Shown: piece by piece, positions 1 through 64,000 of the stretch | Position numbering within the stretch: the first letter of the stretch is position 1 | Layout of the letters: each line of letters begins with the position of its first letter | From: Pelosinus sp. UFO1 | Lineage (GTDB): Bacteria; Bacillota; Negativicutes; DSM-13327 | Assembly: GCF_000725345.1 (NCBI RefSeq) | Contig: NZ_CP008852.1 | Location: 4,580,001-4,644,000, forward strand | Direction: 5' to 3' | DNA length: 64,000 bases | Position numbers and translations under genes: made by a program | Notes under the pieces: model-generated | Seen by the model: only the letters and a program-made list of their open reading frames with translations | Database searches by the model: none | What the model was told of the DNA's origin: nothing

Positions 1-63
1 ATAAATACGATAAGCTAATGTCAGCCAAAGTGCAGCAATAATGACAAGATAAATACCGTTCAC
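1..63 (-). CDS. cstA: Start of probable carbon starvation protein CstA (partial)
   Basis: Only the first 21 codons are inside the window; the gene runs off the left edge. A GTG start at 63 is preceded by a strong GGAGGAGG site (71-78) with normal spacing. The translation begins MNGIYLVIIAALWLTLAYR, a hydrophobic first membrane segment ending in AYR-Y, as in the N-terminus of CstA peptide/pyruvate transporters. The family call rests on this short match, so another membrane protein is possible. It is transcribed on the same strand as ndh, downstream of it, but is separated by a terminator-like hairpin. Confidence 0.5.
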   Translation of the reverse strand, partial: MNGIYLVIIAALWLTLAYRIY

Positions 64-256
64 AATAAACCTCCTCCTGTTTTTTCAAATATATATAAAA
101 TCTATTTCATATATAACATACCTTAACTATTACTGTGGGGAAACAAAAACACGCCCACTGGAATAATTCGGTTGATAATTGGAGGAAAATGAGGGTTAAC
201 TAGAAACGATATATTTATATCTAAGGCTGTATGAGATCTATCTTGTGACGAAAAGA

Positions 257-296
257 AAATAGTAACAAACAGTTTTCTCCTGCCCGTTACTATTTA
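257..296 (-). terminator. Terminator of ndh
   Basis: Read on minus, just past the ndh stop, an inverted repeat AAATAGTAAC / GTTACTATTT encloses an 18-20 base loop and is followed by TTTTCTTTT. This is typical of a rho-independent terminator, and it separates ndh from the cstA-like gene further left. Confidence 0.75.
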
Positions 297-298
297 TA

Positions 299-1555
299 TT
301 ATTGCCGGGTAATAATACGTACTACTCGTTCGTAAACAAGATAATCCCACATCCATTTTACAAAGACAACTGCCCGATTACGGAAATCAATTAGGCGTAA
401 AATATGAACAAAAGACCAAATTGCCCAAGCAATGAAACCATGAGTCTTAAATTTACCCATGTGTACGACAGCAGCATTACGACCAATCGTAGCCATATTA
501 CCCATCTCTTTATAGACAAATTTCTTAAGTTCTTTGCCTCTAATTATGTTTCTTATATTTTTAGCGGTAGCATCTGCTTGCTGCATAGCAACAGGAGCCA
601 CCATCGGCAATGGACGTTCACCTTGCATACAATGTGCTGCATCACCGATAATGAAGACTTCTGGACGAGTAGGTAGCTGCAAGTATTCATTAACAATCGC
701 TCTGCGCATGCTAGCTTGTTCTACGTCTAGGGTATCTATTAAATTGTTAGCTTTTACCCCAGCAGCCCAAATCACAGTGTAAGTCGGAATGACTTCGCCG
801 CCTTTTAGGCTCATACGTTCACCATCATACTCTGTAACTTGAACACACATCCGTACTTCTACATGTTTGCGGATTAAGGTTTCTACTGTAATGTCTCGTA
901 ATTCTTCTGGCATAGTTGCTAATAGCTTATCGGAAGCCTCGACTAACATAATACGTACTTCTTTGAAATTCATATTATGGTATTCCTTAACCATTACATG
1001 ATAAATCAGCTCGGAAAGGGCACCCGCTGACTCTACACCAGTAGGACCGCCACCAACAATAACAAAAGTTAGTAAAGCACGACGTTTATCTGCATCTTTC
1101 TCATGAGCGGCTAATTCAAACATACGTAACACGTGATTACGAATCTCAACAGACTCATCAAGAGTTTTCATGCCAAAGCCATTTTTCTCCATCGAAGCCA
1201 TACCAAAATAGTTTGTCATACCGCCTGCTGCTACCACTAGATAATCATAACTAATTTGGCCCGTGTTCATCGTAACAACTTTAGTTTCAAAATCTACATT
1301 TGATACTTCCGCTAGACGAAAATCTACATTCTTTTGATCTCTAAAAATAGCACGAACGGGATAAGCAATATCATCCACAGATAATCCAGCAGTAGCGACT
1401 TGATACAACAGGGGTTGAAATAAATGATAATTATACTTATCAATAAGAGTAATTTTTACATCATTTTTTGCTAAAGCCCTTGCTGTGCGGATTCCACCAA
1501 AACCAGCACCAACAATAACAACATGAGGCTTTTTTACCGCCGTTTCATTTTGCAT
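299..1555 (-). CDS. ndh: Type II NADH dehydrogenase (Ndh-2)
   Basis: A single-subunit flavoprotein of 418 residues that oxidises NADH and passes electrons to quinone without pumping protons, acting at the inner face of the membrane. The N-terminal FAD-binding GAGFGG motif is at residues 16-21 and the NADH-binding GGGPTGVE motif is near residue 165. The active-site-like stretch PLLYQVATAGL and the VIWAAGVKAN and IGDAAH segments are typical of Ndh-2. The C-terminus is hydrophobic and aromatic, fitting membrane attachment. A longer reading frame starts at 1612, but the GGAGGTG site at 1564-1570 places the start at ATG 1555. It may feed the cytochrome bd oxidase encoded at 36-39 kb. Confidence 0.9.
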   Translation of the reverse strand: MQNETAVKKPHVVIVGAGFGGIRTARALAKNDVKITLIDKYNYHLFQPLLYQVATAGLSVDDIAYPVRAIFRDQKNVDFRLAEVSNVDFETKVVTMNTGQISYDYLVVAAGGMTNYFGMASMEKNGFGMKTLDESVEIRNHVLRMFELAAHEKDADKRRALLTFVIVGGGPTGVESAGALSELIYHVMVKEYHNMNFKEVRIMLVEASDKLLATMPEELRDITVETLIRKHVEVRMCVQVTEYDGERMSLKGGEVIPTYTVIWAAGVKANNLIDTLDVEQASMRRAIVNEYLQLPTRPEVFIIGDAAHCMQGERPLPMVAPVAMQQADATAKNIRNIIRGKELKKFVYKEMGNMATIGRNAAVVHMGKFKTHGFIAWAIWSFVHILRLIDFRNRAVVFVKWMWDYLVYERVVRIITRQ

Positions 1556-1796
1556 ATATATGCACCTCCATCTTCTTAGTATAACAATAACATATTCATA
1601 AATAAGATTCACTAGTACTCACGGTGAATCTTATTGCTATTTTGTCGTTTTTCCTCACCCAATCTCACTTTTACTCACTTTTTCACTATAGCAAAAAGCT
1701 ATATTAGTTATAGTTTTTTGCAATGAAATCTGTTTATTTTTTCACATGTCAAATAAATTTTATTTATTTATTTATTTTTATAGGTATTTATATATA

Positions 1797-1832
1797 GGGG
1801 GACTTCCGTTGTTTTCTAAAAGGAATCCCCCC
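1797..1832 (-). terminator. Hairpin after the FAD-dependent dehydrogenase gene
   Basis: An inverted repeat GGGGGATTCC / GGAAGTCCCCC lies immediately after the stop of the 1845-3236 gene on minus. It is followed by TATATAT rather than a clean T run, so it is a moderate terminator candidate. Confidence 0.5.
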
Positions 1833-1844
1833 CCTCACTACTTG

Positions 1845-3236
1845 TTATGACCTTTTTTCCATTCTCTTTTTAATGATTCTAGCTACATATACACCACTGG
1901 CACTGGCTTGAGACAGCCCTCTCGTTACGCCAGCTCCGTCTCCAATACCAAACATATTGGGAATCTGTGTTTCTAGCTCCTCTGTTAATTTCAAACGAGA
2001 ACTATAAAACTTCACTTCTACACCATAGAGTAGTGTATCATCGTTTGCCATACCTGGGGCAATTTTATCTAAGGCGTAAATCATTTCAATTAGATTATCC
2101 AAATGACGTTTAGGCAGAACTAAGCTTAAATCTCCAGGCGTTGCAGCAAGTGTCGGTTTAGTAAAACTCTGGGCCAGACGATGTTCATTCGTTCTACGCC
2201 CCTTTATCAAATCACCAAATCGTTGTACCAATACTCCGCCGCCTAACATGTTTGAAAAAGAGGCAATCCGCTTACCGTACTGATGAGGTTCATTAAAAGG
2301 CTCGGTAAAACGATTACTTACTAATAATGCAAAATTAGTATTTTTACTATGCAATTTTTCGTCCCGATAACTATGTCCATTCACAGTAATGATGCCATCT
2401 GTATTTTCTGCTACCACATATCCTTTGGGATTCATACAGAAAGTACGTACTAAATCCCCATATTGTTTCGTTCGATATACTAATTTGGCTTCATATACCT
2501 CATCAGTAACATGTTGAAACACTTCTGCTGGAATTTCAACTCTCACTCCAACATCTACTTGATTGCTAGAAATTGTCATCCCCATATCCTTACACTTTTT
2601 AGAAAACCATTCTGAACCGGCACGACCAGGAGCCGCGATCAAATAATCACATTCAATAACCTCATCACTATCTTGCAGGATAAGGATAAAGCTTTCCCCC
2701 TGCTGTTTAAACTCATCTACATGCTTATTAAATAATATGGTAATTTTATCCTTCAGTAATTCGTTAATGCATTTTAAGATTTCCAAATTATTCTCTGTAC
2801 CTAAATGTCGAACTTTCGCTTGCAAAAGATGTAAATCATGAGCGATGGCTTTTTTACGAATGATACTATTCTTAGTCGTAAAAAACTCTGTTGGTGCTCC
2901 ATATTTCAAATTAATAGAATCTACATAATCAATTAGTTCTTCCACTTGCGCATCCGAAATATATTCATTAAGCCAGCCTCCAAATTCGCTGGTAAAGTTA
3001 TATTTCCCATCAGAAAAAGCACCTGCCCCACCAAATCCTCTCATTATATTACAAGGTTTACAACCGATACAATGGGTCACTTTCTTCTCTGAAATAGGGC
3101 ACTTCCTTTGGTGAATATCATGACCTTCCTCAATCATAACTACACGAATTGAAGGATTATTACTTACTAACTCATAGGCTGCAAAAATTGCCGAAGGCCC
3201 TCCACCAATAATAGCTACATCATAGTTATTGTTCAT
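1845..3236 (-). CDS. Uncharacterised FAD-dependent dehydrogenase (COG2509-like)
   Basis: 463 residues. GGGPSA at 11-16 is a dinucleotide-binding loop for FAD. A cysteine cluster at C46, C56, C59 and C62 (CPISEKK..CIGCKPC) is followed by RGFGGAGAFSDGKYN, and GIGDGAGVTRGLSQASASG lies near the C-terminus. This layout matches the NAD(P)/FAD-dependent oxidoreductases of COG2509, whose substrate is unknown; the cysteines could be redox-active or bind metal. The reading frame is open from 3251, but AAGGAG at 3244-3249 points to ATG 3236. It is a single gene on minus, divergent from amtB1. Confidence 0.75.
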   Translation of the reverse strand: MNNNYDVAIIGGGPSAIFAAYELVSNNPSIRVVMIEEGHDIHQRKCPISEKKVTHCIGCKPCNIMRGFGGAGAFSDGKYNFTSEFGGWLNEYISDAQVEELIDYVDSINLKYGAPTEFFTTKNSIIRKKAIAHDLHLLQAKVRHLGTENNLEILKCINELLKDKITILFNKHVDEFKQQGESFILILQDSDEVIECDYLIAAPGRAGSEWFSKKCKDMGMTISSNQVDVGVRVEIPAEVFQHVTDEVYEAKLVYRTKQYGDLVRTFCMNPKGYVVAENTDGIITVNGHSYRDEKLHSKNTNFALLVSNRFTEPFNEPHQYGKRIASFSNMLGGGVLVQRFGDLIKGRRTNEHRLAQSFTKPTLAATPGDLSLVLPKRHLDNLIEMIYALDKIAPGMANDDTLLYGVEVKFYSSRLKLTEELETQIPNMFGIGDGAGVTRGLSQASASGVYVARIIKKRMEKRS

Positions 3237-3452
3237 TATTGACTCCTTCATATTATTATATTTAACTAGAATACATACATAAACCTGCTTTAAATTTTTC
3301 TTACAGAACTCTTTTTACCATTTTTATTGCTTGGAATCCAACAAATATTATAACTTATTTTTTCCGAATTTTATATATAAATATTTAGTTTTTGTTCGGA
3401 TTTTTTATTTTCTTTTGTCTGCGCCCTTTAATACTTTTATTATCTTTTTCTA

Positions 3453-3481
3453 TTGACACAATCTCTACGTACTGATATAAT
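3453..3481 (+). promoter_or_regulatory. Promoter of the amtB1-glnK1 unit
   Basis: TTGACA (3453-3458), a 17-base spacer, then TATAAT (3476-3481): both boxes match the vegetative sigma consensus. Such a strong promoter ahead of a nitrogen-regulated gene suggests that control is exerted later, at the attenuators that follow. Confidence 0.85.
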
Positions 3482-3505
3482 TCAGTTAATAAATTTTATA
3501 TTAAT

Positions 3506-3543
3506 AGGCAATGACGCCTTCGCATTTTTTTGCGGAGGTTTTT
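3506..3543 (+). promoter_or_regulatory. amtB1 leader attenuator 1 (hexaloop hairpin versus terminator)
   Basis: AGGC-AATGAC-GCCT (3506-3519) can form a 4-bp hairpin with a six-base loop, A at loop position 1 and G at 4. Its 3' arm is also the 5' arm of a competing hairpin, CCTTCGCA / TGCGGAGG (3517-3538), followed by TTTTT. The two cannot form together. A nearly identical stretch stands in the orphan leader at 14335-14374 on minus. ANTAR-type antiterminators bind six-base loops of this pattern; binding here is inferred. Confidence 0.6.
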
Positions 3544-3552
3544 CTGTCTATT

Positions 3553-3599
3553 AGGACAAAGGCGTCCTAAAGGTGTTACTACCTTTAGGCGCTTTTTTT
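3553..3599 (+). promoter_or_regulatory. amtB1 leader attenuator 2 (hexaloop hairpin versus terminator)
   Basis: AGGAC-AAAGGC-GTCCT (3553-3568) is a 5-bp hairpin with a six-base loop, again A1 and G4. It overlaps a terminator made of CCTAAAGGT / ACCTTTAGG (3566-3589) followed by CGC and seven T (3593-3599). Reaching amtB1 therefore requires disrupting the terminator. The core AGGACAAAGGYGTCCTAA is shared with the amtB2 leader. Confidence 0.7.
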
Positions 3600-3656
3600 C
3601 TTTCCATTCGGAAATATAAAACAAATTATCTATAACAAAAATGGGAGGATTTTAAC

Positions 3657-5084
3657 ATGAAAAAGCTATTTACTATTATGAGTACTGCTATTCTTATGAT
3701 GTTACTTAGTGTTGTAACAGTATTCGCTGAAGCAACAGAAACGGTTGCCGAAGTCGCTAAAATTGACACAGGTGATACTACTTTCGTTTTATTAAGCGCG
3801 GCTCTTGTTATGATCATGACACCTGGTTTAGCCTTATTTTACGGTGGTATGGTCAGAACTAAAAACGTACTCAGCACTCTTATGCAAAGCTTCTTTATTA
3901 TTGGACTTATTTCTGTACAATGGGTACTTTGGGGTTATACACTTTCCTTTGGGCCTGATATTAATCACTTTATTGGCAGCTTTGCCTGGTTTGGCTTAAA
4001 CGATGTGGGGCAAACAGCAAATGCTGATTACGCAGCTACTATCCCTCATTTAGCCTTCATGATCTTTCAGCTCATGTTTGCCGTTATCACACCAGCTTTA
4101 ATTACTGGCGCCTTCGCAGAACGTATGAGATTCTCAGCTTTTGCTGTATTCATTCTTCTTTGGGCCACCTTTGTTTATGATCCTCTAGCTCACTGGGTGT
4201 GGGGCGTAGGTGGTTGGATGCGTGAAATGGGAGTTCTAGATTTTGCTGGCGGTACTGTAGTTCATATTTCTTCAGGTATCTCTGGTTTGGTAGTTGCTTT
4301 ATTTATTGGCAAACGCAAAGGATACGGCACGGAAATTATGTTGCCACATCATCTGCCAATGACTCTTATCGGCGCTTCTCTTCTTTGGTTTGGTTGGTTC
4401 GGTTTTAATGCAGGCAGTGCATTATCCGCCAATGGTCTTGCAGCTAGTGCTTTTGTTGTTACTCATGTTGCAGCAGCTGCAGCCACGATTTCTTGGGTTC
4501 TAACAGAATGGAAAGTCAATGGCAAACCGACAATCTTAGGTGCAGCTAGCGGTTGTGTTGCAGGTCTTGTCGCCATAACTCCTGCTGCAGGCTTTGTTAG
4601 TACAGTACCTGCCATCATTATTGGTTTAGCGGGTGGCGCCATCTGTTTCAGTGCCGTTAGTATAGTTAAAGCAAAACTTGGTTATGATGATGCACTTGAT
4701 GCTTTTGGTGTTCATGGCCTTGGTGGTACTTGGGGCGCCATAGCTACTGGCTTATTTGCTTCTAAGGAAATAAACCCAGCAGGTGCTGATGGATTATTCT
4801 TCGGCAACCCAGATTTAGTTGTTACTCAATTAATTGGTGTTGCTGTTACTTGGGTTTTTGCAGCTGGTATGACCTTAATTCTTTTAAAAGTAATTAGTAT
4901 CTTTATGCAAGTTCGCTCTGATGAAACCCATGAAGATATTGGCCTTGATATCGCCGAACATGGCGAACGTGGTTATACCTATCAAGATTTAACCGCTGGT
5001 TCTTCTTTAGCCTTCTCTCTTGCTGTTGATCAATCAAAAGAATCACTAGCAAACCCTATTCTACAAGCGTCACATTCTAAATAA
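3657..5084 (+). CDS. amtB: Ammonium transporter AmtB, copy 1
   Basis: 475 residues. A signal peptide (MKKLFTIMSTAILMMLLSVVTVFAEA) is followed by about 11 hydrophobic membrane segments. Family hallmarks are visible: DTGDTTFVLLSAALVMIMTPGLALFYGGMV at the start, the pore histidine region DALDAFGVHGLGGTWG, and AGGTVVHISSG. The protein conducts ammonium or ammonia across the cytoplasmic membrane and is normally gated by a PII protein, encoded 25 bases downstream. GGGAGGA at 3642-3648 serves the ATG. It lies behind a strong promoter and two attenuators. It has a close paralogue at 5924-7348, indicating tandem duplication of the whole unit. Confidence 0.95.
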   Translation: MKKLFTIMSTAILMMLLSVVTVFAEATETVAEVAKIDTGDTTFVLLSAALVMIMTPGLALFYGGMVRTKNVLSTLMQSFFIIGLISVQWVLWGYTLSFGPDINHFIGSFAWFGLNDVGQTANADYAATIPHLAFMIFQLMFAVITPALITGAFAERMRFSAFAVFILLWATFVYDPLAHWVWGVGGWMREMGVLDFAGGTVVHISSGISGLVVALFIGKRKGYGTEIMLPHHLPMTLIGASLLWFGWFGFNAGSALSANGLAASAFVVTHVAAAAATISWVLTEWKVNGKPTILGAASGCVAGLVAITPAAGFVSTVPAIIIGLAGGAICFSAVSIVKAKLGYDDALDAFGVHGLGGTWGAIATGLFASKEINPAGADGLFFGNPDLVVTQLIGVAVTWVFAAGMTLILLKVISIFMQVRSDETHEDIGLDIAEHGERGYTYQDLTAGSSLAFSLAVDQSKESLANPILQASHSK

Positions 5085-5109
5085 TGAATCGGAAAGGTGG
5101 TAAAGTGAC

Positions 5110-5481
5110 ATGCAGAAAATAACCAAAATTGATGTTGTGACTCGTCCTGGAAAGCTTGAAGAGTTGAAAGAAGCTTTAGCAGCTATTGGCGTTACAGGTA
5201 TGACAGTCAGCCAAGTGTTTGGTTGCGGATTACAAAAAGGCCATACGGAAGTGTATCGCGGCAAAGAATATAACATTAATCTTTTAGCTGGCATCAAAGT
5301 TGAAATAGTCGTATGCGAAGTACCTGTAACAACAGTAGTAGAAACGATCAAAAAAGTATGTCGTACAGGAAAAATCGGGGATGGCAAAATTTTTGTTTAC
5401 CCAATCGAAAATGCCGTTCGAATTCGCACTGGCGAAGAAGGGGATATTGCGATCATCGATCCTCAAGAGATCAAATCCTAA
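5110..5481 (+). CDS. glnK: PII nitrogen regulatory protein GlnK, copy 1
   Basis: 123 residues with the complete PII fold: start KITKIDVVTRPGKLEELKEAL, T-loop CGLQKGHTEVYRGKEY, and the B-loop KIGDGKIFVYPIENAVRIRTGEEG. Tyr54 corresponds to the uridylylated Tyr51 of E. coli GlnB/GlnK, although modification in this organism is not shown. PII senses ATP/ADP and 2-oxoglutarate and plugs AmtB when ammonium is plentiful. It is cotranscribed with amtB1 (25-base gap). GGTGG at 5097-5101 is its ribosome site. Confidence 0.93.
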   Translation: MQKITKIDVVTRPGKLEELKEALAAIGVTGMTVSQVFGCGLQKGHTEVYRGKEYNINLLAGIKVEIVVCEVPVTTVVETIKKVCRTGKIGDGKIFVYPIENAVRIRTGEEGDIAIIDPQEIKS

Positions 5482-5526
5482 CATTGTTTTACTAGCATTT
5501 TCTATCATAACGATAATCCTCCTTTT

Positions 5527-5560
5527 GAACCTGACAGTTTTAGCTGTCAGGTTCTTTTTT
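5527..5560 (+). terminator. Terminator of amtB1-glnK1
   Basis: GAACCTGACAG / CTGTCAGGTTC is an 11-bp stem followed by six T (5555-5560), a strong rho-independent terminator. The A/T end of dispersed repeat copy A abuts this T run. Confidence 0.9.
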
Positions 5561-5658
5561 ACGGAATCAGAAAGTATAACACTTTCTTGATTCCAAGTAA
5601 GAACGACTAAGGCTTTTGCCTGCGTCCGAGGACTTGGCACAAGCCAAGTCTTTTCTTA
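5555..5658 (-). repeat. Dispersed 104-bp structured repeat, copy A
   Basis: Read on minus it begins TAAGAAAAGACTTGGC and ends TGATTCCGTAAAAAA. It has a 5' hairpin (GACTTGGC / GCCAAGTC), a middle stretch with GCAGGC..GCCTTAGTCG, and a 3' hairpin (GGAATCAAGAAAGT / ACTTTCTGATTCC). It is almost identical to copies at 7734, 14237 and 17494, but in the opposite orientation. On plus, its GACTTGGC hairpin followed by TTTTCTTA could act as a second terminator for glnK1. Confidence 0.85.
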
Positions 5659-5724
5659 AGTCAAAAATTAGATTCTCTCTATTAGGATTACATTAACCTT
5701 ACAATATATTCTTTCTTCATCTAA

Positions 5725-5753
5725 TTGACACGCTCTTAAAATCCTGCTATATT
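5725..5753 (+). promoter_or_regulatory. Promoter of the amtB2-glnK2 unit
   Basis: TTGACA (5725-5730), a 17-base spacer, then TATATT (5748-5753). The arrangement mirrors the amtB1 promoter. Confidence 0.8.
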
Positions 5754-5777
5754 CTATTTATAACTTTTATAGTAAAC

Positions 5778-5875
5778 AAGTAGACAACGTTTTGCGTACA
5801 CCGCAGAATATTGTCTACTTATTGAGGACAAAGGTGTCCTAAGGAATACTCCTTAGGACACCTTTGTCCTTTTTT
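5778..5875 (+). promoter_or_regulatory. amtB2 leader attenuator
   Basis: A first stem AAGTAGACAA / TTGTCTACTT (5778-5820), with an inner TTTTGCG / CGCAGAA stem, is followed by AGGAC-AAAGGT-GTCCT (5825-5840), a six-base loop with A1 and G4. The latter is mutually exclusive with a 20-bp terminator (5826-5869) that ends in a T run (5870-5875). Unlike amtB1, the first stem has a five-base loop and no T run. An unregulated transcript should stop here before amtB2. Confidence 0.7.
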
Positions 5876-5923
5876 ATTTAATTTTATCTTTACGTTACTA
5901 CTATAAACCAGGAGGAATATGGC

Positions 5924-7348
5924 ATGAAACAGCTAATTATTAGAATAGGTACCTATATTCTCTTTATGATGTTTACTACGACAACAGCCTTTGCAGAAGC
6001 CTCGGTATCTAGTGAATTTCCCAAAATCGACACGGGTGACACTGCTTTTTTATTAACATGCGCCGCACTAGTTATGTTGATGACGCCTGGCCTAGCATTA
6101 TTTTATGGCGGTATGGTGAGGGCTAAAAATGTATTGAGTATCATTATGCAAAGTTTTTTTCTAATTGGCCTAATTTCAGTTCAATGGATATTATTTGGTT
6201 ATACCTTAGCCTTTGGCCCTGATGTAAACCACTTAATTGGAAGTTTTTCCTGGCTAGGTCTCGCTACTGTCGGACAAGTGCCGAATACGGACTATGCAGC
6301 GACGGTCCCACATATGGCTTTTATGATTTTCCAGGCTATGTTTGCTATTATTACCCCAGCTGTAATCAGTGGTGCCTTTGCCGAAAGGATGAAATTCCCC
6401 GCTTTTATTCTTTTCACTCTCCTGTGGGCCACCTTTGTTTACGATCCTTTTGCTCATTGGGTATGGGGCACAGGTGGCTGGCTACGAGAAATGGGGCTCC
6501 TAGATTTCGCTGGTGGTACGGTGATCGAAATCTTATCAGGTATATCCGGACTTATCATTGCGATCTTTATCGGAAAACGTAAGGATTATAATACTGAGGT
6601 TATTCTCCCCCACCACCTTCCTATGACCGTTCTCGGCGCCTCCTTACTATGGTTTGGTTGGTTAGGTTTTAATGCAGGCAGTGCCTTCGGTGCCAATGGT
6701 TTGGCGGTACATGCTTTTGTTACTACCCACGCTGCAGGTGCAGCAGCCACCTTAACTTGGGTGATGACCGAATGGCTGTATCATGGTAAACCAACTGTTT
6801 TAGGTGCCGTCAGTGGTGGCGTCGCCGGGCTAGTATCTATTACACCTGCAGCAGGGTTCGTCGATGTGCTGCCCGCCGCTTTTATTGGAGGTATATCAGG
6901 CGTTTTATGTTTCTTATCCGTTAGCCGCTTAAAGGCAAAATTTAGTTACGACGACTCTCTTGACGTTTTTGGCGTCCATGGCATTGGCGGCATTTGGGGA
7001 ACTTTTGCTACTGGCTTATTTGCTTCGAAAGCGATAAACCCAGCAGGAGCAGACGGCTTCTTTCTTGGCAACACTCATCAATTAACTATACAATTAATCG
7101 GCATTGGAGCGAGTTTACTCTTCGCAGCAGCCGCAACCTATATTATCCTCAAAATCGTCAGCGCTCTTGCCCTAATACGTGTTGATGCCGATCAGGAATC
7201 TGTAGGGCTTGATCTTACAGAACATGGTGAACGAGGCTACATTTATCAAGATCTAACAGCCGGATCTCCTCTTGCTTTCTCCGGCAATGAAGACCCTGCG
7301 CGAGAATTGACAAACCTAAATTGGGGAATCTGGCCACCAAAACCATAA
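5924..7348 (+). CDS. amtB: Ammonium transporter AmtB, copy 2
   Basis: 474 residues, closely similar to copy 1 along its whole length, including the signal peptide (ending TTAFAEA), FPKIDTGDTAF..MTPGLALFYGGMV, the LPHHLPMTVLGASLLWFGWLGFNAGSA region and VFGVHGIGGIWG. It should transport ammonium under the control of the PII protein just downstream. AGGAGG at 5911-5916 serves the ATG. The C-terminal tail (NWGIWPPKP) differs from copy 1, so the cytosolic end, where PII-linked regulation is often tuned, has diverged. Confidence 0.94.
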   Translation: MKQLIIRIGTYILFMMFTTTTAFAEASVSSEFPKIDTGDTAFLLTCAALVMLMTPGLALFYGGMVRAKNVLSIIMQSFFLIGLISVQWILFGYTLAFGPDVNHLIGSFSWLGLATVGQVPNTDYAATVPHMAFMIFQAMFAIITPAVISGAFAERMKFPAFILFTLLWATFVYDPFAHWVWGTGGWLREMGLLDFAGGTVIEILSGISGLIIAIFIGKRKDYNTEVILPHHLPMTVLGASLLWFGWLGFNAGSAFGANGLAVHAFVTTHAAGAAATLTWVMTEWLYHGKPTVLGAVSGGVAGLVSITPAAGFVDVLPAAFIGGISGVLCFLSVSRLKAKFSYDDSLDVFGVHGIGGIWGTFATGLFASKAINPAGADGFFLGNTHQLTIQLIGIGASLLFAAAATYIILKIVSALALIRVDADQESVGLDLTEHGERGYIYQDLTAGSPLAFSGNEDPARELTNLNWGIWPPKP

Positions 7349-7375
7349 CTTATTATAAAAAGGTGGTAATAATGA

Positions 7376-7741
7376 ATGAAAATGACCAAAATTGACATAG
7401 TCACTCGTCCTGGTAAATTGGAAGAATTAAAAGAGGCATTAAATACCATTGGCGTTACCGGTATGACTGTGAGTCAAGTCTTTGGCTGCGGTTTACAGAA
7501 AGGTCATACGGAAATATATCGGGGTAAGGAATATAATATTAACCTTTTAGCTGGCATCAAAATAGAAATCGTAGTATGTGAGGTCCCTGTCGAAAAGGTA
7601 GTCGCAACAGTAAAAAGAGTGTGTTCTACGGGTAAAATCGGAGATGGAAAAATCTTTATTTACCCTATTGAAAATGCCATTCGAATTCGTACTGGTGAAG
7701 AAGGAGCTATTGCAATCCTGGATCCAAAAGACATAAGATAA
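7376..7741 (+). CDS. glnK: PII nitrogen regulatory protein GlnK, copy 2
   Basis: 121 residues, nearly the same as GlnK1: T-loop CGLQKGHTEIYRGKEY with the modifiable tyrosine at 53, and B-loop KIGDGKIFIYPIENAIRIRTGEEG. ATG 7376 is taken as the start, with MTKID at 7382 as an alternative; a short out-of-frame ATG at 7372 lies closer to the AGGTGG site (7361-7366). The stop codon (7739-7741) lies inside the left end of repeat copy B, so the last residues (DPKDIR) differ from GlnK1 (DPQEIKS). Confidence 0.92.
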   Translation: MKMTKIDIVTRPGKLEELKEALNTIGVTGMTVSQVFGCGLQKGHTEIYRGKEYNINLLAGIKIEIVVCEVPVEKVVATVKRVCSTGKIGDGKIFIYPIENAIRIRTGEEGAIAILDPKDIR

Positions 7742-7837
7742 GACTTGGTTTAGGCCAAGTCCACAAACGCAGGCAGAAGCCTTAGTCGTTCTTACTTGGA
7801 ATCAAGAAAGTGTTATACTTTCTGATTCCGTAAAAAA
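7734..7837 (+). repeat. Dispersed 104-bp structured repeat, copy B
   Basis: TAAGATAAGACTTGG... to ...GATTCCGTAAAAAA, matching copies A, C and D. Its first bases provide the TAA stop of glnK2. The 5' hairpin is slightly decayed (GACTTGG TTTAGG CCAAGTC). The 3' hairpin GGAATCAAGAAAGT..ACTTTCTGATTCC is intact. Confidence 0.88.
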
Positions 7838-8004
7838 TATTTGACGTGGCTAGAGCTTACTTCAGCTACATCCTTTACTTTATTCCCTTTTAGATTCGAA
7901 TAATTATTGACGTTGGAGCATAAAAAATGTACAATAAATCGACAAAAATACTAATTTCCAGCTAATGTACAAGATTAAGACTTGATAAAGACAGGGTGGA
8001 TCAC

Positions 8005-8259
8005 ATGAAAGAAGAAACATTAAACAAATTACTCACAACAATGGAGAACATTGACCGGCGTCTACACAATCTAGAAGAACTCACTTCAGGGGAACTAAAG
8101 AAGATACATGCAACCATTGACCTTCTTGCCACGGACAATCAAGATGATCTCATTATTACCCTACAGCATATTGACGCAAAAGTAACTGCTATATTGGAAA
8201 CACAAAAACTTAATTTTGAAATTCTAAAGGTCTTCTCAGGAGATCCAATACAGCACTAA
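8005..8259 (+). CDS. Small hypothetical protein, helical
   Basis: 84 residues starting MKEETLNKLLTTMENIDRRLHNLEEL. The AGGGTGG site (7993-7999) with a 5-base gap favours ATG 8005 over the in-frame GTG at 7996. The protein is hydrophilic, with leucine/isoleucine spacing suggesting amphipathic or coiled-coil helices; no membrane segment or known motif is visible. It stands alone between glnK2/repeat B and the convergent histidine kinase. I do not recognise a family. Confidence 0.65.
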   Translation: MKEETLNKLLTTMENIDRRLHNLEELTSGELKKIHATIDLLATDNQDDLIITLQHIDAKVTAILETQKLNFEILKVFSGDPIQH

Positions 8260-8270
8260 CAATCTAATAT

Positions 8271-8306
8271 AAAAAGAAACACACGGTTTTACCGTGTGTT
8301 TCTTTT
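8271..8306. terminator. Bidirectional terminator
   Basis: AAAAGAAACACACGG / CCGTGTGTTTCTTTT is flanked by A and T tracts on both sides, so it can end the small plus-strand gene and the minus-strand histidine kinase. It overlaps the kinase stop codon by two bases. Confidence 0.85.
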
Positions 8307-10860
8307 ATATTTTTTGATTTAAAACATCCCAAGCCTCTTTTAACCCTAATTTTAATTCTTCTGTAGCTTTTTGAAGCTGCTCAAAAACCATTTCAATTTC
8401 TGCTAGTTGTTTGTCATTTCCCATCTTCTCTAGCTGAGCAGCACAATCTACCACTGTCTGATTGCCAAAATAAGTTGCTGCGCCTTTTAATCGATGAGCA
8501 CTCAATTTTAATTGTATTGCATCCTTTTCCGTTACTGCTTTTTCTATGTTTTCCATATATTGGGCGCCATTATCTAGAAAGCAACTAATAACAGCCCTAA
8601 CTGTTTCTACGTCATCCATGCATAAAGTCATGAGTTGCTCCAGATAGCCACTATTCAAGACATCTTCGTCCTCAGTTGAGTTCGTTATATCATCCTTCAC
8701 CCCGCTACCATACCTCTCTTGATCGATTTTTGTTAATATGGAAGTAAGTAAATCAAAATCTAGGGGTTTACTTACATATTCATCCAATCCTGCAGCTAGC
8801 ATACGCTCCCGATCCCCTTTCATGGCATAAGCCGTCATAGCTACAATAGGAATATGTTTAGTACCACCGGCCCTTTTTTCTACTTCACGAATCGCTGCGG
8901 TTGCTTGGATTCCATCCATTTCCGGCATTTGTATATCCATAAAAATTACATCAAAGTGCTCTACAGAAAATAGTTCTACCCCTTGACGCCCATTACTCGC
9001 TAAGGTAACTATATGGCCTTGATTTGATAACATTTTTATAGCCACTTTTTGGTTAATAAATTCATCTTCAACTAATAGAATCTTCAGTGGTTCAATATTT
9101 TTATGTTCTTTATTGCTCTCCTGAGAACCCAGTTCTAAGAGGCTGTTATCAGGGATATTCTTAGAAACGGCAAAGTCAATAGTGAAATAAAAAGAACTGC
9201 CTTTTCCTAAGCTACTCTCTACCCATACCGCCCCATCCATACTTTCTACTAAATGTTTTACAATGCTAAGCCCTAAACCAGTACCACCATATTTACGTGT
9301 GGTCGATGAATCAACCTGTGTAAACTTATGAAAAATAACATTAATCTTGTCCTGAGGAATACCGATCCCCGTATCCCGTACAGTAAACAAGAGTTTTATC
9401 GTCCCATCAAGCCGTTGCTTTACATTAACAGTAATGGCAATTAATCCACTTTTCGTAAATTTGACTGCATTATCTGCTAGATTCATTAAAACTTGCTGTA
9501 AACGCCTAGGATCACCATACAATCCTGTTGGTACGTCATCCTCAATATGGATCATACACTGTAGACCCTTTTTTCGTGATTTTATCTTTATAAGCCTACC
9601 GAATTCATTCATCATATCCTGCAATGAAAAATAAATACATTCCAGTTCTAGCTTCCCATCTTTTATTTTCGCTAAATCCAATAAATCATTTAACAAACCT
9701 AATAGTTTTTCTCCCGAAACCAGTACCAATTCTAAACTTTCCCGCTGGTCAGGTTGTAATTTCGTTCCCAATACCAGTTTTGCCATACCTAAGATACCAT
9801 TCATCGGAGTACGAAGTTCATGACTAATAATCGCCAAAAAATTATCCTTCGCCTGGTTTGCATTTTCTGCTTTTTCTTTGGCTTCTCGCAACGCTTTCTC
9901 CAATTGCAGTTTTTCCGTAATATCTTCCGAAATTGAAAAGGATAATATCATCTCGCCAACTACCTTTGTTGTCAGATGTACCGATAAATCTTTTACTTCA
10001 CCGGATGCGAGCCTATGCCGTGTCGTAAACTGATACTCTCCAACCTTAGCATATTGTTCTACTTCCTGCTCTAGTACTTTGTTAGGTACCTCAAGCAATT
10101 CGGAGGTTAAGCGTCCAACTAAAGGAATTTGATAAAAGTTTTCTGCCGCTTTGTTAGCCTCCAGTATATGCCCTGTCTTACTTTCAATTATCATCATCAA
10201 AGCTTGATGATGATTAAACATCATATGAGCTAGCACTTCAGTCTGCAGTAGTTTTTCTTCTGATTGCAACAACTGTCCTAGGCGTTGTTCCGCCAAAATA
10301 CGACTTGTAATATTCGATAATACAACAACCCTGCCAACTACCTTCCCCTCATGCTCTAATAACTTAGAATTAACCTCATAATAGACATCTCCAAGCTGCA
10401 GCGTAATAGAATAACGCACAGGGCCATCACCTTGAATAGCTTGTTTCAGCCATTCAGATGTTACCTTTTCCACTGGAATTCCCACTATATCACTTTTTTT
10501 AATGTTTACTATCTTTTCCAGCCTATGATTTATGTCGAGTATCCGATTTTTAGTATCAAGTACAACTACGCCCTCTCCCATATTTTCAAATATTATGTTT
10601 TTAGCTGTTGGTACTACGGCAACAAACTTAAAAGAAAGAACGCTAGTAACTACTATATATAGAAATGCTGCAACTATGCTTATCATTGCACTATCCCAGC
10701 CTTTATATATAAAAACTCCAATGACATCTAACATAAGCCCTAAGAAGGTTATACTCCAAAACAACCATAATCCATATACAAATTGGTTTCGCCAAATATA
10801 ATATGAAATCGAAAAAGAGGCTCCCGACAGCAAAAATAGTAATGTAAGCTCTACATTCAT
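8305..10860 (-). CDS. Membrane-bound hybrid sensor histidine kinase with HPt domain
   Basis: About 851 residues. Three N-terminal membrane helices (residues about 5-80) are followed by two PAS domains (about 85-195 and 210-325). HisKA holds the phospho-accepting histidine in ISHELRTPMNGILG. HATPase_c has NLADNAVKFT, DTGIGIPQDK and GGTGLGLSIV boxes. A receiver domain (KILLVEDE, FMDIQMPEMDG, SKPLDF) and a C-terminal HPt domain with AHRLKGAATYFG complete an internal phosphorelay. The frame is open from 10878, but GGAGAG at 10864-10869 favours ATG 10860. It lies 135 bases downstream of a response regulator gene on the same strand, its likely partner. The signal sensed is unknown. Confidence 0.9.
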   Translation of the reverse strand: MNVELTLLFLLSGASFSISYYIWRNQFVYGLWLFWSITFLGLMLDVIGVFIYKGWDSAMISIVAAFLYIVVTSVLSFKFVAVVPTAKNIIFENMGEGVVVLDTKNRILDINHRLEKIVNIKKSDIVGIPVEKVTSEWLKQAIQGDGPVRYSITLQLGDVYYEVNSKLLEHEGKVVGRVVVLSNITSRILAEQRLGQLLQSEEKLLQTEVLAHMMFNHHQALMMIIESKTGHILEANKAAENFYQIPLVGRLTSELLEVPNKVLEQEVEQYAKVGEYQFTTRHRLASGEVKDLSVHLTTKVVGEMILSFSISEDITEKLQLEKALREAKEKAENANQAKDNFLAIISHELRTPMNGILGMAKLVLGTKLQPDQRESLELVLVSGEKLLGLLNDLLDLAKIKDGKLELECIYFSLQDMMNEFGRLIKIKSRKKGLQCMIHIEDDVPTGLYGDPRRLQQVLMNLADNAVKFTKSGLIAITVNVKQRLDGTIKLLFTVRDTGIGIPQDKINVIFHKFTQVDSSTTRKYGGTGLGLSIVKHLVESMDGAVWVESSLGKGSSFYFTIDFAVSKNIPDNSLLELGSQESNKEHKNIEPLKILLVEDEFINQKVAIKMLSNQGHIVTLASNGRQGVELFSVEHFDVIFMDIQMPEMDGIQATAAIREVEKRAGGTKHIPIVAMTAYAMKGDRERMLAAGLDEYVSKPLDFDLLTSILTKIDQERYGSGVKDDITNSTEDEDVLNSGYLEQLMTLCMDDVETVRAVISCFLDNGAQYMENIEKAVTEKDAIQLKLSAHRLKGAATYFGNQTVVDCAAQLEKMGNDKQLAEIEMVFEQLQKATEELKLGLKEAWDVLNQKI

Positions 10861-10995
10861 ACGTCTCTCCAAAATCATTTTTACTCTTAATATAGATTAA
10901 TTATTTCAAAATTACATCATCCAAAGGATATAGATATCAAAATAAAAATGGGAACATCTTTATATAGATATCCCCCAAAACAAAATAACTTTCTT

Positions 10996-11598
10996 TTATA
11001 TAATGCCAATTTTTTTTGCTCGGGCTACCGCTTTAATTCTGCTGTTAACCTCTAACTTACCAAAAATATGGTTTACATGTGTTTTAACAGTACCAATGGT
11101 AATTCCCATAGCCAAAGAAATCTCTCCGCTTGTAAAGCCGTTACCTAACATGATGAGAACCTCTCGTTCTCTCTCTGTCAACTGTTCGGTTAGTACTTCG
11201 TGTTCTAACGCCCCCCCAGTTATCTTCCAGTATTTATCAATCCCGTCCGATACCGCTAGCACCAAATCTTCCTTGCAACAAGGTTTCATTAAAAAACGAA
11301 AAACATTGCCCATATTTACTGCCTGCATTGCAACATCTAAATCTGCAAAGCCGGTAATCATAATACGAACCATAGCAGGTGCCATTGTGCGTACAACTTG
11401 TAATAGTTCAATCCCATTCATTTCAGGCATGTACTGATCAGATACAATTACAGCAATCGACGGATCCTTCTTTATCAATTCTAAGGCATCATTTGCATTC
11501 GTTGCTGTTATGACATGAGAATATCCCTCCAACATCTTCTTATGTACCAATAGGGCAATTCCATCATCATCAACCAATAGGACTTTAGCTTTTTTCAT
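10996..11598 (-). CDS. Response regulator, receiver plus LuxR-type HTH
   Basis: 200 residues. The receiver domain (1-120) has the acidic pair at D10-D12, phospho-acceptor Asp54 in VSDQYMPEMNG, and the conserved lysine in FLMKPC. A short linker leads to a LuxR/NarL-type helix-turn-helix (LTEREREVLIMLGNGFTSGEISLAMGITIGTVKTHVNHIFGKL, about 140-183). It should be a DNA-binding transcription regulator. Its receiver resembles those usually joined to HD-GYP or hybrid kinase modules (ITGFADLDVAMQAVNMGNVFRFL) rather than classical NarL receivers. GGAGG precedes the ATG. It is upstream of, and possibly cotranscribed with, the hybrid kinase. Confidence 0.9.
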   Translation of the reverse strand: MKKAKVLLVDDDGIALLVHKKMLEGYSHVITATNANDALELIKKDPSIAVIVSDQYMPEMNGIELLQVVRTMAPAMVRIMITGFADLDVAMQAVNMGNVFRFLMKPCCKEDLVLAVSDGIDKYWKITGGALEHEVLTEQLTEREREVLIMLGNGFTSGEISLAMGITIGTVKTHVNHIFGKLEVNSRIKAVARAKKIGII

Positions 11599-11782
11599 GA
11601 TAACCTCCCTATACAGCTTTCAAAAGCTATATAGTAAAAGAATTTGTATTTTTATGCATTTAGCAACATTTACTATATTACTACAATTTAGAGTTAAAAT
11701 CCTGCCTCTTTCGACAGCTTTTCATATTAATAGTTGCACATTTTGTAGGTAATAGAGAGGTGTTGCCTTTTCTTGAAGGCTA

Positions 11783-13765
11783 TTATCCAAACTCAGGTTG
11801 CCCATCTTTGTCATTGCAAGTTCCTCGGCATTCTGGAAATCTAGTGCAACCCCAGAACGCTCCATTCTTACCATTACGTAATTTCAGCACACCTTTTTTG
11901 CATCGTGGACATAGTTTCGCATTACTATCGTAATTTTTTATTGGAATTTCCTTTGCTTTTTGGCACAAAGTTGTAATAAAATTCGTTTGTTGATCAATAA
12001 AACTATTTAGCTCAGCCTTACCGTCTACCATACGATTAAAAATGATCTCCCAGATCGCTGTGGAATCTGGATAGGTCAATTCCTCAGGCAAGGTATCAAT
12101 CAGCAGATAGGCCGCCTCGGTAGGATACAGATACTTCTTCTTCTCCTCTATAAAGGACCGTACTGTTAATTCCTTTATAATGGAAGCACGAGTAGCTTCT
12201 GTCCCAATTCCAGAAACATCTTTAAGATGCTTTTTGAGTTCTGGATTTTTCACGTATTTGTGAATTTCCTTCATAGCTTGCAGTAGTGTACTAGAAGTAA
12301 ATCGGATTGGCGGTTTGGTTGTCTTCTTCTCAGCAGTGACACCAATAAATTCTGCGGTATCACCTTTTTTCATTGCAGGTAACGTTTTATTATCCTCATC
12401 CTCATCTTCTTTACTTTCGCCACCATAGAGTTCCTTCCAGCCCATAGTTACAATAACCCTGCCGTTAGCAATAAATGTTTCATCTGCATGTTCGATTTCT
12501 GCTCTTGTTTGATTATAAACGTGGACAGGGTAAAACTGGGCTATGTAGGCTTGTGCAATAAGAAGATAGAGATTTCGCTCAACTTCTGGTAATGCATTGA
12601 TCTTACAGGGTACTTCCGTAGGAATAATCGCATGATGGGCGGTAATTTTCTTATCATTCCAAGCACGACTTTTTATTGAGATATCCGCTTTTTCTGACCA
12701 TTTAATCAGATCACTATGCTGACTACCACTCAAATTCGCGAGGATGACAGCGGCATCCGCTTGTTGTGATTCAGGTAAAAAATCACAATCAGAGCGAGGG
12801 TACGATGTTAATTTTTTTTCATATAGAGCTTGGGCACCGGTTAAGACTGCTTGTGGATCATACCCATGTTTTTTCCCTGCCATAACCTGAAGAGCAGATA
12901 AGGAAAAAGGCAGTCGCTGTGGTTCCTTCTTCTCATTTGTATCACAGGAAACAACCAAAGCTTGTTCTTTGGAATCTTCTAGTTTTTTAATTAACGCTTT
13001 GGCAATTAAAGGATCAATTAAACGTCCTTCAGAGTCTCGCCCCTGTTGTTCCTCTTGTGGTTTCCATAATGCCTTAAAAGAACCATTTTCATGCTTTATA
13101 TCTGCTCGGATTAAATAATAATCTGCATTCTTAAACTCTTTTATTTCTCTTTCCCGCCGCACAACAAGGGCAAGGGTAGGAGTCTTAACTCGCCCAATGG
13201 GCAGTGTAACCTCATGCCCTGCGCTTTGGGCAGCTAGGGTAAAGGCACGAGAAAGATTCATACCAACAAGCCAATCCGCACGAGAACGGGCGAGTGCAGA
13301 CTGGTTCAAATTATAAAAATCTTTATTATTTCTTAGATCGGACAGAGCCTTTTTTATACTTTTCTCATCTAATGCATTCACTAGGATTCGCATGACAGGT
13401 TTTTCATTTTGAGTATAGTGAAGTACTTCATCAACTAATAGCTGCCCTTCTCTATCAGGGTCACCTGCATGAACGATCTCAGATGCTTTAGCGATTAATG
13501 TTTTAATAATCATAAACTGCTTCATACAAGAATCTGCCACTAGCAGCTTCCATTCTGTGGGGATAATTGGCAAATCAGCAGCTCGCCACTTTTTATACTT
13601 CTCATCATATTCCCCTGGTTCAGCTTGGCGGAGAATGTGACCAAATACCCACGTAACTACCCCACCACCCGTTTCGATATATCCATCTTTACGAAATAAC
13701 GGACCGGGTAGACATTTTGCAAGTTCTGCTGCCATACTCGGTTTTTCAGCAATAAATAATCTCAT
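11783..13765 (-). CDS. topB: DNA topoisomerase III (type IA)
   Basis: 660 residues. The TOPRIM domain begins MRLFIAEKPSMA and contains GDPDREGQ (101-108). The catalytic tyrosine is Tyr322 in LTSYPRSD. Other family blocks include SRADWLVGMNLSRAFT, LPIGRVKTPTLALVV and VSGIGTEATRASII. The C-terminus carries a four-cysteine zinc ribbon (CPRC..GC..FPEC). It relaxes negative supercoils and decatenates DNA. AGGAGAG sits in front of the ATG. It is monocistronic by appearance. Topo III of this length is found both on chromosomes and on mobile elements; nothing else here points to a mobile element. Confidence 0.95.
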   Translation of the reverse strand: MRLFIAEKPSMAAELAKCLPGPLFRKDGYIETGGGVVTWVFGHILRQAEPGEYDEKYKKWRAADLPIIPTEWKLLVADSCMKQFMIIKTLIAKASEIVHAGDPDREGQLLVDEVLHYTQNEKPVMRILVNALDEKSIKKALSDLRNNKDFYNLNQSALARSRADWLVGMNLSRAFTLAAQSAGHEVTLPIGRVKTPTLALVVRREREIKEFKNADYYLIRADIKHENGSFKALWKPQEEQQGRDSEGRLIDPLIAKALIKKLEDSKEQALVVSCDTNEKKEPQRLPFSLSALQVMAGKKHGYDPQAVLTGAQALYEKKLTSYPRSDCDFLPESQQADAAVILANLSGSQHSDLIKWSEKADISIKSRAWNDKKITAHHAIIPTEVPCKINALPEVERNLYLLIAQAYIAQFYPVHVYNQTRAEIEHADETFIANGRVIVTMGWKELYGGESKEDEDEDNKTLPAMKKGDTAEFIGVTAEKKTTKPPIRFTSSTLLQAMKEIHKYVKNPELKKHLKDVSGIGTEATRASIIKELTVRSFIEEKKKYLYPTEAAYLLIDTLPEELTYPDSTAIWEIIFNRMVDGKAELNSFIDQQTNFITTLCQKAKEIPIKNYDSNAKLCPRCKKGVLKLRNGKNGAFWGCTRFPECRGTCNDKDGQPEFG

Positions 13766-13814
13766 GCTACTCTCCTGCTATCTATTAGCCCATCTACTGA
13801 TAGGCTTCCTTTTC

Positions 13815-13856
13815 ATATAATTACCCCCCGTGCCTATGGTCGGGGGGTAATTATAT
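13815..13856. terminator. Perfect 16-bp inverted repeat after the chemotaxis remnant
   Basis: ATATAATTACCCCCCG / CGGGGGGTAATTATAT with a 10-base loop. It is placed to stop minus-strand transcription leaving the chemotaxis remnant before topB. There is no T tract, so it may be a weak terminator or a structured boundary. Confidence 0.55.
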
Positions 13857-13871
13857 GACTTTTGCTTTATC

Positions 13872-14236
13872 CTATATTGAAAAGTTTCTAATTGTTTTTT
13901 GTAATTCTTCTGCCATATTTGCTAACGCATGACTAGAAGAGGCAATCTCTTGCATGGAGGCAGATTGTTCTTCTGTTGCAGCAGATATGCTTTGGGTTTC
14001 TCTAGACGTAGTTTTCGTAATTTCATTCATATCTTGTACTGCATTCACTATCTTTTCGTTGCTTCCAGTCATTTGTTGAATAGAGGCAGTAATTTCATGA
14101 ACTTGATTCGTTACTTGTTCCACTAGTAATTCTATTTGTTTGAAGGATTCTCCTGCCCGATTGACACATCACCGCCGATAATAACTTCTCTCGTGCCATG
14201 ATTCAGTGCTAATACAGCTTTATCTGTATCTTTTTA
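13872..14236 (-). pseudogene. Remnant of a methyl-accepting chemotaxis protein
   Basis: The intact part (from 14123 leftward, 83 residues) is the C-terminal end of an MCP signalling domain (QVTNQVHEITASIQQM..SISAATEEQSASMQEIASSSHALANMAEELQ). Upstream of 14123 the similarity continues in two frames: GESFKQIELLVEQVT in the frame of the intact part, then KDTDKAVLALNHGTREVIIGGDV in another, so a frameshift lies near 14155-14165. Everything upstream of 14236 (sensor, membrane and HAMP parts) is missing, and the break coincides with the end of repeat copy C. It is a dead fragment of a once larger gene. Confidence 0.85.
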
Positions 14237-14340
14237 TAAGAAAAGACTTAGCTTGTGCCAAGTCCTCGGACGCAGGCAGAAGCCTTAGTCGTTCTTACTT
14301 GGAATCAAGAAAGTGTTATACTTTCTGATTCCGTAAAAAA
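14237..14340 (+). repeat. Dispersed 104-bp structured repeat, copy C
   Basis: TAAGAAAAGACTTAGC... to ...GATTCCGTAAAAAA, nearly identical to copy A in the inverse orientation. It lies between the truncated chemotaxis gene and the orphan attenuator. Its terminal A run forms, on minus, the T run of that attenuator's terminator. Confidence 0.88.
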
Positions 14341-14374
14341 TGCCTTCGCACTAGGTGCGAAGGCATCATTGCCT
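14335..14374 (-). promoter_or_regulatory. Orphan attenuator (hexaloop hairpin versus terminator)
   Basis: On minus, AGGC-AATGAT-GCCT (14374-14361) forms a six-base loop with A1 and G4 and overlaps a terminator, TGCCTTCGCAC / GTGCGAAGGCA (14364-14341), ending in six T. The sequence AGGCAATGAYGCCTTCGCA is shared with amtB1 attenuator 1. What follows on minus is only repeat C and the dead MCP fragment, so the gene it once served appears to have been lost. Confidence 0.65.
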
Positions 14375-14397
14375 AAGTCTATTTACTCTACGAACAA

Positions 14398-14426
14398 ATT
14401 TTATCAGCGTTTTTAATTTATGTCAA
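14398..14426 (-). promoter_or_regulatory. Promoter of the orphan attenuator
   Basis: On minus: TTGACA (14426-14421), a 17-base spacer, TAAAAT (14403-14398). The distance from promoter to hexaloop hairpin (about 24 bases) is the same as in the amtB1 leader. Confidence 0.7.
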
Positions 14427-14502
14427 TATTAATGGAATTTAGCCACAATTTAGCTTATCACCCTGCATACTAAAAGAATTAAAAGGTGCCATGAAAATGA
14501 AT

Positions 14503-14531
14503 TTGCTATTTAAAAAGATATAGTATATAAT
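14503..14531 (+). promoter_or_regulatory. Promoter of tRNA-Gln
   Basis: TTGCTA (14503-14508), a 17-base spacer, TATAAT (14526-14531), 18 bases before the tRNA. Confidence 0.6.
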
Positions 14532-14549
14532 TACATATGTGATTTTTAT

Positions 14550-14625
14550 TGGGGCGTCGCCAAGCTGGTAAGGCACGGGATTCTGATTCCCGCATCCGCA
14601 GGTTCGAGTCCTGCCGCCCTAGCCA
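14550..14625 (+). tRNA. tRNA-Gln (anticodon CTG)
   Basis: A 76-base cloverleaf with acceptor TGGGGCG / CGCCCTA, anticodon stem CGGGA / TCCCG around loop TTCTGAT (anticodon CTG, reading CAG), T-arm GCAGG-TTCGAGT-CCTGC, and an encoded CCA end. One acceptor pair is G-T. Confidence 0.95.
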
Positions 14626-14660
14626 TTATGACTTTAATAGCTAACCATCTTTTGTTAATT

Positions 14661-14698
14661 AACCCCTATACTATTTGATAGTATAGGGGTTTTATATT
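14661..14698 (+). terminator. Terminator after tRNA-Gln
   Basis: AACCCCTATACTA / TAGTATAGGGGTT is a 13-bp stem followed by TTATATTTAT on plus. It also borders the stop of the convergent GGDEF-EAL gene. Confidence 0.75.
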
Positions 14699-16746
14699 TA
14701 TCTCGTTTTAAACCATTTGACAAACTCTTCACTCGGCAAAGGCCTTGAAAAGTAATATCCCTGTATTTCATCACATTGCAGTTTACGCAAGAAATCCAAT
14801 TCTTCCTTTGTTTCTACACCTTCTGCTATGGTTTTTATTTTTAAACTTTTCCCAAGAGCAACCACCGATTCAATAATTGCCTTATTCACCGAAGCTACCG
14901 CCAATCCCCGCACAAAAGATTGATCTATTTTCAGTCGATCTAAAGGAAAGTAACGCAAGTAGCTAAGGCTTGAAAAGCCTGTACCAAAATCATCTAGCGA
15001 TAAGCTAATTCCCATGGCCTTAATACTTTCTAATTGCTTAATTACAACCTCCAGTTGCCTCATTACAACACTTTCCGTTACTTCTAAATCCAAATACTTT
15101 GGCTCTATACCACTTTTTCTTATAACATCTCCAAGCATATTTAAAAAGTCCGAATCATGAAATTGAATAGCAGATATATTTACTGACATTGGAATGGGAG
15201 GTAGCCCCATTTCAATCCATCGCCCGTGTTGCCTACAAGCCTCTAATAAGATCCACTCACCAACTGGGATGATAAGACCTGTTTCTTCTAAAATAGGGAT
15301 AAACTCTGCTGGAGAAACGATTTCTCCATTAGAGAGCCTCCACCGAATTAACGCTTCTACCCCAATCACTTTTTCTGTTTTACTATCAAACTGTGGTTGA
15401 TAAAATAAAACAAATTCTTCCCGATCTAAGGCTCGCCGCAGATTATTTTCGAGCATAAGACGCTCCGATGCATATTCATTCATATTGGCCTCAAAAAATT
15501 CATAACCATTGCGCCCATTGTCTTTTACCTTGTGCATTGCCGTGTCCGCATTTCGGATCAAAACCTCGGGGGTATCCCCATCATCGGGGAATATGCTAAT
15601 ACCAATGCTAGCTGTCATCATTAACTCTAAATCACCATGGATAAGGGGTTTTTCAATAACACGCACGATTTCACGGATCAGAGCAACAATTTCCTCTTTC
15701 CGCGAAATAATCGGCAAAATAATGATGAAAGCATCACCACCAAACCGCACTGTAATACTTGTCTTTTTAGAAAATGTCTGTAACCGAAGGGCTATTTGCT
15801 TTAAGAATTCATCACCAATTTGATGACCTAAAGAATCATTGATATTTTTAAATCGATCTAAATCCATTGAAATAACGCCTACACGTTTGTTGCTATGCTT
15901 AGCATGTTCAATGTCAGTTAGTAATTGTTTTTCTAACATTTTTCGATTCGGCAGCCCAGTTAAGGTATCATGCCTATCAAGATAATGTATCCGTTCCTCT
16001 GCCGCTTTTTTTTCGCTAATATCTGTAAATGTAGCTAAATAATTTATAAGATTACCCTTACTATCCTTTATTAGGTCAATTCTTAACCATTTTAAGTAGA
16101 TTGCTCCATCTTTGCGTTTTTCCCATATCTCCCCTTGCCAGCAACTGGTTTGATTAATTGAAGCCCACATATTTTGATAGAAAATACTATCATGACGACC
16201 TGATTTTAAAATACTAGGTTGCTTTCCGATTATCTCTTCAGCGGCATAGCCCGTAATGTTAGAAAAAGCTTGGTTTACGGCAACAAAGCGATTTTCTCTG
16301 TCGGTAATAGAAATTGCTTCGCCACTGCCCTCAAATATTTTAGCCCAAATGGGAAGCTGATTTCTGATCTTATTGACATCATTAACATCAGCTGACATAT
16401 TGGAATCCCTTTCTTGCACTAAAATCATAATAAATTCCGCTGCAAGTCTAGCTACTACATTAGCAATTTGACTTGGACCCTCAACGGCAATTTTACCGAT
16501 TACCGTTTCCTCGATCCGAAGGATTATTCTCTCTATAGTCCTACTATTAGAACTATTAATTTGTTCCTTTTCACTATCTAGCGTATGGGATTTGCACCTT
16601 AAATTATTTTGAGACAGAGTGCTACAAGTTTCTGTCTTAGCGAGAATTCTATCTTTAGTATCCCAAATTGTTACAGGAAGGCCACTTATATCATAGAGTA
16701 ACGTTGCAATTTTTTTGGCAACGCTATTGCTCAACTTCAGGTGCAA
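14698..16746 (-). CDS. PAS-GGDEF-EAL protein, likely c-di-GMP phosphodiesterase
   Basis: 682 residues. The N-terminal 1-115 resembles the sugar-diacid recognition domain of CdaR-type regulators (VAKKIATLLYDISGLPVTIWD..). It is followed by PAS (about 130-250), GGDEF (255-420) and EAL (430-680). The GGDEF signature is changed to GGDAF (336-340), losing a residue needed for catalysis, so cyclase activity is doubtful. EAL residues look complete (EALIRW 464-469, NISAIQF, LEVTESV, LDDFGTGFSSL, IAEGVET), so it should degrade c-di-GMP. The start is TTG 16746 with AGGGGG at 16755-16760. No membrane segment is visible. Confidence 0.9.
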   Translation of the reverse strand: MHLKLSNSVAKKIATLLYDISGLPVTIWDTKDRILAKTETCSTLSQNNLRCKSHTLDSEKEQINSSNSRTIERIILRIEETVIGKIAVEGPSQIANVVARLAAEFIMILVQERDSNMSADVNDVNKIRNQLPIWAKIFEGSGEAISITDRENRFVAVNQAFSNITGYAAEEIIGKQPSILKSGRHDSIFYQNMWASINQTSCWQGEIWEKRKDGAIYLKWLRIDLIKDSKGNLINYLATFTDISEKKAAEERIHYLDRHDTLTGLPNRKMLEKQLLTDIEHAKHSNKRVGVISMDLDRFKNINDSLGHQIGDEFLKQIALRLQTFSKKTSITVRFGGDAFIIILPIISRKEEIVALIREIVRVIEKPLIHGDLELMMTASIGISIFPDDGDTPEVLIRNADTAMHKVKDNGRNGYEFFEANMNEYASERLMLENNLRRALDREEFVLFYQPQFDSKTEKVIGVEALIRWRLSNGEIVSPAEFIPILEETGLIIPVGEWILLEACRQHGRWIEMGLPPIPMSVNISAIQFHDSDFLNMLGDVIRKSGIEPKYLDLEVTESVVMRQLEVVIKQLESIKAMGISLSLDDFGTGFSSLSYLRYFPLDRLKIDQSFVRGLAVASVNKAIIESVVALGKSLKIKTIAEGVETKEELDFLRKLQCDEIQGYYFSRPLPSEEFVKWFKTR

Positions 16747-16867
16747 AATAATTCCCCCTCTTTATATCCGGCTCTATCTTTATATAAAAACTTTTGCTAT
16801 ACTCGTAATTACAAGATCTATACTTCGCCAAGATACTACATTATTCCTACATAAAGGAGTTTTATCT

Positions 16868-17458
16868 ATGCAAACCCCAACTCCACCAACAAAACCTATC
16901 CCCCCCACTCCCCCTACTATGGAGGTAAAACCTTCATCAATTATTGGGGGTGATACAGCAACTTCTCCTGCTACTTCTACAAGCCCAGCGAAATCAGAAA
17001 CTACGAAAGCAGCCCAGGATGCTAAAAAGGTAGATGGGATACCACAAAGTTCCCCAACGAAAGCATCTACTATGGAAAAAGCAGCCTCCCCTCCGAACCA
17101 AACTACAACTGCTCCACCACTTTTAGGCACTTATAATGAAACCACAACTGCAACTACTGCAGCATCGGATATTACACCAGCCCCTAAGAATAAACCAACA
17201 TCGGTTTTTGGCTTTGGATTGGTTTTTACCCTTGTTCTACTTTTTGCTTTATCTTTTGTAGCTCTTCATTTGTGGAACAACAAGAAAAAGAAGGAACGCA
17301 CTATCCTTGATTATTCAGAAAGTAACGAGAAAGAACTCTTAGACCTAATGAATTCTGCTGAGGATACTGCTACTCCCCCCTTATCTGTCGCTATGGTAAA
17401 AAATAAGAAAACAGCTTCCTCTTCTAAAATCAAAGGCAATTTTGAAGTTAGGATCTAA
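16868..17458 (+). CDS. Pro/Thr-rich single-pass membrane protein, unknown
   Basis: 196 residues, start ATG 16868 chosen by AAAGGAG at 16854-16860. Residues 1-110 are low-complexity, rich in Pro, Thr, Ala and Lys (MQTPTPPTKPIPPTPP..). One hydrophobic segment follows (VFGFGLVFTLVLLFALSFVAL, about 118-138), then a basic stop (NNKKKKER) and a charged tail. No signal peptide is visible, so by the positive-inside rule the basic tail should be cytoplasmic and the Pro/Thr stretch outside. Not recognised as a known family. It is followed by repeat copy D. Confidence 0.7.
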   Translation: MQTPTPPTKPIPPTPPTMEVKPSSIIGGDTATSPATSTSPAKSETTKAAQDAKKVDGIPQSSPTKASTMEKAASPPNQTTTAPPLLGTYNETTTATTAASDITPAPKNKPTSVFGFGLVFTLVLLFALSFVALHLWNNKKKKERTILDYSESNEKELLDLMNSAEDTATPPLSVAMVKNKKTASSSKIKGNFEVRI

Positions 17459-17493
17459 TTCTTCAAGTTTTCTAATAAAAACACAAATATAAG

Positions 17494-17594
17494 AAAAGAC
17501 TTGGCTTAGGCCAAGTCCTCAGACGCAGGTAGAAGCCTTAGTCGTTCTTACTTGGAATCAAGGAAGTGTTATACTTTCTGATTCCGCAAAAAAA
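17494..17594 (+). repeat. Dispersed 104-bp structured repeat, copy D
   Basis: TAAGAAAAGACTTGGCTTAGGCC... to ...GATTCCGCAAAAAA. It has the most perfect 5' hairpin of the four (GACTTGGC TTAG GCCAAGTC) and a few substitutions elsewhere (GCAGGTAGAAGCC, AAGGAAGT). Confidence 0.87.
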
Positions 17595-17640
17595 GATAAA
17601 CTTTCTTAGCAAATCCTTACTAAGAAAGTTTATCTTTTTT
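17588..17640. terminator. Bidirectional terminator
   Basis: AAAAGATAAACTTTCTTAG / CTAAGAAAGTTTATCTTTT has a 19-bp stem with A and T tracts, between the convergent Pro/Thr-rich gene and the HAD phosphatase gene. Confidence 0.85.
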
Positions 17641-17641
17641 G

Positions 17642-18304
17642 TTAAAATTCTTTTACAAAAGAAACATCATTGTTGACTTCATCAAAACTTTTGATAATTT
17701 TGTCTGCATAAGACAAATCTTGCTTCCCTGAATTCGGATTATAAAAAGCAATACACTTCATACCAGCTGTTTTAGCTGCTAGAACTCCATTTCTAGAATC
17801 CTCAAAAACCAAACATTCCTCCGGGAGAACGCCTAATAATTCAGCTGCCCGCAAAAAGATGTCAGGAGCAGGTTTACCCTTTTCAACTTCTTGTCCGCTA
17901 ACCTTTTCGGCAAAACAATCGCTTAATGAGAACATATCCAAAACAATATGAATTTGTTTCTTAGGTGAGGAAGAAGCCAAGGCTAATTTGATGTTTTCCT
18001 CGTAGAGCTTTTTCACTAAGATATCAACGCCAGAGATGGGCTTTTCATCTTTTTCCGACAGTAAAAATTCAACGCATTTATCTTCATACTCTTGAAGCAA
18101 AGTATTGATATCACCTTCAATTTTGTACTTTTCTTTAAGTTTGGAGAACATATGAAGATTTGTAGTACCTATGAAAGTATCATATTCTTCATCGGAAATG
18201 GTAAATCCAAATTTAGTTTTTGTATAATTCATAAAAATCTTATAGTGCAATGGCTCACTATCGATAATGACACCATCCATATCAAAAATAACGGCTTTGA
18301 TCAT
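17642..18304 (-). CDS. HAD-family phosphatase, beta-phosphoglucomutase-like
   Basis: 220 residues. HAD motif I DMDGVIIDSEP (8-18), motif II SSSP near residue 110, motif III lysine in GKPAPDIF, motif IV VFEDSRNGVLAA. The alpha-helical cap follows motif I as in beta-phosphoglucomutase, phosphoglycolate and sugar-phosphate phosphatases. Substrate cannot be told from sequence. GAGGAGG at 18312-18318 places the start at ATG 18304, although the frame is open to 18349. It is monocistronic, between two terminators. Confidence 0.88.
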   Translation of the reverse strand: MIKAVIFDMDGVIIDSEPLHYKIFMNYTKTKFGFTISDEEYDTFIGTTNLHMFSKLKEKYKIEGDINTLLQEYEDKCVEFLLSEKDEKPISGVDILVKKLYEENIKLALASSSPKKQIHIVLDMFSLSDCFAEKVSGQEVEKGKPAPDIFLRAAELLGVLPEECLVFEDSRNGVLAAKTAGMKCIAFYNPNSGKQDLSYADKIIKSFDEVNNDVSFVKEF

Positions 18305-18464
18305 AACGATTCCTCCTCTATATAAGAAAATCGGGAAGGCTACCTTCACCTATTAGCCTAAGCTCAGTATCTATTTTATTATAAGCATAGGTTAAATGAA
18401 ATGGCGGAGCGTTAATAATATAGATACTGTGCGGACTACCTAAAAAACATCTACTCTCTGATTC

Positions 18465-18500
18465 TACAAAGAGACTTGGCATTTACCAAGTCTCTTTGTA
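18465..18500 (-). terminator. Terminator of serS
   Basis: ACAAAGAGACTTGG / CCAAGTCTCTTTGT forms a 14-bp stem directly after the serS end. Its GACTTGG core resembles the 5' hairpin of the dispersed repeat. Confidence 0.75.
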
Positions 18501-18526
18501 ATCAGAACCCTCATCCTGATGATTGA

Positions 18527-19795
18527 CTATTTAATTACATCAACGCCCATATAAGAACGCAGTACTTCAGGTACAATAACAGAGCCATCAGGTTGTTGGT
18601 TGTTTTCCAAAATAGCGGCTACAGTGCGGCCAATCGCTAGGCCTGAGCCATTTAACGTATGTACAAATTCTGGTTTTCCTTTAGCCTCACGGCGGAATTT
18701 TATATCAGCGCGACGGCCTTGGAAATCCTCAAAATTCGAACAGGATGAAATTTCTCGGTAGGTATTAAAACTAGGCAACCATACTTCAATATCGTAGGTT
18801 TTCGCAGAAGAGAAACCCATATCACCACTACATAAGGCGACTGTACGATAAGGCAATCCTAGCAATTCCAAGATACGTTCTGCATTACGAGTCAACTTTT
18901 CTAGCTCATCATAAGAGTTCTCCGGTAAAGTCAACTTCACCATCTCTACTTTATTAAACTGATGCTGACGAATTAAACCACGAGTATCCCGGCCAGCAGC
19001 TCCTGCTTCGGCACGGAAACAGGCACTATAAGCCGTATAATATAAAGGTAAATCTTTGACATCTAAGATTTCTCCTCGATGATAATTAGTGATTGGTACT
19101 TCTGCAGTAGGAATCAAATAATAATCGAGTCCCTCCAACTTAAACATATCTTCACTAAACTTAGGCAATTGCCCGGTTCCTGTCATACTCTCTTTATTTG
19201 CAATAAATGGAGGGAAAAATTCCGTATAGCCGTGCTCACCAGTGTGAATATCAAGCATAAAATTAATCAGAGAACGTTCTAACCGAGCTCCTAGTCCCCG
19301 ATAAAAAGTGAATCGTGTTCCAGTGACTTTGCCACCCCGTTCAAAATCAAGAATATTGAGTTTCTCGCCAATTTCCCAGTGAGCCAGTGGCGGTTTTTCA
19401 AACGTAGTAGGAGTTCCCCAATTACGCACCTCGATATTGTCCTGCTCATCCTTTCCAATAGGTACTGAATGATGAGGTATATTAGGGATGTTCATAATAA
19501 TAGCTTGCAGTTTTCCCTCTACTTCCTTAACCTTACCATCGAATTCACCGATCTGATCGCCGACTAAACGCATTTGGGATACTAAACTTTCCGCATCTTC
19601 CTTGGCCTTTTTAAGACGACTAATTTCAAGAGATACAGTGTTTCGTTTATTTTTAAGTGCCTCTACCTGACCTAACAATTCACGACGCTCTTTTTCCAAA
19701 ACTAAGAACTCATCTAAACTGAGATTCATGCCGCGCTTTACTAAGGCTTGTTGTACTTCTTCTGTATTGTCCCTGACAAATTTAATATCAAGCAT
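18527..19795 (-). CDS. serS: Seryl-tRNA synthetase
   Basis: 422 residues, the normal length. The N-terminal coiled-coil arm (about 30-105) binds the long variable arm of tRNA-Ser. Class II motifs follow: motif 2 [21 protein letters not shown] and motif 3 [22 protein letters not shown], with [13 protein letters not shown] between. It charges tRNA-Ser with serine. AGGAGGG precedes ATG 19795. It has its own promoter and a structured leader with a terminator (19895-20038), so it is probably controlled by attenuation. Confidence 0.96.
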
Positions 19796-19894
19796 GCTTT
19801 AAACCCTCCTATTTATACTAAGAAAACTCTATCGTTTTTTAACATAGATTGTTTGGAATGTACATTTCCCTTTTGGGATGATACATAAATAATA

Positions 19895-19996
19895 ACAAAA
19901 AACTCCCGCCTGCTATTCAGGAACGAGAGTATCTTTCCCGCATAAGCGCTGTTATACGGTACATAACGGCATAAATCTGCTCTTATACATAAATAG
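19895..19996 (-). promoter_or_regulatory. Structured serS leader with attenuator-like terminator
   Basis: From the promoter at about 20012 a leader of roughly 110 bases runs to a terminator hairpin (ACTCTCG..CCTG / CAGG CGGGAGT, 19930-19902) with a T run, about 100 bases before serS. Within it, GTTAT / ATAAC sits inside ATAAGAGC / GCGCTTAT, and that 3' arm can alternatively pair with an upstream GTATAAGC. The conserved T-box GGTGG core is absent and the leader is too short for T-box stem I. The terminator part (GCGGGAAAGATACTCTCGTTCCTG) resembles the serA T-box terminator, so a shrunken T-box derivative is possible. Confidence 0.55.
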
Positions 19997-20009
19997 CTTA
20001 TACCATTAT

Positions 20010-20038
20010 ATTCTACAATATTCACCATTTATTGTAAA
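20010..20038 (-). promoter_or_regulatory. Promoter of serS
   Basis: On minus: TTTACA (20038-20033), a 17-base spacer, TAGAAT (20015-20010). Confidence 0.7.
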
Positions 20039-20058
20039 GCATCTCTAATGAATAATGG

Positions 20059-21057
20059 TTAGGTGCTTATAACAGCGTTCAACCCTAGATCGCCATTGCA
20101 CTCTCTAATAAAATCAATGAAAACATTACTAATACTAGGATCAAATTGCTTACCTGCACAACTTTCAATCTCGATTAGAGCTTCTTCCACACTATGAGGT
20201 TCACAATAACATCGTAAGCTAGTCATAGCATCATATGCATCACAAATGGTCAGCATACGGCTAATCCATGGAATGTTTTCCCCCTGTAGGCCACTCGGAT
20301 ACCCTTTTCCATCGTATCGTTCGTGATGATGACGCACAATCTCTGCCAAGGTGGCAAATTCCTCTACTTCCTTCAAAATATCTGCGCCTTTACTTGGATG
20401 GCGCTTAATTACTTCATATTCTACATCCGTTAGGCGACTTGGCTTATTTAGAATCTCTTCTGAAATTCCAATTTTACCTACATCATGTACTATGCCTGCT
20501 AAATATGCCATAGTGACTTCACTTGCAGGAAGCTTCATATATTCTGTTAATCCAACAATGAGAGCAGCAACATTTTCACTATGCTGCATAGTATACAGAT
20601 CTCTTACGCCAATGGCTTTACAAAATGCCTTTATAATATTCATATTCACGACATTTAATTTATTTTCAAACATTTTAAATTTGTCTATCATAATATAATT
20701 TCCTACAGCAAACTCAGGCAGACCATTCTCATCTCGCAATAAAAAGGTACTTACTAAAAACCATTTCCCCTCTTGGCTAGGCATATTTAAATACACCTCG
20801 CAAGCACTAAATTGCTCTCCAGTATCCATTGTCTCAATTAAAGGCCCTTGGTAGCTACCACAACTCTTTTTCTTATTACCATTATAAAAAATGTCTAGTA
20901 TTGATTTATTGATAAACTCTTCTTCACTGATATGCCACATATTGCACAATGCATCATTTATAAATACAGATTTAAATTCATTATTAATGACTAAAACGCC
21001 GTGCAGTAACCCCTTATCTATTATCTCTGCTACACGATAGCGAACGTCTTTTTTCAT
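20059..21057 (-). CDS. PAS-HD-GYP protein, putative c-di-GMP phosphodiesterase
   Basis: 332 residues. A PAS domain (about 8-125) precedes an HD-GYP domain (about 140-325) with the full signature: HDVGKIGI (191-198), RHPSKGADIL and HHERYDGKGYP (244-254), then CDAYDAMTS. HD-GYP enzymes hydrolyse c-di-GMP to GMP. The PAS domain would sense a signal; no membrane segment is visible. The frame begins at GTG 21096, but AGAGGAG at 21068-21074 favours ATG 21057. It lies upstream of serS on the same strand, with a separate serS promoter between. Confidence 0.88.
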   Translation of the reverse strand: MKKDVRYRVAEIIDKGLLHGVLVINNEFKSVFINDALCNMWHISEEEFINKSILDIFYNGNKKKSCGSYQGPLIETMDTGEQFSACEVYLNMPSQEGKWFLVSTFLLRDENGLPEFAVGNYIMIDKFKMFENKLNVVNMNIIKAFCKAIGVRDLYTMQHSENVAALIVGLTEYMKLPASEVTMAYLAGIVHDVGKIGISEEILNKPSRLTDVEYEVIKRHPSKGADILKEVEEFATLAEIVRHHHERYDGKGYPSGLQGENIPWISRMLTICDAYDAMTSLRCYCEPHSVEEALIEIESCAGKQFDPSISNVFIDFIRECNGDLGLNAVIST

Positions 21058-21254
21058 CTGTGGCAAACTCCTCTTACAGCATTTTTCACTACTCACCTAC
21101 ACAAACAGCTCACTATTATAAGATAGACCCCTACAACATAACTTTTCTTCATCTACATATTGAAATTCCATGCTTTTTTTATATTTCCTGCATAATATCC
21201 CACTTTTTTACATATGAAAAAGTAAAACGGTATTGGAACTGAAGGAGTGATGCA

Positions 21255-22310
21255 ATGTCCTCTCATCAACTCATGCGGATCGCTAGGATTTCGGCTACCT
21301 ATGCTGGTACTATCATGGGTGCTGGCTTTGCCTCTGGGCAAGAGCTCACCCAGTTTTTTGTTGTTTATGGCAATATGGGATTAGTAGGTTTATTAGTAAC
21401 ATGCTGTTTGTTCGCGTTGCTGGGCAGTACACTTTTGGAAATCAGTTACTCAATCAGAGCTACAAGTTATCATCATATATTATATTATGTCTGCGGCAAG
21501 AAAATTGGTACCGCATTAGATCTTTTCGTAACAGTTTTTCTCTTCGGTGTACTTACCATTATGCTAGCAGCGGCTGGCACCTTATTCCGAGATACTCTGA
21601 CTATATCTTATAGCCTCGGAGCAAGTCTTATGGCCCTTTGTCTCGCCATTACAACCCTATACGGACTTACTGGAATAACGAATGCTAATCTTATTATCAC
21701 TCCACTACTAGCCATTATCACAATCTACATTGGAATTTACTCACTCTCTTATCACGAATGGGATATAGCACTCGCCCAAGCACCACCTGGAGTAGCAAAT
21801 TTGCCTGCTTCAAACTGGCTGATTTCTAGCCTACTTTATCTTTCCTATAACCTGGTGATGAGTGCCACTCTATTAGCACCTTTAGGATCCCGCATTTCTG
21901 AGCGTTCTATCCGTATTGCTGGCAGCATTGCTGGCAGTATCTTATTATTGTCACTAGCAGGTCTGATTACAGTAGTCGTTCTCGTTCACTATCCCTTATC
22001 CTTAGATTATGAAATACCGATGCTCTATATCGCTGAGTCTCAGCATACACTACACCATATGGCTTATATTTTTATCTTCGCGGCTGCTATGTATACCACG
22101 GGTCTGGCAAGCCTATATGGCTGTATAACTAAACTGACTGCTGCCACCAGACTATCTACAACAGTCAGCTTACTACTTATAATTTTACTTGCTCTACTGC
22201 TCAGTCATATTGGTTTTACTGCCCTTATTGCTATTATTTTCCCTCTTTTTGGTTATACAACCTTATGGTTTACTTGTCGATTGCTTTATTTATCTTTCTT
22301 TCCCAAATAA
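21255..22310 (+). CDS. YkvI-like membrane transporter
   Basis: 351 residues with about 10 hydrophobic segments. The N-terminus RIARISATYAGTIMGAGFASGQELTQFF is the hallmark of the YkvI family (COG3949, APC superfamily), related to amino-acid/sodium symporters; substrate is unknown. AAGGAG at 21242-21247 precedes ATG 21255. The 3' end overlaps the convergent thioredoxin-reductase-like gene by 25 bases. Confidence 0.8.
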   Translation: MSSHQLMRIARISATYAGTIMGAGFASGQELTQFFVVYGNMGLVGLLVTCCLFALLGSTLLEISYSIRATSYHHILYYVCGKKIGTALDLFVTVFLFGVLTIMLAAAGTLFRDTLTISYSLGASLMALCLAITTLYGLTGITNANLIITPLLAIITIYIGIYSLSYHEWDIALAQAPPGVANLPASNWLISSLLYLSYNLVMSATLLAPLGSRISERSIRIAGSIAGSILLLSLAGLITVVVLVHYPLSLDYEIPMLYIAESQHTLHHMAYIFIFAAAMYTTGLASLYGCITKLTAATRLSTTVSLLLIILLALLLSHIGFTALIAIIFPLFGYTTLWFTCRLLYLSFFPK

Positions 22311-23152
22311 GAAATGGCACTTAATACCGCTACCAAGCCCTCACCAGTAGCCTTAGCAATTTGCCATGGTTTTCCCGTGCAGTCCCCTGCTGCAAAAACT
22401 CCTGGTATGCTTGTTGACATATCACGATTCACTTTAATCACTTCACCTTCTAATGCAAGGCCTGGCAGTACATTTTCTACAGGGTCAGACATCCGAATAA
22501 TAAATACGCCATGAACAGATAATTCTTCTTTATTCACTTGTAGTTTTTGTACTACTACATCTCCTATAATTGCCTCCGGCTTTTCATTCACTAATTTGAT
22601 CCCTGAACGCAAAGTAGGTGCTTCCTTATATTGAGGTAAGTAGTATACAGTGCGACATAATTCGCTTAAATATTCTGCCTCATGTTCCCCCTCTGCCGTA
22701 TAAGATATCACAGCTACATCTTTCCCCTTATACATCATGCCATCACAAGTAGCACAATAACTTACACCCTTCCCTAAAAATTCTTTTTCACCTTGGAATA
22801 TAGTAGTGGCAACTACCCCGGTAGCAATAATTACACTTCGCGCTTGATAAGTTGCCTTTGGTGATACCAAGGTAAACCTACCTTCTCCAGGGAAAATATT
22901 AACGACTTTTTCTTTAATAATCGTTGGGTTATGAGCGGAACAATGAGCCAGAAATTGCTGCATCATCCCTTGTCCAGTAATTTGGGGTACTCCTAAATAA
23001 TTATCTACAATATGGGCTTTTTGTAGTTTTAGACTGAAATCCATATGCTCAAATATGGCAACACTTTTATTGCGAATTCTTCCAGTAAGCGCAGCGGATA
23101 ATCCCGCCGGACCTCCGCCAATTATGGCAATATCAAAAATTTCACTAGACAT
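22286..23152 (-). CDS. Thioredoxin-reductase-like flavoprotein
   Basis: 288 residues. FAD-binding GGGPAG (12-17), redox-active CATC (C133-C136) followed by DG as in TrxB, and the C-terminal FAAGDCTGKPWQIAKATGEG. The central region (YTAEGEHEAEYLSELCRTVYYLPQY) aligns with the NADPH domain but lacks a clear GGGxxA nucleotide loop (it has ISYTAEGEHEAEYL). Standard NADPH use is therefore uncertain, and a ferredoxin-dependent or other disulfide reductase is possible. AGGAGG precedes the ATG. Confidence 0.82.
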   Translation of the reverse strand: MSSEIFDIAIIGGGPAGLSAALTGRIRNKSVAIFEHMDFSLKLQKAHIVDNYLGVPQITGQGMMQQFLAHCSAHNPTIIKEKVVNIFPGEGRFTLVSPKATYQARSVIIATGVVATTIFQGEKEFLGKGVSYCATCDGMMYKGKDVAVISYTAEGEHEAEYLSELCRTVYYLPQYKEAPTLRSGIKLVNEKPEAIIGDVVVQKLQVNKEELSVHGVFIIRMSDPVENVLPGLALEGEVIKVNRDMSTSIPGVFAAGDCTGKPWQIAKATGEGLVAVLSAISYLGKKDK

Positions 23153-23228
23153 TTGCTATTCCTCCTGCATTTTTTTAAAATTCCCCTCTTAAATCCTTAT
23201 AGAAATCTAGATGAAAGGTTGTGATAGT

Positions 23229-23525
23229 ATGTATAATTATAAACTTATGCGCCTTGAATACAGACCTTTGTTCTACTTAATGTTTATTGGTGGAATATGT
23301 ACAGGAAGCCTTGTTGGTCTAACCTTTGGCCTGCTAGATAGAAGTTCCTTTGGCATATTATGTGGTGCTTTCATTACATTACTAGCTGGTCTAGCTTCCG
23401 GCATACTTGGTCTCATCTATACGGCTGTTTTTAATACACTAGCGCCTGCTATTGGTGGCATCTCTATTCATATAACGCCTTCACCCGCCCCTGAAACTAA
23501 ACCCAAAATAGATATGCCAACTTAA
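23229..23525 (+). CDS. Small membrane protein, unknown
   Basis: 98 residues. Two hydrophobic stretches (about 15-35 and 42-65; FYLMFIGGICTGSLVGLTFGL and GILCGAFITLLAGLASGILGLIY) predict a hairpin in the membrane with a short Pro-rich tail. AAAGG 10 bases upstream favours ATG 23229; the frame is open from 23211. No family recognised. Confidence 0.62.
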   Translation: MYNYKLMRLEYRPLFYLMFIGGICTGSLVGLTFGLLDRSSFGILCGAFITLLAGLASGILGLIYTAVFNTLAPAIGGISIHITPSPAPETKPKIDMPT

Positions 23526-23561
23526 CATTCTTATATTATTTGGCCAAATTGTATATAGATG

Positions 23562-23600
23562 AAAAGCGGGATACAGGTTACCCTGTACTCCCGCTTTTTT
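23562..23600. terminator. Bidirectional terminator
   Basis: AAAAGCGGGA..CAGG / CCTG..TCCCGCTTTTTT, an interrupted stem ending in T6 on plus and TTTTC on minus, between the small membrane protein and serC. Confidence 0.82.
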
Positions 23601-23617
23601 GTTTTTCTTTTTATAGT

Positions 23618-24706
23618 CTACCCATTTTTTTGTTGAAAATTCAACATAAATTGTTCTAATGCACGGCAGCCTTCTACTGTCATTGCATTGTATATGGATG
23701 CTCGTAATCCACCAACTGAACGGTGCCCTTTAAGGCCTATGAGGCCAGCCTTTTCTGCTTGGCTTGCAAAGTTTTTTTCCAGTTCTTCACTGGGCAGACG
23801 GAAGGTAATATTCATTAAAGAGCGACTGTCTTTTTGCGCATGACCTCGGTAATAACCGCCACTTTGATCTATGGCATTATAGATCAGACTGGCTTTTTCT
23901 ACATTGCGTTTCTCAATTCCTGCTAAGCCGCCTTGTCCTTTTAGCCATTGCAATACTAAATTGAGTATGTATACAGAAAAAGCAGGTGGTGTATTATACA
24001 AGGAATCATTCTTAGCGTGTGTTTCATAACGCATCATCGTAGGGATATCCTTTGGATTATTCTCCAACAACTCCTTGTGCGCAATAACAACTGTTACCCC
24101 TGAAGGCCCTAAATTCTTTTGGGCTCCGGCATAAATCAGCGAAAATTTTTCCGCATCAAAAGGTCTATTTAAGATATCAGAGGACATATCGGCAATCAGA
24201 GGTACTTTCCCAAAGGAAGGAAACTCCTGCCACTGGGTACCAAAAATCGTATTGTTTGAGGTAATATGAACATAGGCTGGGTTTTCACTTAATTGAATTT
24301 CGCCCTTTTGGGGGATACGTTTATAATTGTCTTCCGCAGTAGTCGCCGCTATGTGTGTGCTACCAAACAGTTTGGCTTCTTTAAGAGCCTTTTCGGACCA
24401 AGCTCCTGTTAAGATATAGTCTGCAGTGCGCCCTGCTGGCAAAAAATTCATCGGTATCATCGCAAATTGAGTACTAGCTCCTCCTTGGAGGAATAGAACT
24501 CGGTAATTATCACCGAGTCCTAATAGTTCTTTTAGCGTTGCTTCCGCTTCCCGATTGACCGCTTCATAGGCTTTGGAACGATGACTCGTCTCGAGCATAG
24601 ACATACCAGTTTCCTGATAGTTTAAAAATTCGGCTTGAGCTTGTTTTAATACTTCTATCGGCAATGCCGCTGGACCCGCATTAAAATTAAAAACACGATG
24701 AGTCAA
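23618..24706 (-). CDS. serC: Phosphoserine aminotransferase
   Basis: 362 residues, a class V aminotransferase. HRVFNFNAGPAALP at the N-terminus, SHRSKAYEAV, and the PLP lysine Lys197 in IYAGAQKNLGPSGV are diagnostic. It converts 3-phosphohydroxypyruvate plus glutamate to phosphoserine, the second step of serine synthesis. The best start is TTG 24706: a GGGAGG site (24714-24719) lies in the last codons of the upstream DUF1015 gene, whose stop is one base before the TTG, so translation is probably coupled. It is the last gene of the T-box operon. Confidence 0.93.
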   Translation of the reverse strand: MTHRVFNFNAGPAALPIEVLKQAQAEFLNYQETGMSMLETSHRSKAYEAVNREAEATLKELLGLGDNYRVLFLQGGASTQFAMIPMNFLPAGRTADYILTGAWSEKALKEAKLFGSTHIAATTAEDNYKRIPQKGEIQLSENPAYVHITSNNTIFGTQWQEFPSFGKVPLIADMSSDILNRPFDAEKFSLIYAGAQKNLGPSGVTVVIAHKELLENNPKDIPTMMRYETHAKNDSLYNTPPAFSVYILNLVLQWLKGQGGLAGIEKRNVEKASLIYNAIDQSGGYYRGHAQKDSRSLMNITFRLPSEELEKNFASQAEKAGLIGLKGHRSVGGLRASIYNAMTVEGCRALEQFMLNFQQKNG

Positions 24707-24707
24707 T

Positions 24708-25961
24708 TTAATTCCTCCCATTTAATAAATGTACTACAATAGCATCCCTAAGTTTTGGTTCAAACCAAGTGGACTTAGGTGGCATAATTTGTCCTGAATC
24801 CGCAATTGCCATTAATTCTTTGGTAGACGTTGGGAACATAGAGAAAGCAACCGCATACTCACCACTGTCTACTAACCGTTCTAATTCCGCCATACCGCGA
24901 ATACCACCTACAAAATCAATACGTTTATCCGTCCGAAGATTGCCAATTCCAAGAATAGGTGCTAAAAGATTGTTTTGTAAGATGCTTACATCTAACTTAT
25001 CTACAGGATCATTCTCATCATAGGTACCTGGATTGGCTACTAATTTATACCAGGCCTTGTTAATGTACATGCCAAAGTAATGAGGGTACTCTGCCTTACA
25101 CGATATTCGAGTGCATGGGTTAATGGTAAACTTTTCTTGAATTTTTTCTAATAGCTCCTGCTCGGTTAAGCCGTTTAAATCTTTTACCACTCGATTGTAA
25201 TCCATAATCTTCGTCATTGTATGAGGAATGATTACAGCAAGGAATTTAGCATATTCCTCTTCGCCTGTATGCTCCGGATTTTTTTCTTTATAGGTATCAT
25301 ATACCCTTGCTGCAGCAGCCGAACGATGATGGCCATCAGCAATGTATAAAGTCCCAATGCGAGCAAAGGCTTGCTCAATGGCTTTAATCTTAGTTGCATC
25401 ATCCACAACATATAAGGTATGACGAATTTCATCCTCTGTCTGGAAATCATAAACTGGCTGTTTCGTCATACATTGAGCTAGTACAGCATTAATATGATCA
25501 TCTGCTTTGTAAGTAACAAATACCGCTCCTGTTTGAGCCTCTGTCGCCATTATATTATTCACTCGATCTTGCTCTTTATCTGGGCGAGTTAATTCATGTT
25601 TCTTAATAATGTTATTTTTATATTCTTCTACCGATAAAGCAGCCACTAATCCTACCTGATTGTGAGAGCCCATCTGTTGTTTGTAAATGTAAAAACACGG
25701 TTTTTCATCTTGCACCAAAACACCTTTTGCAATAAAATCTTTAAGATTTTCAGCCGCCTTTTCATATACGACTTCCGAATATGGACTAACGTCAGGCGCA
25801 AGATCTACCTCGGATTTTGTAACACGCAAAAAACTATATTCATTTTTTGTGGTAATCGCTCTTGCCTCATTCGAATCCATTACATCATAGGGCAAAGAAA
25901 CAACTTTATCTGCCAGTTCTGGTACCGGTCTTAGTCCACAAAAAGGTTTTACAATTGCCAT
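24708..25961 (-). CDS. DUF1015 family protein
   Basis: 417 residues. FCGLRPVPELADKVVSLPYDVM at the N-terminus, YIADGHHRSAAAARVY in the middle and FVGGIRGMAELERLVDSGEYAVAFSMFPTS near the end mark DUF1015 (COG4198). The family often sits with serA and serC, as here, suggesting a part in serine or one-carbon supply, but its chemistry is not established to my knowledge. It lies 13 bases after serA and 1 base before serC. Confidence 0.9.
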   Translation of the reverse strand: MAIVKPFCGLRPVPELADKVVSLPYDVMDSNEARAITTKNEYSFLRVTKSEVDLAPDVSPYSEVVYEKAAENLKDFIAKGVLVQDEKPCFYIYKQQMGSHNQVGLVAALSVEEYKNNIIKKHELTRPDKEQDRVNNIMATEAQTGAVFVTYKADDHINAVLAQCMTKQPVYDFQTEDEIRHTLYVVDDATKIKAIEQAFARIGTLYIADGHHRSAAAARVYDTYKEKNPEHTGEEEYAKFLAVIIPHTMTKIMDYNRVVKDLNGLTEQELLEKIQEKFTINPCTRISCKAEYPHYFGMYINKAWYKLVANPGTYDENDPVDKLDVSILQNNLLAPILGIGNLRTDKRIDFVGGIRGMAELERLVDSGEYAVAFSMFPTSTKELMAIADSGQIMPPKSTWFEPKLRDAIVVHLLNGRN

Positions 25962-25974
25962 AATTTTTTTCCTC

Positions 25975-27561
25975 CTATACTACACAAAAATTAATCATTT
26001 TCGCCCCCAATATTCCATCCACTGCTTTTATCTTTAACATAACGGCTGCTGGAACATCGGAGTCTACACCCATAACCATAATATTTGTTCCTTTTTCCTC
26101 AGTACGCCCCACTTGCATACTATGAATATTAATTCCATCGCTTCCCAAAATCGTGCCAACATGTCCGATGATGCCTGGACGATTCAAATGAAGACCGACA
26201 ATTAACCATCCTTGTGGATCCACATCGACTCGGTATCCATCGATCATAACAATACGTCCTTCTTGATGACCGAATAAAGTCCCCGCCACAACATGAGTTT
26301 TTTTGTCTGTATGAACTCTTACCGTAATCAAATTGGCAAAATTAGCTGTCTCTTTGCTTTTTACTTCCCGTACCTTAATACCGCGAGATTTAGCAACACC
26401 TGGAGCATTCACATAATTAATATGTTCCGTCAAAATGGAGTTTAGCAAGCCTTTTATCATTGCTGTTGTCAGCATTTTCGTGTCTACTTCGCTAATCTCT
26501 CCATTGTATTCTACATCGACTGCTGTAATACGGCCTTCTGCTAAATTAATAGCCAAGCAACCCATCTTTTCCGCCAAATTAAAATAAGGGCGAATGACTT
26601 CCAACACATGCGACTGAATTGGTGCCATATTAACTGCTGTTGCGATAGGTTCCCCTTTTAATGCAGCGATAATACCTTTTGCTACGTCTACAGCTACACC
26701 AACTTGGGCTTCTGCAGTAGACGCTCCTAAATGGGGTGTTACAATCACCTTGTCTAGTTTAAGCAATGGATTTTCTGGATCAACGGGCTCTTTTTCAAAC
26801 ACATCAATTGCCGCCCCTGCTACAATACCTTCTTCCACAGCTTTAGCTAAATCTCCTTCATGGATAACGCCGCCACGAGCACAGTTTACAATCCGTACTC
26901 CAGGTTTCATTTTGGCAAAACTTTCCTTATTTAAAAGATACTTTGTTTCTGATGTAAAGGGTAAATGTAGGGTAATAAAATCAGCAACTGGGAAAATTTC
27001 TTCCAACTCCAATAACTGAATACCCATGGCAGTCGCCTGATTTGCACTGACGAATGGATCATAGGCTACAACATTCATCTCCATAGCCAAAGCTCTTTTG
27101 GCTACACCCGTACCTATACGTCCTAAGCCAAGAATACCCAGTGTTTTGCCACGCATTTCAACACCCATTAATTTGCTGCGCATCCATTGTCCGTCCTTCA
27201 TGCTAGCGTGAGCTTGGGGGACATTGCGGGCTAGGGCGAGCATCATAGCCATTGTATGCTCTGTTGCTGCTACCGTATTGCCTTCAGGAGCGTTGAGTAC
27301 TACAATGCCTTTCTGAGTTGCTGCTTCTACATCTATGTTGTCAACACCTACTCCAGCACGACCAATCACTTTCAAGTTAGCAGCTGCCTCAATCACTGCT
27401 TTAGTAACCTTGGTCTCACTGCGTACAACTAAAGCATCATATTCGGGAATAATGCGAATTAATTCCTCTATCGGTAGTTTTATTTTAACATCTACCTCAT
27501 ATTCCTTTTGTAATAACTCTACACCTTGGGCTGAAACTGGATCACTCACTAATATTTTCAT
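25975..27561 (-). CDS. serA: D-3-phosphoglycerate dehydrogenase
   Basis: 528 residues, the long form. The catalytic and NAD domain (1-315) carries [18 protein letters not shown] (nucleotide loop), [13 protein letters not shown] and the HLGAST catalytic block. It is followed by an ASB domain (about 320-450) and a C-terminal ACT domain (about 455-528; [18 protein letters not shown]) for feedback by serine. It makes 3-phosphohydroxypyruvate, the first step of serine synthesis. GGAGGGG (27568-27574) selects ATG 27561 over 27576. It is the first gene after the T-box leader. Confidence 0.95.
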
Positions 27562-27642
27562 TCTATACCCCTCCATAATTTATGAATTTAAATTTAACTA
27601 TTTTCAACGTTGAAACAGAAAGCATTTCGTCTTAAAAAGAAA

Positions 27643-27865
27643 TAAAAAAATCCCTCATCCCATAACAGGGACGAGAGATATTCCCGCGTTGCCACCCAAA
27701 TTGCCATAACAGCCAACTCTAATCGCTATATCGGGCGACACCCGTCACAATTCATCATTAGCCACTCCAGGGCGGAACCATTTGCCAAAATGACCGACTT
27801 CCACCACCCGTCGGTTCTCTGTACATTCTGCACACTTAGCTTCCCTTTCATCATGTTCAACTATC
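27643..27865 (-). promoter_or_regulatory. T-box leader of the serA-DUF1015-serC operon
   Basis: On minus, the T-box core TTTGGGTGGCAACGCGGG (27700-27683) is followed by a terminator (CTCTCGTCCC / GGGATGAGGG plus seven T, 27679-27643). Stem I features lie upstream: AGAGA, then CCGAC-GGGTGGTGGAA-GTCGG. A candidate specifier codon TCC (27776-27774, followed by G) would read serine. Uncharged tRNA-Ser would bind and prevent termination. The serine assignment rests on the specifier guess plus the operon content. Confidence 0.88.
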
Positions 27866-27876
27866 AATTTAAACAT

Positions 27877-27905
27877 ATTATATTTTATCACTCGATTAAA
27901 GTCAA
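27877..27905 (-). promoter_or_regulatory. Promoter of the serA operon
   Basis: On minus: TTGACT (27905-27900), a 17-base spacer, TATAAT (27882-27877), just upstream of the T-box leader. Confidence 0.83.
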
Positions 27906-28096
27906 GTGTATTTTTACAGAAAACATTTCTTTCAAATAGTATCTTTTTTCTTGTTTTACACAAGCTAACTGTTAAGCAAAAAGACGAAACCAAATCAAAA
28001 AGTTAATTGGTCTTTATTGACAGGGCAATGGGTTTTAAGTCAGAATAGAAGAACATAGTATTTATCATTTAGTAAAAATCCGTGGGAGGTTTATTC

Positions 28097-28603
28097 ATGA
28101 TTACAGAAATATCCTATAACGAGCACGCTAAGGAAGTTACCGAAATACTAAGCAAAGGAGCCTTTTTAACTACTATAGTCGACGGAAAGGTTAATACTAT
28201 GACAATCGCATGGGGTAGTATTGGCTTCATGTGGGGCAAACCTGTTTTTACGGCAATGGTAAGGCCGTCTCGCTATACCTATGATTGTCTCGAAAAAAGC
28301 CAGGAATTTACCGTCAGCATCCCTTTTAGAGATATGAGCGCAGCATTAGGAGTCGCAGGTTCTAAGTCCGGCAGAGATCTAGATAAGTTAGCATCTGCTA
28401 ATTTAAAGACTATTCCTGGCAAAAAAATATCTACTCCTGTAATTGCAAATTGCGGTTTACACTACGAATGCAAAGTAGTGTATAAACAAGAAATGTTACA
28501 GGATCAACTAGCCGCTGACTTAAACGAAAAATGGTATCCTACTGGCAACTACCATACCCTTTATTTCGGTGAAATTTTGGCTACCTACTTAGACGAAAAG
28601 TAA
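28097..28603 (+). CDS. Flavin reductase-like FMN-binding protein
   Basis: 168 residues, a split-barrel flavin reductase domain (COG1853): TTIVDGKVNTMTIAWGSIGFMWGKPVF, then FTAMVRPSRYTYDCLEKSQEFTVSI. Members reduce FMN or act as flavin-binding redox proteins. GGGAGG (28084-28089) points to ATG 28097. A TTGACA lies at 28017-28022 without a clear -10 box. It stands alone, divergent from the serA operon. Confidence 0.85.
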   Translation: MITEISYNEHAKEVTEILSKGAFLTTIVDGKVNTMTIAWGSIGFMWGKPVFTAMVRPSRYTYDCLEKSQEFTVSIPFRDMSAALGVAGSKSGRDLDKLASANLKTIPGKKISTPVIANCGLHYECKVVYKQEMLQDQLAADLNEKWYPTGNYHTLYFGEILATYLDEK

Positions 28604-28644
28604 ATCGCTAAAAATTTTTCTGACCTTGAAAGTAAATATACATC

Positions 28645-28686
28645 AAAAGTAGGCTTGGCGAGTGCTCGTCAAGCCTACTTTTTTTT
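28645..28686. terminator. Bidirectional terminator
   Basis: AAAAGTAGGCTTG.CGAG / CTCG.CAAGCCTACTTTT followed by T4 or more on plus, shared by the flavin reductase and the convergent DUF2225 gene. Confidence 0.87.
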
Positions 28687-28695
28687 ACGTAACTC

Positions 28696-29391
28696 TTATC
28701 CTTGTTGTTTTGCAGGTATTTTTGCTTTCGCTGCTGCTCGCATATCCTGCCAAACGTCACGAGCTAAATCGGCAATCCGTTTTTCCTCTCTAGCTTGTGG
28801 GCTACTCACAACCTTACTAAGATATAATAATGCCTTCTCATTTGCTCCCGCTCGCCTTAACAATTCCGCCGCAAGATACGTAATCGTTAACTCCGACATA
28901 GGGCCAACTGGCATACTTTCCTGTGCCAAGGTTTTCTCATAATATTCAGCAGCCTTTGCCAAGATGACTCTTTCTTCCTCTTCTTGCCCAGCTTCTCGGT
29001 ACAGCCACCCTAATCTTAAATGCAGACCAGCCAATCGACTAGCAGGACTTGCAGCCAATTCTGCACACAGAATCGCTAATTGATAACTAACAACTGCCTG
29101 TTCTCTAGTTCTAGTACCACTTAAATCAATGCTTACATTTCTTTCTGAAAAAAATTTTTGGATTCGTTCTGCTGCCGCAGGTACAATCTCATCAAAATAA
29201 GTGTCTTGTGCCGCATAGCTACAATGAGGACAAAACCAAACTGCATAATAATAAGGATTTACATTCTTATACTGACAGCAAAAGTCAGTGTCTTGTTTAA
29301 TCATATCTAATCGTGAGCGTACACGTGTTACTTTGATTTTTTTTTCGCAAATAGGGCAGTCCTTTTCTACTGTAAATAAAGCATCTAACAA
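28696..29391 (-). CDS. DUF2225 family zinc-ribbon protein
   Basis: 231 residues. An N-terminal CPIC (15-18) and a second CPHC (54-57), with CC at 38-39, make a likely zinc ribbon. An alpha-helical, TPR-like region (about 85-215) follows (LGWLYREAGQEEEERVILAKAAEYYEKTLA). This matches DUF2225, function unknown. The start is TTG 29391 with GGAGTG about 7 bases upstream. Confidence 0.82.
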   Translation of the reverse strand: MLDALFTVEKDCPICEKKIKVTRVRSRLDMIKQDTDFCCQYKNVNPYYYAVWFCPHCSYAAQDTYFDEIVPAAAERIQKFFSERNVSIDLSGTRTREQAVVSYQLAILCAELAASPASRLAGLHLRLGWLYREAGQEEEERVILAKAAEYYEKTLAQESMPVGPMSELTITYLAAELLRRAGANEKALLYLSKVVSSPQAREEKRIADLARDVWQDMRAAAKAKIPAKQQG

Positions 29392-29441
29392 GATTTTTCA
29401 CTCCATATTCTGTCATAATTACCTATTATTTTCCTATACTA

Positions 29442-31166
29442 TTATAACACATCCTGTTGTAAACGCCACAACTGATAAAAAAGACCCTGTTTTTCTAATA
29501 ACTCAACCTGACTACCTTGTTCAATAATGCGGCCAGACTCTAGCACGATAATATCCCCTACTCTATCTAATCCAGTCAAACGGTGGGTAATTAAAATGGT
29601 AGTCCGCCCTTGCATTAAACGGGAAATGGTCTCCATAATCGCCTCTTCCGTTAAAGCGTCTAGGCCTACCGTAGGCTCGTCTAAAATTAATAGAGGAGCA
29701 TCCTTTAAAAGCGCCCTAGCAATGGCAATCCGCTGTCTTTGCCCCCCTGATAAAGCATGTCCATTTTGCCCTACCATAGTATCTAAGCCCTGCGGCAAGC
29801 TCTTAATGAATTCACTAAGCTCGGCATTTTTAATGACCTCCATAAGGGTATCCTCACTAGCATCTGGTCTTGCCAGCAAAATATTATCCTTAATACTAGC
29901 ATTAAATAAATGACTTCGCTGCGCGACTACACCAAACTGCTTACGCACTTCCTGAGAATCATAATTCTTTATTTCATTCCCGCCAAACCGAATAGAACCT
30001 TGTTGATAATCCCAAAACCGTAACAACAAATGCAGCAAAGTGCTCTTTCCCGCCCCGCTAGGCCCTACGATAGCCAAACTCTGTCCCGGTGCAACGGAAA
30101 AGGAGACATTATCTAATATGGTTGTTCCTTCCCGGTAAGAAAAGCTTAGTTTATCAACCTCAATACTTACATCCTTATTTAAAAATACATCTTCACCATT
30201 ATCAAGTACAGCAAGCTGCTGATCCACTATAGCAAATAGACGTTTGGCAGCTGACAAACTTTCAGCCAAATAGTGCATTGCTATCGGCAAGGGCAATACC
30301 CCTTCAAAACTACTTTGCACTGTTAAAGCCACTACTGCTAGATAAATACCCTCTAGTTGACCGCTATATACCAAAGGAATCGCTAACCACAAAACGAGCC
30401 ACATCGTACCATTAACTATTAACATGCCAAGCGCATCTATCATCCCAGTCATATTTGCTACTTTTCCCTGAAGCTTTGCTAAGCGTTGATCAATAACCTC
30501 AATATGCTGAGCTTGCCGTTGCGTTTGACCAAAGGCGGCAAGTTCAACAATACCTGTTATGCTATCCACTAATTGGGCCTTCATTTCAGTTCTAGTTTGG
30601 ACCAATTCATTGGCAATCGGCCGCTGTAACCTTAGAACCAAAAAAGGCAACAGGATACCTAATGTGAAAAACCCGCCTAACAGGACATATACAAATTGCA
30701 TACTATACTGTGCTAAAAAGATGCACGTACCAATCAGTACTAAAAGTGCAATAAAAGGAGGCGCCAGAACTCTAAGATAAAACTCCTTTAAGGTTTCCAC
30801 ATCACCAACAATTGCGCCAAATAATTCCCCACTCTGCCATTTTAATAATCCTGCAGGTGCTAATCTTTCTAATTTAGTATAAAACCATACCCGTATTATC
30901 CCTAATAAACGAAAGGTAGCATCATGAGAAATATAGCGTTCTAAATAACGAAAAACAGCCCTAGATATACCAAAAAAGCGCACTCCCACAATAGCAACTG
31001 ATAGCTCTACGATTGAGGGATGCAGGGCCGCACTAGAAATAAGATAGGCGGAAGCAGCCATTAACCCTATATTACTGCCAATGGTCAAACAACCAAAGAC
31101 ACCAGCCACAAGCATCGTCATCCAAGAGGGGCCAATAATTCTTAATAATCGTAACAATGTATTCAT
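29442..31166 (-). CDS. cydC: ABC transporter CydC (cytochrome bd assembly)
   Basis: 574 residues: six membrane helices (about 15-300) and an ATPase with Walker A GPSGAGKST, Q-loop, signature LSGGQRQRIAIARAL and Walker B LLILDEPT. With CydD it forms a heterodimer exporting thiols (cysteine/glutathione in E. coli) needed for cytochrome bd. The ATG overlaps the cydD stop by four bases. The CydC/CydD naming follows sequence type and gene order and could be swapped. Confidence 0.88.
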   Translation of the reverse strand: MNTLLRLLRIIGPSWMTMLVAGVFGCLTIGSNIGLMAASAYLISSAALHPSIVELSVAIVGVRFFGISRAVFRYLERYISHDATFRLLGIIRVWFYTKLERLAPAGLLKWQSGELFGAIVGDVETLKEFYLRVLAPPFIALLVLIGTCIFLAQYSMQFVYVLLGGFFTLGILLPFLVLRLQRPIANELVQTRTEMKAQLVDSITGIVELAAFGQTQRQAQHIEVIDQRLAKLQGKVANMTGMIDALGMLIVNGTMWLVLWLAIPLVYSGQLEGIYLAVVALTVQSSFEGVLPLPIAMHYLAESLSAAKRLFAIVDQQLAVLDNGEDVFLNKDVSIEVDKLSFSYREGTTILDNVSFSVAPGQSLAIVGPSGAGKSTLLHLLLRFWDYQQGSIRFGGNEIKNYDSQEVRKQFGVVAQRSHLFNASIKDNILLARPDASEDTLMEVIKNAELSEFIKSLPQGLDTMVGQNGHALSGGQRQRIAIARALLKDAPLLILDEPTVGLDALTEEAIMETISRLMQGRTTILITHRLTGLDRVGDIIVLESGRIIEQGSQVELLEKQGLFYQLWRLQQDVL

Positions 31167-32893
31167 TTTTCACCTCGAAAGGCCATTACAAGTTGAGAAT
31201 ACAAGCCACGATCTTTCATTAATGTATCGTGGCGGCCAGATTCTACATCCTGCCCCTCATTTAGCACTACAATCCAATCTGCTTGGTACACTGTCGTCAA
31301 ACGGTGGGCGATAATTAAGACGGTGCGCCTCTTCATGAGACGTGCCAAAGCCTCCTCAATCACAGCTTCATTTTGAGGATCTAAGCCTGCTGTAGCCTCA
31401 TCTAATAGCAAGAAGGGGGCATCCTGCAGAAAAGCTCGAGCAATGGCTAGTCGTTTGCCTTGTCCACCGCTCAAACCATGTCCACCCTCTCCCACTAAGG
31501 TTTCATATCCTTCCGGTAAACTGAGGATAAATTCATGGGCGCCCGCATTCTTTGCCGCCCTTATGACTTCCTCCATTGTTGCATCTTCCCGCCCTAAACG
31601 TATATTATCAGCCACCGAACGGTAAAACAAATGGGGTTCTTGAGGCACGAAGGCAACTTGAGCCAACCAGTCATCAACCCGTATATCGGATAAACTTATT
31701 CCATTAACAAAAATATTTCCTTTATCTGGCTGCATAAATGCGAGCAATAGACTAGCCACCGTACTTTTTCCCGAACCGCTAGCCCCAACTAAGGCAACAG
31801 TCTCTCCTGGCTTCATCTCAAAGGTCAGCCCTCGCAAAGCTGGGCGTTCTCCCCCTTGATAAGCATAATGTACATTTTCAAAAGCAATTTCCACTTGTTC
31901 TTGCTGAGGAAAGGGATTTTTATGTCTTGCCTTATCTTGCCTCTGTGGTAAGGATAAAATGGCAAAAATTCGATCCGCTGCCGCAGTTCCAGCCATTCCA
32001 GCATGAAAATGAGCCCCTAACTGGCGCAGGGGCAAATAAAATTCTGGAGCTAGCAGCAGTAAGAAAAAAGCCTGGGAAAAATCCATCTTAAAATATAACA
32101 ATTTGAGTCCGATAGTTACCGCCACTAACGCCGTACTAATTGTTGCCACCAACTCTAATACTAAGGCTGATAAAAAAGCTACTTTTAATACATTCAGCGT
32201 CTTATCTCGAAATTGATTACTCATACGATCAATTACTTGTATTTGCTCAATACTGCGCCCAAATACTTTCAGCACGGTTAAGCCTTGTAACACATCTAAA
32301 AAATGCGCACTTAGGCGCGACAAAGTCTCCCACTGCCTTTTATTCACTTGTTCTGCTGAACGTCCGATTAATATCATAAAAATCGGAATTAACGGCGCTG
32401 TGAATAGTAAAATAAGCGTTGTAGTTCCATCTAGAGGGACTACAGAAGTCAAAACAACCAATGGCACTATTACTGCTGTAAATAACTGAGGCAGGAATTT
32501 TGCAAAATAAGGTTCTAGATTTTCTACCCCTTCTACCAATACATTAACCAATTCTCCTGTTTGTTGCCCACGAATATAGAGGGGGCCTAAGGCCAAAAGG
32601 GAGGATAATATACGTTGCCTAACGTTAATTTTTACATAGGAAGCCAGGCGATGAGCCTTAACCTCGATTAGCCACGTGAATAGGCTACGCACAATCATAA
32701 CCCCAAACAAGGCACCCATCCACTGCCACACCTCAGGCAAATCCAGCTTATCCAAAAATACCCCGGTTATCACTTTAGTTAAGTAGTTAGCTTGTAGTAC
32801 CGCTAAAATACCACCACCCAGCCCCAATCCAACTAGCAAAAAGAATTCTTCTCTATGTTGTTTTAGCTGCTCTATCAGACGTTTATCAATCAT
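31163..32893 (-). CDS. cydD: ABC transporter CydD (cytochrome bd assembly)
   Basis: 576 residues: membrane domain with RQQTGELVNVLVEGVENLEPYFAKFLPQL, typical of CydD, then the ATPase with Walker A GASGSGKST, signature LSGGQGKRLAIARAF and Walker B LLLDEATAGLD. It is the partner of CydC, coupled by a four-base overlap. AGGAG 7 bases upstream favours the second ATG, 32893. The cydAB genes lie 3.5 kb upstream on the same strand. Confidence 0.88.
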   Translation of the reverse strand: MIDKRLIEQLKQHREEFFLLVGLGLGGGILAVLQANYLTKVITGVFLDKLDLPEVWQWMGALFGVMIVRSLFTWLIEVKAHRLASYVKINVRQRILSSLLALGPLYIRGQQTGELVNVLVEGVENLEPYFAKFLPQLFTAVIVPLVVLTSVVPLDGTTTLILLFTAPLIPIFMILIGRSAEQVNKRQWETLSRLSAHFLDVLQGLTVLKVFGRSIEQIQVIDRMSNQFRDKTLNVLKVAFLSALVLELVATISTALVAVTIGLKLLYFKMDFSQAFFLLLLAPEFYLPLRQLGAHFHAGMAGTAAADRIFAILSLPQRQDKARHKNPFPQQEQVEIAFENVHYAYQGGERPALRGLTFEMKPGETVALVGASGSGKSTVASLLLAFMQPDKGNIFVNGISLSDIRVDDWLAQVAFVPQEPHLFYRSVADNIRLGREDATMEEVIRAAKNAGAHEFILSLPEGYETLVGEGGHGLSGGQGKRLAIARAFLQDAPFLLLDEATAGLDPQNEAVIEEALARLMKRRTVLIIAHRLTTVYQADWIVVLNEGQDVESGRHDTLMKDRGLYSQLVMAFRGEK

Positions 32894-33030
32894 AACCATG
32901 CTCCTGTTCTATTCTATAGGGAGACTCTTATTATAACCGTAAAAAAAAGAAAGCATGTCACCATGCACCCTAGCAGTATCCCTTCCTTGACACTAGTAAA
33001 AAAACTATTTTTTATTGATAAAGAAGACTT

Positions 33031-33148
33031 GATTCAGATGGAGTTTTAACTCCATCTGAATCTTAGTCGCACTTATCCAGGGACTTAGCCGCTCTTAACT
33101 CCCACTTATAGAAGATGGGAGTCTTAGAGCGGTTTAGTCATCGGATAA
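33031..33148. repeat. Two adjacent large palindromes
   Basis: GATTCAGATGGAGTT / AACTCCATCTGAATC (33031-33062) is a perfect 15-bp inverted repeat with a 2-base loop. Next to it, 33073-33148 folds as one long hairpin from TTATCC to GGATAA, with arms containing CCGCTCTTA-CTCCCA and TGGGAG-CTTAGAGCGG. The joining TTAGTCG also occurs in the dispersed 104-bp repeat. This could be the paired ends of a small non-autonomous element; no coding capacity. Confidence 0.75.
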
Positions 33149-33253
33149 TTATTATTTTACTCTATAATCATAACGAGGATTTAACAAACTTGCAATATTT
33201 TTATTTGCCATAAGAAAAACGCTTGTGTCCTTCAAAACATACACAAAATATTT

Positions 33254-33355
33254 AAACCACAAAGACACAAAGGACACAAAGAGATATTCACAAAAAGTTC
33301 TACTCATAGTTTATCCTTTGTGTGCCGTGTTAGCGGCATTGTGTCTTTGTGGTTT
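33254..33355. repeat. CCACAAAGACACAAAG inverted repeat
   Basis: AAACCACAAAGACACAA (33254-33270) is repeated inverted at 33339-33355, a 17-bp perfect match about 70 bases apart. The left arm continues as short ACACAAAG tandem units; the intervening part holds an inner GCCGTGTTAGCGGC hairpin. No gene is seen. Confidence 0.8.
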
Positions 33356-33370
33356 GTAAACCTTTTCAGT

Positions 33371-33416
33371 ATAAGAAAAGACTACGCCCCCTATTTTCAT
33401 AGGAGGCATAGCTAGT
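33371..33416 (-). terminator. Terminator of the lactate-dehydrogenase-like gene
   Basis: CTATGCCTCCTAT / ATAGGGGGCGTAG with a four-base loop, followed on minus by TCTTTTCTTA. Confidence 0.8.
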
Positions 33417-33426
33417 AAACATCAGA

Positions 33427-36291
33427 TTATTTTGCCGTAGTACAGCGATCTACCAAGTATACTATGGATTGGTAGCTAAGACCACTACGATGAGATAAAC
33501 CCATTTCACAAGTACGGCTATTGGAATAGCCTGCACTGCAATCAGCTGGTAAACAATCCTTTAGTTCGGCTAATGCTGATTCATTTAATTCAGGGACTTC
33601 GAAACCCTTATCACCAGCAAAACCACAACATCTTACCTTCTCCGGCATAACAACGGTAGTAGCACAAGCCTCTGCTACTTTTTTGAATTTTTCTTTAAGT
33701 CCTAATTTGGTAGAACTACAAGTAACATGAACTGCTATAGTTTCTTGCTCTTTATTAAAGTTTAGTAATTCGAGTAGATAATCATGAATAAATTCTAATG
33801 GTTCAAACATTTTAAGCTTTTTATCCATCATTTTTCTCATACGATAAATACATGGACTGGTATCACATACAATTGGATACTCTCCATTATTACTAACAAC
33901 AAGTAATTCTTTTTCTAACTCACTACTCATTTTATCTGCGGATTCGAATAATCCTTTACTTTCAAAAGGCATGCCACAACATAATTTATCCATCTCACGG
34001 GGGAAAATTACCTCATAGCCAGCTTTCTCCATCAGTTGGATCATTACTTGACTGAGTTGCCGTTTGTCTTTATCAACAGCAGAAGCACCGCCCATGGTCC
34101 GGCTAACGCAACTTGGGAAGTACACTACCTTCCGTCCCGCTACGCCCTTTTTCGATTGGGATGGATCTGGAGTTTTTCCGGCGCCAGGCATACATGGATT
34201 CCATAAAGGCACTTTATGACCACTCAAAGAATGTAAGCCCTGAGTAAGTCCTCCCATTAAAGATGTACCCAGTATCGAGTGGGCTAAGCCGGCACTAGTA
34301 AGACCAAGGCGGGCCATCGTAGTAACTCCTGCAAAGTTTTGGGTAATAAATCGGCCAATGGATTTACCGCGATCCCCCATTAAGTTAGCTCTATAATGCT
34401 TGGTATGCTCGCCAGTATTAATCCCTACAGGACAAGTAGTGGAACACAGTCCATCCGTCGCACAGGTTTCGTCACCAAAATAAGCATAATCTTCTTCCAA
34501 ACGACGCAGCCGAGTATTATCCTCCCCCGTTTGCCTTAATCTAGCAATCTCACGTTGTACTACAATACGCTGTCTAGGCGTTGCCGTAAGATTTTTAGAA
34601 GGACAGTTAATTTCACAGAAACCACACTCTATACATTTATCAATAATTTCGTGCGCCTGAGCCATTGGCTTTAGATTTTGAATATAAAGCAGTTGATTAT
34701 CCGTAATAATAACATCAGGGTTTAAGGTATTATCTTTATCAAACACATTTTTCAATTTACGCATAAAGCGGTAAGCTGTTTGGCCCCACTCCATTTCTAC
34801 AAAAGGTGCCATATTACGTCCTGTACCATGTTCTGCTTTTAAAGAACCACCATACTCATTCACTACCATGTTGCAGACATCCTGGATTAATGATTGATAG
34901 CGTTCAATTTCTTCTTGCGTCTTAAATGTCTGCGTTACAACAAAATGTACATTACCATCTAAAGCGTGTCCATAAATAATACCATCTTCATAATGGTATT
35001 TATCCATGATGTTTCTAAGTTCTGGCACTGCTTCTGCCATTTTCTCTTTTGGAAAAGCAACATCCTCAATAATTACGGAAGTACCCGGTTTTCTCATACC
35101 GCCAACCGCTGGGAAAATTCCTTTGCGAATATGCCATAATACTTCATATTCTGCTTTTACATCTGTAAATTCAATAGGAAGCACAGTCGGAATATCTGCT
35201 AACCTTGCTTTGACGCCCTCAATTAATTCATCTAAGGCAGCCTTGCTTTCGGCACGCACTTCTACTAGTAAAGAAGCGGCATCGGGTGATAAAGTTTTCA
35301 AATATGCTGGCATGCCTGCTTCATCTTCTACCGACCGAAGAGATGCACGGTCCATCATTTCTGCAGCTGCGACTAGATCTCTATCAAGCTTCATAACCGC
35401 TAAGCAAGTTGTATTCATATCTTTGAAAATCATTAACGCGGATGCTTTATATTCATGATCGACTACTGTTTTATAGGTAATTTCCGTTATGAAAGCTAAA
35501 GTACCCTCTGAACCAATCATCAAATGGTTCATAATATCAAAAGGATCAAAATAATCTACAAAAGAATTTAATCCGTAACCTGTCGTATTTTTAATTTTAT
35601 ATTTATGCTTAATAAGTTTTGTCAACTCTTCATCAGCAGTAATTTCATCACGTATCTTTTCAATGTCTTGTATGATTGATGGATGAGTTTTTCTAAATTC
35701 TTCACGTGATGCTGCATCACCAGTATCTAACATAGAGCCGTCAGCAAAAATAAGTTTCATGCTAGCTACTGTTTTATAGCTATTATCCGCTGTACCACAG
35801 CACATACCACTGGCATTATTAGCAGCAATCCCACCAATCATCGCATTGTTAATGGTAGCTGGATCAGGTCCGATTTTCCGGGAATATGATTTTAAATAAG
35901 CATTGGCTTCAGCCCCAATAATCCCTGGCTCTAGGGCAATGGATTCGCCACCTGGGCCAATTGAGTACTTATGCCAACCTTCCGTTGCTACTAAAAGCAC
36001 AGAATCTGTAATGGACTGTCCGGACAAACTTGTGCCTGCTGCTCTAAAAGTTACAGGAATGTTCACCTTATTGGCTTCTTTTAAAATGTTCGCCATTTCT
36101 TCAGGAGATTTTACTTTTACCACCAATTTCGGCAGCATACTATAAAAACTAGCATCAGCACCATAAGCTAATGTCCGAATCGGATCCACAAAAACCCTCT
36201 CTTTAGGTATGAAAGTTATAATAACATGATAAAAATTCCGATAAACTTCAGGAAGATTGGCAATATCACTCTCAACAAATTTTAAACTCAC
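33427..36291 (-). CDS. FAD-linked oxidase with Fe-S and CCG domains (D-lactate dehydrogenase-like)
   Basis: About 954 residues, a fusion of GlcD-like and GlcF-like parts. The FAD-binding domain (about 45-250; VTFRAAGTSLSGQS, IGGIAANNASGMCCG) is followed by the C-terminal oxidase domain (about 260-530; GHALDGNVHFV, EHGTGRN). Two ferredoxin clusters follow (CIECGFCEINCP and CATDGLCSTTCPVG), then cysteine-rich CCG repeats (CCGMPFESKG, CCGFAGDKGFE). Such proteins oxidise D-lactate or 2-hydroxy acids and pass electrons to quinone or ETF. Best start: GTG 36291 with AAGGGGG at 36301-36307. Lying between cydAB and cydDC, it may feed the bd oxidase; substrate unproven. Confidence 0.87.
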   Translation of the reverse strand: MSLKFVESDIANLPEVYRNFYHVIITFIPKERVFVDPIRTLAYGADASFYSMLPKLVVKVKSPEEMANILKEANKVNIPVTFRAAGTSLSGQSITDSVLLVATEGWHKYSIGPGGESIALEPGIIGAEANAYLKSYSRKIGPDPATINNAMIGGIAANNASGMCCGTADNSYKTVASMKLIFADGSMLDTGDAASREEFRKTHPSIIQDIEKIRDEITADEELTKLIKHKYKIKNTTGYGLNSFVDYFDPFDIMNHLMIGSEGTLAFITEITYKTVVDHEYKASALMIFKDMNTTCLAVMKLDRDLVAAAEMMDRASLRSVEDEAGMPAYLKTLSPDAASLLVEVRAESKAALDELIEGVKARLADIPTVLPIEFTDVKAEYEVLWHIRKGIFPAVGGMRKPGTSVIIEDVAFPKEKMAEAVPELRNIMDKYHYEDGIIYGHALDGNVHFVVTQTFKTQEEIERYQSLIQDVCNMVVNEYGGSLKAEHGTGRNMAPFVEMEWGQTAYRFMRKLKNVFDKDNTLNPDVIITDNQLLYIQNLKPMAQAHEIIDKCIECGFCEINCPSKNLTATPRQRIVVQREIARLRQTGEDNTRLRRLEEDYAYFGDETCATDGLCSTTCPVGINTGEHTKHYRANLMGDRGKSIGRFITQNFAGVTTMARLGLTSAGLAHSILGTSLMGGLTQGLHSLSGHKVPLWNPCMPGAGKTPDPSQSKKGVAGRKVVYFPSCVSRTMGGASAVDKDKRQLSQVMIQLMEKAGYEVIFPREMDKLCCGMPFESKGLFESADKMSSELEKELLVVSNNGEYPIVCDTSPCIYRMRKMMDKKLKMFEPLEFIHDYLLELLNFNKEQETIAVHVTCSSTKLGLKEKFKKVAEACATTVVMPEKVRCCGFAGDKGFEVPELNESALAELKDCLPADCSAGYSNSRTCEMGLSHRSGLSYQSIVYLVDRCTTAK

Positions 36292-36400
36292 TGTTATAGG
36301 CCCCCTTTTCGAATTAGAATAATATACCAATAACTATATCATAAATCGACAAAATATACATAATTTTTTGATAAAACAATAAATATGACTCGATTATTGA

Positions 36401-36430
36401 ATAAGGGCAGCTCGAAAGCCGCCCTTATTT
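36401..36430 (-). terminator. Hairpin after cydB
   Basis: AATAAGGGC.GC / GC.GCCCTTATT, stem of about 11 bp after the cydB stop. T tract weak. Confidence 0.65.
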
Positions 36431-37435
36431 TTAATATTCTAAGTCTTTAGCAGTAACGCGTTTTCGAAATACCCAGTAGGTCCAGCCCTGGTAAGCTAGC
36501 ACTATGGGCACTAAGATTAGCGCCGCAAATGTCATTATTTTTAAAGTGTAGGCACTAGAGGATGCATTGTGGATCGTTAAACTCCATGACGGATTTAAAC
36601 TAGAGACCATAATCCGAGGGAATAAACCACTGAAAAAGGCGATTGTTGTGAAAACAATGGCCAACCCGCTCATAGCAAAGGCCCATCCGTATTTTTTTAT
36701 CCATGCTAAAGCATATCCCAGAACAAAAACTACAACTGCTCCCCACAAGGTAATACTAGCTAATCCACTTTTGAATAAATCTGTGTTCGTATACGTTAAC
36801 CCTACGAGGCTTAAGAAGGCTACGGCAGCAAGAATTCCAATCGTTACAGCTGCTTTTCGTGCACGTTCAATGATTGGCCCTTCAATCTTAAGGGTTAAGA
36901 ACAAAGCCCCATGGAATAAAAACACGAGTAAAAAGGCAACCCCACCTACTAAAGTGTAAGGGCTTAATAAATCAAAGAAGGTTCCAGCATACTGCATCTT
37001 AGCATTAATAGGAACGCCTTGAATCAGGTTGGTAACAGCTACGCCCCAAAGCAGTGCTGGTAGAGCACTACCAATAAAGATCATCCAATCCCAAGTGCTA
37101 CGCCATTGAGGGTTTTCGTCTTTGCTCCGAAATTCAAAAGCCACTCCCCGCACAATCAAAGCCATAAGCATTACAAACAATGCCATGTAAAAACCGCTAA
37201 ACATAGTTGCATATACATGTGGGAACGCCGCAAACATGGCCCCCCCTGCAGTAATCATCCAAACCTCATTTCCGTCCCAAACCGGCCCAATGGTATTTAT
37301 AATCATCCGTCGTTCTACATCATCCTTGCCTAAGAAAGGCAATAACATTCCAACACCATAATCAAATCCTTCTAAGAAAAAGAAACCGGTAAATAAAACA
37401 CCAACCAAAATAAACCATAATACATTTAGTTCCAT
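36431..37435 (-). CDS. cydB: Cytochrome bd oxidase subunit II
   Basis: 334 residues, about eight membrane helices. N-terminal FFLEGFDYGVGMLLPF and INTIGPVWDGNEVWMITAGGAMFAAFP are characteristic. It pairs with CydA to reduce oxygen to water with quinol. Its AAGGAGG site lies inside cydA and the two genes overlap by 10 bases, so they are translated as a coupled pair. Confidence 0.95.
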   Translation of the reverse strand: MELNVLWFILVGVLFTGFFFLEGFDYGVGMLLPFLGKDDVERRMIINTIGPVWDGNEVWMITAGGAMFAAFPHVYATMFSGFYMALFVMLMALIVRGVAFEFRSKDENPQWRSTWDWMIFIGSALPALLWGVAVTNLIQGVPINAKMQYAGTFFDLLSPYTLVGGVAFLLVFLFHGALFLTLKIEGPIIERARKAAVTIGILAAVAFLSLVGLTYTNTDLFKSGLASITLWGAVVVFVLGYALAWIKKYGWAFAMSGLAIVFTTIAFFSGLFPRIMVSSLNPSWSLTIHNASSSAYTLKIMTFAALILVPIVLAYQGWTYWVFRKRVTAKDLEY

Positions 37436-38814
37436 AATGTCGCCTCCTTATTCTTAGTCAGCACACCTAGAACCGGCTTATGCTCCACAGGTCCCTCTAA
37501 AATAAACTTCCGCACTAAATAAATAGCTGCTATCGCCAGTACACCGTATATTACCGTAAAACCAATCAAAGAAATCCAAACTTCCGTGCTTGTTACGTTG
37601 GTAGAGACAGCCTGACTAACCTTCTGTAAACCTACAACGATCCAGGGCTGACGTCCCCCTTCTGTTAATATCCACCCAGTTGAGTTTGCAATATAAGGCA
37701 CGGGTAAGCTCCAGAGTAACAACTTAAGAACGGTCCCATTCTCCTCTAATCGCTCTTTATACAATAAGAATATACTGATAACCGCTAATAACATCATCCA
37801 TAAACCCGACAAAACCATGATTCTAAAGGTCCAAAAGGACTGTGTAATGGATGGAGTATAATTGCCTGGCCCATATTTCATTTCTGCTGCAGCTTGTAGT
37901 TCATTAATGCCCTTTATTTCTCCCTCTGGCTTATCATAGGCCAATAAAGATAGCACCTTGGGAATACCGATTTCAAAGGAATTCTTTTTATTTGCTTCAT
38001 CCACCACTACTGCAATGGCAAAAGGAGCAGGATCTGCCGATTCCCATAGGGCTTCCATGGCAGCCATTTTCATTGGTTGTTTTTTAGCTAAGTATTGAGC
38101 TTGCAAATGTCCTGTACCCATTACCAATAAAGTGCTTACTAACATGCATGCTAAACCCACTTTAATCGACATACGAAAGATGGGTAAATGACGTTGTTTT
38201 AATAAATAATAAGCACTAATCGCTGTCACAAATACACCCGCTGTCACAAGTCCGCCTAAAACAGTATGTGGAAATTGCCCCCAGACATAAGGATTCGTAA
38301 TTACCGCTAAAAAGTCAGTCATTTCTGCCCGTCCATTTTGTAAGGCATATCCTACAGGAGACTGCATAAAGGAATTGGCGACTAAAATCCAAAAAGCAGA
38401 TAAATTGCTAGCAAATGCGACTAACCAAATACAAGCTAAATGCACTCTCTTCGATAATCGCTCCCAGCCAAAAATCCATAATCCGAGAAAAGTTGATTCT
38501 ATGAAAAAGGCTGTCAAGGCTTCTAATGCTAAAGGCGCTCCAAAAATATCCCCCATAAAACGAGAGTATTCGGCCCAGTTCATACCAAAGTGAAATTCCT
38601 GAACAATCCCAGTTACCACACCCATGGAAAAGTTAACTAAAAACAACTTCCCCCAAAACATGGTCATCTTTTTATACATTTCATTTCCTGTCTGAACATA
38701 CAAGGTTTCCATGACCGCTACTAGAACTGACAAGCCTAATGTCAGCGGTACAAATAAAAAGTGGTATACCGTTGTCATTGCAAATTGCCATCGTGCTAAA
38801 AGCAAAGCATCCAT
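37426..38814 (-). CDS. cydA: Cytochrome bd oxidase subunit I
   Basis: 462 residues, about nine membrane helices. The haem ligand His18 lies in YHFLFVPLTLG; GMNWAEYSRFMGDIFGAPLALEALTAFFIESTFLGLWIF and the quinol-loop EGGRQPWIV are standard. The length indicates a short Q-loop form. It lies 7 bases after the rrf2 regulator gene and overlaps cydB, so rrf2-cydA-cydB form one transcript. High oxygen affinity allows use at trace oxygen, or oxygen scavenging in an anaerobe. Confidence 0.95.
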   Translation of the reverse strand: MDALLLARWQFAMTTVYHFLFVPLTLGLSVLVAVMETLYVQTGNEMYKKMTMFWGKLFLVNFSMGVVTGIVQEFHFGMNWAEYSRFMGDIFGAPLALEALTAFFIESTFLGLWIFGWERLSKRVHLACIWLVAFASNLSAFWILVANSFMQSPVGYALQNGRAEMTDFLAVITNPYVWGQFPHTVLGGLVTAGVFVTAISAYYLLKQRHLPIFRMSIKVGLACMLVSTLLVMGTGHLQAQYLAKKQPMKMAAMEALWESADPAPFAIAVVVDEANKKNSFEIGIPKVLSLLAYDKPEGEIKGINELQAAAEMKYGPGNYTPSITQSFWTFRIMVLSGLWMMLLAVISIFLLYKERLEENGTVLKLLLWSLPVPYIANSTGWILTEGGRQPWIVVGLQKVSQAVSTNVTSTEVWISLIGFTVIYGVLAIAAIYLVRKFILEGPVEHKPVLGVLTKNKEATLWN

Positions 38815-38821
38815 ACTATCC

Positions 38822-39244
38822 CTACCCTTCTCTATTATTTTTTTCTACTAACCGATCAAACTTAACCCTTTCTAGGGACTTCACAAAATCCTGTTGAATA
38901 ACAGCCAACGATGTATGTACTAGGCATTTCGATTCACAGCCTTTAGTACAGGAAGCATCTTCCTTCAAACATCGTTGTAAATCAATCGGGCCTTCCATCG
39001 CCTGAATCACATCTAACAGACTAATCTCTTTTGCAGGCTTTGCCAGCACAAAACCACCATCTACCCCCCGATAGGATTTTACCAACCCTCCCCTACTTAA
39101 GGATCGCATGATTTTCTGCAAAAATCCTAGAGGTATATTCTGCTGCTCAGCAATGGTCTGACCGTTTGCTAGCTTTCCTTCTGGTAATTCCGTTAGATGT
39201 ATAATGACCCGAAATGCGTAATCCGTCGCTTGGTTAAACTGCAC
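38822..39244 (-). CDS. Rrf2-family regulator, probably Fe-S
   Basis: 140 residues. The winged helix (ATDYAFRVIIHLTELPEGKLANGQTIAEQQNIP..FLQKIMRSLSRGGLVKSYRGVDGGFVLAKP) is typical of Rrf2. Cysteines at 92, 99, 103 and 107 match the IscR/NsrR cluster region, so an iron-sulphur sensor of oxygen, NO or redox state is likely. It is the first gene of the cyd operon and probably controls it and itself. GTG start with AGGAGG 7 bases upstream. Confidence 0.88.
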   Translation of the reverse strand: MQFNQATDYAFRVIIHLTELPEGKLANGQTIAEQQNIPLGFLQKIMRSLSRGGLVKSYRGVDGGFVLAKPAKEISLLDVIQAMEGPIDLQRCLKEDASCTKGCESKCLVHTSLAVIQQDFVKSLERVKFDRLVEKNNREG

Positions 39245-39266
39245 ATATACACCTCCTCTTTAAAAC

Positions 39267-39288
39267 AATACTATACTGGTTCGGTATT
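39267..39288 (-). promoter_or_regulatory. Possible Rrf2 operator
   Basis: An imperfect palindrome AATAC-N12-GTATT lies between the -10 box and the rrf2 start, where a repressor would block transcription. This is inference from position and symmetry. Confidence 0.4.
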
Positions 39289-39295
39289 AATTATA

Positions 39296-39324
39296 ATTTT
39301 ACTCTGTGACATATCCTTCGTCAA
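39296..39324 (-). promoter_or_regulatory. Promoter of rrf2-cydAB
   Basis: On minus: TTGACG (39324-39319), a 17-base spacer, TAAAAT (39301-39296). Confidence 0.75.
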
Positions 39325-39359
39325 GATTTTTTTTGAAGAAAATGGGTTCCTCTGAATTA

Positions 39360-42300
39360 CTACCGATTATACTGATCAACAAGTGTTGCCAATTTATCAG
39401 TTATCTTTTTTGTTAGCATCTCTTTATGATATCGCCAGGCCCAATTACTGCCCCCCATTGTACCGGGGAAATTCATTCTAGCTTGGCCAGGAAGGCCCAT
39501 AATGTCTTGTAGTGGCACAATAACTGTATTGGCATTACCCCGATAAACAAACTCGATACACTTCCAGTGAATTTCATTTTCCTCTAACCCCTGAATGCCA
39601 ACCTGCTCTTGTACACAAGTAGCTAGCTTAGGATCTTCCACCAAGAGATTCCTATACCAGCTTACCGTTGTATCATTATCATGTGTTCCTGTATATACAG
39701 CCGTATTTTTCTTGCAACTGTAAGTTATACATTTTCCCTTTTTATCAAACGAAAAAGAAAAGTGCAATACCTTGATTCCGGGGAATCCAAGCTCATTTCT
39801 CAACGCTTCTACTTCGGATGTAATAATGCCCAAATCTTCGACAATAATTGGCAGCTTACCTAGCTTTTTTTCCAAAACATAAAAGAAACGTGCTCCAGGC
39901 CCTTTACGCCACTGTCCTTTTTCCGCCGTCTCCTCCTCAGCCGAAACCTCCCAAAAAGATTCAAAACCACGAAAATGATCTACCCTGACTATATCAACTA
40001 AGGTGAGGAGTACTTTTATCCTCTGCTGCCACCAATAATAATCATCCTTAGCCATTTCCTCCCATCGATAATGAGGATTTCCCCATAACTGACCTGTCTT
40101 ACTAAAATAATCAGGGGGAACGCCAGCTACAGTTTTTGGTTTTCCACTTTCGTCTAGATCAAAAAGCTTCTGATTTGCCCAAATGTCACTGCTATCATGA
40201 GCAACAAAAATAGGTATATCTCCGATAATTTTCACATTTTTTACAGCTGCATATTGTTTTAAAGCTTGCCACTGACTAAAGAAAATAAACTGCAGAAAAC
40301 TATGATAGGCAATTTCGTCTGCCAATAACTCTTTATATTCTAATACTGCTATTGGTTCTCTTGATGCAATAGCAGTAGGCCACATATGCCAGGGTTTCTC
40401 ATTAAAATGATTTTTCAATGCCATAAATAGAGCATAGTCAGTAAGCCACGTAGTCTGTAGCCTAGTAAACTTTTCATAAGCTAAAGGCTGCCCCTGCTGT
40501 CTAAAGTTCCCAAAAGCCTTACGTAACTTTTGTTCCTTATATGTTTTTACTTTTTCAAATTCTACTTGCTCCTTATCAAATATAGGGCAGTCTTTCAAAT
40601 CATGGGTAGAAAGCAGCCCATTTTCGATCAATTTTTCTAAAGAAATAAGTAGTGGATTTCCCGCAAAAGCAGAGGGGCATTGGTAAGGGGAATGGCTATC
40701 CCCAACTGGATTAAGCGGTAGTATTTGCCACAATGATTGCTTGCTTTCATGCAAAAAATCAATAAAGTCGTAAGCGTCATTCCCTAAATCCCCTATACCG
40801 TAGTTAGAAGGCAAAGAGGTTGGGTGGAGCAGCACCCCCGCCTGCCGTGGAAAACAATTTTGCTCAGCTTGTAGTAACACTTTGCCTTCAAGAGGTTGTA
40901 AACAAATTCTTACCGTTCCATCTACAATTGGGACCTCTTGGTTTTCGTTTAAAAGATCTATCATGCTTCCATGACACCACTGCTGAATTGGAATTTCTAT
41001 ATGAGCCGTTTGATCAACACTTCCATTCAATAACACAAGCGCCGTATTGTCTTGCCCTTCTTTGCCAAAAACATTCTTACCATTACTAATTCTCCGAATA
41101 TAACCATACGATTTCTTCCCTAAGGGTAAAGAAATCCACTCTCCTAATTTGAAAATATCATAGCGATTGCGAAGAGCAATGATTCTTTTGTACCAATCAA
41201 GAATTTCCGTATTTTCTTGCCCCCAAGGATACGTCCTGCGATTAAAGGGATCTTTATGGCCTTCTACACCAACCTCATCACCGTAATAAATACAAGGTAC
41301 GCCAGGAAATGTAATTTGCCATAAAACGAGAAGTTTTAATCTAGCGATTGCCAAGGGCTGCTTTTCAAGAGGCAAACGGTATTTAGCCTGTTCAGCAATG
41401 GTTAGGCTGTTTGAAGGAGGGGCTTCTCCCAGTAAGGTCAATATGCGAGGTACATCATGGCTACCAATTAAGTTCATCATGGCATAAAAGTTATGGCTAG
41501 GATAGTTTTCTGCCAAGCTCATAAATAAGTGATGAACTGCAAAAGCATCAATAACTCCTAGCATAAAGTCCAATACAATTGCACGAAAAGGATAGTTCAT
41601 TACAGAATCCAATTCCTCACCTTGTAAGTATTCTCTAAGCTTGCCATAACTTTGTTTGTGAGAGGCATCTTCCCAAACCTCTCCAATCAATACACTTTCT
41701 TTATCCAACTCTTTCATTGTTTTGTATATCTTTTTGATAAATTCATCTGGCAGTTCATCCGCTACATCCAGCCGCCAGCCTTTTGCCCCAAGTTGTAACC
41801 AATGTTTGATTACACTATCTTGTCCTTCAATAATGAAGTCAATATAGGAAGGTTCATGCTCTTCCACATTGGGCATTGTGTCAATTCCCCACCAAGCTTC
41901 ATACTGATTGGGATATTTAGTAAAACGATACCAATTATAATAGGGAGATTCCTTTGACTGATAAGCACCTAGTCCCGGATAGTTTCCTTCTCGATTGAAA
42001 TAAACACTATCACTGCCTGTATGACTGAAGACGCCATCTAAGATAATCTCAATTCCATATTCTTTTGCCTTGCTGCACAACTGGGAAAAAATTTTGTTAT
42101 CGCCAAGCATCGGATCTACTTTTTTATAATCACCTGTATCATAGCGATGATTACTCCCGGATGAAAAGATAGGATTAAAATAGATTACACTGATACCTAA
42201 TTCCTTTAAATATGACAGTTTTGCAATGACTCCCTGTAAGTTTCCACCAAAAAAATCGTAAGATACAATTCTTCCTGTATCTGCATCGCGAATGTAATAA

Positions 42301-42821
42301 GGATTATTATCCCAATGGGCATGGATCACGCTACCCTTAGGAGCAGACAAAACCATTCCAGCTTCTAATTCCTGATAAAAGCGATCAGGAAAAATCTGAT
42401 ACATTACCGATTCTTTAAACCAATCAGGTGTAACAGATCCTGTCTTGTATATTGTAATTTGATAAGCGGGGGGCTCTCCTTCGTATATCTGTCCTAAGCC
42501 CCCTAGTCCCTCTGGATTGTTTCCATAATAATATAGTTGGCCTTGTAGGGTAACTATAAAATAGTACCACAAAATACAAGGGAATGAAGGTGCACTCATT
42601 TCTACATGATAGTGCCTACCTAGATCTGTCCTTTCCCGTGGCTCCATAATTATTTTTTTTTCGCCAAGACCCTCTTGCCATAAGCGAAACACAACGTTAT
42701 CTGGCTCAACATCTTCCTTCACTATTAAATGCAGAAATATTTTCTCATTACAACAAACAGCCCCAAAGGGACTGCGAAAACTTTCTAATTGAGAGTCATG
42801 ACTCATAGAGTCTTGTTTCAT
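39360..42821 (-). CDS. Fusion of GH13 alpha-glucosidase/amylase and 4-alpha-glucanotransferase
   Basis: 1153 residues. The N-terminus is a carbohydrate-binding fold (1-130). A GH13 barrel follows (about 135-600; SVMYQIFPDRF, nucleophile in GWRLDVADELP, acid in LIGEVWED, IGSHDVPR). A C-terminal GH77 domain (about 660-1150) has RQAGVLLHPTSLPSNYGIGDLG, nucleophile DHFRGFESFW, EDLGIITSEV and GTHDNDT. The GH13 part should cleave alpha-1,4 or alpha-1,6 glucans and the GH77 part (MalQ) shuffles the products. Both sets of catalytic residues look intact. It is the last gene of the glycogen cluster, 128 bases after glgA. GAGGAA precedes the ATG. Confidence 0.9.
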   Translation of the reverse strand: MKQDSMSHDSQLESFRSPFGAVCCNEKIFLHLIVKEDVEPDNVVFRLWQEGLGEKKIIMEPRERTDLGRHYHVEMSAPSFPCILWYYFIVTLQGQLYYYGNNPEGLGGLGQIYEGEPPAYQITIYKTGSVTPDWFKESVMYQIFPDRFYQELEAGMVLSAPKGSVIHAHWDNNPYYIRDADTGRIVSYDFFGGNLQGVIAKLSYLKELGISVIYFNPIFSSGSNHRYDTGDYKKVDPMLGDNKIFSQLCSKAKEYGIEIILDGVFSHTGSDSVYFNREGNYPGLGAYQSKESPYYNWYRFTKYPNQYEAWWGIDTMPNVEEHEPSYIDFIIEGQDSVIKHWLQLGAKGWRLDVADELPDEFIKKIYKTMKELDKESVLIGEVWEDASHKQSYGKLREYLQGEELDSVMNYPFRAIVLDFMLGVIDAFAVHHLFMSLAENYPSHNFYAMMNLIGSHDVPRILTLLGEAPPSNSLTIAEQAKYRLPLEKQPLAIARLKLLVLWQITFPGVPCIYYGDEVGVEGHKDPFNRRTYPWGQENTEILDWYKRIIALRNRYDIFKLGEWISLPLGKKSYGYIRRISNGKNVFGKEGQDNTALVLLNGSVDQTAHIEIPIQQWCHGSMIDLLNENQEVPIVDGTVRICLQPLEGKVLLQAEQNCFPRQAGVLLHPTSLPSNYGIGDLGNDAYDFIDFLHESKQSLWQILPLNPVGDSHSPYQCPSAFAGNPLLISLEKLIENGLLSTHDLKDCPIFDKEQVEFEKVKTYKEQKLRKAFGNFRQQGQPLAYEKFTRLQTTWLTDYALFMALKNHFNEKPWHMWPTAIASREPIAVLEYKELLADEIAYHSFLQFIFFSQWQALKQYAAVKNVKIIGDIPIFVAHDSSDIWANQKLFDLDESGKPKTVAGVPPDYFSKTGQLWGNPHYRWEEMAKDDYYWWQQRIKVLLTLVDIVRVDHFRGFESFWEVSAEEETAEKGQWRKGPGARFFYVLEKKLGKLPIIVEDLGIITSEVEALRNELGFPGIKVLHFSFSFDKKGKCITYSCKKNTAVYTGTHDNDTTVSWYRNLLVEDPKLATCVQEQVGIQGLEENEIHWKCIEFVYRGNANTVIVPLQDIMGLPGQARMNFPGTMGGSNWAWRYHKEMLTKKITDKLATLVDQYNR

Positions 42822-42884
42822 AGCGTTTCCTCACTTTCAATTAGGAAATCCATTGTTACCGTCTTGCCAATAACAACTGCTTGT

Positions 42885-42926
42885 GGAGATACAAAACACC
42901 TTACTGAATTTCCGTATTGTATCTCC
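42885..42926 (-). other. Hairpin between glgA and the GH13-GH77 gene
   Basis: GGAGATACAA / TTGTATCTCC, a perfect 10-bp stem with a 22-base loop and no T tract. It could be an RNA processing or stability element that separates expression of glgA from the fusion gene. Confidence 0.45.
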
Positions 42927-42949
42927 AGGCCAAAGAGAACCCCATCTGA

Positions 42950-44416
42950 TCAGACTTGCCCAATTAGTTTTTTATAAGTATTTACATATTGAATGGCGGA
43001 TTGCTGCCAACTGTAATCGCTTTGCATTGCATTTTTCACTACTTGATTCCAGACTTTTTTATCTTGGAATGTTTTCAAAGCCCAATTAATCGTGTCAAGC
43101 ATATCATGAGCATTATAATTCACAAAGGTAAAGCCATTCCCTTCACCGGTTTGCTCATTGTAAGATTGTACCGTATCCTTGAGTCCACCAATCTCCCGCA
43201 CGATTGGTAATGTACCATAACGCATGGCAATCAATTGCCCAATGCCGCAAGGCTCATACAGGGAAGGCATAAGAAATAGATCTGCGCCAGCATAAATCTG
43301 ATGAGCCAATTCATCATCGAACATAATATTTGCTGATACCTTTCCAGGATACTGCCAGGCCATATACTTAAAGAAGTTCTCGTATCTGGCCTCTCCAGTT
43401 CCTAAGACAACAAGCTGAATATCATAAAATTCTTCTCCTACCGCTGCAGCCTGCTTTACTAAATTAAAAAACATATGCTCTATTAAATCGAAACCTTTAG
43501 GGCCTACAAGACGAGAAACCAAAGCGATGATTGGAACATCCTCTCGAACTGGCAACCCCAAACGACGCTGCAGGTTTGTTTTATTTTTCATTTTCTGTTC
43601 CAAATGCTCTACATCATATTGACTGCAAATGTATTTATCATTCTTTGGATTATACACATCATAATCAATGCCATTTACAATACCAACTAAGTCTCCTTGG
43701 CGTTTCCGTAAAAACCCATCCAACTCTTCGCCGAAAAAGGGGTCTTGAATTTCTTGGGCATAGGTCCGACTTACTGTAGAAATCATATCGGAATAGGCTA
43801 AGCCCCCCTTCATAAAGCTAACACCTTCATGAAACTCTACACCTTCGGCGTTGAAATAACGCCAATCCAGGCTTAAAATGTCATGTAATATTTCCTTCGG
43901 GAAAACACCTTGGTAACGTAAGTTATGAATGGTAAATAAGGTTTTAATTTGTTTATATGCAGGCACATTTCGATAGTGAGCATCAAATAGAACACTAACC
44001 ATTCCCGCATGCCAGTCATGGCAATGAATTACATCTGGCATAAAATCAATCTTAGCTAGTGATTCCAATACGGCACGGCAGAAAAAACCAAATCGTTCCG
44101 CATCATCATGATATCCATAGCACCCGTGGCGTTTAAAATAATATTCATTATCTACGAAATAGAAAGTAACACCTTGATAAACAAACTCTAATATTCCACA
44201 ATATTGCTGCCGCCAACCAACCTGCACAAAAAAATGATTTTTAAACTCCATTTGTCGCTTAAAGCCATCAGGAATATCTAGATAATTAGGCATAATAACT
44301 CTAGCATCAACACCCTGCTTAATTAACTCTTTGGGTAATGAGCCAATTACATCCCCTAACCCGCCTGTCTTAGCAAAAGGTACCGCCTCTGCGGCTGCGA
44401 TTAATACTTTTATCAT
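42950..44416 (-). CDS. glgA: Glycogen synthase
   Basis: 488 residues, GT5 family. The ADP-glucose-binding KTGGLGD (16-22), HCHDWHAGM, GIDYDVYNP, and the C-terminal SLYEPCGIGQLIAMRYGTLPIVREIGGLKDTV are diagnostic. It adds glucose from ADP-glucose to the growing alpha-1,4 chain. It starts three bases after glgD1 stops. Confidence 0.95.
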   Translation of the reverse strand: MIKVLIAAAEAVPFAKTGGLGDVIGSLPKELIKQGVDARVIMPNYLDIPDGFKRQMEFKNHFFVQVGWRQQYCGILEFVYQGVTFYFVDNEYYFKRHGCYGYHDDAERFGFFCRAVLESLAKIDFMPDVIHCHDWHAGMVSVLFDAHYRNVPAYKQIKTLFTIHNLRYQGVFPKEILHDILSLDWRYFNAEGVEFHEGVSFMKGGLAYSDMISTVSRTYAQEIQDPFFGEELDGFLRKRQGDLVGIVNGIDYDVYNPKNDKYICSQYDVEHLEQKMKNKTNLQRRLGLPVREDVPIIALVSRLVGPKGFDLIEHMFFNLVKQAAAVGEEFYDIQLVVLGTGEARYENFFKYMAWQYPGKVSANIMFDDELAHQIYAGADLFLMPSLYEPCGIGQLIAMRYGTLPIVREIGGLKDTVQSYNEQTGEGNGFTFVNYNAHDMLDTINWALKTFQDKKVWNQVVKNAMQSDYSWQQSAIQYVNTYKKLIGQV

Positions 44417-44419
44417 AAG

Positions 44420-45538
44420 TTAAATCACCCTTCCTTTCTTTATTACAAGAGGATAACTAGCCTCACCCTTTAACTGCTTGTTTGCCGTTATGTATACATC
44501 TTTATCACAAATCACATTGTCTAACATAACTCCTGAAGCAATTATGCCTTTCTGCATAACAACACTATTTTTAATATATGCCCCCTTCTGAACTTTTACG
44601 CCACGAAATAAGATGCTATTTTCTACTCGCCCTTCAACATAACACCCACTGGCAATTAGAGAATTGCTTACTTCAGAATCCTGCATAAATTTGGCTGGAG
44701 GTTCATCTTTGGCCTTTGTATAAATCAAGCCAGACTTGAAAAACAATTCCTTCCAAATATTTGGATTGAGTAGTTCCATACTGTGCTGAAAGTAACTTTG
44801 TAAAGACGAAATACGAGCCACATAGCCTTGATGATGATATCCATATACTTTATATTTATTACTATTTTTAATGATACAATGTTTAACAAAGTCATAGTCA
44901 CCATAGGAGATACATTGATTCACTAACTCGATCAGCAATCTTTTTTCCATAATAAACATTTCCATGCACATATTCTGATATCCACCTGAGTCTTTAAACT
45001 CTTTAATGGCAGAAACCTGTCCATCGGCTTTTATCTCCAATATATTCGCTCGCAAACAATCATGAGTGCCGCAATTTGCCTTAGTATACAAAATAGTAAT
45101 ATCCGCCCCTGTACTTTTATGAGCAGCTAGGGCTTCTCGGTAGTCCAAATTTGTCACCATGTTGGCCCCTGCAATGATTACATATTTCTGACGGCTTTGA
45201 TAAATATAATCTAGATTGCTATAAATATTTTCTACATCTCCTCGATGAACCTGCATAGGGGTTTTGGTATAGGCAGGAGGTAGGATAAATAATCCATCTC
45301 GTTTACGAGCCAAATCCCAATCCTTACCTGAGCGCAAATGGTCCATTAAGGACCGGTATTTATGCTGAATAAAAATCCCTACATTAGAGATCTCTGAATT
45401 TACCATATTGGATAAAACAAAATCAATTAGACGATAGCGCCCTGCAAAAGGAACAGAAGCCAAGGATCGAGATCGACTTAGTTCTCCTAAATATTCTTCT
45501 GCTTCATTAAGATTAATAATTCCCATTAAATCTAACAT
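44420..45538 (-). CDS. glgD: GlgD, regulatory subunit of ADP-glucose pyrophosphorylase, copy 1
   Basis: 372 residues, GlgC-like but with MGIINLNEAEEYLGELSRSRSLASVPFAGRYRLIDF at the N-terminus: the GGQGSRL catalytic loop is missing. GlgD subunits of Firmicutes do not catalyse but activate GlgC in a heterotetramer. A left-handed beta-helix with VENSILFRGVKVQKGAYIKNSVVM is at the C-terminus. It begins 6 bases after glgC1. Confidence 0.9.
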   Translation of the reverse strand: MLDLMGIINLNEAEEYLGELSRSRSLASVPFAGRYRLIDFVLSNMVNSEISNVGIFIQHKYRSLMDHLRSGKDWDLARKRDGLFILPPAYTKTPMQVHRGDVENIYSNLDYIYQSRQKYVIIAGANMVTNLDYREALAAHKSTGADITILYTKANCGTHDCLRANILEIKADGQVSAIKEFKDSGGYQNMCMEMFIMEKRLLIELVNQCISYGDYDFVKHCIIKNSNKYKVYGYHHQGYVARISSLQSYFQHSMELLNPNIWKELFFKSGLIYTKAKDEPPAKFMQDSEVSNSLIASGCYVEGRVENSILFRGVKVQKGAYIKNSVVMQKGIIASGVMLDNVICDKDVYITANKQLKGEASYPLVIKKGRVI

Positions 45539-45544
45539 AACTTG

Positions 45545-46756
45545 CTATTCCCCCCTTTTGCAAAAATCATCATCTGTTAGGACACAAGATATACTTCCTA
45601 CCACCTTAGTATGAGGTGGTATCATCATATCTGCATCCAATACTACAATTTCCTGTTCTCCTGCTACTTGGTCTGCGGCTACAATACTTCCTTGTTTTAA
45701 AACAGTCTTACGACCGATAATCGCCTTATCAATCACCACATTATCCTCAATATGGACACTCGACATTATAATAGAGTCTTTGATCTTTGCTCCCTCTCCA
45801 ATATATACATCCCGAAAAATGACCGAATTCTCTACCTCTCCTAAAACCAAACATCCCTCACTGATAATAGAGTTCCTAACCTTGGCCGTTGCCGAGGTGT
45901 AATGGGGAGGGCGAGGCGGATTAGCGGAATAAATGCGCCACTTAGGATCGTACATATTCAGCTCCGATTCCTCGCCTAATAAGTCCATATTTGCCTGCCA
46001 GTAGCTTTCTACAGTCCCAACATCTTTCCAATATCCTTTAAACGGGTAAGCTGTCAAATTTCGTTTATCGGCTAACATTTTTGGTATAATATCATGACCA
46101 AAATCATGAGTAGAACTTATATCTTGTTCATCTTCCGCTAAATATTTTTTTAAAAGGGCCCAACTAAATATATAAATTCCCATCGAAGCCAGATTGCTTT
46201 TTGGCTCTGCAGGTTTCTCATCAAATTCAATAATACGGTTGTCACCATCCGTATTCATAATACCGAAGCGACTGGCTTCCTCCCAAGGCACTTCGATTAC
46301 AGCAATAGTGGCATCGGCTTTTTTGTCTTGGTGAAATTCTAACATTAAGGAATAATCCATCTTGTAAATGTGATCTCCGGATAATATCAACACATATTCT
46401 GGATTAAACCCCTCAATAAAGTTACTATTTTGGCAAATCGCATCCGCAGTTCCCTTATACCACTCTCCTCCTTGCTCTTTCACAAAGGGTGGTAAAACAT
46501 ATACTCCGCCATTCATTCTATCTAAGTCCCAAGCACTGCCAATACCAATATAACCATTTAATGCTAACGGTTTATATTGGGTAAGTACCCCTACTGTGTC
46601 AATGCCTGAATTGTTACAATTACTCAAAGGAAAATCAATAATACGATATTTCCCACCAAAAGGAACCGCTGGTTTGGCTACTTTTTGCGTCAAAATACCG
46701 AGACGACTTCCTTGTCCGCCTGCTAACAACATCGCTACACACTTTTTCTTGTGCAT
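45545..46756 (-). CDS. glgC: Glucose-1-phosphate adenylyltransferase, copy 1
   Basis: 403 residues. The catalytic loop GGQGSRLG, then [52 protein letters not shown] and the C-terminal beta-helix. It makes ADP-glucose, the committed step of glycogen synthesis. GGGGG (46764-46768) places the start at ATG 46756 rather than 46783. Its paralogue is at 55028-56215. Confidence 0.94.
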
Positions 46757-46772
46757 AATAACGCCCCCAGTA

Positions 46773-48689
46773 TTAAATATCATTTATCTGTTCTAGTTCC
46801 TTATGTTTTAAATAGATGGTAGCCAAAGGGGGAAGAGTGATCTCTACTGACTGTGACTGGTTTTGCCAACTTACTGATTCTGCAGTTACTATCTTTGCAT
46901 TTTTTTGCCCAGAACCACCGAACTCTTCCCAATCACTATTAAATACTTCCTGATAATTTCCCATAGCTGGTACCCCAATTCTGTAGGATTCATGTACCTC
47001 AGGTGTAAAATTACATATAACAAGCAGGGTTTCCCCCTGAGCCATTGCTTTACGCATAAAGCAAATCACGCTTTGCGTGTAGTCACTGCAGTCTATCCAT
47101 TGAAATCCTTGCCAGTTTCCATCGACTTCCCACAACGCTTTTTCACGCTGATAAAAATGATTTAATTCACGGCAATAGTTCTGCATCTTTTTATGCATAG
47201 GAGATTCGAGGAGATGCCAATCTAAGCTTTCATGATCTTGCCACTCAATAAACTGTCCAAATTCACTACCCATAAATAAGAGCTTTTTCCCAGGATGAGC
47301 TATCCAGTAACCATAAAAGGCACGGAGATTAGCAAATTTTTGCCAATAATCGCCAGGCATTTTATTCAACATAGACTTTTTGCCATGAACCACCTCATCA
47401 TGAGATAAAGGTAAGACAAAATTCTCAGAGAAAGCGTACATTAATGAAAAAGTCAATAAGTGGTGATTCCACTTGCGATGGACGGGGTCAATGGCCATAT
47501 AACGCAGCATATCATTCATCCACCCCATATTCCATTTGAAGTTAAAACCTAGCCCACCACTATAAGTTGGCCAAGAAACCATCGGCCAGGCCGTAGACTC
47601 TTCTGCCATCATGAGAACATGAGAATTTCGTGCAAATACTACTTCATTTAGCTTGCGTAAAAAAGCTGCCCCTTCTAAATTCCCATTGCCTCCATATTGA
47701 TTCGGAGTCCACTGCCCCTCTTCTCTCCCATAATTTAAGTATAAAATATTAGAAACAGCGTCAACACGAATTCCATCAAGATGATATACATCTAACCAAA
47801 ACAAAGCATTTGAAATAAGAAAACTAAGCACTTCTTTGCGGCCTAAATCAAAATTAGCAGTACCCCAGCCTACATTCTCACCCCGCTGCACATCAGGATA
47901 TTCATATAAAGGTGTTCCATCAAAACGCCTAAGTCCATGATCGTCTTTACAAAAATGTCCTGGAACCCAATCCATAATTACACCAATACCACGATTATGA
48001 CAACAATCAATCAAATACATAAAATCTTCCGGAGTCCCATATCGACTAGTAATCGCAAAATACCCTGTAGCCTGATAACCCCAAGACCCATCAAAAGGAT
48101 GTTCGGCAACAGGCATAATTTCAATATGGGTATATCCCATAGATACTACATATTCAGGGAGGATCTCTGCTAATTCACGATAGGTTAGCAGCCGATTTCC
48201 TTCCCCTCGCCGCCAGGAACCTAAGTGCATCTCATAAATTAGCACGGGTTGCTGATACGCAGGTTTTTTCTTTTCCAGCTGCCATGTTTCATCCTGCCAT
48301 TGATAACGATTCAAATCATAGACAATTGACGCTGTATCTGGCCTTAACTGAGCATAAAAAGCATAGGGGTCTGCCTTTAGCAATCGCTGCCCATCTAACG
48401 TATCAATTTCATATTTATACAGTTCTCCAACTCCAAGATGAGGAACAAATAATTGCCAAATTCCAGACTGTCCTACCCGCTTTAGGACATGCTGATGGCC
48501 TTGCCAATTATTAAAATTCCCAACAACTTTTACCCCTTTCGCATTGGGTGCCCAAAGGGTAAAACGTACACCACGAGCCCCGTTTTCCTCAATTCCATGG
48601 GCTCCTAAGAGTTGATAACTACGAAAGTGACTGCCTTCATGAAACAAATATAGATCCTCTTCACTGACTGGTGAAACATCAATTCCCAT
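46773..48689 (-). CDS. glgB: 1,4-alpha-glucan branching enzyme
   Basis: 638 residues. A CBM48 domain (about 25-110; [23 protein letters not shown]), then a GH13 barrel (about 160-510) with [18 protein letters not shown], nucleophile [11 protein letters not shown], acid MMAEEST and [15 protein letters not shown]. It creates alpha-1,6 branches. GGTGGAGGG selects ATG 48689 over the open frame to 48752. It is 26 bases after glgP1. Confidence 0.94.
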
Positions 48690-48715
48690 ACAATCCCTCC
48701 ACCTTTCCCCTGGAT

Positions 48716-51151
48716 CTAAGATACAATAATCTCTACAGGTTTTGTATGCCAAATGTCTTCTGCATATTCCGCGATTGTACGATCACTAGAAAAGACTCCT
48801 GCTTGCGCAATGTTATGAATACTCATTTGCGTCCATTTCCCTTTATTTTTATACTGTTTATCTAATTCGGATTGGCAGTCTGCATAAGCAGCAAAATCTT
48901 GTAGAACAAAAAATTCATCATTTTCTGTCAGTATAGAATTGTAAAGAGGCCTGAACTCCTCTTTTTGATAAGGTAAAAATCCATTCACCAGCTGCTCTAA
49001 GACAGTTTTAATCCGTATATCACTATTGTATACATTCCAAGCATTGTAACCGCCATGTATGTAGTAATCGAAGACCTGCTGACTCGTCAGACCGAAAATA
49101 AAAATATTATCATCGCCGACAGCATCATGAATCTCCACATTTGCTCCATCTAAGGTACCAATGGTAAGAGCGCCGTTGAGCATAAATTTCATATTTCCTG
49201 TACCAGAGGCTTCTTTACTTGCCGTAGAAATTTGCTCACTGACATCTGCAGCAGGAAACAACATTTCCCCAAGTGACACACTATAATTTTCTAAGAAAAT
49301 TACCTTTAACTTACCTTTTATTGTTTTATCCTTATTAATTAAAGAAGCCAAGACACTGATTAACTTAATCGTCTGTTTTGCAATATAATAGCCAGGTGCT
49401 GCCTTACCAGCAAAGATAAAGGTGCGGGGGGTAATAGGCAGATCCGGATTTTCCTTCAAGCGATTATACAAATCCATAATATGAAATATATTCAGCATTT
49501 GGCGTTTATAGGAATGAATACGCTTTATGTGAACATCAAAGATAGAACGCACATCTACAGTAACGCCGGTTTTTTCTTTAATATATTTAGCCAGTATTTT
49601 TTTCTTATTTAATTTTGCCTTACGCACTCGATCCTGTACCGTCTTATCTGTGGCGAATTTGGAGAATTCCACTAAATTCTGTGGTTCTTTGATCCAACTT
49701 GGCCCGATACATTCCGTTATCAAAGCAGCCAATTCAGGATTTGCTTTCAGCAGCCACCGTCTATGGGTAATACCGTTCGTCTTATTGTTAAACTTTTTCG
49801 GATAAAATTGGTGAAAGTCCCGCATAATATGCTCTTTTAAAATATCTGTATGTATTTGCGCCACTCCATTTACACTATGACTGCCAACGACAGCAAGTCT
49901 TGCCATATGCACAAGGTCATCAGCAATGACTGCCATTCCTCTAATTTTTTCCCACTGTCCTGGATACCGTCCCCATAATTCATGGCAAAATCGTTCATTG
50001 ATTTCGTGGACAATCATGTACATTCTCGGCAATAAGCTCTTAAACATACCTACTGGCCAAGTTTCTAAGGCTTCTGGCATGATAGTATGATTCGTATAAG
50101 AAATGGTTTCTGTCGTAATTTTCCAGGCATCATCCCAAGATAAACCTTCTTCGTCCATTAACAAACGCATTAACTCCGGTACTGCGATAGCGGGATGTGT
50201 ATCATTAATATGCACAGCGACCTTTTTAGGAAATAGCTTCATAGAGGTGTGTCTCTTCTTATACCGCCTAACAATACTTTGTAACCCTGCGGAAACGAAG
50301 AAATATTGTTGTTTTAAACGTAAAAGCCGTCCTTCGTAAAAATTATCTTGAGGATAAAGAATCTTAGAAATCAAGCCAACAGAGGTTTTATAGCCCATAG
50401 CCTCCAGATACTCGCCCCGGTTAAAGGAAGCGAAATCGAATCCATCATTAATAGACTCAGCACTCCATAGCCGCAAAGTATTCACCGTATTATTTTTATA
50501 ACCAGCAATGGGAACATCATAAGGCACAGCTAAGACAGCCTCATAATTTTCATGGGTAAATACCCATTTATCACCTTGCTGGTTACATTGAATTGTTCCA
50601 CCAAATTTTACTTCTACCGACTTATCTGCTTTACGAAATTCCCAAGCATAGACATCTTGAAGCCAATTGTCGGGTAATTCCACTTGATTATGATCCACTA
50701 TCTTCTGCTCAAATAAGCCATATTTATAACGAATACCGCAGCCATGGCCTGGCAAGCCAATTGCAGCCATTGATTCTAAAAAGCAAGCAGCTAAGCGCCC
50801 CAACCCTCCATTGCCAAGACCAGGATCGGATTCTTCCTTTTCTAAATCATCTAATTGTATACCTAGTTCTGCCAGGGCTTCTCTATAAGAATCCTTAACC
50901 CCACTATTTACTAAATGCATGTCTAAGGCCTTACCTAAAAGAAACTCCATAGAGAAGTAATATACCTGCTTATCCCCATTCGCAGTATACTGCCTGTTAG
51001 TTTCTATCCAATTTTGACTAGTGCAATCACGAATAACACGACTTAAGGCCATATATTTATTTGTGATAGACGCTTCCTCAAGTCCCTTGCCAAACATAGT
51101 TCTCAGTTTGTTTACAAAAACGACTTTAAACTCATCCTTATCCATTAACAT
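48716..51151 (-). CDS. glgP: Glycogen/starch phosphorylase, copy 1
   Basis: 811 residues, GT35. Blocks NGGLGRLAACFLESMA, GIRYKYGLFEQKI, VHINDTHPAIAVPELMRLL, GITHRRWL, and the PLP lysine in EASGTGNMKFMLNGALTIGTLDGANVEI. It releases glucose-1-phosphate from chain ends. It is the first gene after a 260-base AT-rich gap following glgP2. GGGGG lies 10 bases before ATG 51151. Confidence 0.95.
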   Translation of the reverse strand: MLMDKDEFKVVFVNKLRTMFGKGLEEASITNKYMALSRVIRDCTSQNWIETNRQYTANGDKQVYYFSMEFLLGKALDMHLVNSGVKDSYREALAELGIQLDDLEKEESDPGLGNGGLGRLAACFLESMAAIGLPGHGCGIRYKYGLFEQKIVDHNQVELPDNWLQDVYAWEFRKADKSVEVKFGGTIQCNQQGDKWVFTHENYEAVLAVPYDVPIAGYKNNTVNTLRLWSAESINDGFDFASFNRGEYLEAMGYKTSVGLISKILYPQDNFYEGRLLRLKQQYFFVSAGLQSIVRRYKKRHTSMKLFPKKVAVHINDTHPAIAVPELMRLLMDEEGLSWDDAWKITTETISYTNHTIMPEALETWPVGMFKSLLPRMYMIVHEINERFCHELWGRYPGQWEKIRGMAVIADDLVHMARLAVVGSHSVNGVAQIHTDILKEHIMRDFHQFYPKKFNNKTNGITHRRWLLKANPELAALITECIGPSWIKEPQNLVEFSKFATDKTVQDRVRKAKLNKKKILAKYIKEKTGVTVDVRSIFDVHIKRIHSYKRQMLNIFHIMDLYNRLKENPDLPITPRTFIFAGKAAPGYYIAKQTIKLISVLASLINKDKTIKGKLKVIFLENYSVSLGEMLFPAADVSEQISTASKEASGTGNMKFMLNGALTIGTLDGANVEIHDAVGDDNIFIFGLTSQQVFDYYIHGGYNAWNVYNSDIRIKTVLEQLVNGFLPYQKEEFRPLYNSILTENDEFFVLQDFAAYADCQSELDKQYKNKGKWTQMSIHNIAQAGVFSSDRTIAEYAEDIWHTKPVEIIVS

Positions 51152-51362
51152 GGAAGCTTGTCCCCCCTATTCAAAATTACATTTAGTTACCCAAACATTG
51201 GATTTTATTATGATTTATTTGGATTTTTTTGTTATTCTTCTTTTAGTATTATTTTCTCATTTGTTAGTAAAATCCCTTCTTTTTATATTGTAAATTTTTG
51301 CATTATTTTGTAAATTATTATTTATTTTTCCGCTATTTTTTTACAATGTTTAATTTATAAAA

Positions 51363-51404
51363 GAAAAATGTGAGGATATACTGTTTATCAAAGTATATCC
51401 TCAA
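51363..51404 (-). terminator. Terminator of glgC2-glgD2-glgP2
   Basis: TGAGGATATACT / AGTATATCCTCA, followed on minus by CATTTTTCTTTT. It separates the duplicated three-gene unit from glgP1. Confidence 0.8.
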
Positions 51405-51411
51405 AATCCTT

Positions 51412-53847
51412 TTATCCTTTTATATGCGACTTTTTCAAATTCCACATTTTGTAAGAGTATTCTTGTATCGTTCTATCGCTGGAGAATATGCCCGAGTGAG
51501 CAATATTATGAAGGCACATTGATTGCCACTGTTCCTGATTATGGTACTTAGCATCAAGCAATCGTTGGGCCTCTGCATAAGCAGAAAAATCTTTTAGCAC
51601 AAAGAACTCATCATTATTACGTAGCAAATAATCATACAGAGGTCTAAATTCTTCTTTTTCATCATGTAGGAAGCCATTTACCAATTGCTCCATTACTTTC
51701 TTTACCCGCCCGTCCTGATTATATATATCCCACGCATTATATCCTCCATGGGCATAATAAGCTAATGCTTGCTCTGCTGTAAGGCCAAAAATAATGATAT
51801 TGTCTGGACCTACGGCTTCCTCTATTTCAATATTAGCACCATCTAACGTTCCAATTGTGACAGCTCCATTCATCATAAATTTCATATTCCCTGTACCAGA
51901 AGCTTCCTTACTAGCTGTTGAAATTTGCTCGCTAACATCCGCAGCTGGAAAGATTATCTCACCAATTGATACACCGTAGTTCTCTATAAAGACTACTTTT
52001 AATTTATCTTGGATTGTCTTATCATTATTAATGATTACCCCAAGGCTATTAATTAACTTTATCGTTTGCTTTGCAATATAATATCCTGGAGCCGCCTTGC
52101 CGGCAAAAATAAATGTCCTTGGCATTATATCAAGATTAGGATTTTCTTTTAACTGGTTATATAAATGCATAATATGCAACACATTTAGTATCTGACGTTT
52201 ATATGCATGAATACGCTTAATTTGCACATCAAAGATAGATTGAGTATTTATCGTTATATTATATTTTGCTTGAATAATCTGGGCTAATTTCTCCTTATTC
52301 TGCAGCTTTATATCCGCCAATTGCTCTTTAAAAGCAACATCTTGATCAAATCTTCTTAGAAGCAGTAGTTCACTTGGATTGGCAATCCAATTCTCGCCAA
52401 TTGATTGATTTATTAATTCTGCCAAGGTTGCATTGGCCTTTAATAGCCAACGCCGATGGGTGATACCATTTGTTTTATTATTAAACTTACGGGGATCATA
52501 TTCATAAAACTTATGCATTATATATTTTTGCAAAATTTGAGTATGTAACTTGGCTACGCCATTTACGCTGTAACTGCCCACTACTGCCAAACGGGCCATG
52601 TGCACCAACCCATAGGAAATAATCGCCATATCTCCAATATAACCCCATCGCCCCGGATAAAGATCCCATAGTTCTTGACAAAATCTCTTATTTATTTCCT
52701 CGATTATCATATAAATACGTGGTAATAAGGATTTAAATAGTTCTACTGGCCATGTTTCCAGTGCCTCAGGCATAACGGTATGGTTGGTATAAGATATTGT
52801 TCTCGTTGTAATTCGCCATGCTTCATCCCATTCAAGCCCTTCTACATCGATTAGAATGCGCATTAATTCAGGTACCGCTAGGGCTGGATGAGTGTCATTA
52901 ATATGAACCCCAATCTTTTCAGGGAAAGAATAAAAACTCCAATACGTCCGTTTAAAACGACGAATGATGCTTTGCAAACCCGCCGAGACAAAAAAGTACT
53001 CCTGTTTTAATCGTAATAAGCGCCCCTCTACAAAAGTATCATCCGGATACAGGTATTTGGAAATCCTTTCTACGGAATTCTTGTACTCAAGAGCTTTTAT
53101 ATACTCTTCTCTGTTGCAACTTGTTAGATTGACATCACTTTGTGCTAATTCAGCACTCCACAACCGCAACGTATTTACCGTATTGACATGGTATCCTACC
53201 ATAGGAACATCATAAGGTACAGCTAATACCACCTCTACATTTTCTTGCACATAATGAATTCTACCATCTGCATCCTCTCTTATAACTACTTGCCCGCCAA
53301 ATTTAACCTCTACCGATTTATCTGGCTTACGATATTCCCATATATATCCATCATTGAGCCAGTTATCTGGCAGTTCTACTTGGTAGTTCTCGACAATCTT
53401 TTGCTCAAACAGACCATAAGTATAACGAATACCACAACCATGCCCCGGAAACCCTAATGCTGCCATCGAATCGAGGAAACAAGCCGCTAGCCGCCCTAAT
53501 CCTCCATTTCCTAGCCCCGCATCAGGCTCCTCATCTAATAATGTATTTAAATTAATTCCTAGCTCGGCTAACCCTGTCTCGCAAACTTCTCTTAGTCCCA
53601 TATTTATCAAATTCATTTCCAGCAGCTTGCCTAACAAAAATTCAATCGAAAAATAGTAAAGCTGTTTTTCCCCGCGAAACCGGTATTGCCGATTTGTTTT
53701 TATCCAGTTAGGACTTATATAATCACGCAGAAGACTTCCTAATGCCACATATTGATCATGAGTACTTGTTTCATCAATGCTTTCTCCATGTAATGCCTGT
53801 AATTTAGCGCAATAAAGCTTTTTAAAACTTTCTTTATTTATCAACAA
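51412..53847 (-). CDS. glgP: Glycogen/starch phosphorylase, copy 2
   Basis: 811 residues, the same length as copy 1 and similar throughout, with the same key blocks and PLP lysine (EASGTGNMKFMMNGAVTIGTLDGANIEI). Catalytic activity should be kept. It is the third gene of a separate unit with glgC2 and glgD2 (63 bases after glgD2). Confidence 0.94.
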   Translation of the reverse strand: MLINKESFKKLYCAKLQALHGESIDETSTHDQYVALGSLLRDYISPNWIKTNRQYRFRGEKQLYYFSIEFLLGKLLEMNLINMGLREVCETGLAELGINLNTLLDEEPDAGLGNGGLGRLAACFLDSMAALGFPGHGCGIRYTYGLFEQKIVENYQVELPDNWLNDGYIWEYRKPDKSVEVKFGGQVVIREDADGRIHYVQENVEVVLAVPYDVPMVGYHVNTVNTLRLWSAELAQSDVNLTSCNREEYIKALEYKNSVERISKYLYPDDTFVEGRLLRLKQEYFFVSAGLQSIIRRFKRTYWSFYSFPEKIGVHINDTHPALAVPELMRILIDVEGLEWDEAWRITTRTISYTNHTVMPEALETWPVELFKSLLPRIYMIIEEINKRFCQELWDLYPGRWGYIGDMAIISYGLVHMARLAVVGSYSVNGVAKLHTQILQKYIMHKFYEYDPRKFNNKTNGITHRRWLLKANATLAELINQSIGENWIANPSELLLLRRFDQDVAFKEQLADIKLQNKEKLAQIIQAKYNITINTQSIFDVQIKRIHAYKRQILNVLHIMHLYNQLKENPNLDIMPRTFIFAGKAAPGYYIAKQTIKLINSLGVIINNDKTIQDKLKVVFIENYGVSIGEIIFPAADVSEQISTASKEASGTGNMKFMMNGAVTIGTLDGANIEIEEAVGPDNIIIFGLTAEQALAYYAHGGYNAWDIYNQDGRVKKVMEQLVNGFLHDEKEEFRPLYDYLLRNNDEFFVLKDFSAYAEAQRLLDAKYHNQEQWQSMCLHNIAHSGIFSSDRTIQEYSYKMWNLKKSHIKG

Positions 53848-53910
53848 AAAAAACCTCCTGAAAGACTCGATTCTGAAGGATTATCTTTTGTTTCCACTGT
53901 TTCGCCTATT

Positions 53911-55026
53911 TTATATGATAGTCCCCTTCTCTACTACCAGAGGATAATTCGTCTCTCCCTTGAGCCACTTTCCCTTAGTAATACAAACATTTTTATCACA
54001 TATCACATTTTCAATAATGGCATTTTCAGCAATTTCACACTTTTGCATAATGATACTATCCTTAATATATGCTCCTTTATGAACCTTAACTCCACGAAAC
54101 AATATGCTATTTTCTACCCGCCCTTCAATAATACATCCATTGGCTACCATTGTATTGAAAGTCCTGGCATTCTCTTTGTACTTAACAGGAGCCTCGTCTT
54201 TCACCTTTGTATACACCAATCCCGATCTAAAAAATAGCTCTTCCCACTTTTCCGGCTTCAATAATTCCATGTTATGCCGATAATAATTTTTTATGGAATC
54301 AATTCTAGCTATATAGCCTTTATAAGGAAAGCCAAACATCTTTAATTGATTTACATTTTTTATGAGAACATCCTTTACAAAATCCCATCCACCCCGAGTA
54401 TGGCAATCTTTAATCATCTCTACTAATAAGCTTTTCTTTATAATGTACATTTCCATGGACACTTTTCGCGAAGTGGTCTTTTGAGATATAACCCCCATAT
54501 CTACGATACGGCCATCAGGCTGACAATCTAAGATAGCATATTGGGATACATCTTCTTCGAGATCATCTTCTTTGTACAATACCGTAATATCGGCCCCCGT
54601 GTCTTGATGAAATTTAAAGACTTTGCGGTAATTCAGATTACAAACTATATGACCGCCAGCAATTAACATATATTCCTGTCTGCTACTCTCAATATAATCT
54701 AAATTATTGTAAAAGTTTTCAATATTACCCCGACATCCCCCAGGCGAGCACGGATTCTGATTGGGGGGCAAAATAAACAATCCATCCCTTTTCCTCGCTA
54801 AGTCCCAATCCTTACCAGACCTTAGATGATCCATTAATGCCCGATATTTATCATGTACCAAAATTCCTACATTCTGCATCCCTGAATTCACCATGTTAGA
54901 CAACATAAAATCTACGAGCCGATACCTGCCGCCAAAGGGAAGGGCTGCTAAGGGCCGTCCCTTTGTAAGTTCTTTTAGTAAATCCTGACCTTCGTTTAAA
55001 TTAATAATACCCATTACATTTTGCAT
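53911..55026 (-). CDS. glgD: GlgD, regulatory subunit of ADP-glucose pyrophosphorylase, copy 2
   Basis: 371 residues. Starts MQNVMGIINLNEGQDLLKELTKG without the GGxGxRL loop, like GlgD1. The rest of the nucleotidyltransferase fold and the C-terminal beta-helix (VENSILFRGVKVHKGAYIKDSIIM) are kept. AGGTGGG lies 5 bases before the ATG; the gap from glgC2 is one base. Confidence 0.9.
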   Translation of the reverse strand: MQNVMGIINLNEGQDLLKELTKGRPLAALPFGGRYRLVDFMLSNMVNSGMQNVGILVHDKYRALMDHLRSGKDWDLARKRDGLFILPPNQNPCSPGGCRGNIENFYNNLDYIESSRQEYMLIAGGHIVCNLNYRKVFKFHQDTGADITVLYKEDDLEEDVSQYAILDCQPDGRIVDMGVISQKTTSRKVSMEMYIIKKSLLVEMIKDCHTRGGWDFVKDVLIKNVNQLKMFGFPYKGYIARIDSIKNYYRHNMELLKPEKWEELFFRSGLVYTKVKDEAPVKYKENARTFNTMVANGCIIEGRVENSILFRGVKVHKGAYIKDSIIMQKCEIAENAIIENVICDKNVCITKGKWLKGETNYPLVVEKGTII

Positions 55027-55027
55027 T

Positions 55028-56215
55028 TTATCCCACCTGTTTCTGTGTACTTATCATACTATTATCTAAAACTTGCGCATTACTTGGAATCACGATATTT
55101 TCCTCAATCACGGTAATCTCCAACTGGTCTTTTGCACCAATAACAGCGCCTCTTTCTACCAGGCTCTTACGACCAATAATTCCACGATATACTTGAGCAT
55201 TCTCACAAATCGTTGCATAAGGCATAATAATTGAATCTTTAATGACGGCTCCTTTACCAATATGTGCCCCTGGGAAAATTACAGAGTGATCAACTTCACC
55301 TAAAATCGAGCACCCCTCGCCAACTAAAGAGCGAGTTAAGCTGCCTGTTACCCCTACATAATGAGGCGGTCTCGTCGCATTCACCGAGTAAACACGCCAA
55401 TTAGGGTTATGTAAATCTAGCTGAGGATCATCTTCTAATAAATCCATATTTGCTTCCCAAAAGCTCTCCACTGTCCCTACGTCCTTCCAATAGCCCTTAA
55501 AATAATAAGCGTATAAGCGGTGGCCATCCGAAAGCAGCTTAGGGATGATATCTTTGCCAAAATCATGGCTAGAAAGAGCATTTTTTCTATCTTCCTCCAA
55601 GCTTTTTCTTAGTAAGCGCCAATTAAAAATATAGATACCCATGGATGCTAAGTTACTCTTAGCGTCTTTAGGTTTTTCTACAAATTCGGTTATCCTGCCT
55701 GTTGTATTCGTATTCATAATGCCAAATCGAGAGGCCTCGTGCCATGGTACTTCTATGACAGAAATAGTAGCTTCTGCTTTTTGTTTCTTATGATGTTCTA
55801 GCATAAGAGAATAATCCATATTGTAAATATGGTCACCTGATAACACTAGTACATAATTTGGATTCATCATATCAATAAAATTTAAGTTTTGATAAATAGC
55901 ATCTGCCGTTCCCTTATACCATTCTGCACTTCCCTCTTGGGCATAAGGAGGTAAAACATAAACGCCCCCATCCCTACGATCTAGATCCCATGAACTGCCG
56001 ATTCCAATGTAACTATGCAAAGCCAAAGGACGATATTGAGTTAATACTCCTACCGTATCAATTCCCGAGTTATGACAATTGCTTAAAGGAAAATCAATAA
56101 TACGATACTTACCTCCGAAAGGCACGGCTGGCTTTGCGATCTTCTGCGTTAGACTCCCTAACCGACTACCTTGCCCCCCTGCCAATATCATGGCAACACA
56201 TTCCTTTTTACGCAT
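55028..56215 (-). CDS. glgC: Glucose-1-phosphate adenylyltransferase, copy 2
   Basis: 395 residues. Catalytic GGQGSRLG and [11 protein letters not shown] are retained, so it should be active. GGAGG (56225-56229) selects ATG 56215 over 56248. It is the first gene of the glgC2-glgD2-glgP2 unit. Confidence 0.93.
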
Positions 56216-56510
56216 AGAATAAATCCTCCATTCATTTTCTAACCACACTACAAAACTTCATGCAGCCCATTGCCTATCCTATGCACTACTGTTTATCCTC
56301 ATGACTAATTTATTGTGCATTTATAAACTGTAAATTTTTACCTATTTCTTATTTGACGTAATACTATAAATTCCCTTTGGGGAATTTGTAATCCGTAAAA
56401 CAAAATAACCACAGAATTAGGGAGAATTCTTCAATAAATACCATCACCTTCTCTTTCTTTGCAAGAGTTGAAGTTATTTCTTAGCAAAGCGAAGCCAGTT
56501 ACTAATAGAT
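56216..56510. other. Intergenic region upstream of glgC2
   Basis: No gene is seen. It holds a small palindrome AAATTCCC-TTTG-GGGAATTT (56368-56387). On minus, TTTACA is followed 16 bases later by TAAATT (about 56303-56330), a weak promoter candidate for glgC2. Confidence 0.4.
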
Positions 56511-56555
56511 AAAAAAAAAAAATCAGATGTAGTTATACTAACTACATCTGATTTT
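56511..56555 (-). terminator. Terminator of the GAF-PAS-GGDEF-HD-GYP gene
   Basis: AATCAGATGTAGTTA / TAACTACATCTGATT followed on minus by a run of 12 or more T. Very strong. Confidence 0.92.
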
Positions 56556-59171
56556 CTATTCATTTTCCACTAAGTTCACAAATACATTCACTAAATGAGG
56601 ATCAAATTGAGTTCCTGCGCATCCTTTTAACTCCGCTAATGCCTCATGCTCTTTCATCGCTTTACGATAAGGACGATCGTTTGTCATAGCATCATAGGCA
56701 TCTACAATTGTTAGCATACGGCATTCTATGGGAATATTATCTCCCTGGATACCAAAGGGATACCCCTGACCATCCCACCATTCATGATGCTTAAGTATCC
56801 ATTCCGCAATCGGCTCTAGATCAGGAGCCGACCGGGCAATACGATAACCGATCTCAGCATGCTGCCGCATAACAATTGTTTCATCTACAGTTAAACGACT
56901 AGGTTTAAACAAAATGTGATCTGGAATCCCAACTTTACCAAGATCATGAAATTGTGCAAATAAACGAAGATCTGCTAACTTTTGTTCCGGCAAACCAATA
57001 GCTGCCGCGAGAGCGACAATCAAGTTTTTCAGACGGTCACCATGTCCTTCCGTAATAAAATCTCGAGCTTCTAGAGCACTCATCAGCGCTTGAACAATCG
57101 CGCTCTTTGTACTTTTATGCCTGTGTAATTTCTCTCTATACATGTAGTTATCTGCTTCCTTAAACAGAGCATCTACATCCGTAGGCATTTCTTTGCTTAC
57201 AGCAAACCCCATAGATAAACTAATTGGTACTTTAGGACTTGTTTCATTATATTCTTCTATTATTGTTCTCATTCTTGAACACGCGGTTTTAAGAGCAAGT
57301 ATGGAATTAGTCGTAAGAAGTATTGCAAATTCATCCCCACCAATACGCGCTATCAAATCATCAGGACGAAACGACTTCTTTAGAACTTGAGCAACTGCTT
57401 TTAAAACTTCGTCACCCATACTATGCCCCAAGGTATCGTTAATCAACTTCAAGCCGTCTAGATCACAAATAATCAATCCGATAGGAATCTCTCGAGCATT
57501 CCCTCTGCGTTTCATTTCTTCTTCAAAATAGGCACGATTATATAAACCTGTCATTGCGTCATGTAAACTAATATAAGCAAGTTTCTCTTCAATCTGTTTG
57601 CGATCGGTTACATCCCGGATAATGACCAGTACCTCTTCTTTACCGCTTGGTAAAATCCTTGCTTCATAATGATATTGCCCTTGGTCCACCATTACCTCAA
57701 ATTCATACAGTTGAAAGGTTTCTTTTATAATCGCTTGCTCAATTGCAAGCATTATCTCCTCGGAAACCCCCTCACGAAATACTTCAATAACGCTTTTGTA
57801 AACTTTATCTGATAACAAGTAATAGGGTAATTGTCCTTTTATTTTACTTTCAATTAAAGTCCCATTGCGTTTAATTAAAAACATGTCATCCGGCATTGCA
57901 TCAATCAATGCTTGATTATTCGCTTGCATCTTATAAAGTTCCAGCTCTCTTTTTTTTCTTTCTCTAATATCACGAACTACGGCCAATATGCGGTCATCAT
58001 CGCCAATTTTAGCATATTTTAAATTTATTTCAACCCAAATATGTTCTCCTGCTTTGTTTTTGATTATCCATTCGAAAAGCTGTGGTTTACCCTGGGCTGC
58101 CCGACTAAGCCACTCCCTTGCTTCTTTTCTGCCGTAGGGAGATTCCTGATTCCCCAATCCATCTAAACCTTGTAAAATTATCTCATCATGTGTTAATCCA
58201 TATAGTTCTTGCGCTTTTTTGTTACTATCTATAATCTCATATGTCTTAGCATCATGTACAAATATCCCATCATTGGCAGTATCAAATATTGCGTGATAAT
58301 TAGCTTGGGAGATCTCTAGAGCCTTCTCTGCATATCTTCTTTCTTTTAATTCGTTTTTATATGTTGTCAAAAGGTTTGTACTATCCAATGCAATGGAGGT
58401 TAATTCTGCGAAACGATTGAGTAAGTCAACCTCGCTGGCTGTAAATTTTCTTTCAGGTTCTGCATAAGACAAGCCTAATGTACCAAATACTCTACCCTCC
58501 GATTTAAAAGGTACTTGTATCGTGCAATGCATTTGATCAAAATAGGAATCCTTCAAGCGTTTATTCCAAGTGCTATAGTCATCTACGATCATCGACTCTC
58601 CTGTTCTATACACTTCACCTACAAGACCATCGATAAGTCGATCTGTCCTTCCCGCATCTTGGTTATATTCCCCAATGCCGACAAGTCTTTTGTAAACCCC
58701 TTTTGGGGCATCAATTAAGCAAATATATCCGTGAGGCGTCCCAACTAGCCTGGCTGCACTTTCTACAATATCTTTGATTAATTCGCTGGAATCAAGCCGG
58801 TTCATAAGACCCATTGCAGTTTCATTTAAAGAACCCAATACTAAATTTTGTTTTTGAATCTCTTGCTCCCGACTTAATAACTCATCTAGCTGCTGACGCA
58901 GCTCCTCTTCAGAAGCTAACCTTTCTTCGCCTAAATTCTCAAGAGCAATATTTTGTTCCATTAATATTTTATGAGATTGTTTTACCATGCCATACAAGAG
59001 CCATCCTGTACATAAAACAAAAAACCAACCTTTAGAAATAGAAAGCAGCGTTATTATTCCAGGATCGGAAAATACTCTTTCTATTATTTTATCCGAAAAT
59101 AAAATCCACATGATTCCAATGCAGATGTAAGTAACTGTAATACGCAACGCATTCCATCCAATAAAATTCAT
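56556..59171 (-). CDS. GAF-PAS-PAS-GGDEF-HD-GYP signalling protein
   Basis: About 871 residues. Two N-terminal membrane helices (about 5-65), a coiled-coil linker, a GAF domain (about 110-280), two PAS domains (about 290-420 and 420-530), GGDEF with intact RIGGDEFAILL, and HD-GYP with HDLGKVGIPDHILFKP and HHEWWDGQGYP. Both the cyclase and the phosphodiesterase signatures for c-di-GMP are complete, so activity could switch with the sensed signal. GGGTGG about 8 bases upstream selects ATG 59171 over in-frame GTG codons at 59183 and 59180. It lies just upstream of the glycogen cluster, with its own terminator. Confidence 0.9.
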   Translation of the reverse strand: MNFIGWNALRITVTYICIGIMWILFSDKIIERVFSDPGIITLLSISKGWFFVLCTGWLLYGMVKQSHKILMEQNIALENLGEERLASEEELRQQLDELLSREQEIQKQNLVLGSLNETAMGLMNRLDSSELIKDIVESAARLVGTPHGYICLIDAPKGVYKRLVGIGEYNQDAGRTDRLIDGLVGEVYRTGESMIVDDYSTWNKRLKDSYFDQMHCTIQVPFKSEGRVFGTLGLSYAEPERKFTASEVDLLNRFAELTSIALDSTNLLTTYKNELKERRYAEKALEISQANYHAIFDTANDGIFVHDAKTYEIIDSNKKAQELYGLTHDEIILQGLDGLGNQESPYGRKEAREWLSRAAQGKPQLFEWIIKNKAGEHIWVEINLKYAKIGDDDRILAVVRDIRERKKRELELYKMQANNQALIDAMPDDMFLIKRNGTLIESKIKGQLPYYLLSDKVYKSVIEVFREGVSEEIMLAIEQAIIKETFQLYEFEVMVDQGQYHYEARILPSGKEEVLVIIRDVTDRKQIEEKLAYISLHDAMTGLYNRAYFEEEMKRRGNAREIPIGLIICDLDGLKLINDTLGHSMGDEVLKAVAQVLKKSFRPDDLIARIGGDEFAILLTTNSILALKTACSRMRTIIEEYNETSPKVPISLSMGFAVSKEMPTDVDALFKEADNYMYREKLHRHKSTKSAIVQALMSALEARDFITEGHGDRLKNLIVALAAAIGLPEQKLADLRLFAQFHDLGKVGIPDHILFKPSRLTVDETIVMRQHAEIGYRIARSAPDLEPIAEWILKHHEWWDGQGYPFGIQGDNIPIECRMLTIVDAYDAMTNDRPYRKAMKEHEALAELKGCAGTQFDPHLVNVFVNLVENE

Positions 59172-59351
59172 AACAATCACCACCCATTCATTGTTATTTT
59201 TCTACTTACTAATTCCAATATTTTTATCCATAAGGTGGATTGATTCCCATACCTTTCCTTATCCTTCGACATTTTTTTTATTTTTCCTATTTAAGATACC
59301 ATTTTTTCTAATAAATACTAAATAATTCTTATTACAAGTTCTCAGTAAGAC

Positions 59352-59384
59352 AAAAAAGCCATTCCCGTAGGAATGGCCTTTTTA
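59352..59384. terminator. Bidirectional terminator after the VOC gene
   Basis: AAAAAGCCATTCC / GGAATGGCCTTTTT with a four-base loop. Confidence 0.85.
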
Positions 59385-59409
59385 ATTACTATATAATGCA
59401 ATCTTTTTA

Positions 59410-59820
59410 TCAGCTTTTAAACGCGTCATAAATCTTTTGATATTCTGGCGTTGGAGAAATTGGTGTATAAATATACAGATGAACTCCATTCGGATCGTTA
59501 ACTACAAAACTTCTCTCTCCCCAATGCTTGTTCTGTAGCTCTTGATAAATATTAACTCCCTCTTCCTTTAAACGATGGTATTCGGCATCTACATCATCTA
59601 CCTGAAAAGAAAGAATTAGACCCTTACCATTAAAAAATTCGCCCTCTTCTCTTTGAGGCAATGTAAAACTTATGCCATTTGTCGGCAAATCCTTTGCAAT
59701 TAACTCTATGTACCAATCACTTTCATAGACAAGTTGAAAGCCAAAATGACGGATATAAAATTCTTTGGATTCTTGCAACTTATTTGTATTAATCGTTGAA
59801 TCAACACGTTTTATTTTCAT
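59410..59820 (-). CDS. VOC (glyoxalase/bleomycin resistance) family protein
   Basis: 136 residues with two beta-alpha-beta-beta-beta units: LQESKEFYIRHFGFQLVYES, then LILSFQVDDVDAEYHRLKEEGV and FVVNDPNGVHLYIYTP. VOC proteins bind metals or small ligands in dioxygenases, glyoxalases and drug-binding proteins; the role here is not resolved. GGAGAG precedes the ATG. Monocistronic. Confidence 0.85.
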   Translation of the reverse strand: MKIKRVDSTINTNKLQESKEFYIRHFGFQLVYESDWYIELIAKDLPTNGISFTLPQREEGEFFNGKGLILSFQVDDVDAEYHRLKEEGVNIYQELQNKHWGERSFVVNDPNGVHLYIYTPISPTPEYQKIYDAFKS

Positions 59821-60031
59821 GCAAAATCTCTCCTCTCACTACATCGTGAATCTTTATTTTAGAAAATTGAAATTCAATATAGATATGTTGTAAAAGTAAG
59901 TTAGTACCACATATTAATTATATTATTTATTCCACGTTTTATACTAAACTCCTCCAAAAAAAACAGCATCAAACATAACACAATCCTTTTTCTTCCTTAT
60001 CAGCCTAACTCTCATTAAAAGTAACGGTACT

Positions 60032-60205
60032 TCACACCCCATTACTTTTGATGAGCTGGATAAAAGCCTCAACTACTTCTGACTTAAACTGCGTTCCTGC
60101 TCCTCGCTGTAATTCTTTTAGTGCCTCTTCAACACTCATTGCCTCTCGGTAAGGACGCTGATTTGTCATTGCATCATAGGCATCTACAATTGCAAAAATG
60201 TAGTT
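60032..60205 (-). pseudogene. C-terminal fragment of an HD-GYP protein
   Basis: On minus the bases read FAIVDAYDAMTNQRPYREAM-(about 10)-LKELQRGAGTQFKSEVV-(about 7)-KSNGV-stop, the end of an HD-GYP domain. It is very close to the C-termini of the proteins at 56556 and 20059. The catalytic HD and GYP parts are missing and no start is visible, so it is a decayed copy, probably left after recombination. Confidence 0.8.
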
Positions 60206-60256
60206 CTATATCTATTCTCACGCCTTACCTTTTTCATTTAGCAACTAGCAGCCAAG

Positions 60257-60292
60257 AAAATACCGCTGTTTTATGTATCTCAGCGGTATTTT
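60257..60292 (-). terminator. Terminator of the amidase gene
   Basis: AAAATACCGCTG / CAGCGGTATTTT with a 12-base loop. Confidence 0.8.
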
Positions 60293-60325
60293 GGGATTAA
60301 CATCTTCGGTTGCAGTTTTAAATTT

Positions 60326-60853
60326 CTATCCTAGGCTTAAGTAGTCGGTAATTCCTCTCGCAATTGCCGCCGCTAATTGATCTCGCTTGGCCTCATCAGC
60401 AAGTAATATTTCTTCATCCTTATTTGAAATAAAGGCCGTTTCGACAAGAACCGCAGTACAATTTGCAATACGCAAAACAAAAAAATTCCCGGTTTTCACA
60501 CCACGATCAGCCGTCCCTATACTGCTAACTATTTGTTGTTGAATACAGGCAGCAAGTTTTTCGCTATCACTTCCAAGTTCATAGCAATAGGTTTCTGTAC
60601 CTTTTGCATTTGTATCAACAGCTGCGTTGCAGTGTATAGAAATAAACAAATCAGCTCCAAATCGATTCGATGCATCTGTAATTTGAGACAGTGTATTTTC
60701 TTGTACCTCTAAAACATCACAATCCACAGCACGAAGATAATTCGCAACCCGTGACATTAAATCACAATTGACATCTGACTCTTGCAAACCCGTAGGTCCA
60801 ACTGCACCACTATCCCGTCCAGGATAATGCCCTCCATTAATAGTTATTTTCAT
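60326..60853 (-). CDS. N-acetylmuramoyl-L-alanine amidase (Amidase_3)
   Basis: 175 residues, just the catalytic domain. Zinc ligands H9 (GGHY), E25 (QESDVN) and H74 (SIHCNA), and catalytic E138 (VETAFISN), match the family. It cleaves the amide bond between MurNAc and the stem peptide. There is no signal peptide and no wall-binding domain, unlike typical autolysins, so export would need holin or another route, or the role is different. GGGGG precedes the ATG. Confidence 0.88.
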   Translation of the reverse strand: MKITINGGHYPGRDSGAVGPTGLQESDVNCDLMSRVANYLRAVDCDVLEVQENTLSQITDASNRFGADLFISIHCNAAVDTNAKGTETYCYELGSDSEKLAACIQQQIVSSIGTADRGVKTGNFFVLRIANCTAVLVETAFISNKDEEILLADEAKRDQLAAAIARGITDYLSLG

Positions 60854-61010
60854 TTTCCACGCCCCCTTTATAAAATCATTTATAGTTGATTACATTATTT
60901 TCCAACTTATAATTCAACCAACAAAAAAATTATTTTAATAATAAGTTGTAACACTGTACCTTATTTATAGATATTTCATATTATGCTACCAAATCATGAA
61001 CTGCCCAAGC

Positions 61011-61039
61011 AAAACAAAATACCCCGCATTCTGCGGGGC
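61011..61039 (-). terminator. Terminator of the small gene at 61090
   Basis: GCCCCGC / GCGGGGT with a 5-base loop, followed on minus by ATTTTGTTTTG. Confidence 0.8.
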
Positions 61040-61089
61040 TCACATTACTAATAATTTGCTATATATACTTAATCTTTACAAGTTATTGT

Positions 61090-61380
61090 CTACAAATTGT
61101 ATAGGTCTTTTGCCAACTTATGGTTACTAATGCTTGTATTCAAAAAACCTAATGCATTCCAGAAATCACATCTAAACTTATCCATTATTATATTAATAGT
61201 TAAACCTTCCACATTAAATTCATCTAATATTATCCTATCAGTTAGATAGGCATCAAGTACCCCTTGTAAGCTTGAATCGATGATACTTAAATCATAAAAT
61301 ATCATGTCTATCTCACCTTCATCTGAATAGCCTTCTTCCAATAGTATATTATTTATAGTCGTTTTATCAAAAGTAATCAT
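61090..61380 (-). CDS. Hypothetical protein
   Basis: 96 residues, acidic and helical, rich in Ile, Leu and Asp (MITFDKTTINNILLEEGYSD..); no motif recognised. GGAGGG just before the ATG and a clean terminator behind it support a real gene. It has no operon partners. Confidence 0.65.
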   Translation of the reverse strand: MITFDKTTINNILLEEGYSDEGEIDMIFYDLSIIDSSLQGVLDAYLTDRIILDEFNVEGLTINIIMDKFRCDFWNALGFLNTSISNHKLAKDLYNL

Positions 61381-61663
61381 ATTCCCTCCTATTTTCTTCT
61401 CTTTTCCCTTTCGTCATATTTTTAGGATATACTACCGTAGGAAATATTTCCTCCCCTAAAAGGTGTAGACTTTAATATTTTTTCATGAAAAATCCTTATT
61501 TTTTTATCATATCGAATACTCTGGAAAATCAAATTACGGCTAAACAAAAACGTCTCTCAGAAAAGTAAGGCGCCTTATAATTGCTAATACTTATTTATCT
61601 AAAGTTAAATTGGAATTGCTTTAGCTCGGCGCAAGAATAGGTACTGATCTATACGCTCAATAT

Positions 61664-61696
61664 AAAAGGCTCCTGAGATAATTCTCAAGAGCCTTG
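61664..61696 (-). terminator. Terminator after the tRNA remnant
   Basis: AAGGCTC-TGAGA / TCTCA-GAGCCTT, followed on minus by TTTATATT. It is placed just as the terminator of the functional tRNA-Thr is. Confidence 0.75.
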
Positions 61697-61703
61697 ATTT
61701 CAT

Positions 61704-61743
61704 TGGAAGCGATATGTAGATTCGACCTACAGATCGGCTCATT
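61704..61743 (-). pseudogene. 3' half of a tRNA-Thr-like gene
   Basis: 40 bases align with the 3' half of the tRNA-Thr at 62142-62217 (identical in about 30), including the CCA end. The T-stem TGTAG / CTACA keeps pairing through paired changes relative to TGCAG / CTGCA. No 5' half, D-arm or anticodon stem is found next to it. Confidence 0.7.
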
Positions 61744-61882
61744 CAAAAGAAGGTTTTATAATTGTCACATGTACAGAATCCTTTATTCCTTGGGTTTAAA
61801 ACCTATAGTTCTTTCAAATAACCAGCCGTGTAGTTTATTTTGACATCTTTTTGAGGTTTACGATTATTATTATATTATATTT

Positions 61883-61924
61883 TGTGGATAACCCTGTTAA
61901 TAAGATGTGAATTATTGTGGATAA
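61883..61924. other. Two perfect DnaA-box sequences in AT-rich DNA
   Basis: TGTGGATAA (complement of TTATCCACA) occurs at 61883-61891 and 61916-61924, 33 bases apart and in the same orientation, flanked by A/T-rich sequence on the left. No replication genes are nearby. Confidence 0.5.
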
Positions 61925-62042
61925 CTTTATTTCATTTCTATTAGCAGTGCAAGAATATAATGATTTGATGTAATAATGAGAAGTGACTATATAAAAAGGA
62001 AGCTAGCCAGTATTAAATCTAAATTACCTTACAGGTAGCAAC

Positions 62043-62075
62043 AAAAAAGCAGACAAGTAATCTTGTCTGCTTTTC
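62043..62075 (-). terminator. Terminator of tRNA-Thr
   Basis: AAAGCAGACAAG / CTTGTCTGCTTT with a four-base loop, followed on minus by TTTTTTG. Confidence 0.87.
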
Positions 62076-62141
62076 TTTATAACCAATTGCACCACTGAGC
62101 CCGCTCATTTTCACTCCACAGGCGCAACCATCAGATTTCAC

Positions 62142-62217
62142 TGGAGCCGATATGCAGATTCGAACTGCAGACCTACTCATTACGAATGAGTTGCTCTACC
62201 AACTGAGCTATACCGGC
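62142..62217 (-). tRNA. tRNA-Thr (anticodon CGT)
   Basis: A 76-base cloverleaf on minus: acceptor GCCGGTA / TATCGGC, anticodon stem ACTCA / TGAGT around loop TTCGTAA (anticodon CGT, reading ACG), T-arm TGCAG-TTCGAAT-CTGCA, encoded CCA. Confidence 0.95.
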
Positions 62218-62231
62218 AATCTACCTTTACT

Positions 62232-62260
62232 ATTTTATGCTTCTACTACCGCAAAGTCAA
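62232..62260 (-). promoter_or_regulatory. Promoter of tRNA-Thr
   Basis: On minus: TTGACT (62260-62255), a 17-base spacer, TAAAAT (62237-62232). Confidence 0.75.
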
Positions 62261-62305
62261 GATCTCTGCCTGTACTTAATATTACAAAATTTAATGTACC
62301 TTAAC

Positions 62306-63133
62306 TTATTTATATAGTTGACTTACCAGGACTCCAAAGCCAACTACCCAACAGTACCAGGCAAATGGACGCATTGCATTAATTTCGTTAGTACCGAACC
62401 ATCTCATTAAAGCCCATACGCTTAAAAAAGCTGCTATACCAGATGCAATACCTCCAATTAAGGAGATTTGAAATAAACCAGTAATGTCAGTATGAATAAG
62501 TTTGGGAACTTCAATAATGCTAGCCCCAATTATTATCGGGGTGGCAAGCAGCATGGAAAACCGAGCAGAGTCCTTATGTTTTAAGCCCATCCAAAATCCC
62601 GCCGTCATTGTAGCACCAGAACGAGAAAAGCCTGGAACAAGTGCTAACGATTGAAATAAGCCGATTATAGCCGCTTGTTTATAACTAAGATCGTCAATAC
62701 TCTTCTGCCCCTGTCCTCCTCCTCGTAATTTTTCGCCCCAATATAATATGCCGCCATTAATAATCAAGAAAAACGCCGCACTGCTTACATTACTAAACAT
62801 ATGGCGAAGTGGGCTTTCTAGGAAAAGTCCAATTAAAGCAGCTGGAATAGTACCAACTAATATAAGAAACATCAACTTTCTTGACTTATCATCTTTGTTG
62901 AATATAGATGCCATAATTTTTGTCCATTCTGTTCCGAAATACAATAAGAGAGTTATAGCAGTTCCTAAATGTAACATAACTAAAAACGGAAGAAAATGTT
63001 CCTTCAAAAAGGCGGGATCTAAATTCCAATTAAAGAAATATGGCGTTAAAACACCATGCGCTACACTACTGATGGGGAAAAGTTCTGTAATTCCCTGAAC
63101 GATTGCAAAAATAAGAGTTTGAAGTACGGTCAA
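62306..63133 (-). CDS. uppP: Undecaprenyl-diphosphate phosphatase
   Basis: 275 residues, about eight membrane helices. Active-site blocks QGITELFPISSVAH (usual form has EFLPISSxAH) and PGFSRSGATM are present. It recycles the lipid carrier for wall synthesis and gives some bacitracin tolerance. The start is TTG 63133 with AAGGGG upstream. The neighbouring LCP protein also works at the lipid carrier step of wall polymers. Confidence 0.93.
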   Translation of the reverse strand: MTVLQTLIFAIVQGITELFPISSVAHGVLTPYFFNWNLDPAFLKEHFLPFLVMLHLGTAITLLLYFGTEWTKIMASIFNKDDKSRKLMFLILVGTIPAALIGLFLESPLRHMFSNVSSAAFFLIINGGILYWGEKLRGGGQGQKSIDDLSYKQAAIIGLFQSLALVPGFSRSGATMTAGFWMGLKHKDSARFSMLLATPIIIGASIIEVPKLIHTDITGLFQISLIGGIASGIAAFLSVWALMRWFGTNEINAMRPFAWYCWVVGFGVLVSQLYK

Positions 63134-63248
63134 TGTAAGAACCCCTTTGTTGTGTTATTTTTAAAAGAAAGAGACAAGCTCTAACTCCAGATAAGTCATA
63201 CCTTGAATTACCCCGCCTATAATCCGAAAGGTTACTGCACAAAGTGGC

Positions 63249-64000
63249 TTATTTACCCTTTGCATCAGTCATACTATTCTTATGAACTACTCCAGTACTG
63301 TCTCCTTGAACGTCTGCGCTTGGACTATTCATATTTTTAGTCATCTTGGGATCAGAAATCTTTTTTCCATTTGCAGAAGTAGTCTCAGTTTCATTAGAGA
63401 TGGGAATTGCAGTTATCTTAACAGTATTTACAATATTTTTATTACCATCTGTAGTTTGTTTATCTAAATTCGAGGGTTTTTGAGTAACTGGTGAAGACTC
63501 AGCTACCCTTATTTCCTGCGGCACTGAATTTGTATATTCTTTGGCTAATCGATCCGTTACTTGTGCATATCGCTCGTCTACTGTAATACCTTGTATTTGA
63601 GCAACCTTAGACCTAAGCACCTTTATATCAGGCAACCAGTAACTAACATCTTGTATCCAACATGGAGTACCTAATAACAATTCCGTATGTAGGCCTGATT
63701 TTGCTGCCTCGTTTATAACAGGGATTAGCTTAGCCATATCTTTTGTTGACATATCGGTTCTGACTGCTGCAACGAACTCTTTAATAACATCAGGTAGTTT
63801 TATAATAAGCTGGGGTTTGCTGATTTCCTGTAATAATGCTTTCATAAACTTTTGTTGTCTGCTTACACGACCTATATCGCCTTCTTCATCTCTATAACGT
63901 ACATATTCGATAGCAGTTTTTCCATTTAGTTTTTGAACACCAGGGTGAAGATCAATGTACAATCCTCCATCATCATCATATGGATCAGAGTAATACATTC
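63249..64000 (-). CDS. LytR-CpsA-Psr family protein (partial)
   Basis: The C-terminal part of an LCP protein runs off the right edge. LHPGVQKLNGKTAIEYVRYRDEEGDIGRVSRQQKFMKAL is the hallmark LCP block with its conserved arginines, followed by a Ser/Thr-rich tail. LCP enzymes attach wall polymers from undecaprenyl carriers to peptidoglycan outside the membrane. The real start lies beyond 64000; the ATG at 63998 is internal. Confidence 0.9.
   Translation of the reverse strand, partial: MYYSDPYDDDGGLYIDLHPGVQKLNGKTAIEYVRYRDEEGDIGRVSRQQKFMKALLQEISKPQLIIKLPDVIKEFVAAVRTDMSTKDMAKLIPVINEAAKSGLHTELLLGTPCWIQDVSYWLPDIKVLRSKVAQIQGITVDERYAQVTDRLAKEYTNSVPQEIRVAESSPVTQKPSNLDKQTTDGNKNIVNTVKITAIPISNETETTSANGKKISDPKMTKNMNSPSADVQGDSTGVVHKNSMTDAKGK

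Follow-up and report, generated by a model that had tools for sequence, protein, structure and literature searches.

What kind of leader controls serS in Pelosinus sp. UFO1, and is it a T-box, what is left of one, or something else? The regulated gene lies at 18527–19795 on the minus strand of the window (the whole stretch of 64,000 nucleotides analysed here) and encodes a protein of 422 amino acids, named by homology as seryl-tRNA synthetase. A preliminary description had placed a promoter, a structured leader and a terminator ahead of serS, and this arrangement was borne out. The promoter (20010–20038, minus strand) consists of the −35 element TTTACA (20038–20033), a 17-nt spacer and the −10 element TAGAAT (20015–20010), and carries 10 of the 12 consensus bases. 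The consensus promoter scan as a whole did no better than chance, with 17 sites where 14.3 were expected; support for this promoter comes from its conservation in the genus, where it is 91–100% identical to those of seven other genomes. An inverted repeat, TTTACAAT-N11-ATTGTA, spans the promoter (20014–20038, minus strand) and is kept in the genus. Similar repeats are present in other families. Considered as a marker of a regulon, the palindrome had three exact sites in the genome versus one for a reversed-pattern control.

Transcription is predicted to start near 20003, and the leader runs for about 108 nt on the minus strand, from just after the promoter to ACUCUCGUUCCUGAAUAGCAGGCGGGAGUUUUUU (19930–19897). 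Its 5' domain (19960–20003, minus strand) is constrained in sequence and has neither a stem I match nor a specifier. In the terminator, ACUCUCG (19930–19924) pairs with CGGGAGU (19908–19902), with an inner CCUG/CAGG, and UUUUUU (19902–19897) follows. A simple terminator scan did not list this element, which is probably explained by its UU bulge; in the partition function of the full-length fold its probability is 0.99. The fold of the 119-nt stretch, at −30.6 kcal/mol, is somewhat more stable than that of shuffled sequences (z −2.10), 8 of 200 of which were as good. The RNAalifold centroid of the genus leaders left the 5' domain unpaired and recovered only the terminator.

The preliminary description had also stated that the GGTGG core and a long stem I are absent, and both reading and Rfam agree. 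No Rfam T-box match to the serS leader was obtained at the gathering score (93 bits) or at E ≤ 5 over 16 kb, and a search of 191 nt around the leader against 4227 families at E ≤ 10 returned chance matches only (the best at 14.6 bits, for a gathering score of 50), so that the leader is assigned to no known class. By reading, the 108-nt leader contains no stem I and no specifier codon, nor GGTGG or the T-box core AGGGUGGNACCGCG with its UGGN bulge; a core of the form G[GA]GUGG or AGGUGG is found in all 21 T-boxes of this 5.1-Mb genome. What the leader does share with RF00230 is the antiterminator helix A2, with GCGGGA/UCUCGU pairs that the intrinsic terminator overlaps, while the A1 helix is not retained. 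The likeness of its terminator part to the serA T-box, pointed out in the same description, holds as well: the canonical serA element (27664–27860, minus strand; RF00230, 79 bits) ends in GCGGGAAUAUCUCUCGUCCCUG, which resembles GCGGGAAAGAUACUCUCGUUCCUG of the serS leader. The specifier of the serA T-box was read by eye as UCC, and a tRNA-Ser(GGA) is encoded in the genome.

Two models were used to compare the leader with T-boxes in both directions. R1 is a covariance model built from 13 leaders, from which the window leader, its near-identical relative and L041 are excluded. It scores the window leader at 57 bits, as the sole match in the 5.1-Mb genome at E ≤ 1. Over 380 genomes of the class, R1 gave a match at E ≤ 0.01 in 93, and 17 serS leaders score at least 41.7 bits and share the 3' module; 13 of these are the training set, and those of G000, G008, G001 and G348 lie outside it. 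The 30 loci returned are these 17 serS leaders and 13 others, of which 12 are Rfam T-boxes and one, L204, sits inside a gene. Eight weaker matches fetched from selected families comprise six T-boxes, a plain terminator (L215) and a site before a transporter gene (L221). R1 also matched all four T-box-led serS leaders supplied and, of 10 serS loci with another type of leader region, none. In the other direction, R2, a model of the antiterminators/discriminators of this genome's 21 T-boxes, found its best match in the 191-nt stretch at GCGGGAAAGAUACUCUCGU (19923–19941), a weak one of 6.9 bits (E 0.041 for 191 nt), which it aligned to the A2 helix at model positions 13–30 only (GCGGGA..UCUCGU). 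Applied to 11 loci with reduced or possibly reduced leaders, R2 gave 22.2 bits for G348 and a weak 10.4 bits for L047, and no match at E ≤ 1 for the remaining nine.

The regions upstream of serS were read in loci from a 160-genome sample of the class and in fetched stretches. According to Rfam, a full T-box precedes serS in 5 of 20 stretches (L151, L152, L157, L159 and L165) and at L051; at L057–L061, L066 and L067, GGGUGGCAACGCGGG was recognised ahead of serS by eye only. Among named loci scanned from other bacteria, 5 of 11 have a T-box-led serS (L070, L106, L127, L144 and L145). Short leaders of the form CGGGA..CUCUCGU..GGCGGGAG, or close to it, occur in the window's family f1, in f7 (three genomes), f12 (three) and f26 (one). 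Alignments A1 and A2 do not include L048, whose terminator differs; A2 and R1 were made without L033 and L034, which had a one-base misalignment, and without L041. An intermediate form is present in G348 (L197), a single draft assembly (88% complete, 240 contigs), where AGGGUGGCAGAAGCGGGAAGGCACUCUCGUCCCU and a terminator stand 100 nt before the serS ORF. This locus keeps the discriminator parts AGGGUGGCAGAAGCGGGA..UCUCGUCCCU ahead of serS without a recognisable stem I, Rfam reported no T-box in the leader, and visual inspection showed a promoter-like sequence several tens of bases ahead of the matched module; the leader looks like a discriminator without stem I.

Further leaders were noted in the same material. 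Other short terminator-like leaders stand ahead of serS at L064, L068, L149 and L155 (f8), L153, L062 and L161; R1, given L064, L153, L062 and L161, matched none of them. The T-box at serS may thus have been lost more than once. L161/L172 (G022), considered as a reduced leader for its CGGGA..CUCUCG, was dropped, with no R1 match at E ≤ 0.1. In family f3, the T-box-like leaders L201, L202, L205 and L210 are strong R1 matches of about 35–41 bits, and several f3 genomes have their R1 match about 3.5 kb ahead of serS, which suggests an operon that contains serS. The near-identical relative has a second SerS, 38% identical, with a canonical T-box of 115.8 bits (L043, G008:C2:86319-87563). L001 (G000:C1:1770939-1771145, minus strand) is a T-box ahead of a solute-symporter-like gene; about 38 nt downstream of it, without an intervening stem I, come a second discriminator, UUUGGGUGGUACCACGG..AUCGUCCCU, and its terminator, and close discriminator pairs were found by R2 in G044, G096, G040 and G348 as well. 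In the sister genus, the leader of a transporter gene (L221, G002:C221:2833-2883) reads GGGAAAGUACUCUCGUCCC..terminator, has no T-box match and is possibly another reduced leader.

The promoter and the gene order bear on the same question. When the promoter spacer of the genus was compared with 182 distinct promoter-like spacers from the fetched loci, the nearest were mostly those of serS promoters, T-box-led ones included (L224/L051, L066, L061, L060, L151 and L057); equally near, at 10–11 of 17, are spacers not shown as serS promoters (L168, L157, L059 and L136). The HD-GYP gene upstream of serS in the window is also upstream in four of the seven T-box-led loci with 1500-nt flanks (L059, L060, L061 and L066) and is not upstream in the others (L051, L057 and L067); no match to it was found in T-box-led L058 or in the shorter-flank T-box stretches L152, L157, L159, L165 and L169. 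Taken together, the cross-matching models, the promoter and the synteny argue that the serS leader is of common descent with T-boxes. The change presumably went from T-box to reduced leader, T-box first and reduction later being the simplest order. The SerS tree is poorly resolved at depth, with four to five label changes for the reduced type, and one as well as several reductions fit it. A single origin of the reduced leaders, as in a quick tree where a single clade held 16 of the 17 reduced rows, received no support from a careful tree that included G348 and was dropped. That the leader is instead an ordinary intrinsic terminator, like a T-box by chance as a 3' end or as part of an unrelated leader, is scarcely credible: R1 does match the plain terminator L215 and the in-gene site L204/L222, at 28 and 40 bits, yet the module is placed specifically ahead of serS in 17 genomes, its promoter and synteny are common to T-box-led serS, and 12 of the 13 next-best loci are T-boxes.

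Is the reduced leader still in use? All seven other genomes of the genus that were examined have it; a 161-nt query that includes the promoter gave 88–99% identity in the part that matched. Of the two genomes from the sister genus of the family, G001 gave a match split in two and G002 a single one, at the promoter only, and no terminator was seen by eye at the G002 serS locus (L042). Relative to the window, the leader is 81–88% identical in six congeners and 100% in the near-identical seventh, and its 5' half (alignment columns 35–95) is 80–87% and 100% identical, respectively. In the same six congeners, identity is 39–44% at the four-fold sites of serS and 24–35% in the spacer behind the terminator. 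The values for the leader and its 5' half, set against those for the four-fold sites, therefore place the whole leader, beyond the terminator, under strong constraint, and a leader conserved in this manner is no dead relic.

Four segments of the minus strand can be distinguished within it, and three segments appear to compete. Segment 1 (CCGUAU, 19954–19959) pairs with AUGCGG (19943–19938) in a proposed anti-antiterminator hairpin based on the fold of L033; segment 2 (CGGGAA, 19935–19940) is the 5' strand of the antiterminator; segment 3 (CUCUCGUUCCUG, 19918–19929) is a shared strand that pairs with segment 2 as antiterminator or with segment 4 as terminator; and segment 4 (CAGGCGGGAGU, 19897–19912), with the U run, is the 3' arm of the terminator. 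In segment 2, C, G, G and A are invariant in 13 leaders from four families (those used for the model), and in segment 3, CUCUCGU is invariant in an alignment of 16 leaders. The terminator partner of CUCUCGU varies between GCGGGAG, GCGGGGG, GCGAGAG and ACGGGGG with every pair kept. All 80 pair cells of the terminator are standard in 10 distinct leaders, and the changes are one-sided only, as expected if the 5' arm has two partners. The antiterminator has one two-sided change in the genus, from CGGGAA/UUCCUG to CGGAAA/UUUCUG on one supported branch, and that of L041 has a G.U. The covariation of hairpins, a check set by the preliminary description, is thus present in part: two-sided once in the antiterminator, one-sided in the terminator, and unconvincing in the 5' half, where the variable columns of the genus gave 19 compatible column pairs, none of them in a convincing helix. 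Tests against shuffles in single leaders were not significant for the antiterminator duplex (p 0.05–0.72 in 12 leaders), and for the segment 1:2 hairpin gave p 0.02–0.61 in 15 leaders, one of them below 0.05 (window leader p = 0.42). Two families have CCCG as segment 1 and the genus has CCGUAU or UCGCAU, so that segment 1 is not one homologous element; in f7 and f12, CCCGUU..CGGG is able to form a hairpin that captures the antiterminator strand.

The partition function follows these pairings as the window leader grows. Segment 2 is paired upstream with a probability of 0.73 before segment 3 is made; with segment 3 present, it pairs upstream at 0.26 and with segment 3 at 0.71; once segment 4 is made, the terminator dominates (0.99). 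In full-length folds the terminator is dominant and the antiterminator nearly absent, with the exceptions of L044 and, partly, G348 and L049. We favour the reading, with a probability of roughly 0.68, that the serS leader derives from a Ser T-box, was reduced in place and still works as a transcription attenuator. A Ser T-box would have lost stem I, stem II/III and the bulge that binds the tRNA 3' end, and would have retained its promoter together with an A2-type antiterminator helix and the intrinsic terminator that overlaps this helix. According to the switch logic that conservation suggests, segment 2 would, until segment 3 has been transcribed, tend to pair upstream, either with segment 1 or with the 5' domain. 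If held captive, it would leave segment 3 to pair with segment 4, and transcription would stop; if released, it would pair with segment 3, and serS would be transcribed. The lineage, the loss of the tRNA-reading parts, the mutual exclusivity of the pairings and the constraint are demonstrated at the level of sequence. We infer that the release of segment 2 is conditional, and that the signal would come from the conserved 5' domain of about 60 nt, or from a factor bound there, by a route other than T-box-style tRNA reading.

The preliminary description had proposed a reduced or new amino-acid sensing leader. "Reduced" stands, with a 3' half that matches T-boxes both ways and a promoter like that of T-box-led serS; "amino-acid sensing" found no support in a leader with no specifier, UGGN bulge, stem I, conserved Ser-codon peptide or tRNA-Ser complementarity beyond shuffles. 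Four tRNA-Ser (the anticodons in the genome are GGA, TGA, CGA and GCT) and four control tRNAs were paired with six leaders, and no tRNA-Ser went beyond shuffles; duplex p values below 0.05 arose only with tRNA-Thr (0.01 for the window leader, 0.03 for L036), which we take as chance in 48 tests. It is improbable that the leader is a minimal T-box without stem I that reads tRNA-Ser by contacts yet undescribed. Such an element would share the descent from a Ser T-box, and the UGGC bulge still in G348 matches the GCCA 3' end of tRNA-Ser, yet UGGN is missing from the window leader and the genus, the Ser codon AGC of the window's 5' domain is AAC in congeners, and the four tRNA-Ser duplex energies are no better than shuffles for the window leader (p 0.28–0.84), a result that does not by itself exclude binding.

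Ribosome-mediated attenuation, in which a leader peptide with Ser codons took the place of the T-box, is more doubtful still. Short ORFs do overlap segments 1–2, such as MYRIAVLMRKNTLVSG in L037 and MYRITALMRERYSRS in the window, yet the ORFs listed in 15 leaders gave no conserved frame with Ser codons. Indels between congeners break the frames, no ORF of the five genus leaders tested or of L041 has a Shine-Dalgarno-like site, L036 has no Ser codon, and an ATG ORF is lacking altogether in L044 and G348.

Since neither a ligand site nor a peptide nor a contact with tRNA was found in the leader, one may ask whether a sensor is needed. A fixed partial terminator, in which the sensor was lost and the remainder sets a constant read-through into serS, would suit the probability of 0.99 in the full fold and the several related serS genes that have other short leaders or none. 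Such a terminator would need no segment 2, yet four of its positions are invariant across four families, and it would need no 5' half conserved at 80–87% where synonymous sites stand at 39–44%; we regard it as unlikely. A more specific form of the in-place reduction is that the platform was kept and the sensor changed: once stem I and the discriminator bulge were lost, the conserved 5' domain, about 60 nt long and new (in other families a CCCG hairpin), would have taken control of the old antiterminator, in response to a signal that is not T-box-style, e.g., the SerRS protein or a metabolite. This is a tentative possibility.

Compared with the class I transcriptional Ser T-box (RF00230; serS and serA leaders), the serS leader has the same gene, a similar promoter, the A2 helix (GCGGGA/UCUCGU) with the overlapping intrinsic terminator, and cross-matches by R1 and R2. 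In contrast, it lacks stems I, II and III, the specifier, the UGGN bulge and the A1 helix, measures about 108 nt against about 200 nt for a full T-box in the Rfam matches, and has, further upstream, a hairpin that can sequester the strand used by the antiterminator. The ileS T-boxes of Actinobacteria, with an ultrashort stem I, still have specifier and discriminator and regulate translation, whereas the serS leader has neither and its platform is a transcription terminator. These class II, translational elements show that much of stem I can be lost (PMC7583486). Transcriptional T-boxes generally require a long stem I, according to the same review (PMC7583486). Partially tandem T-boxes, also described there, have a second discriminator without its own stem I and an action that is unknown (PMC7583486). 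They resemble the serS leader as a T-box expression platform without a stem I of its own, but are preceded by a full T-box and have UGGN, whereas the serS leader stands alone and lacks it. In bacilli, T-boxes of hisS are reported to have been replaced by leader peptides (PMC2965389). Those attenuators are like the serS leader in their evolutionary setting and in the 1:2, 2:3, 3:4 hairpin logic, while the serS leader has no conserved translated ORF. In the openly licensed literature, with subscription work mostly outside this scope, no description came to light of a T-box that had shrunk to an attenuator without stem I, and priority is not established.

The gene serS is commonly within the Ser T-box regulon (PMC8002221). 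The usual picture of T-boxes is a modular one in which stem I reads the tRNA and is coupled to switching by the discriminator and terminator. At serS, an orthologous series presents a full T-box, a discriminator without recognisable stem I (G348) and a conserved attenuator without either. Leaders of this type are missed by searches for whole T-boxes. The series lets one ask whether a riboswitch platform outlives its sensor and gains another.
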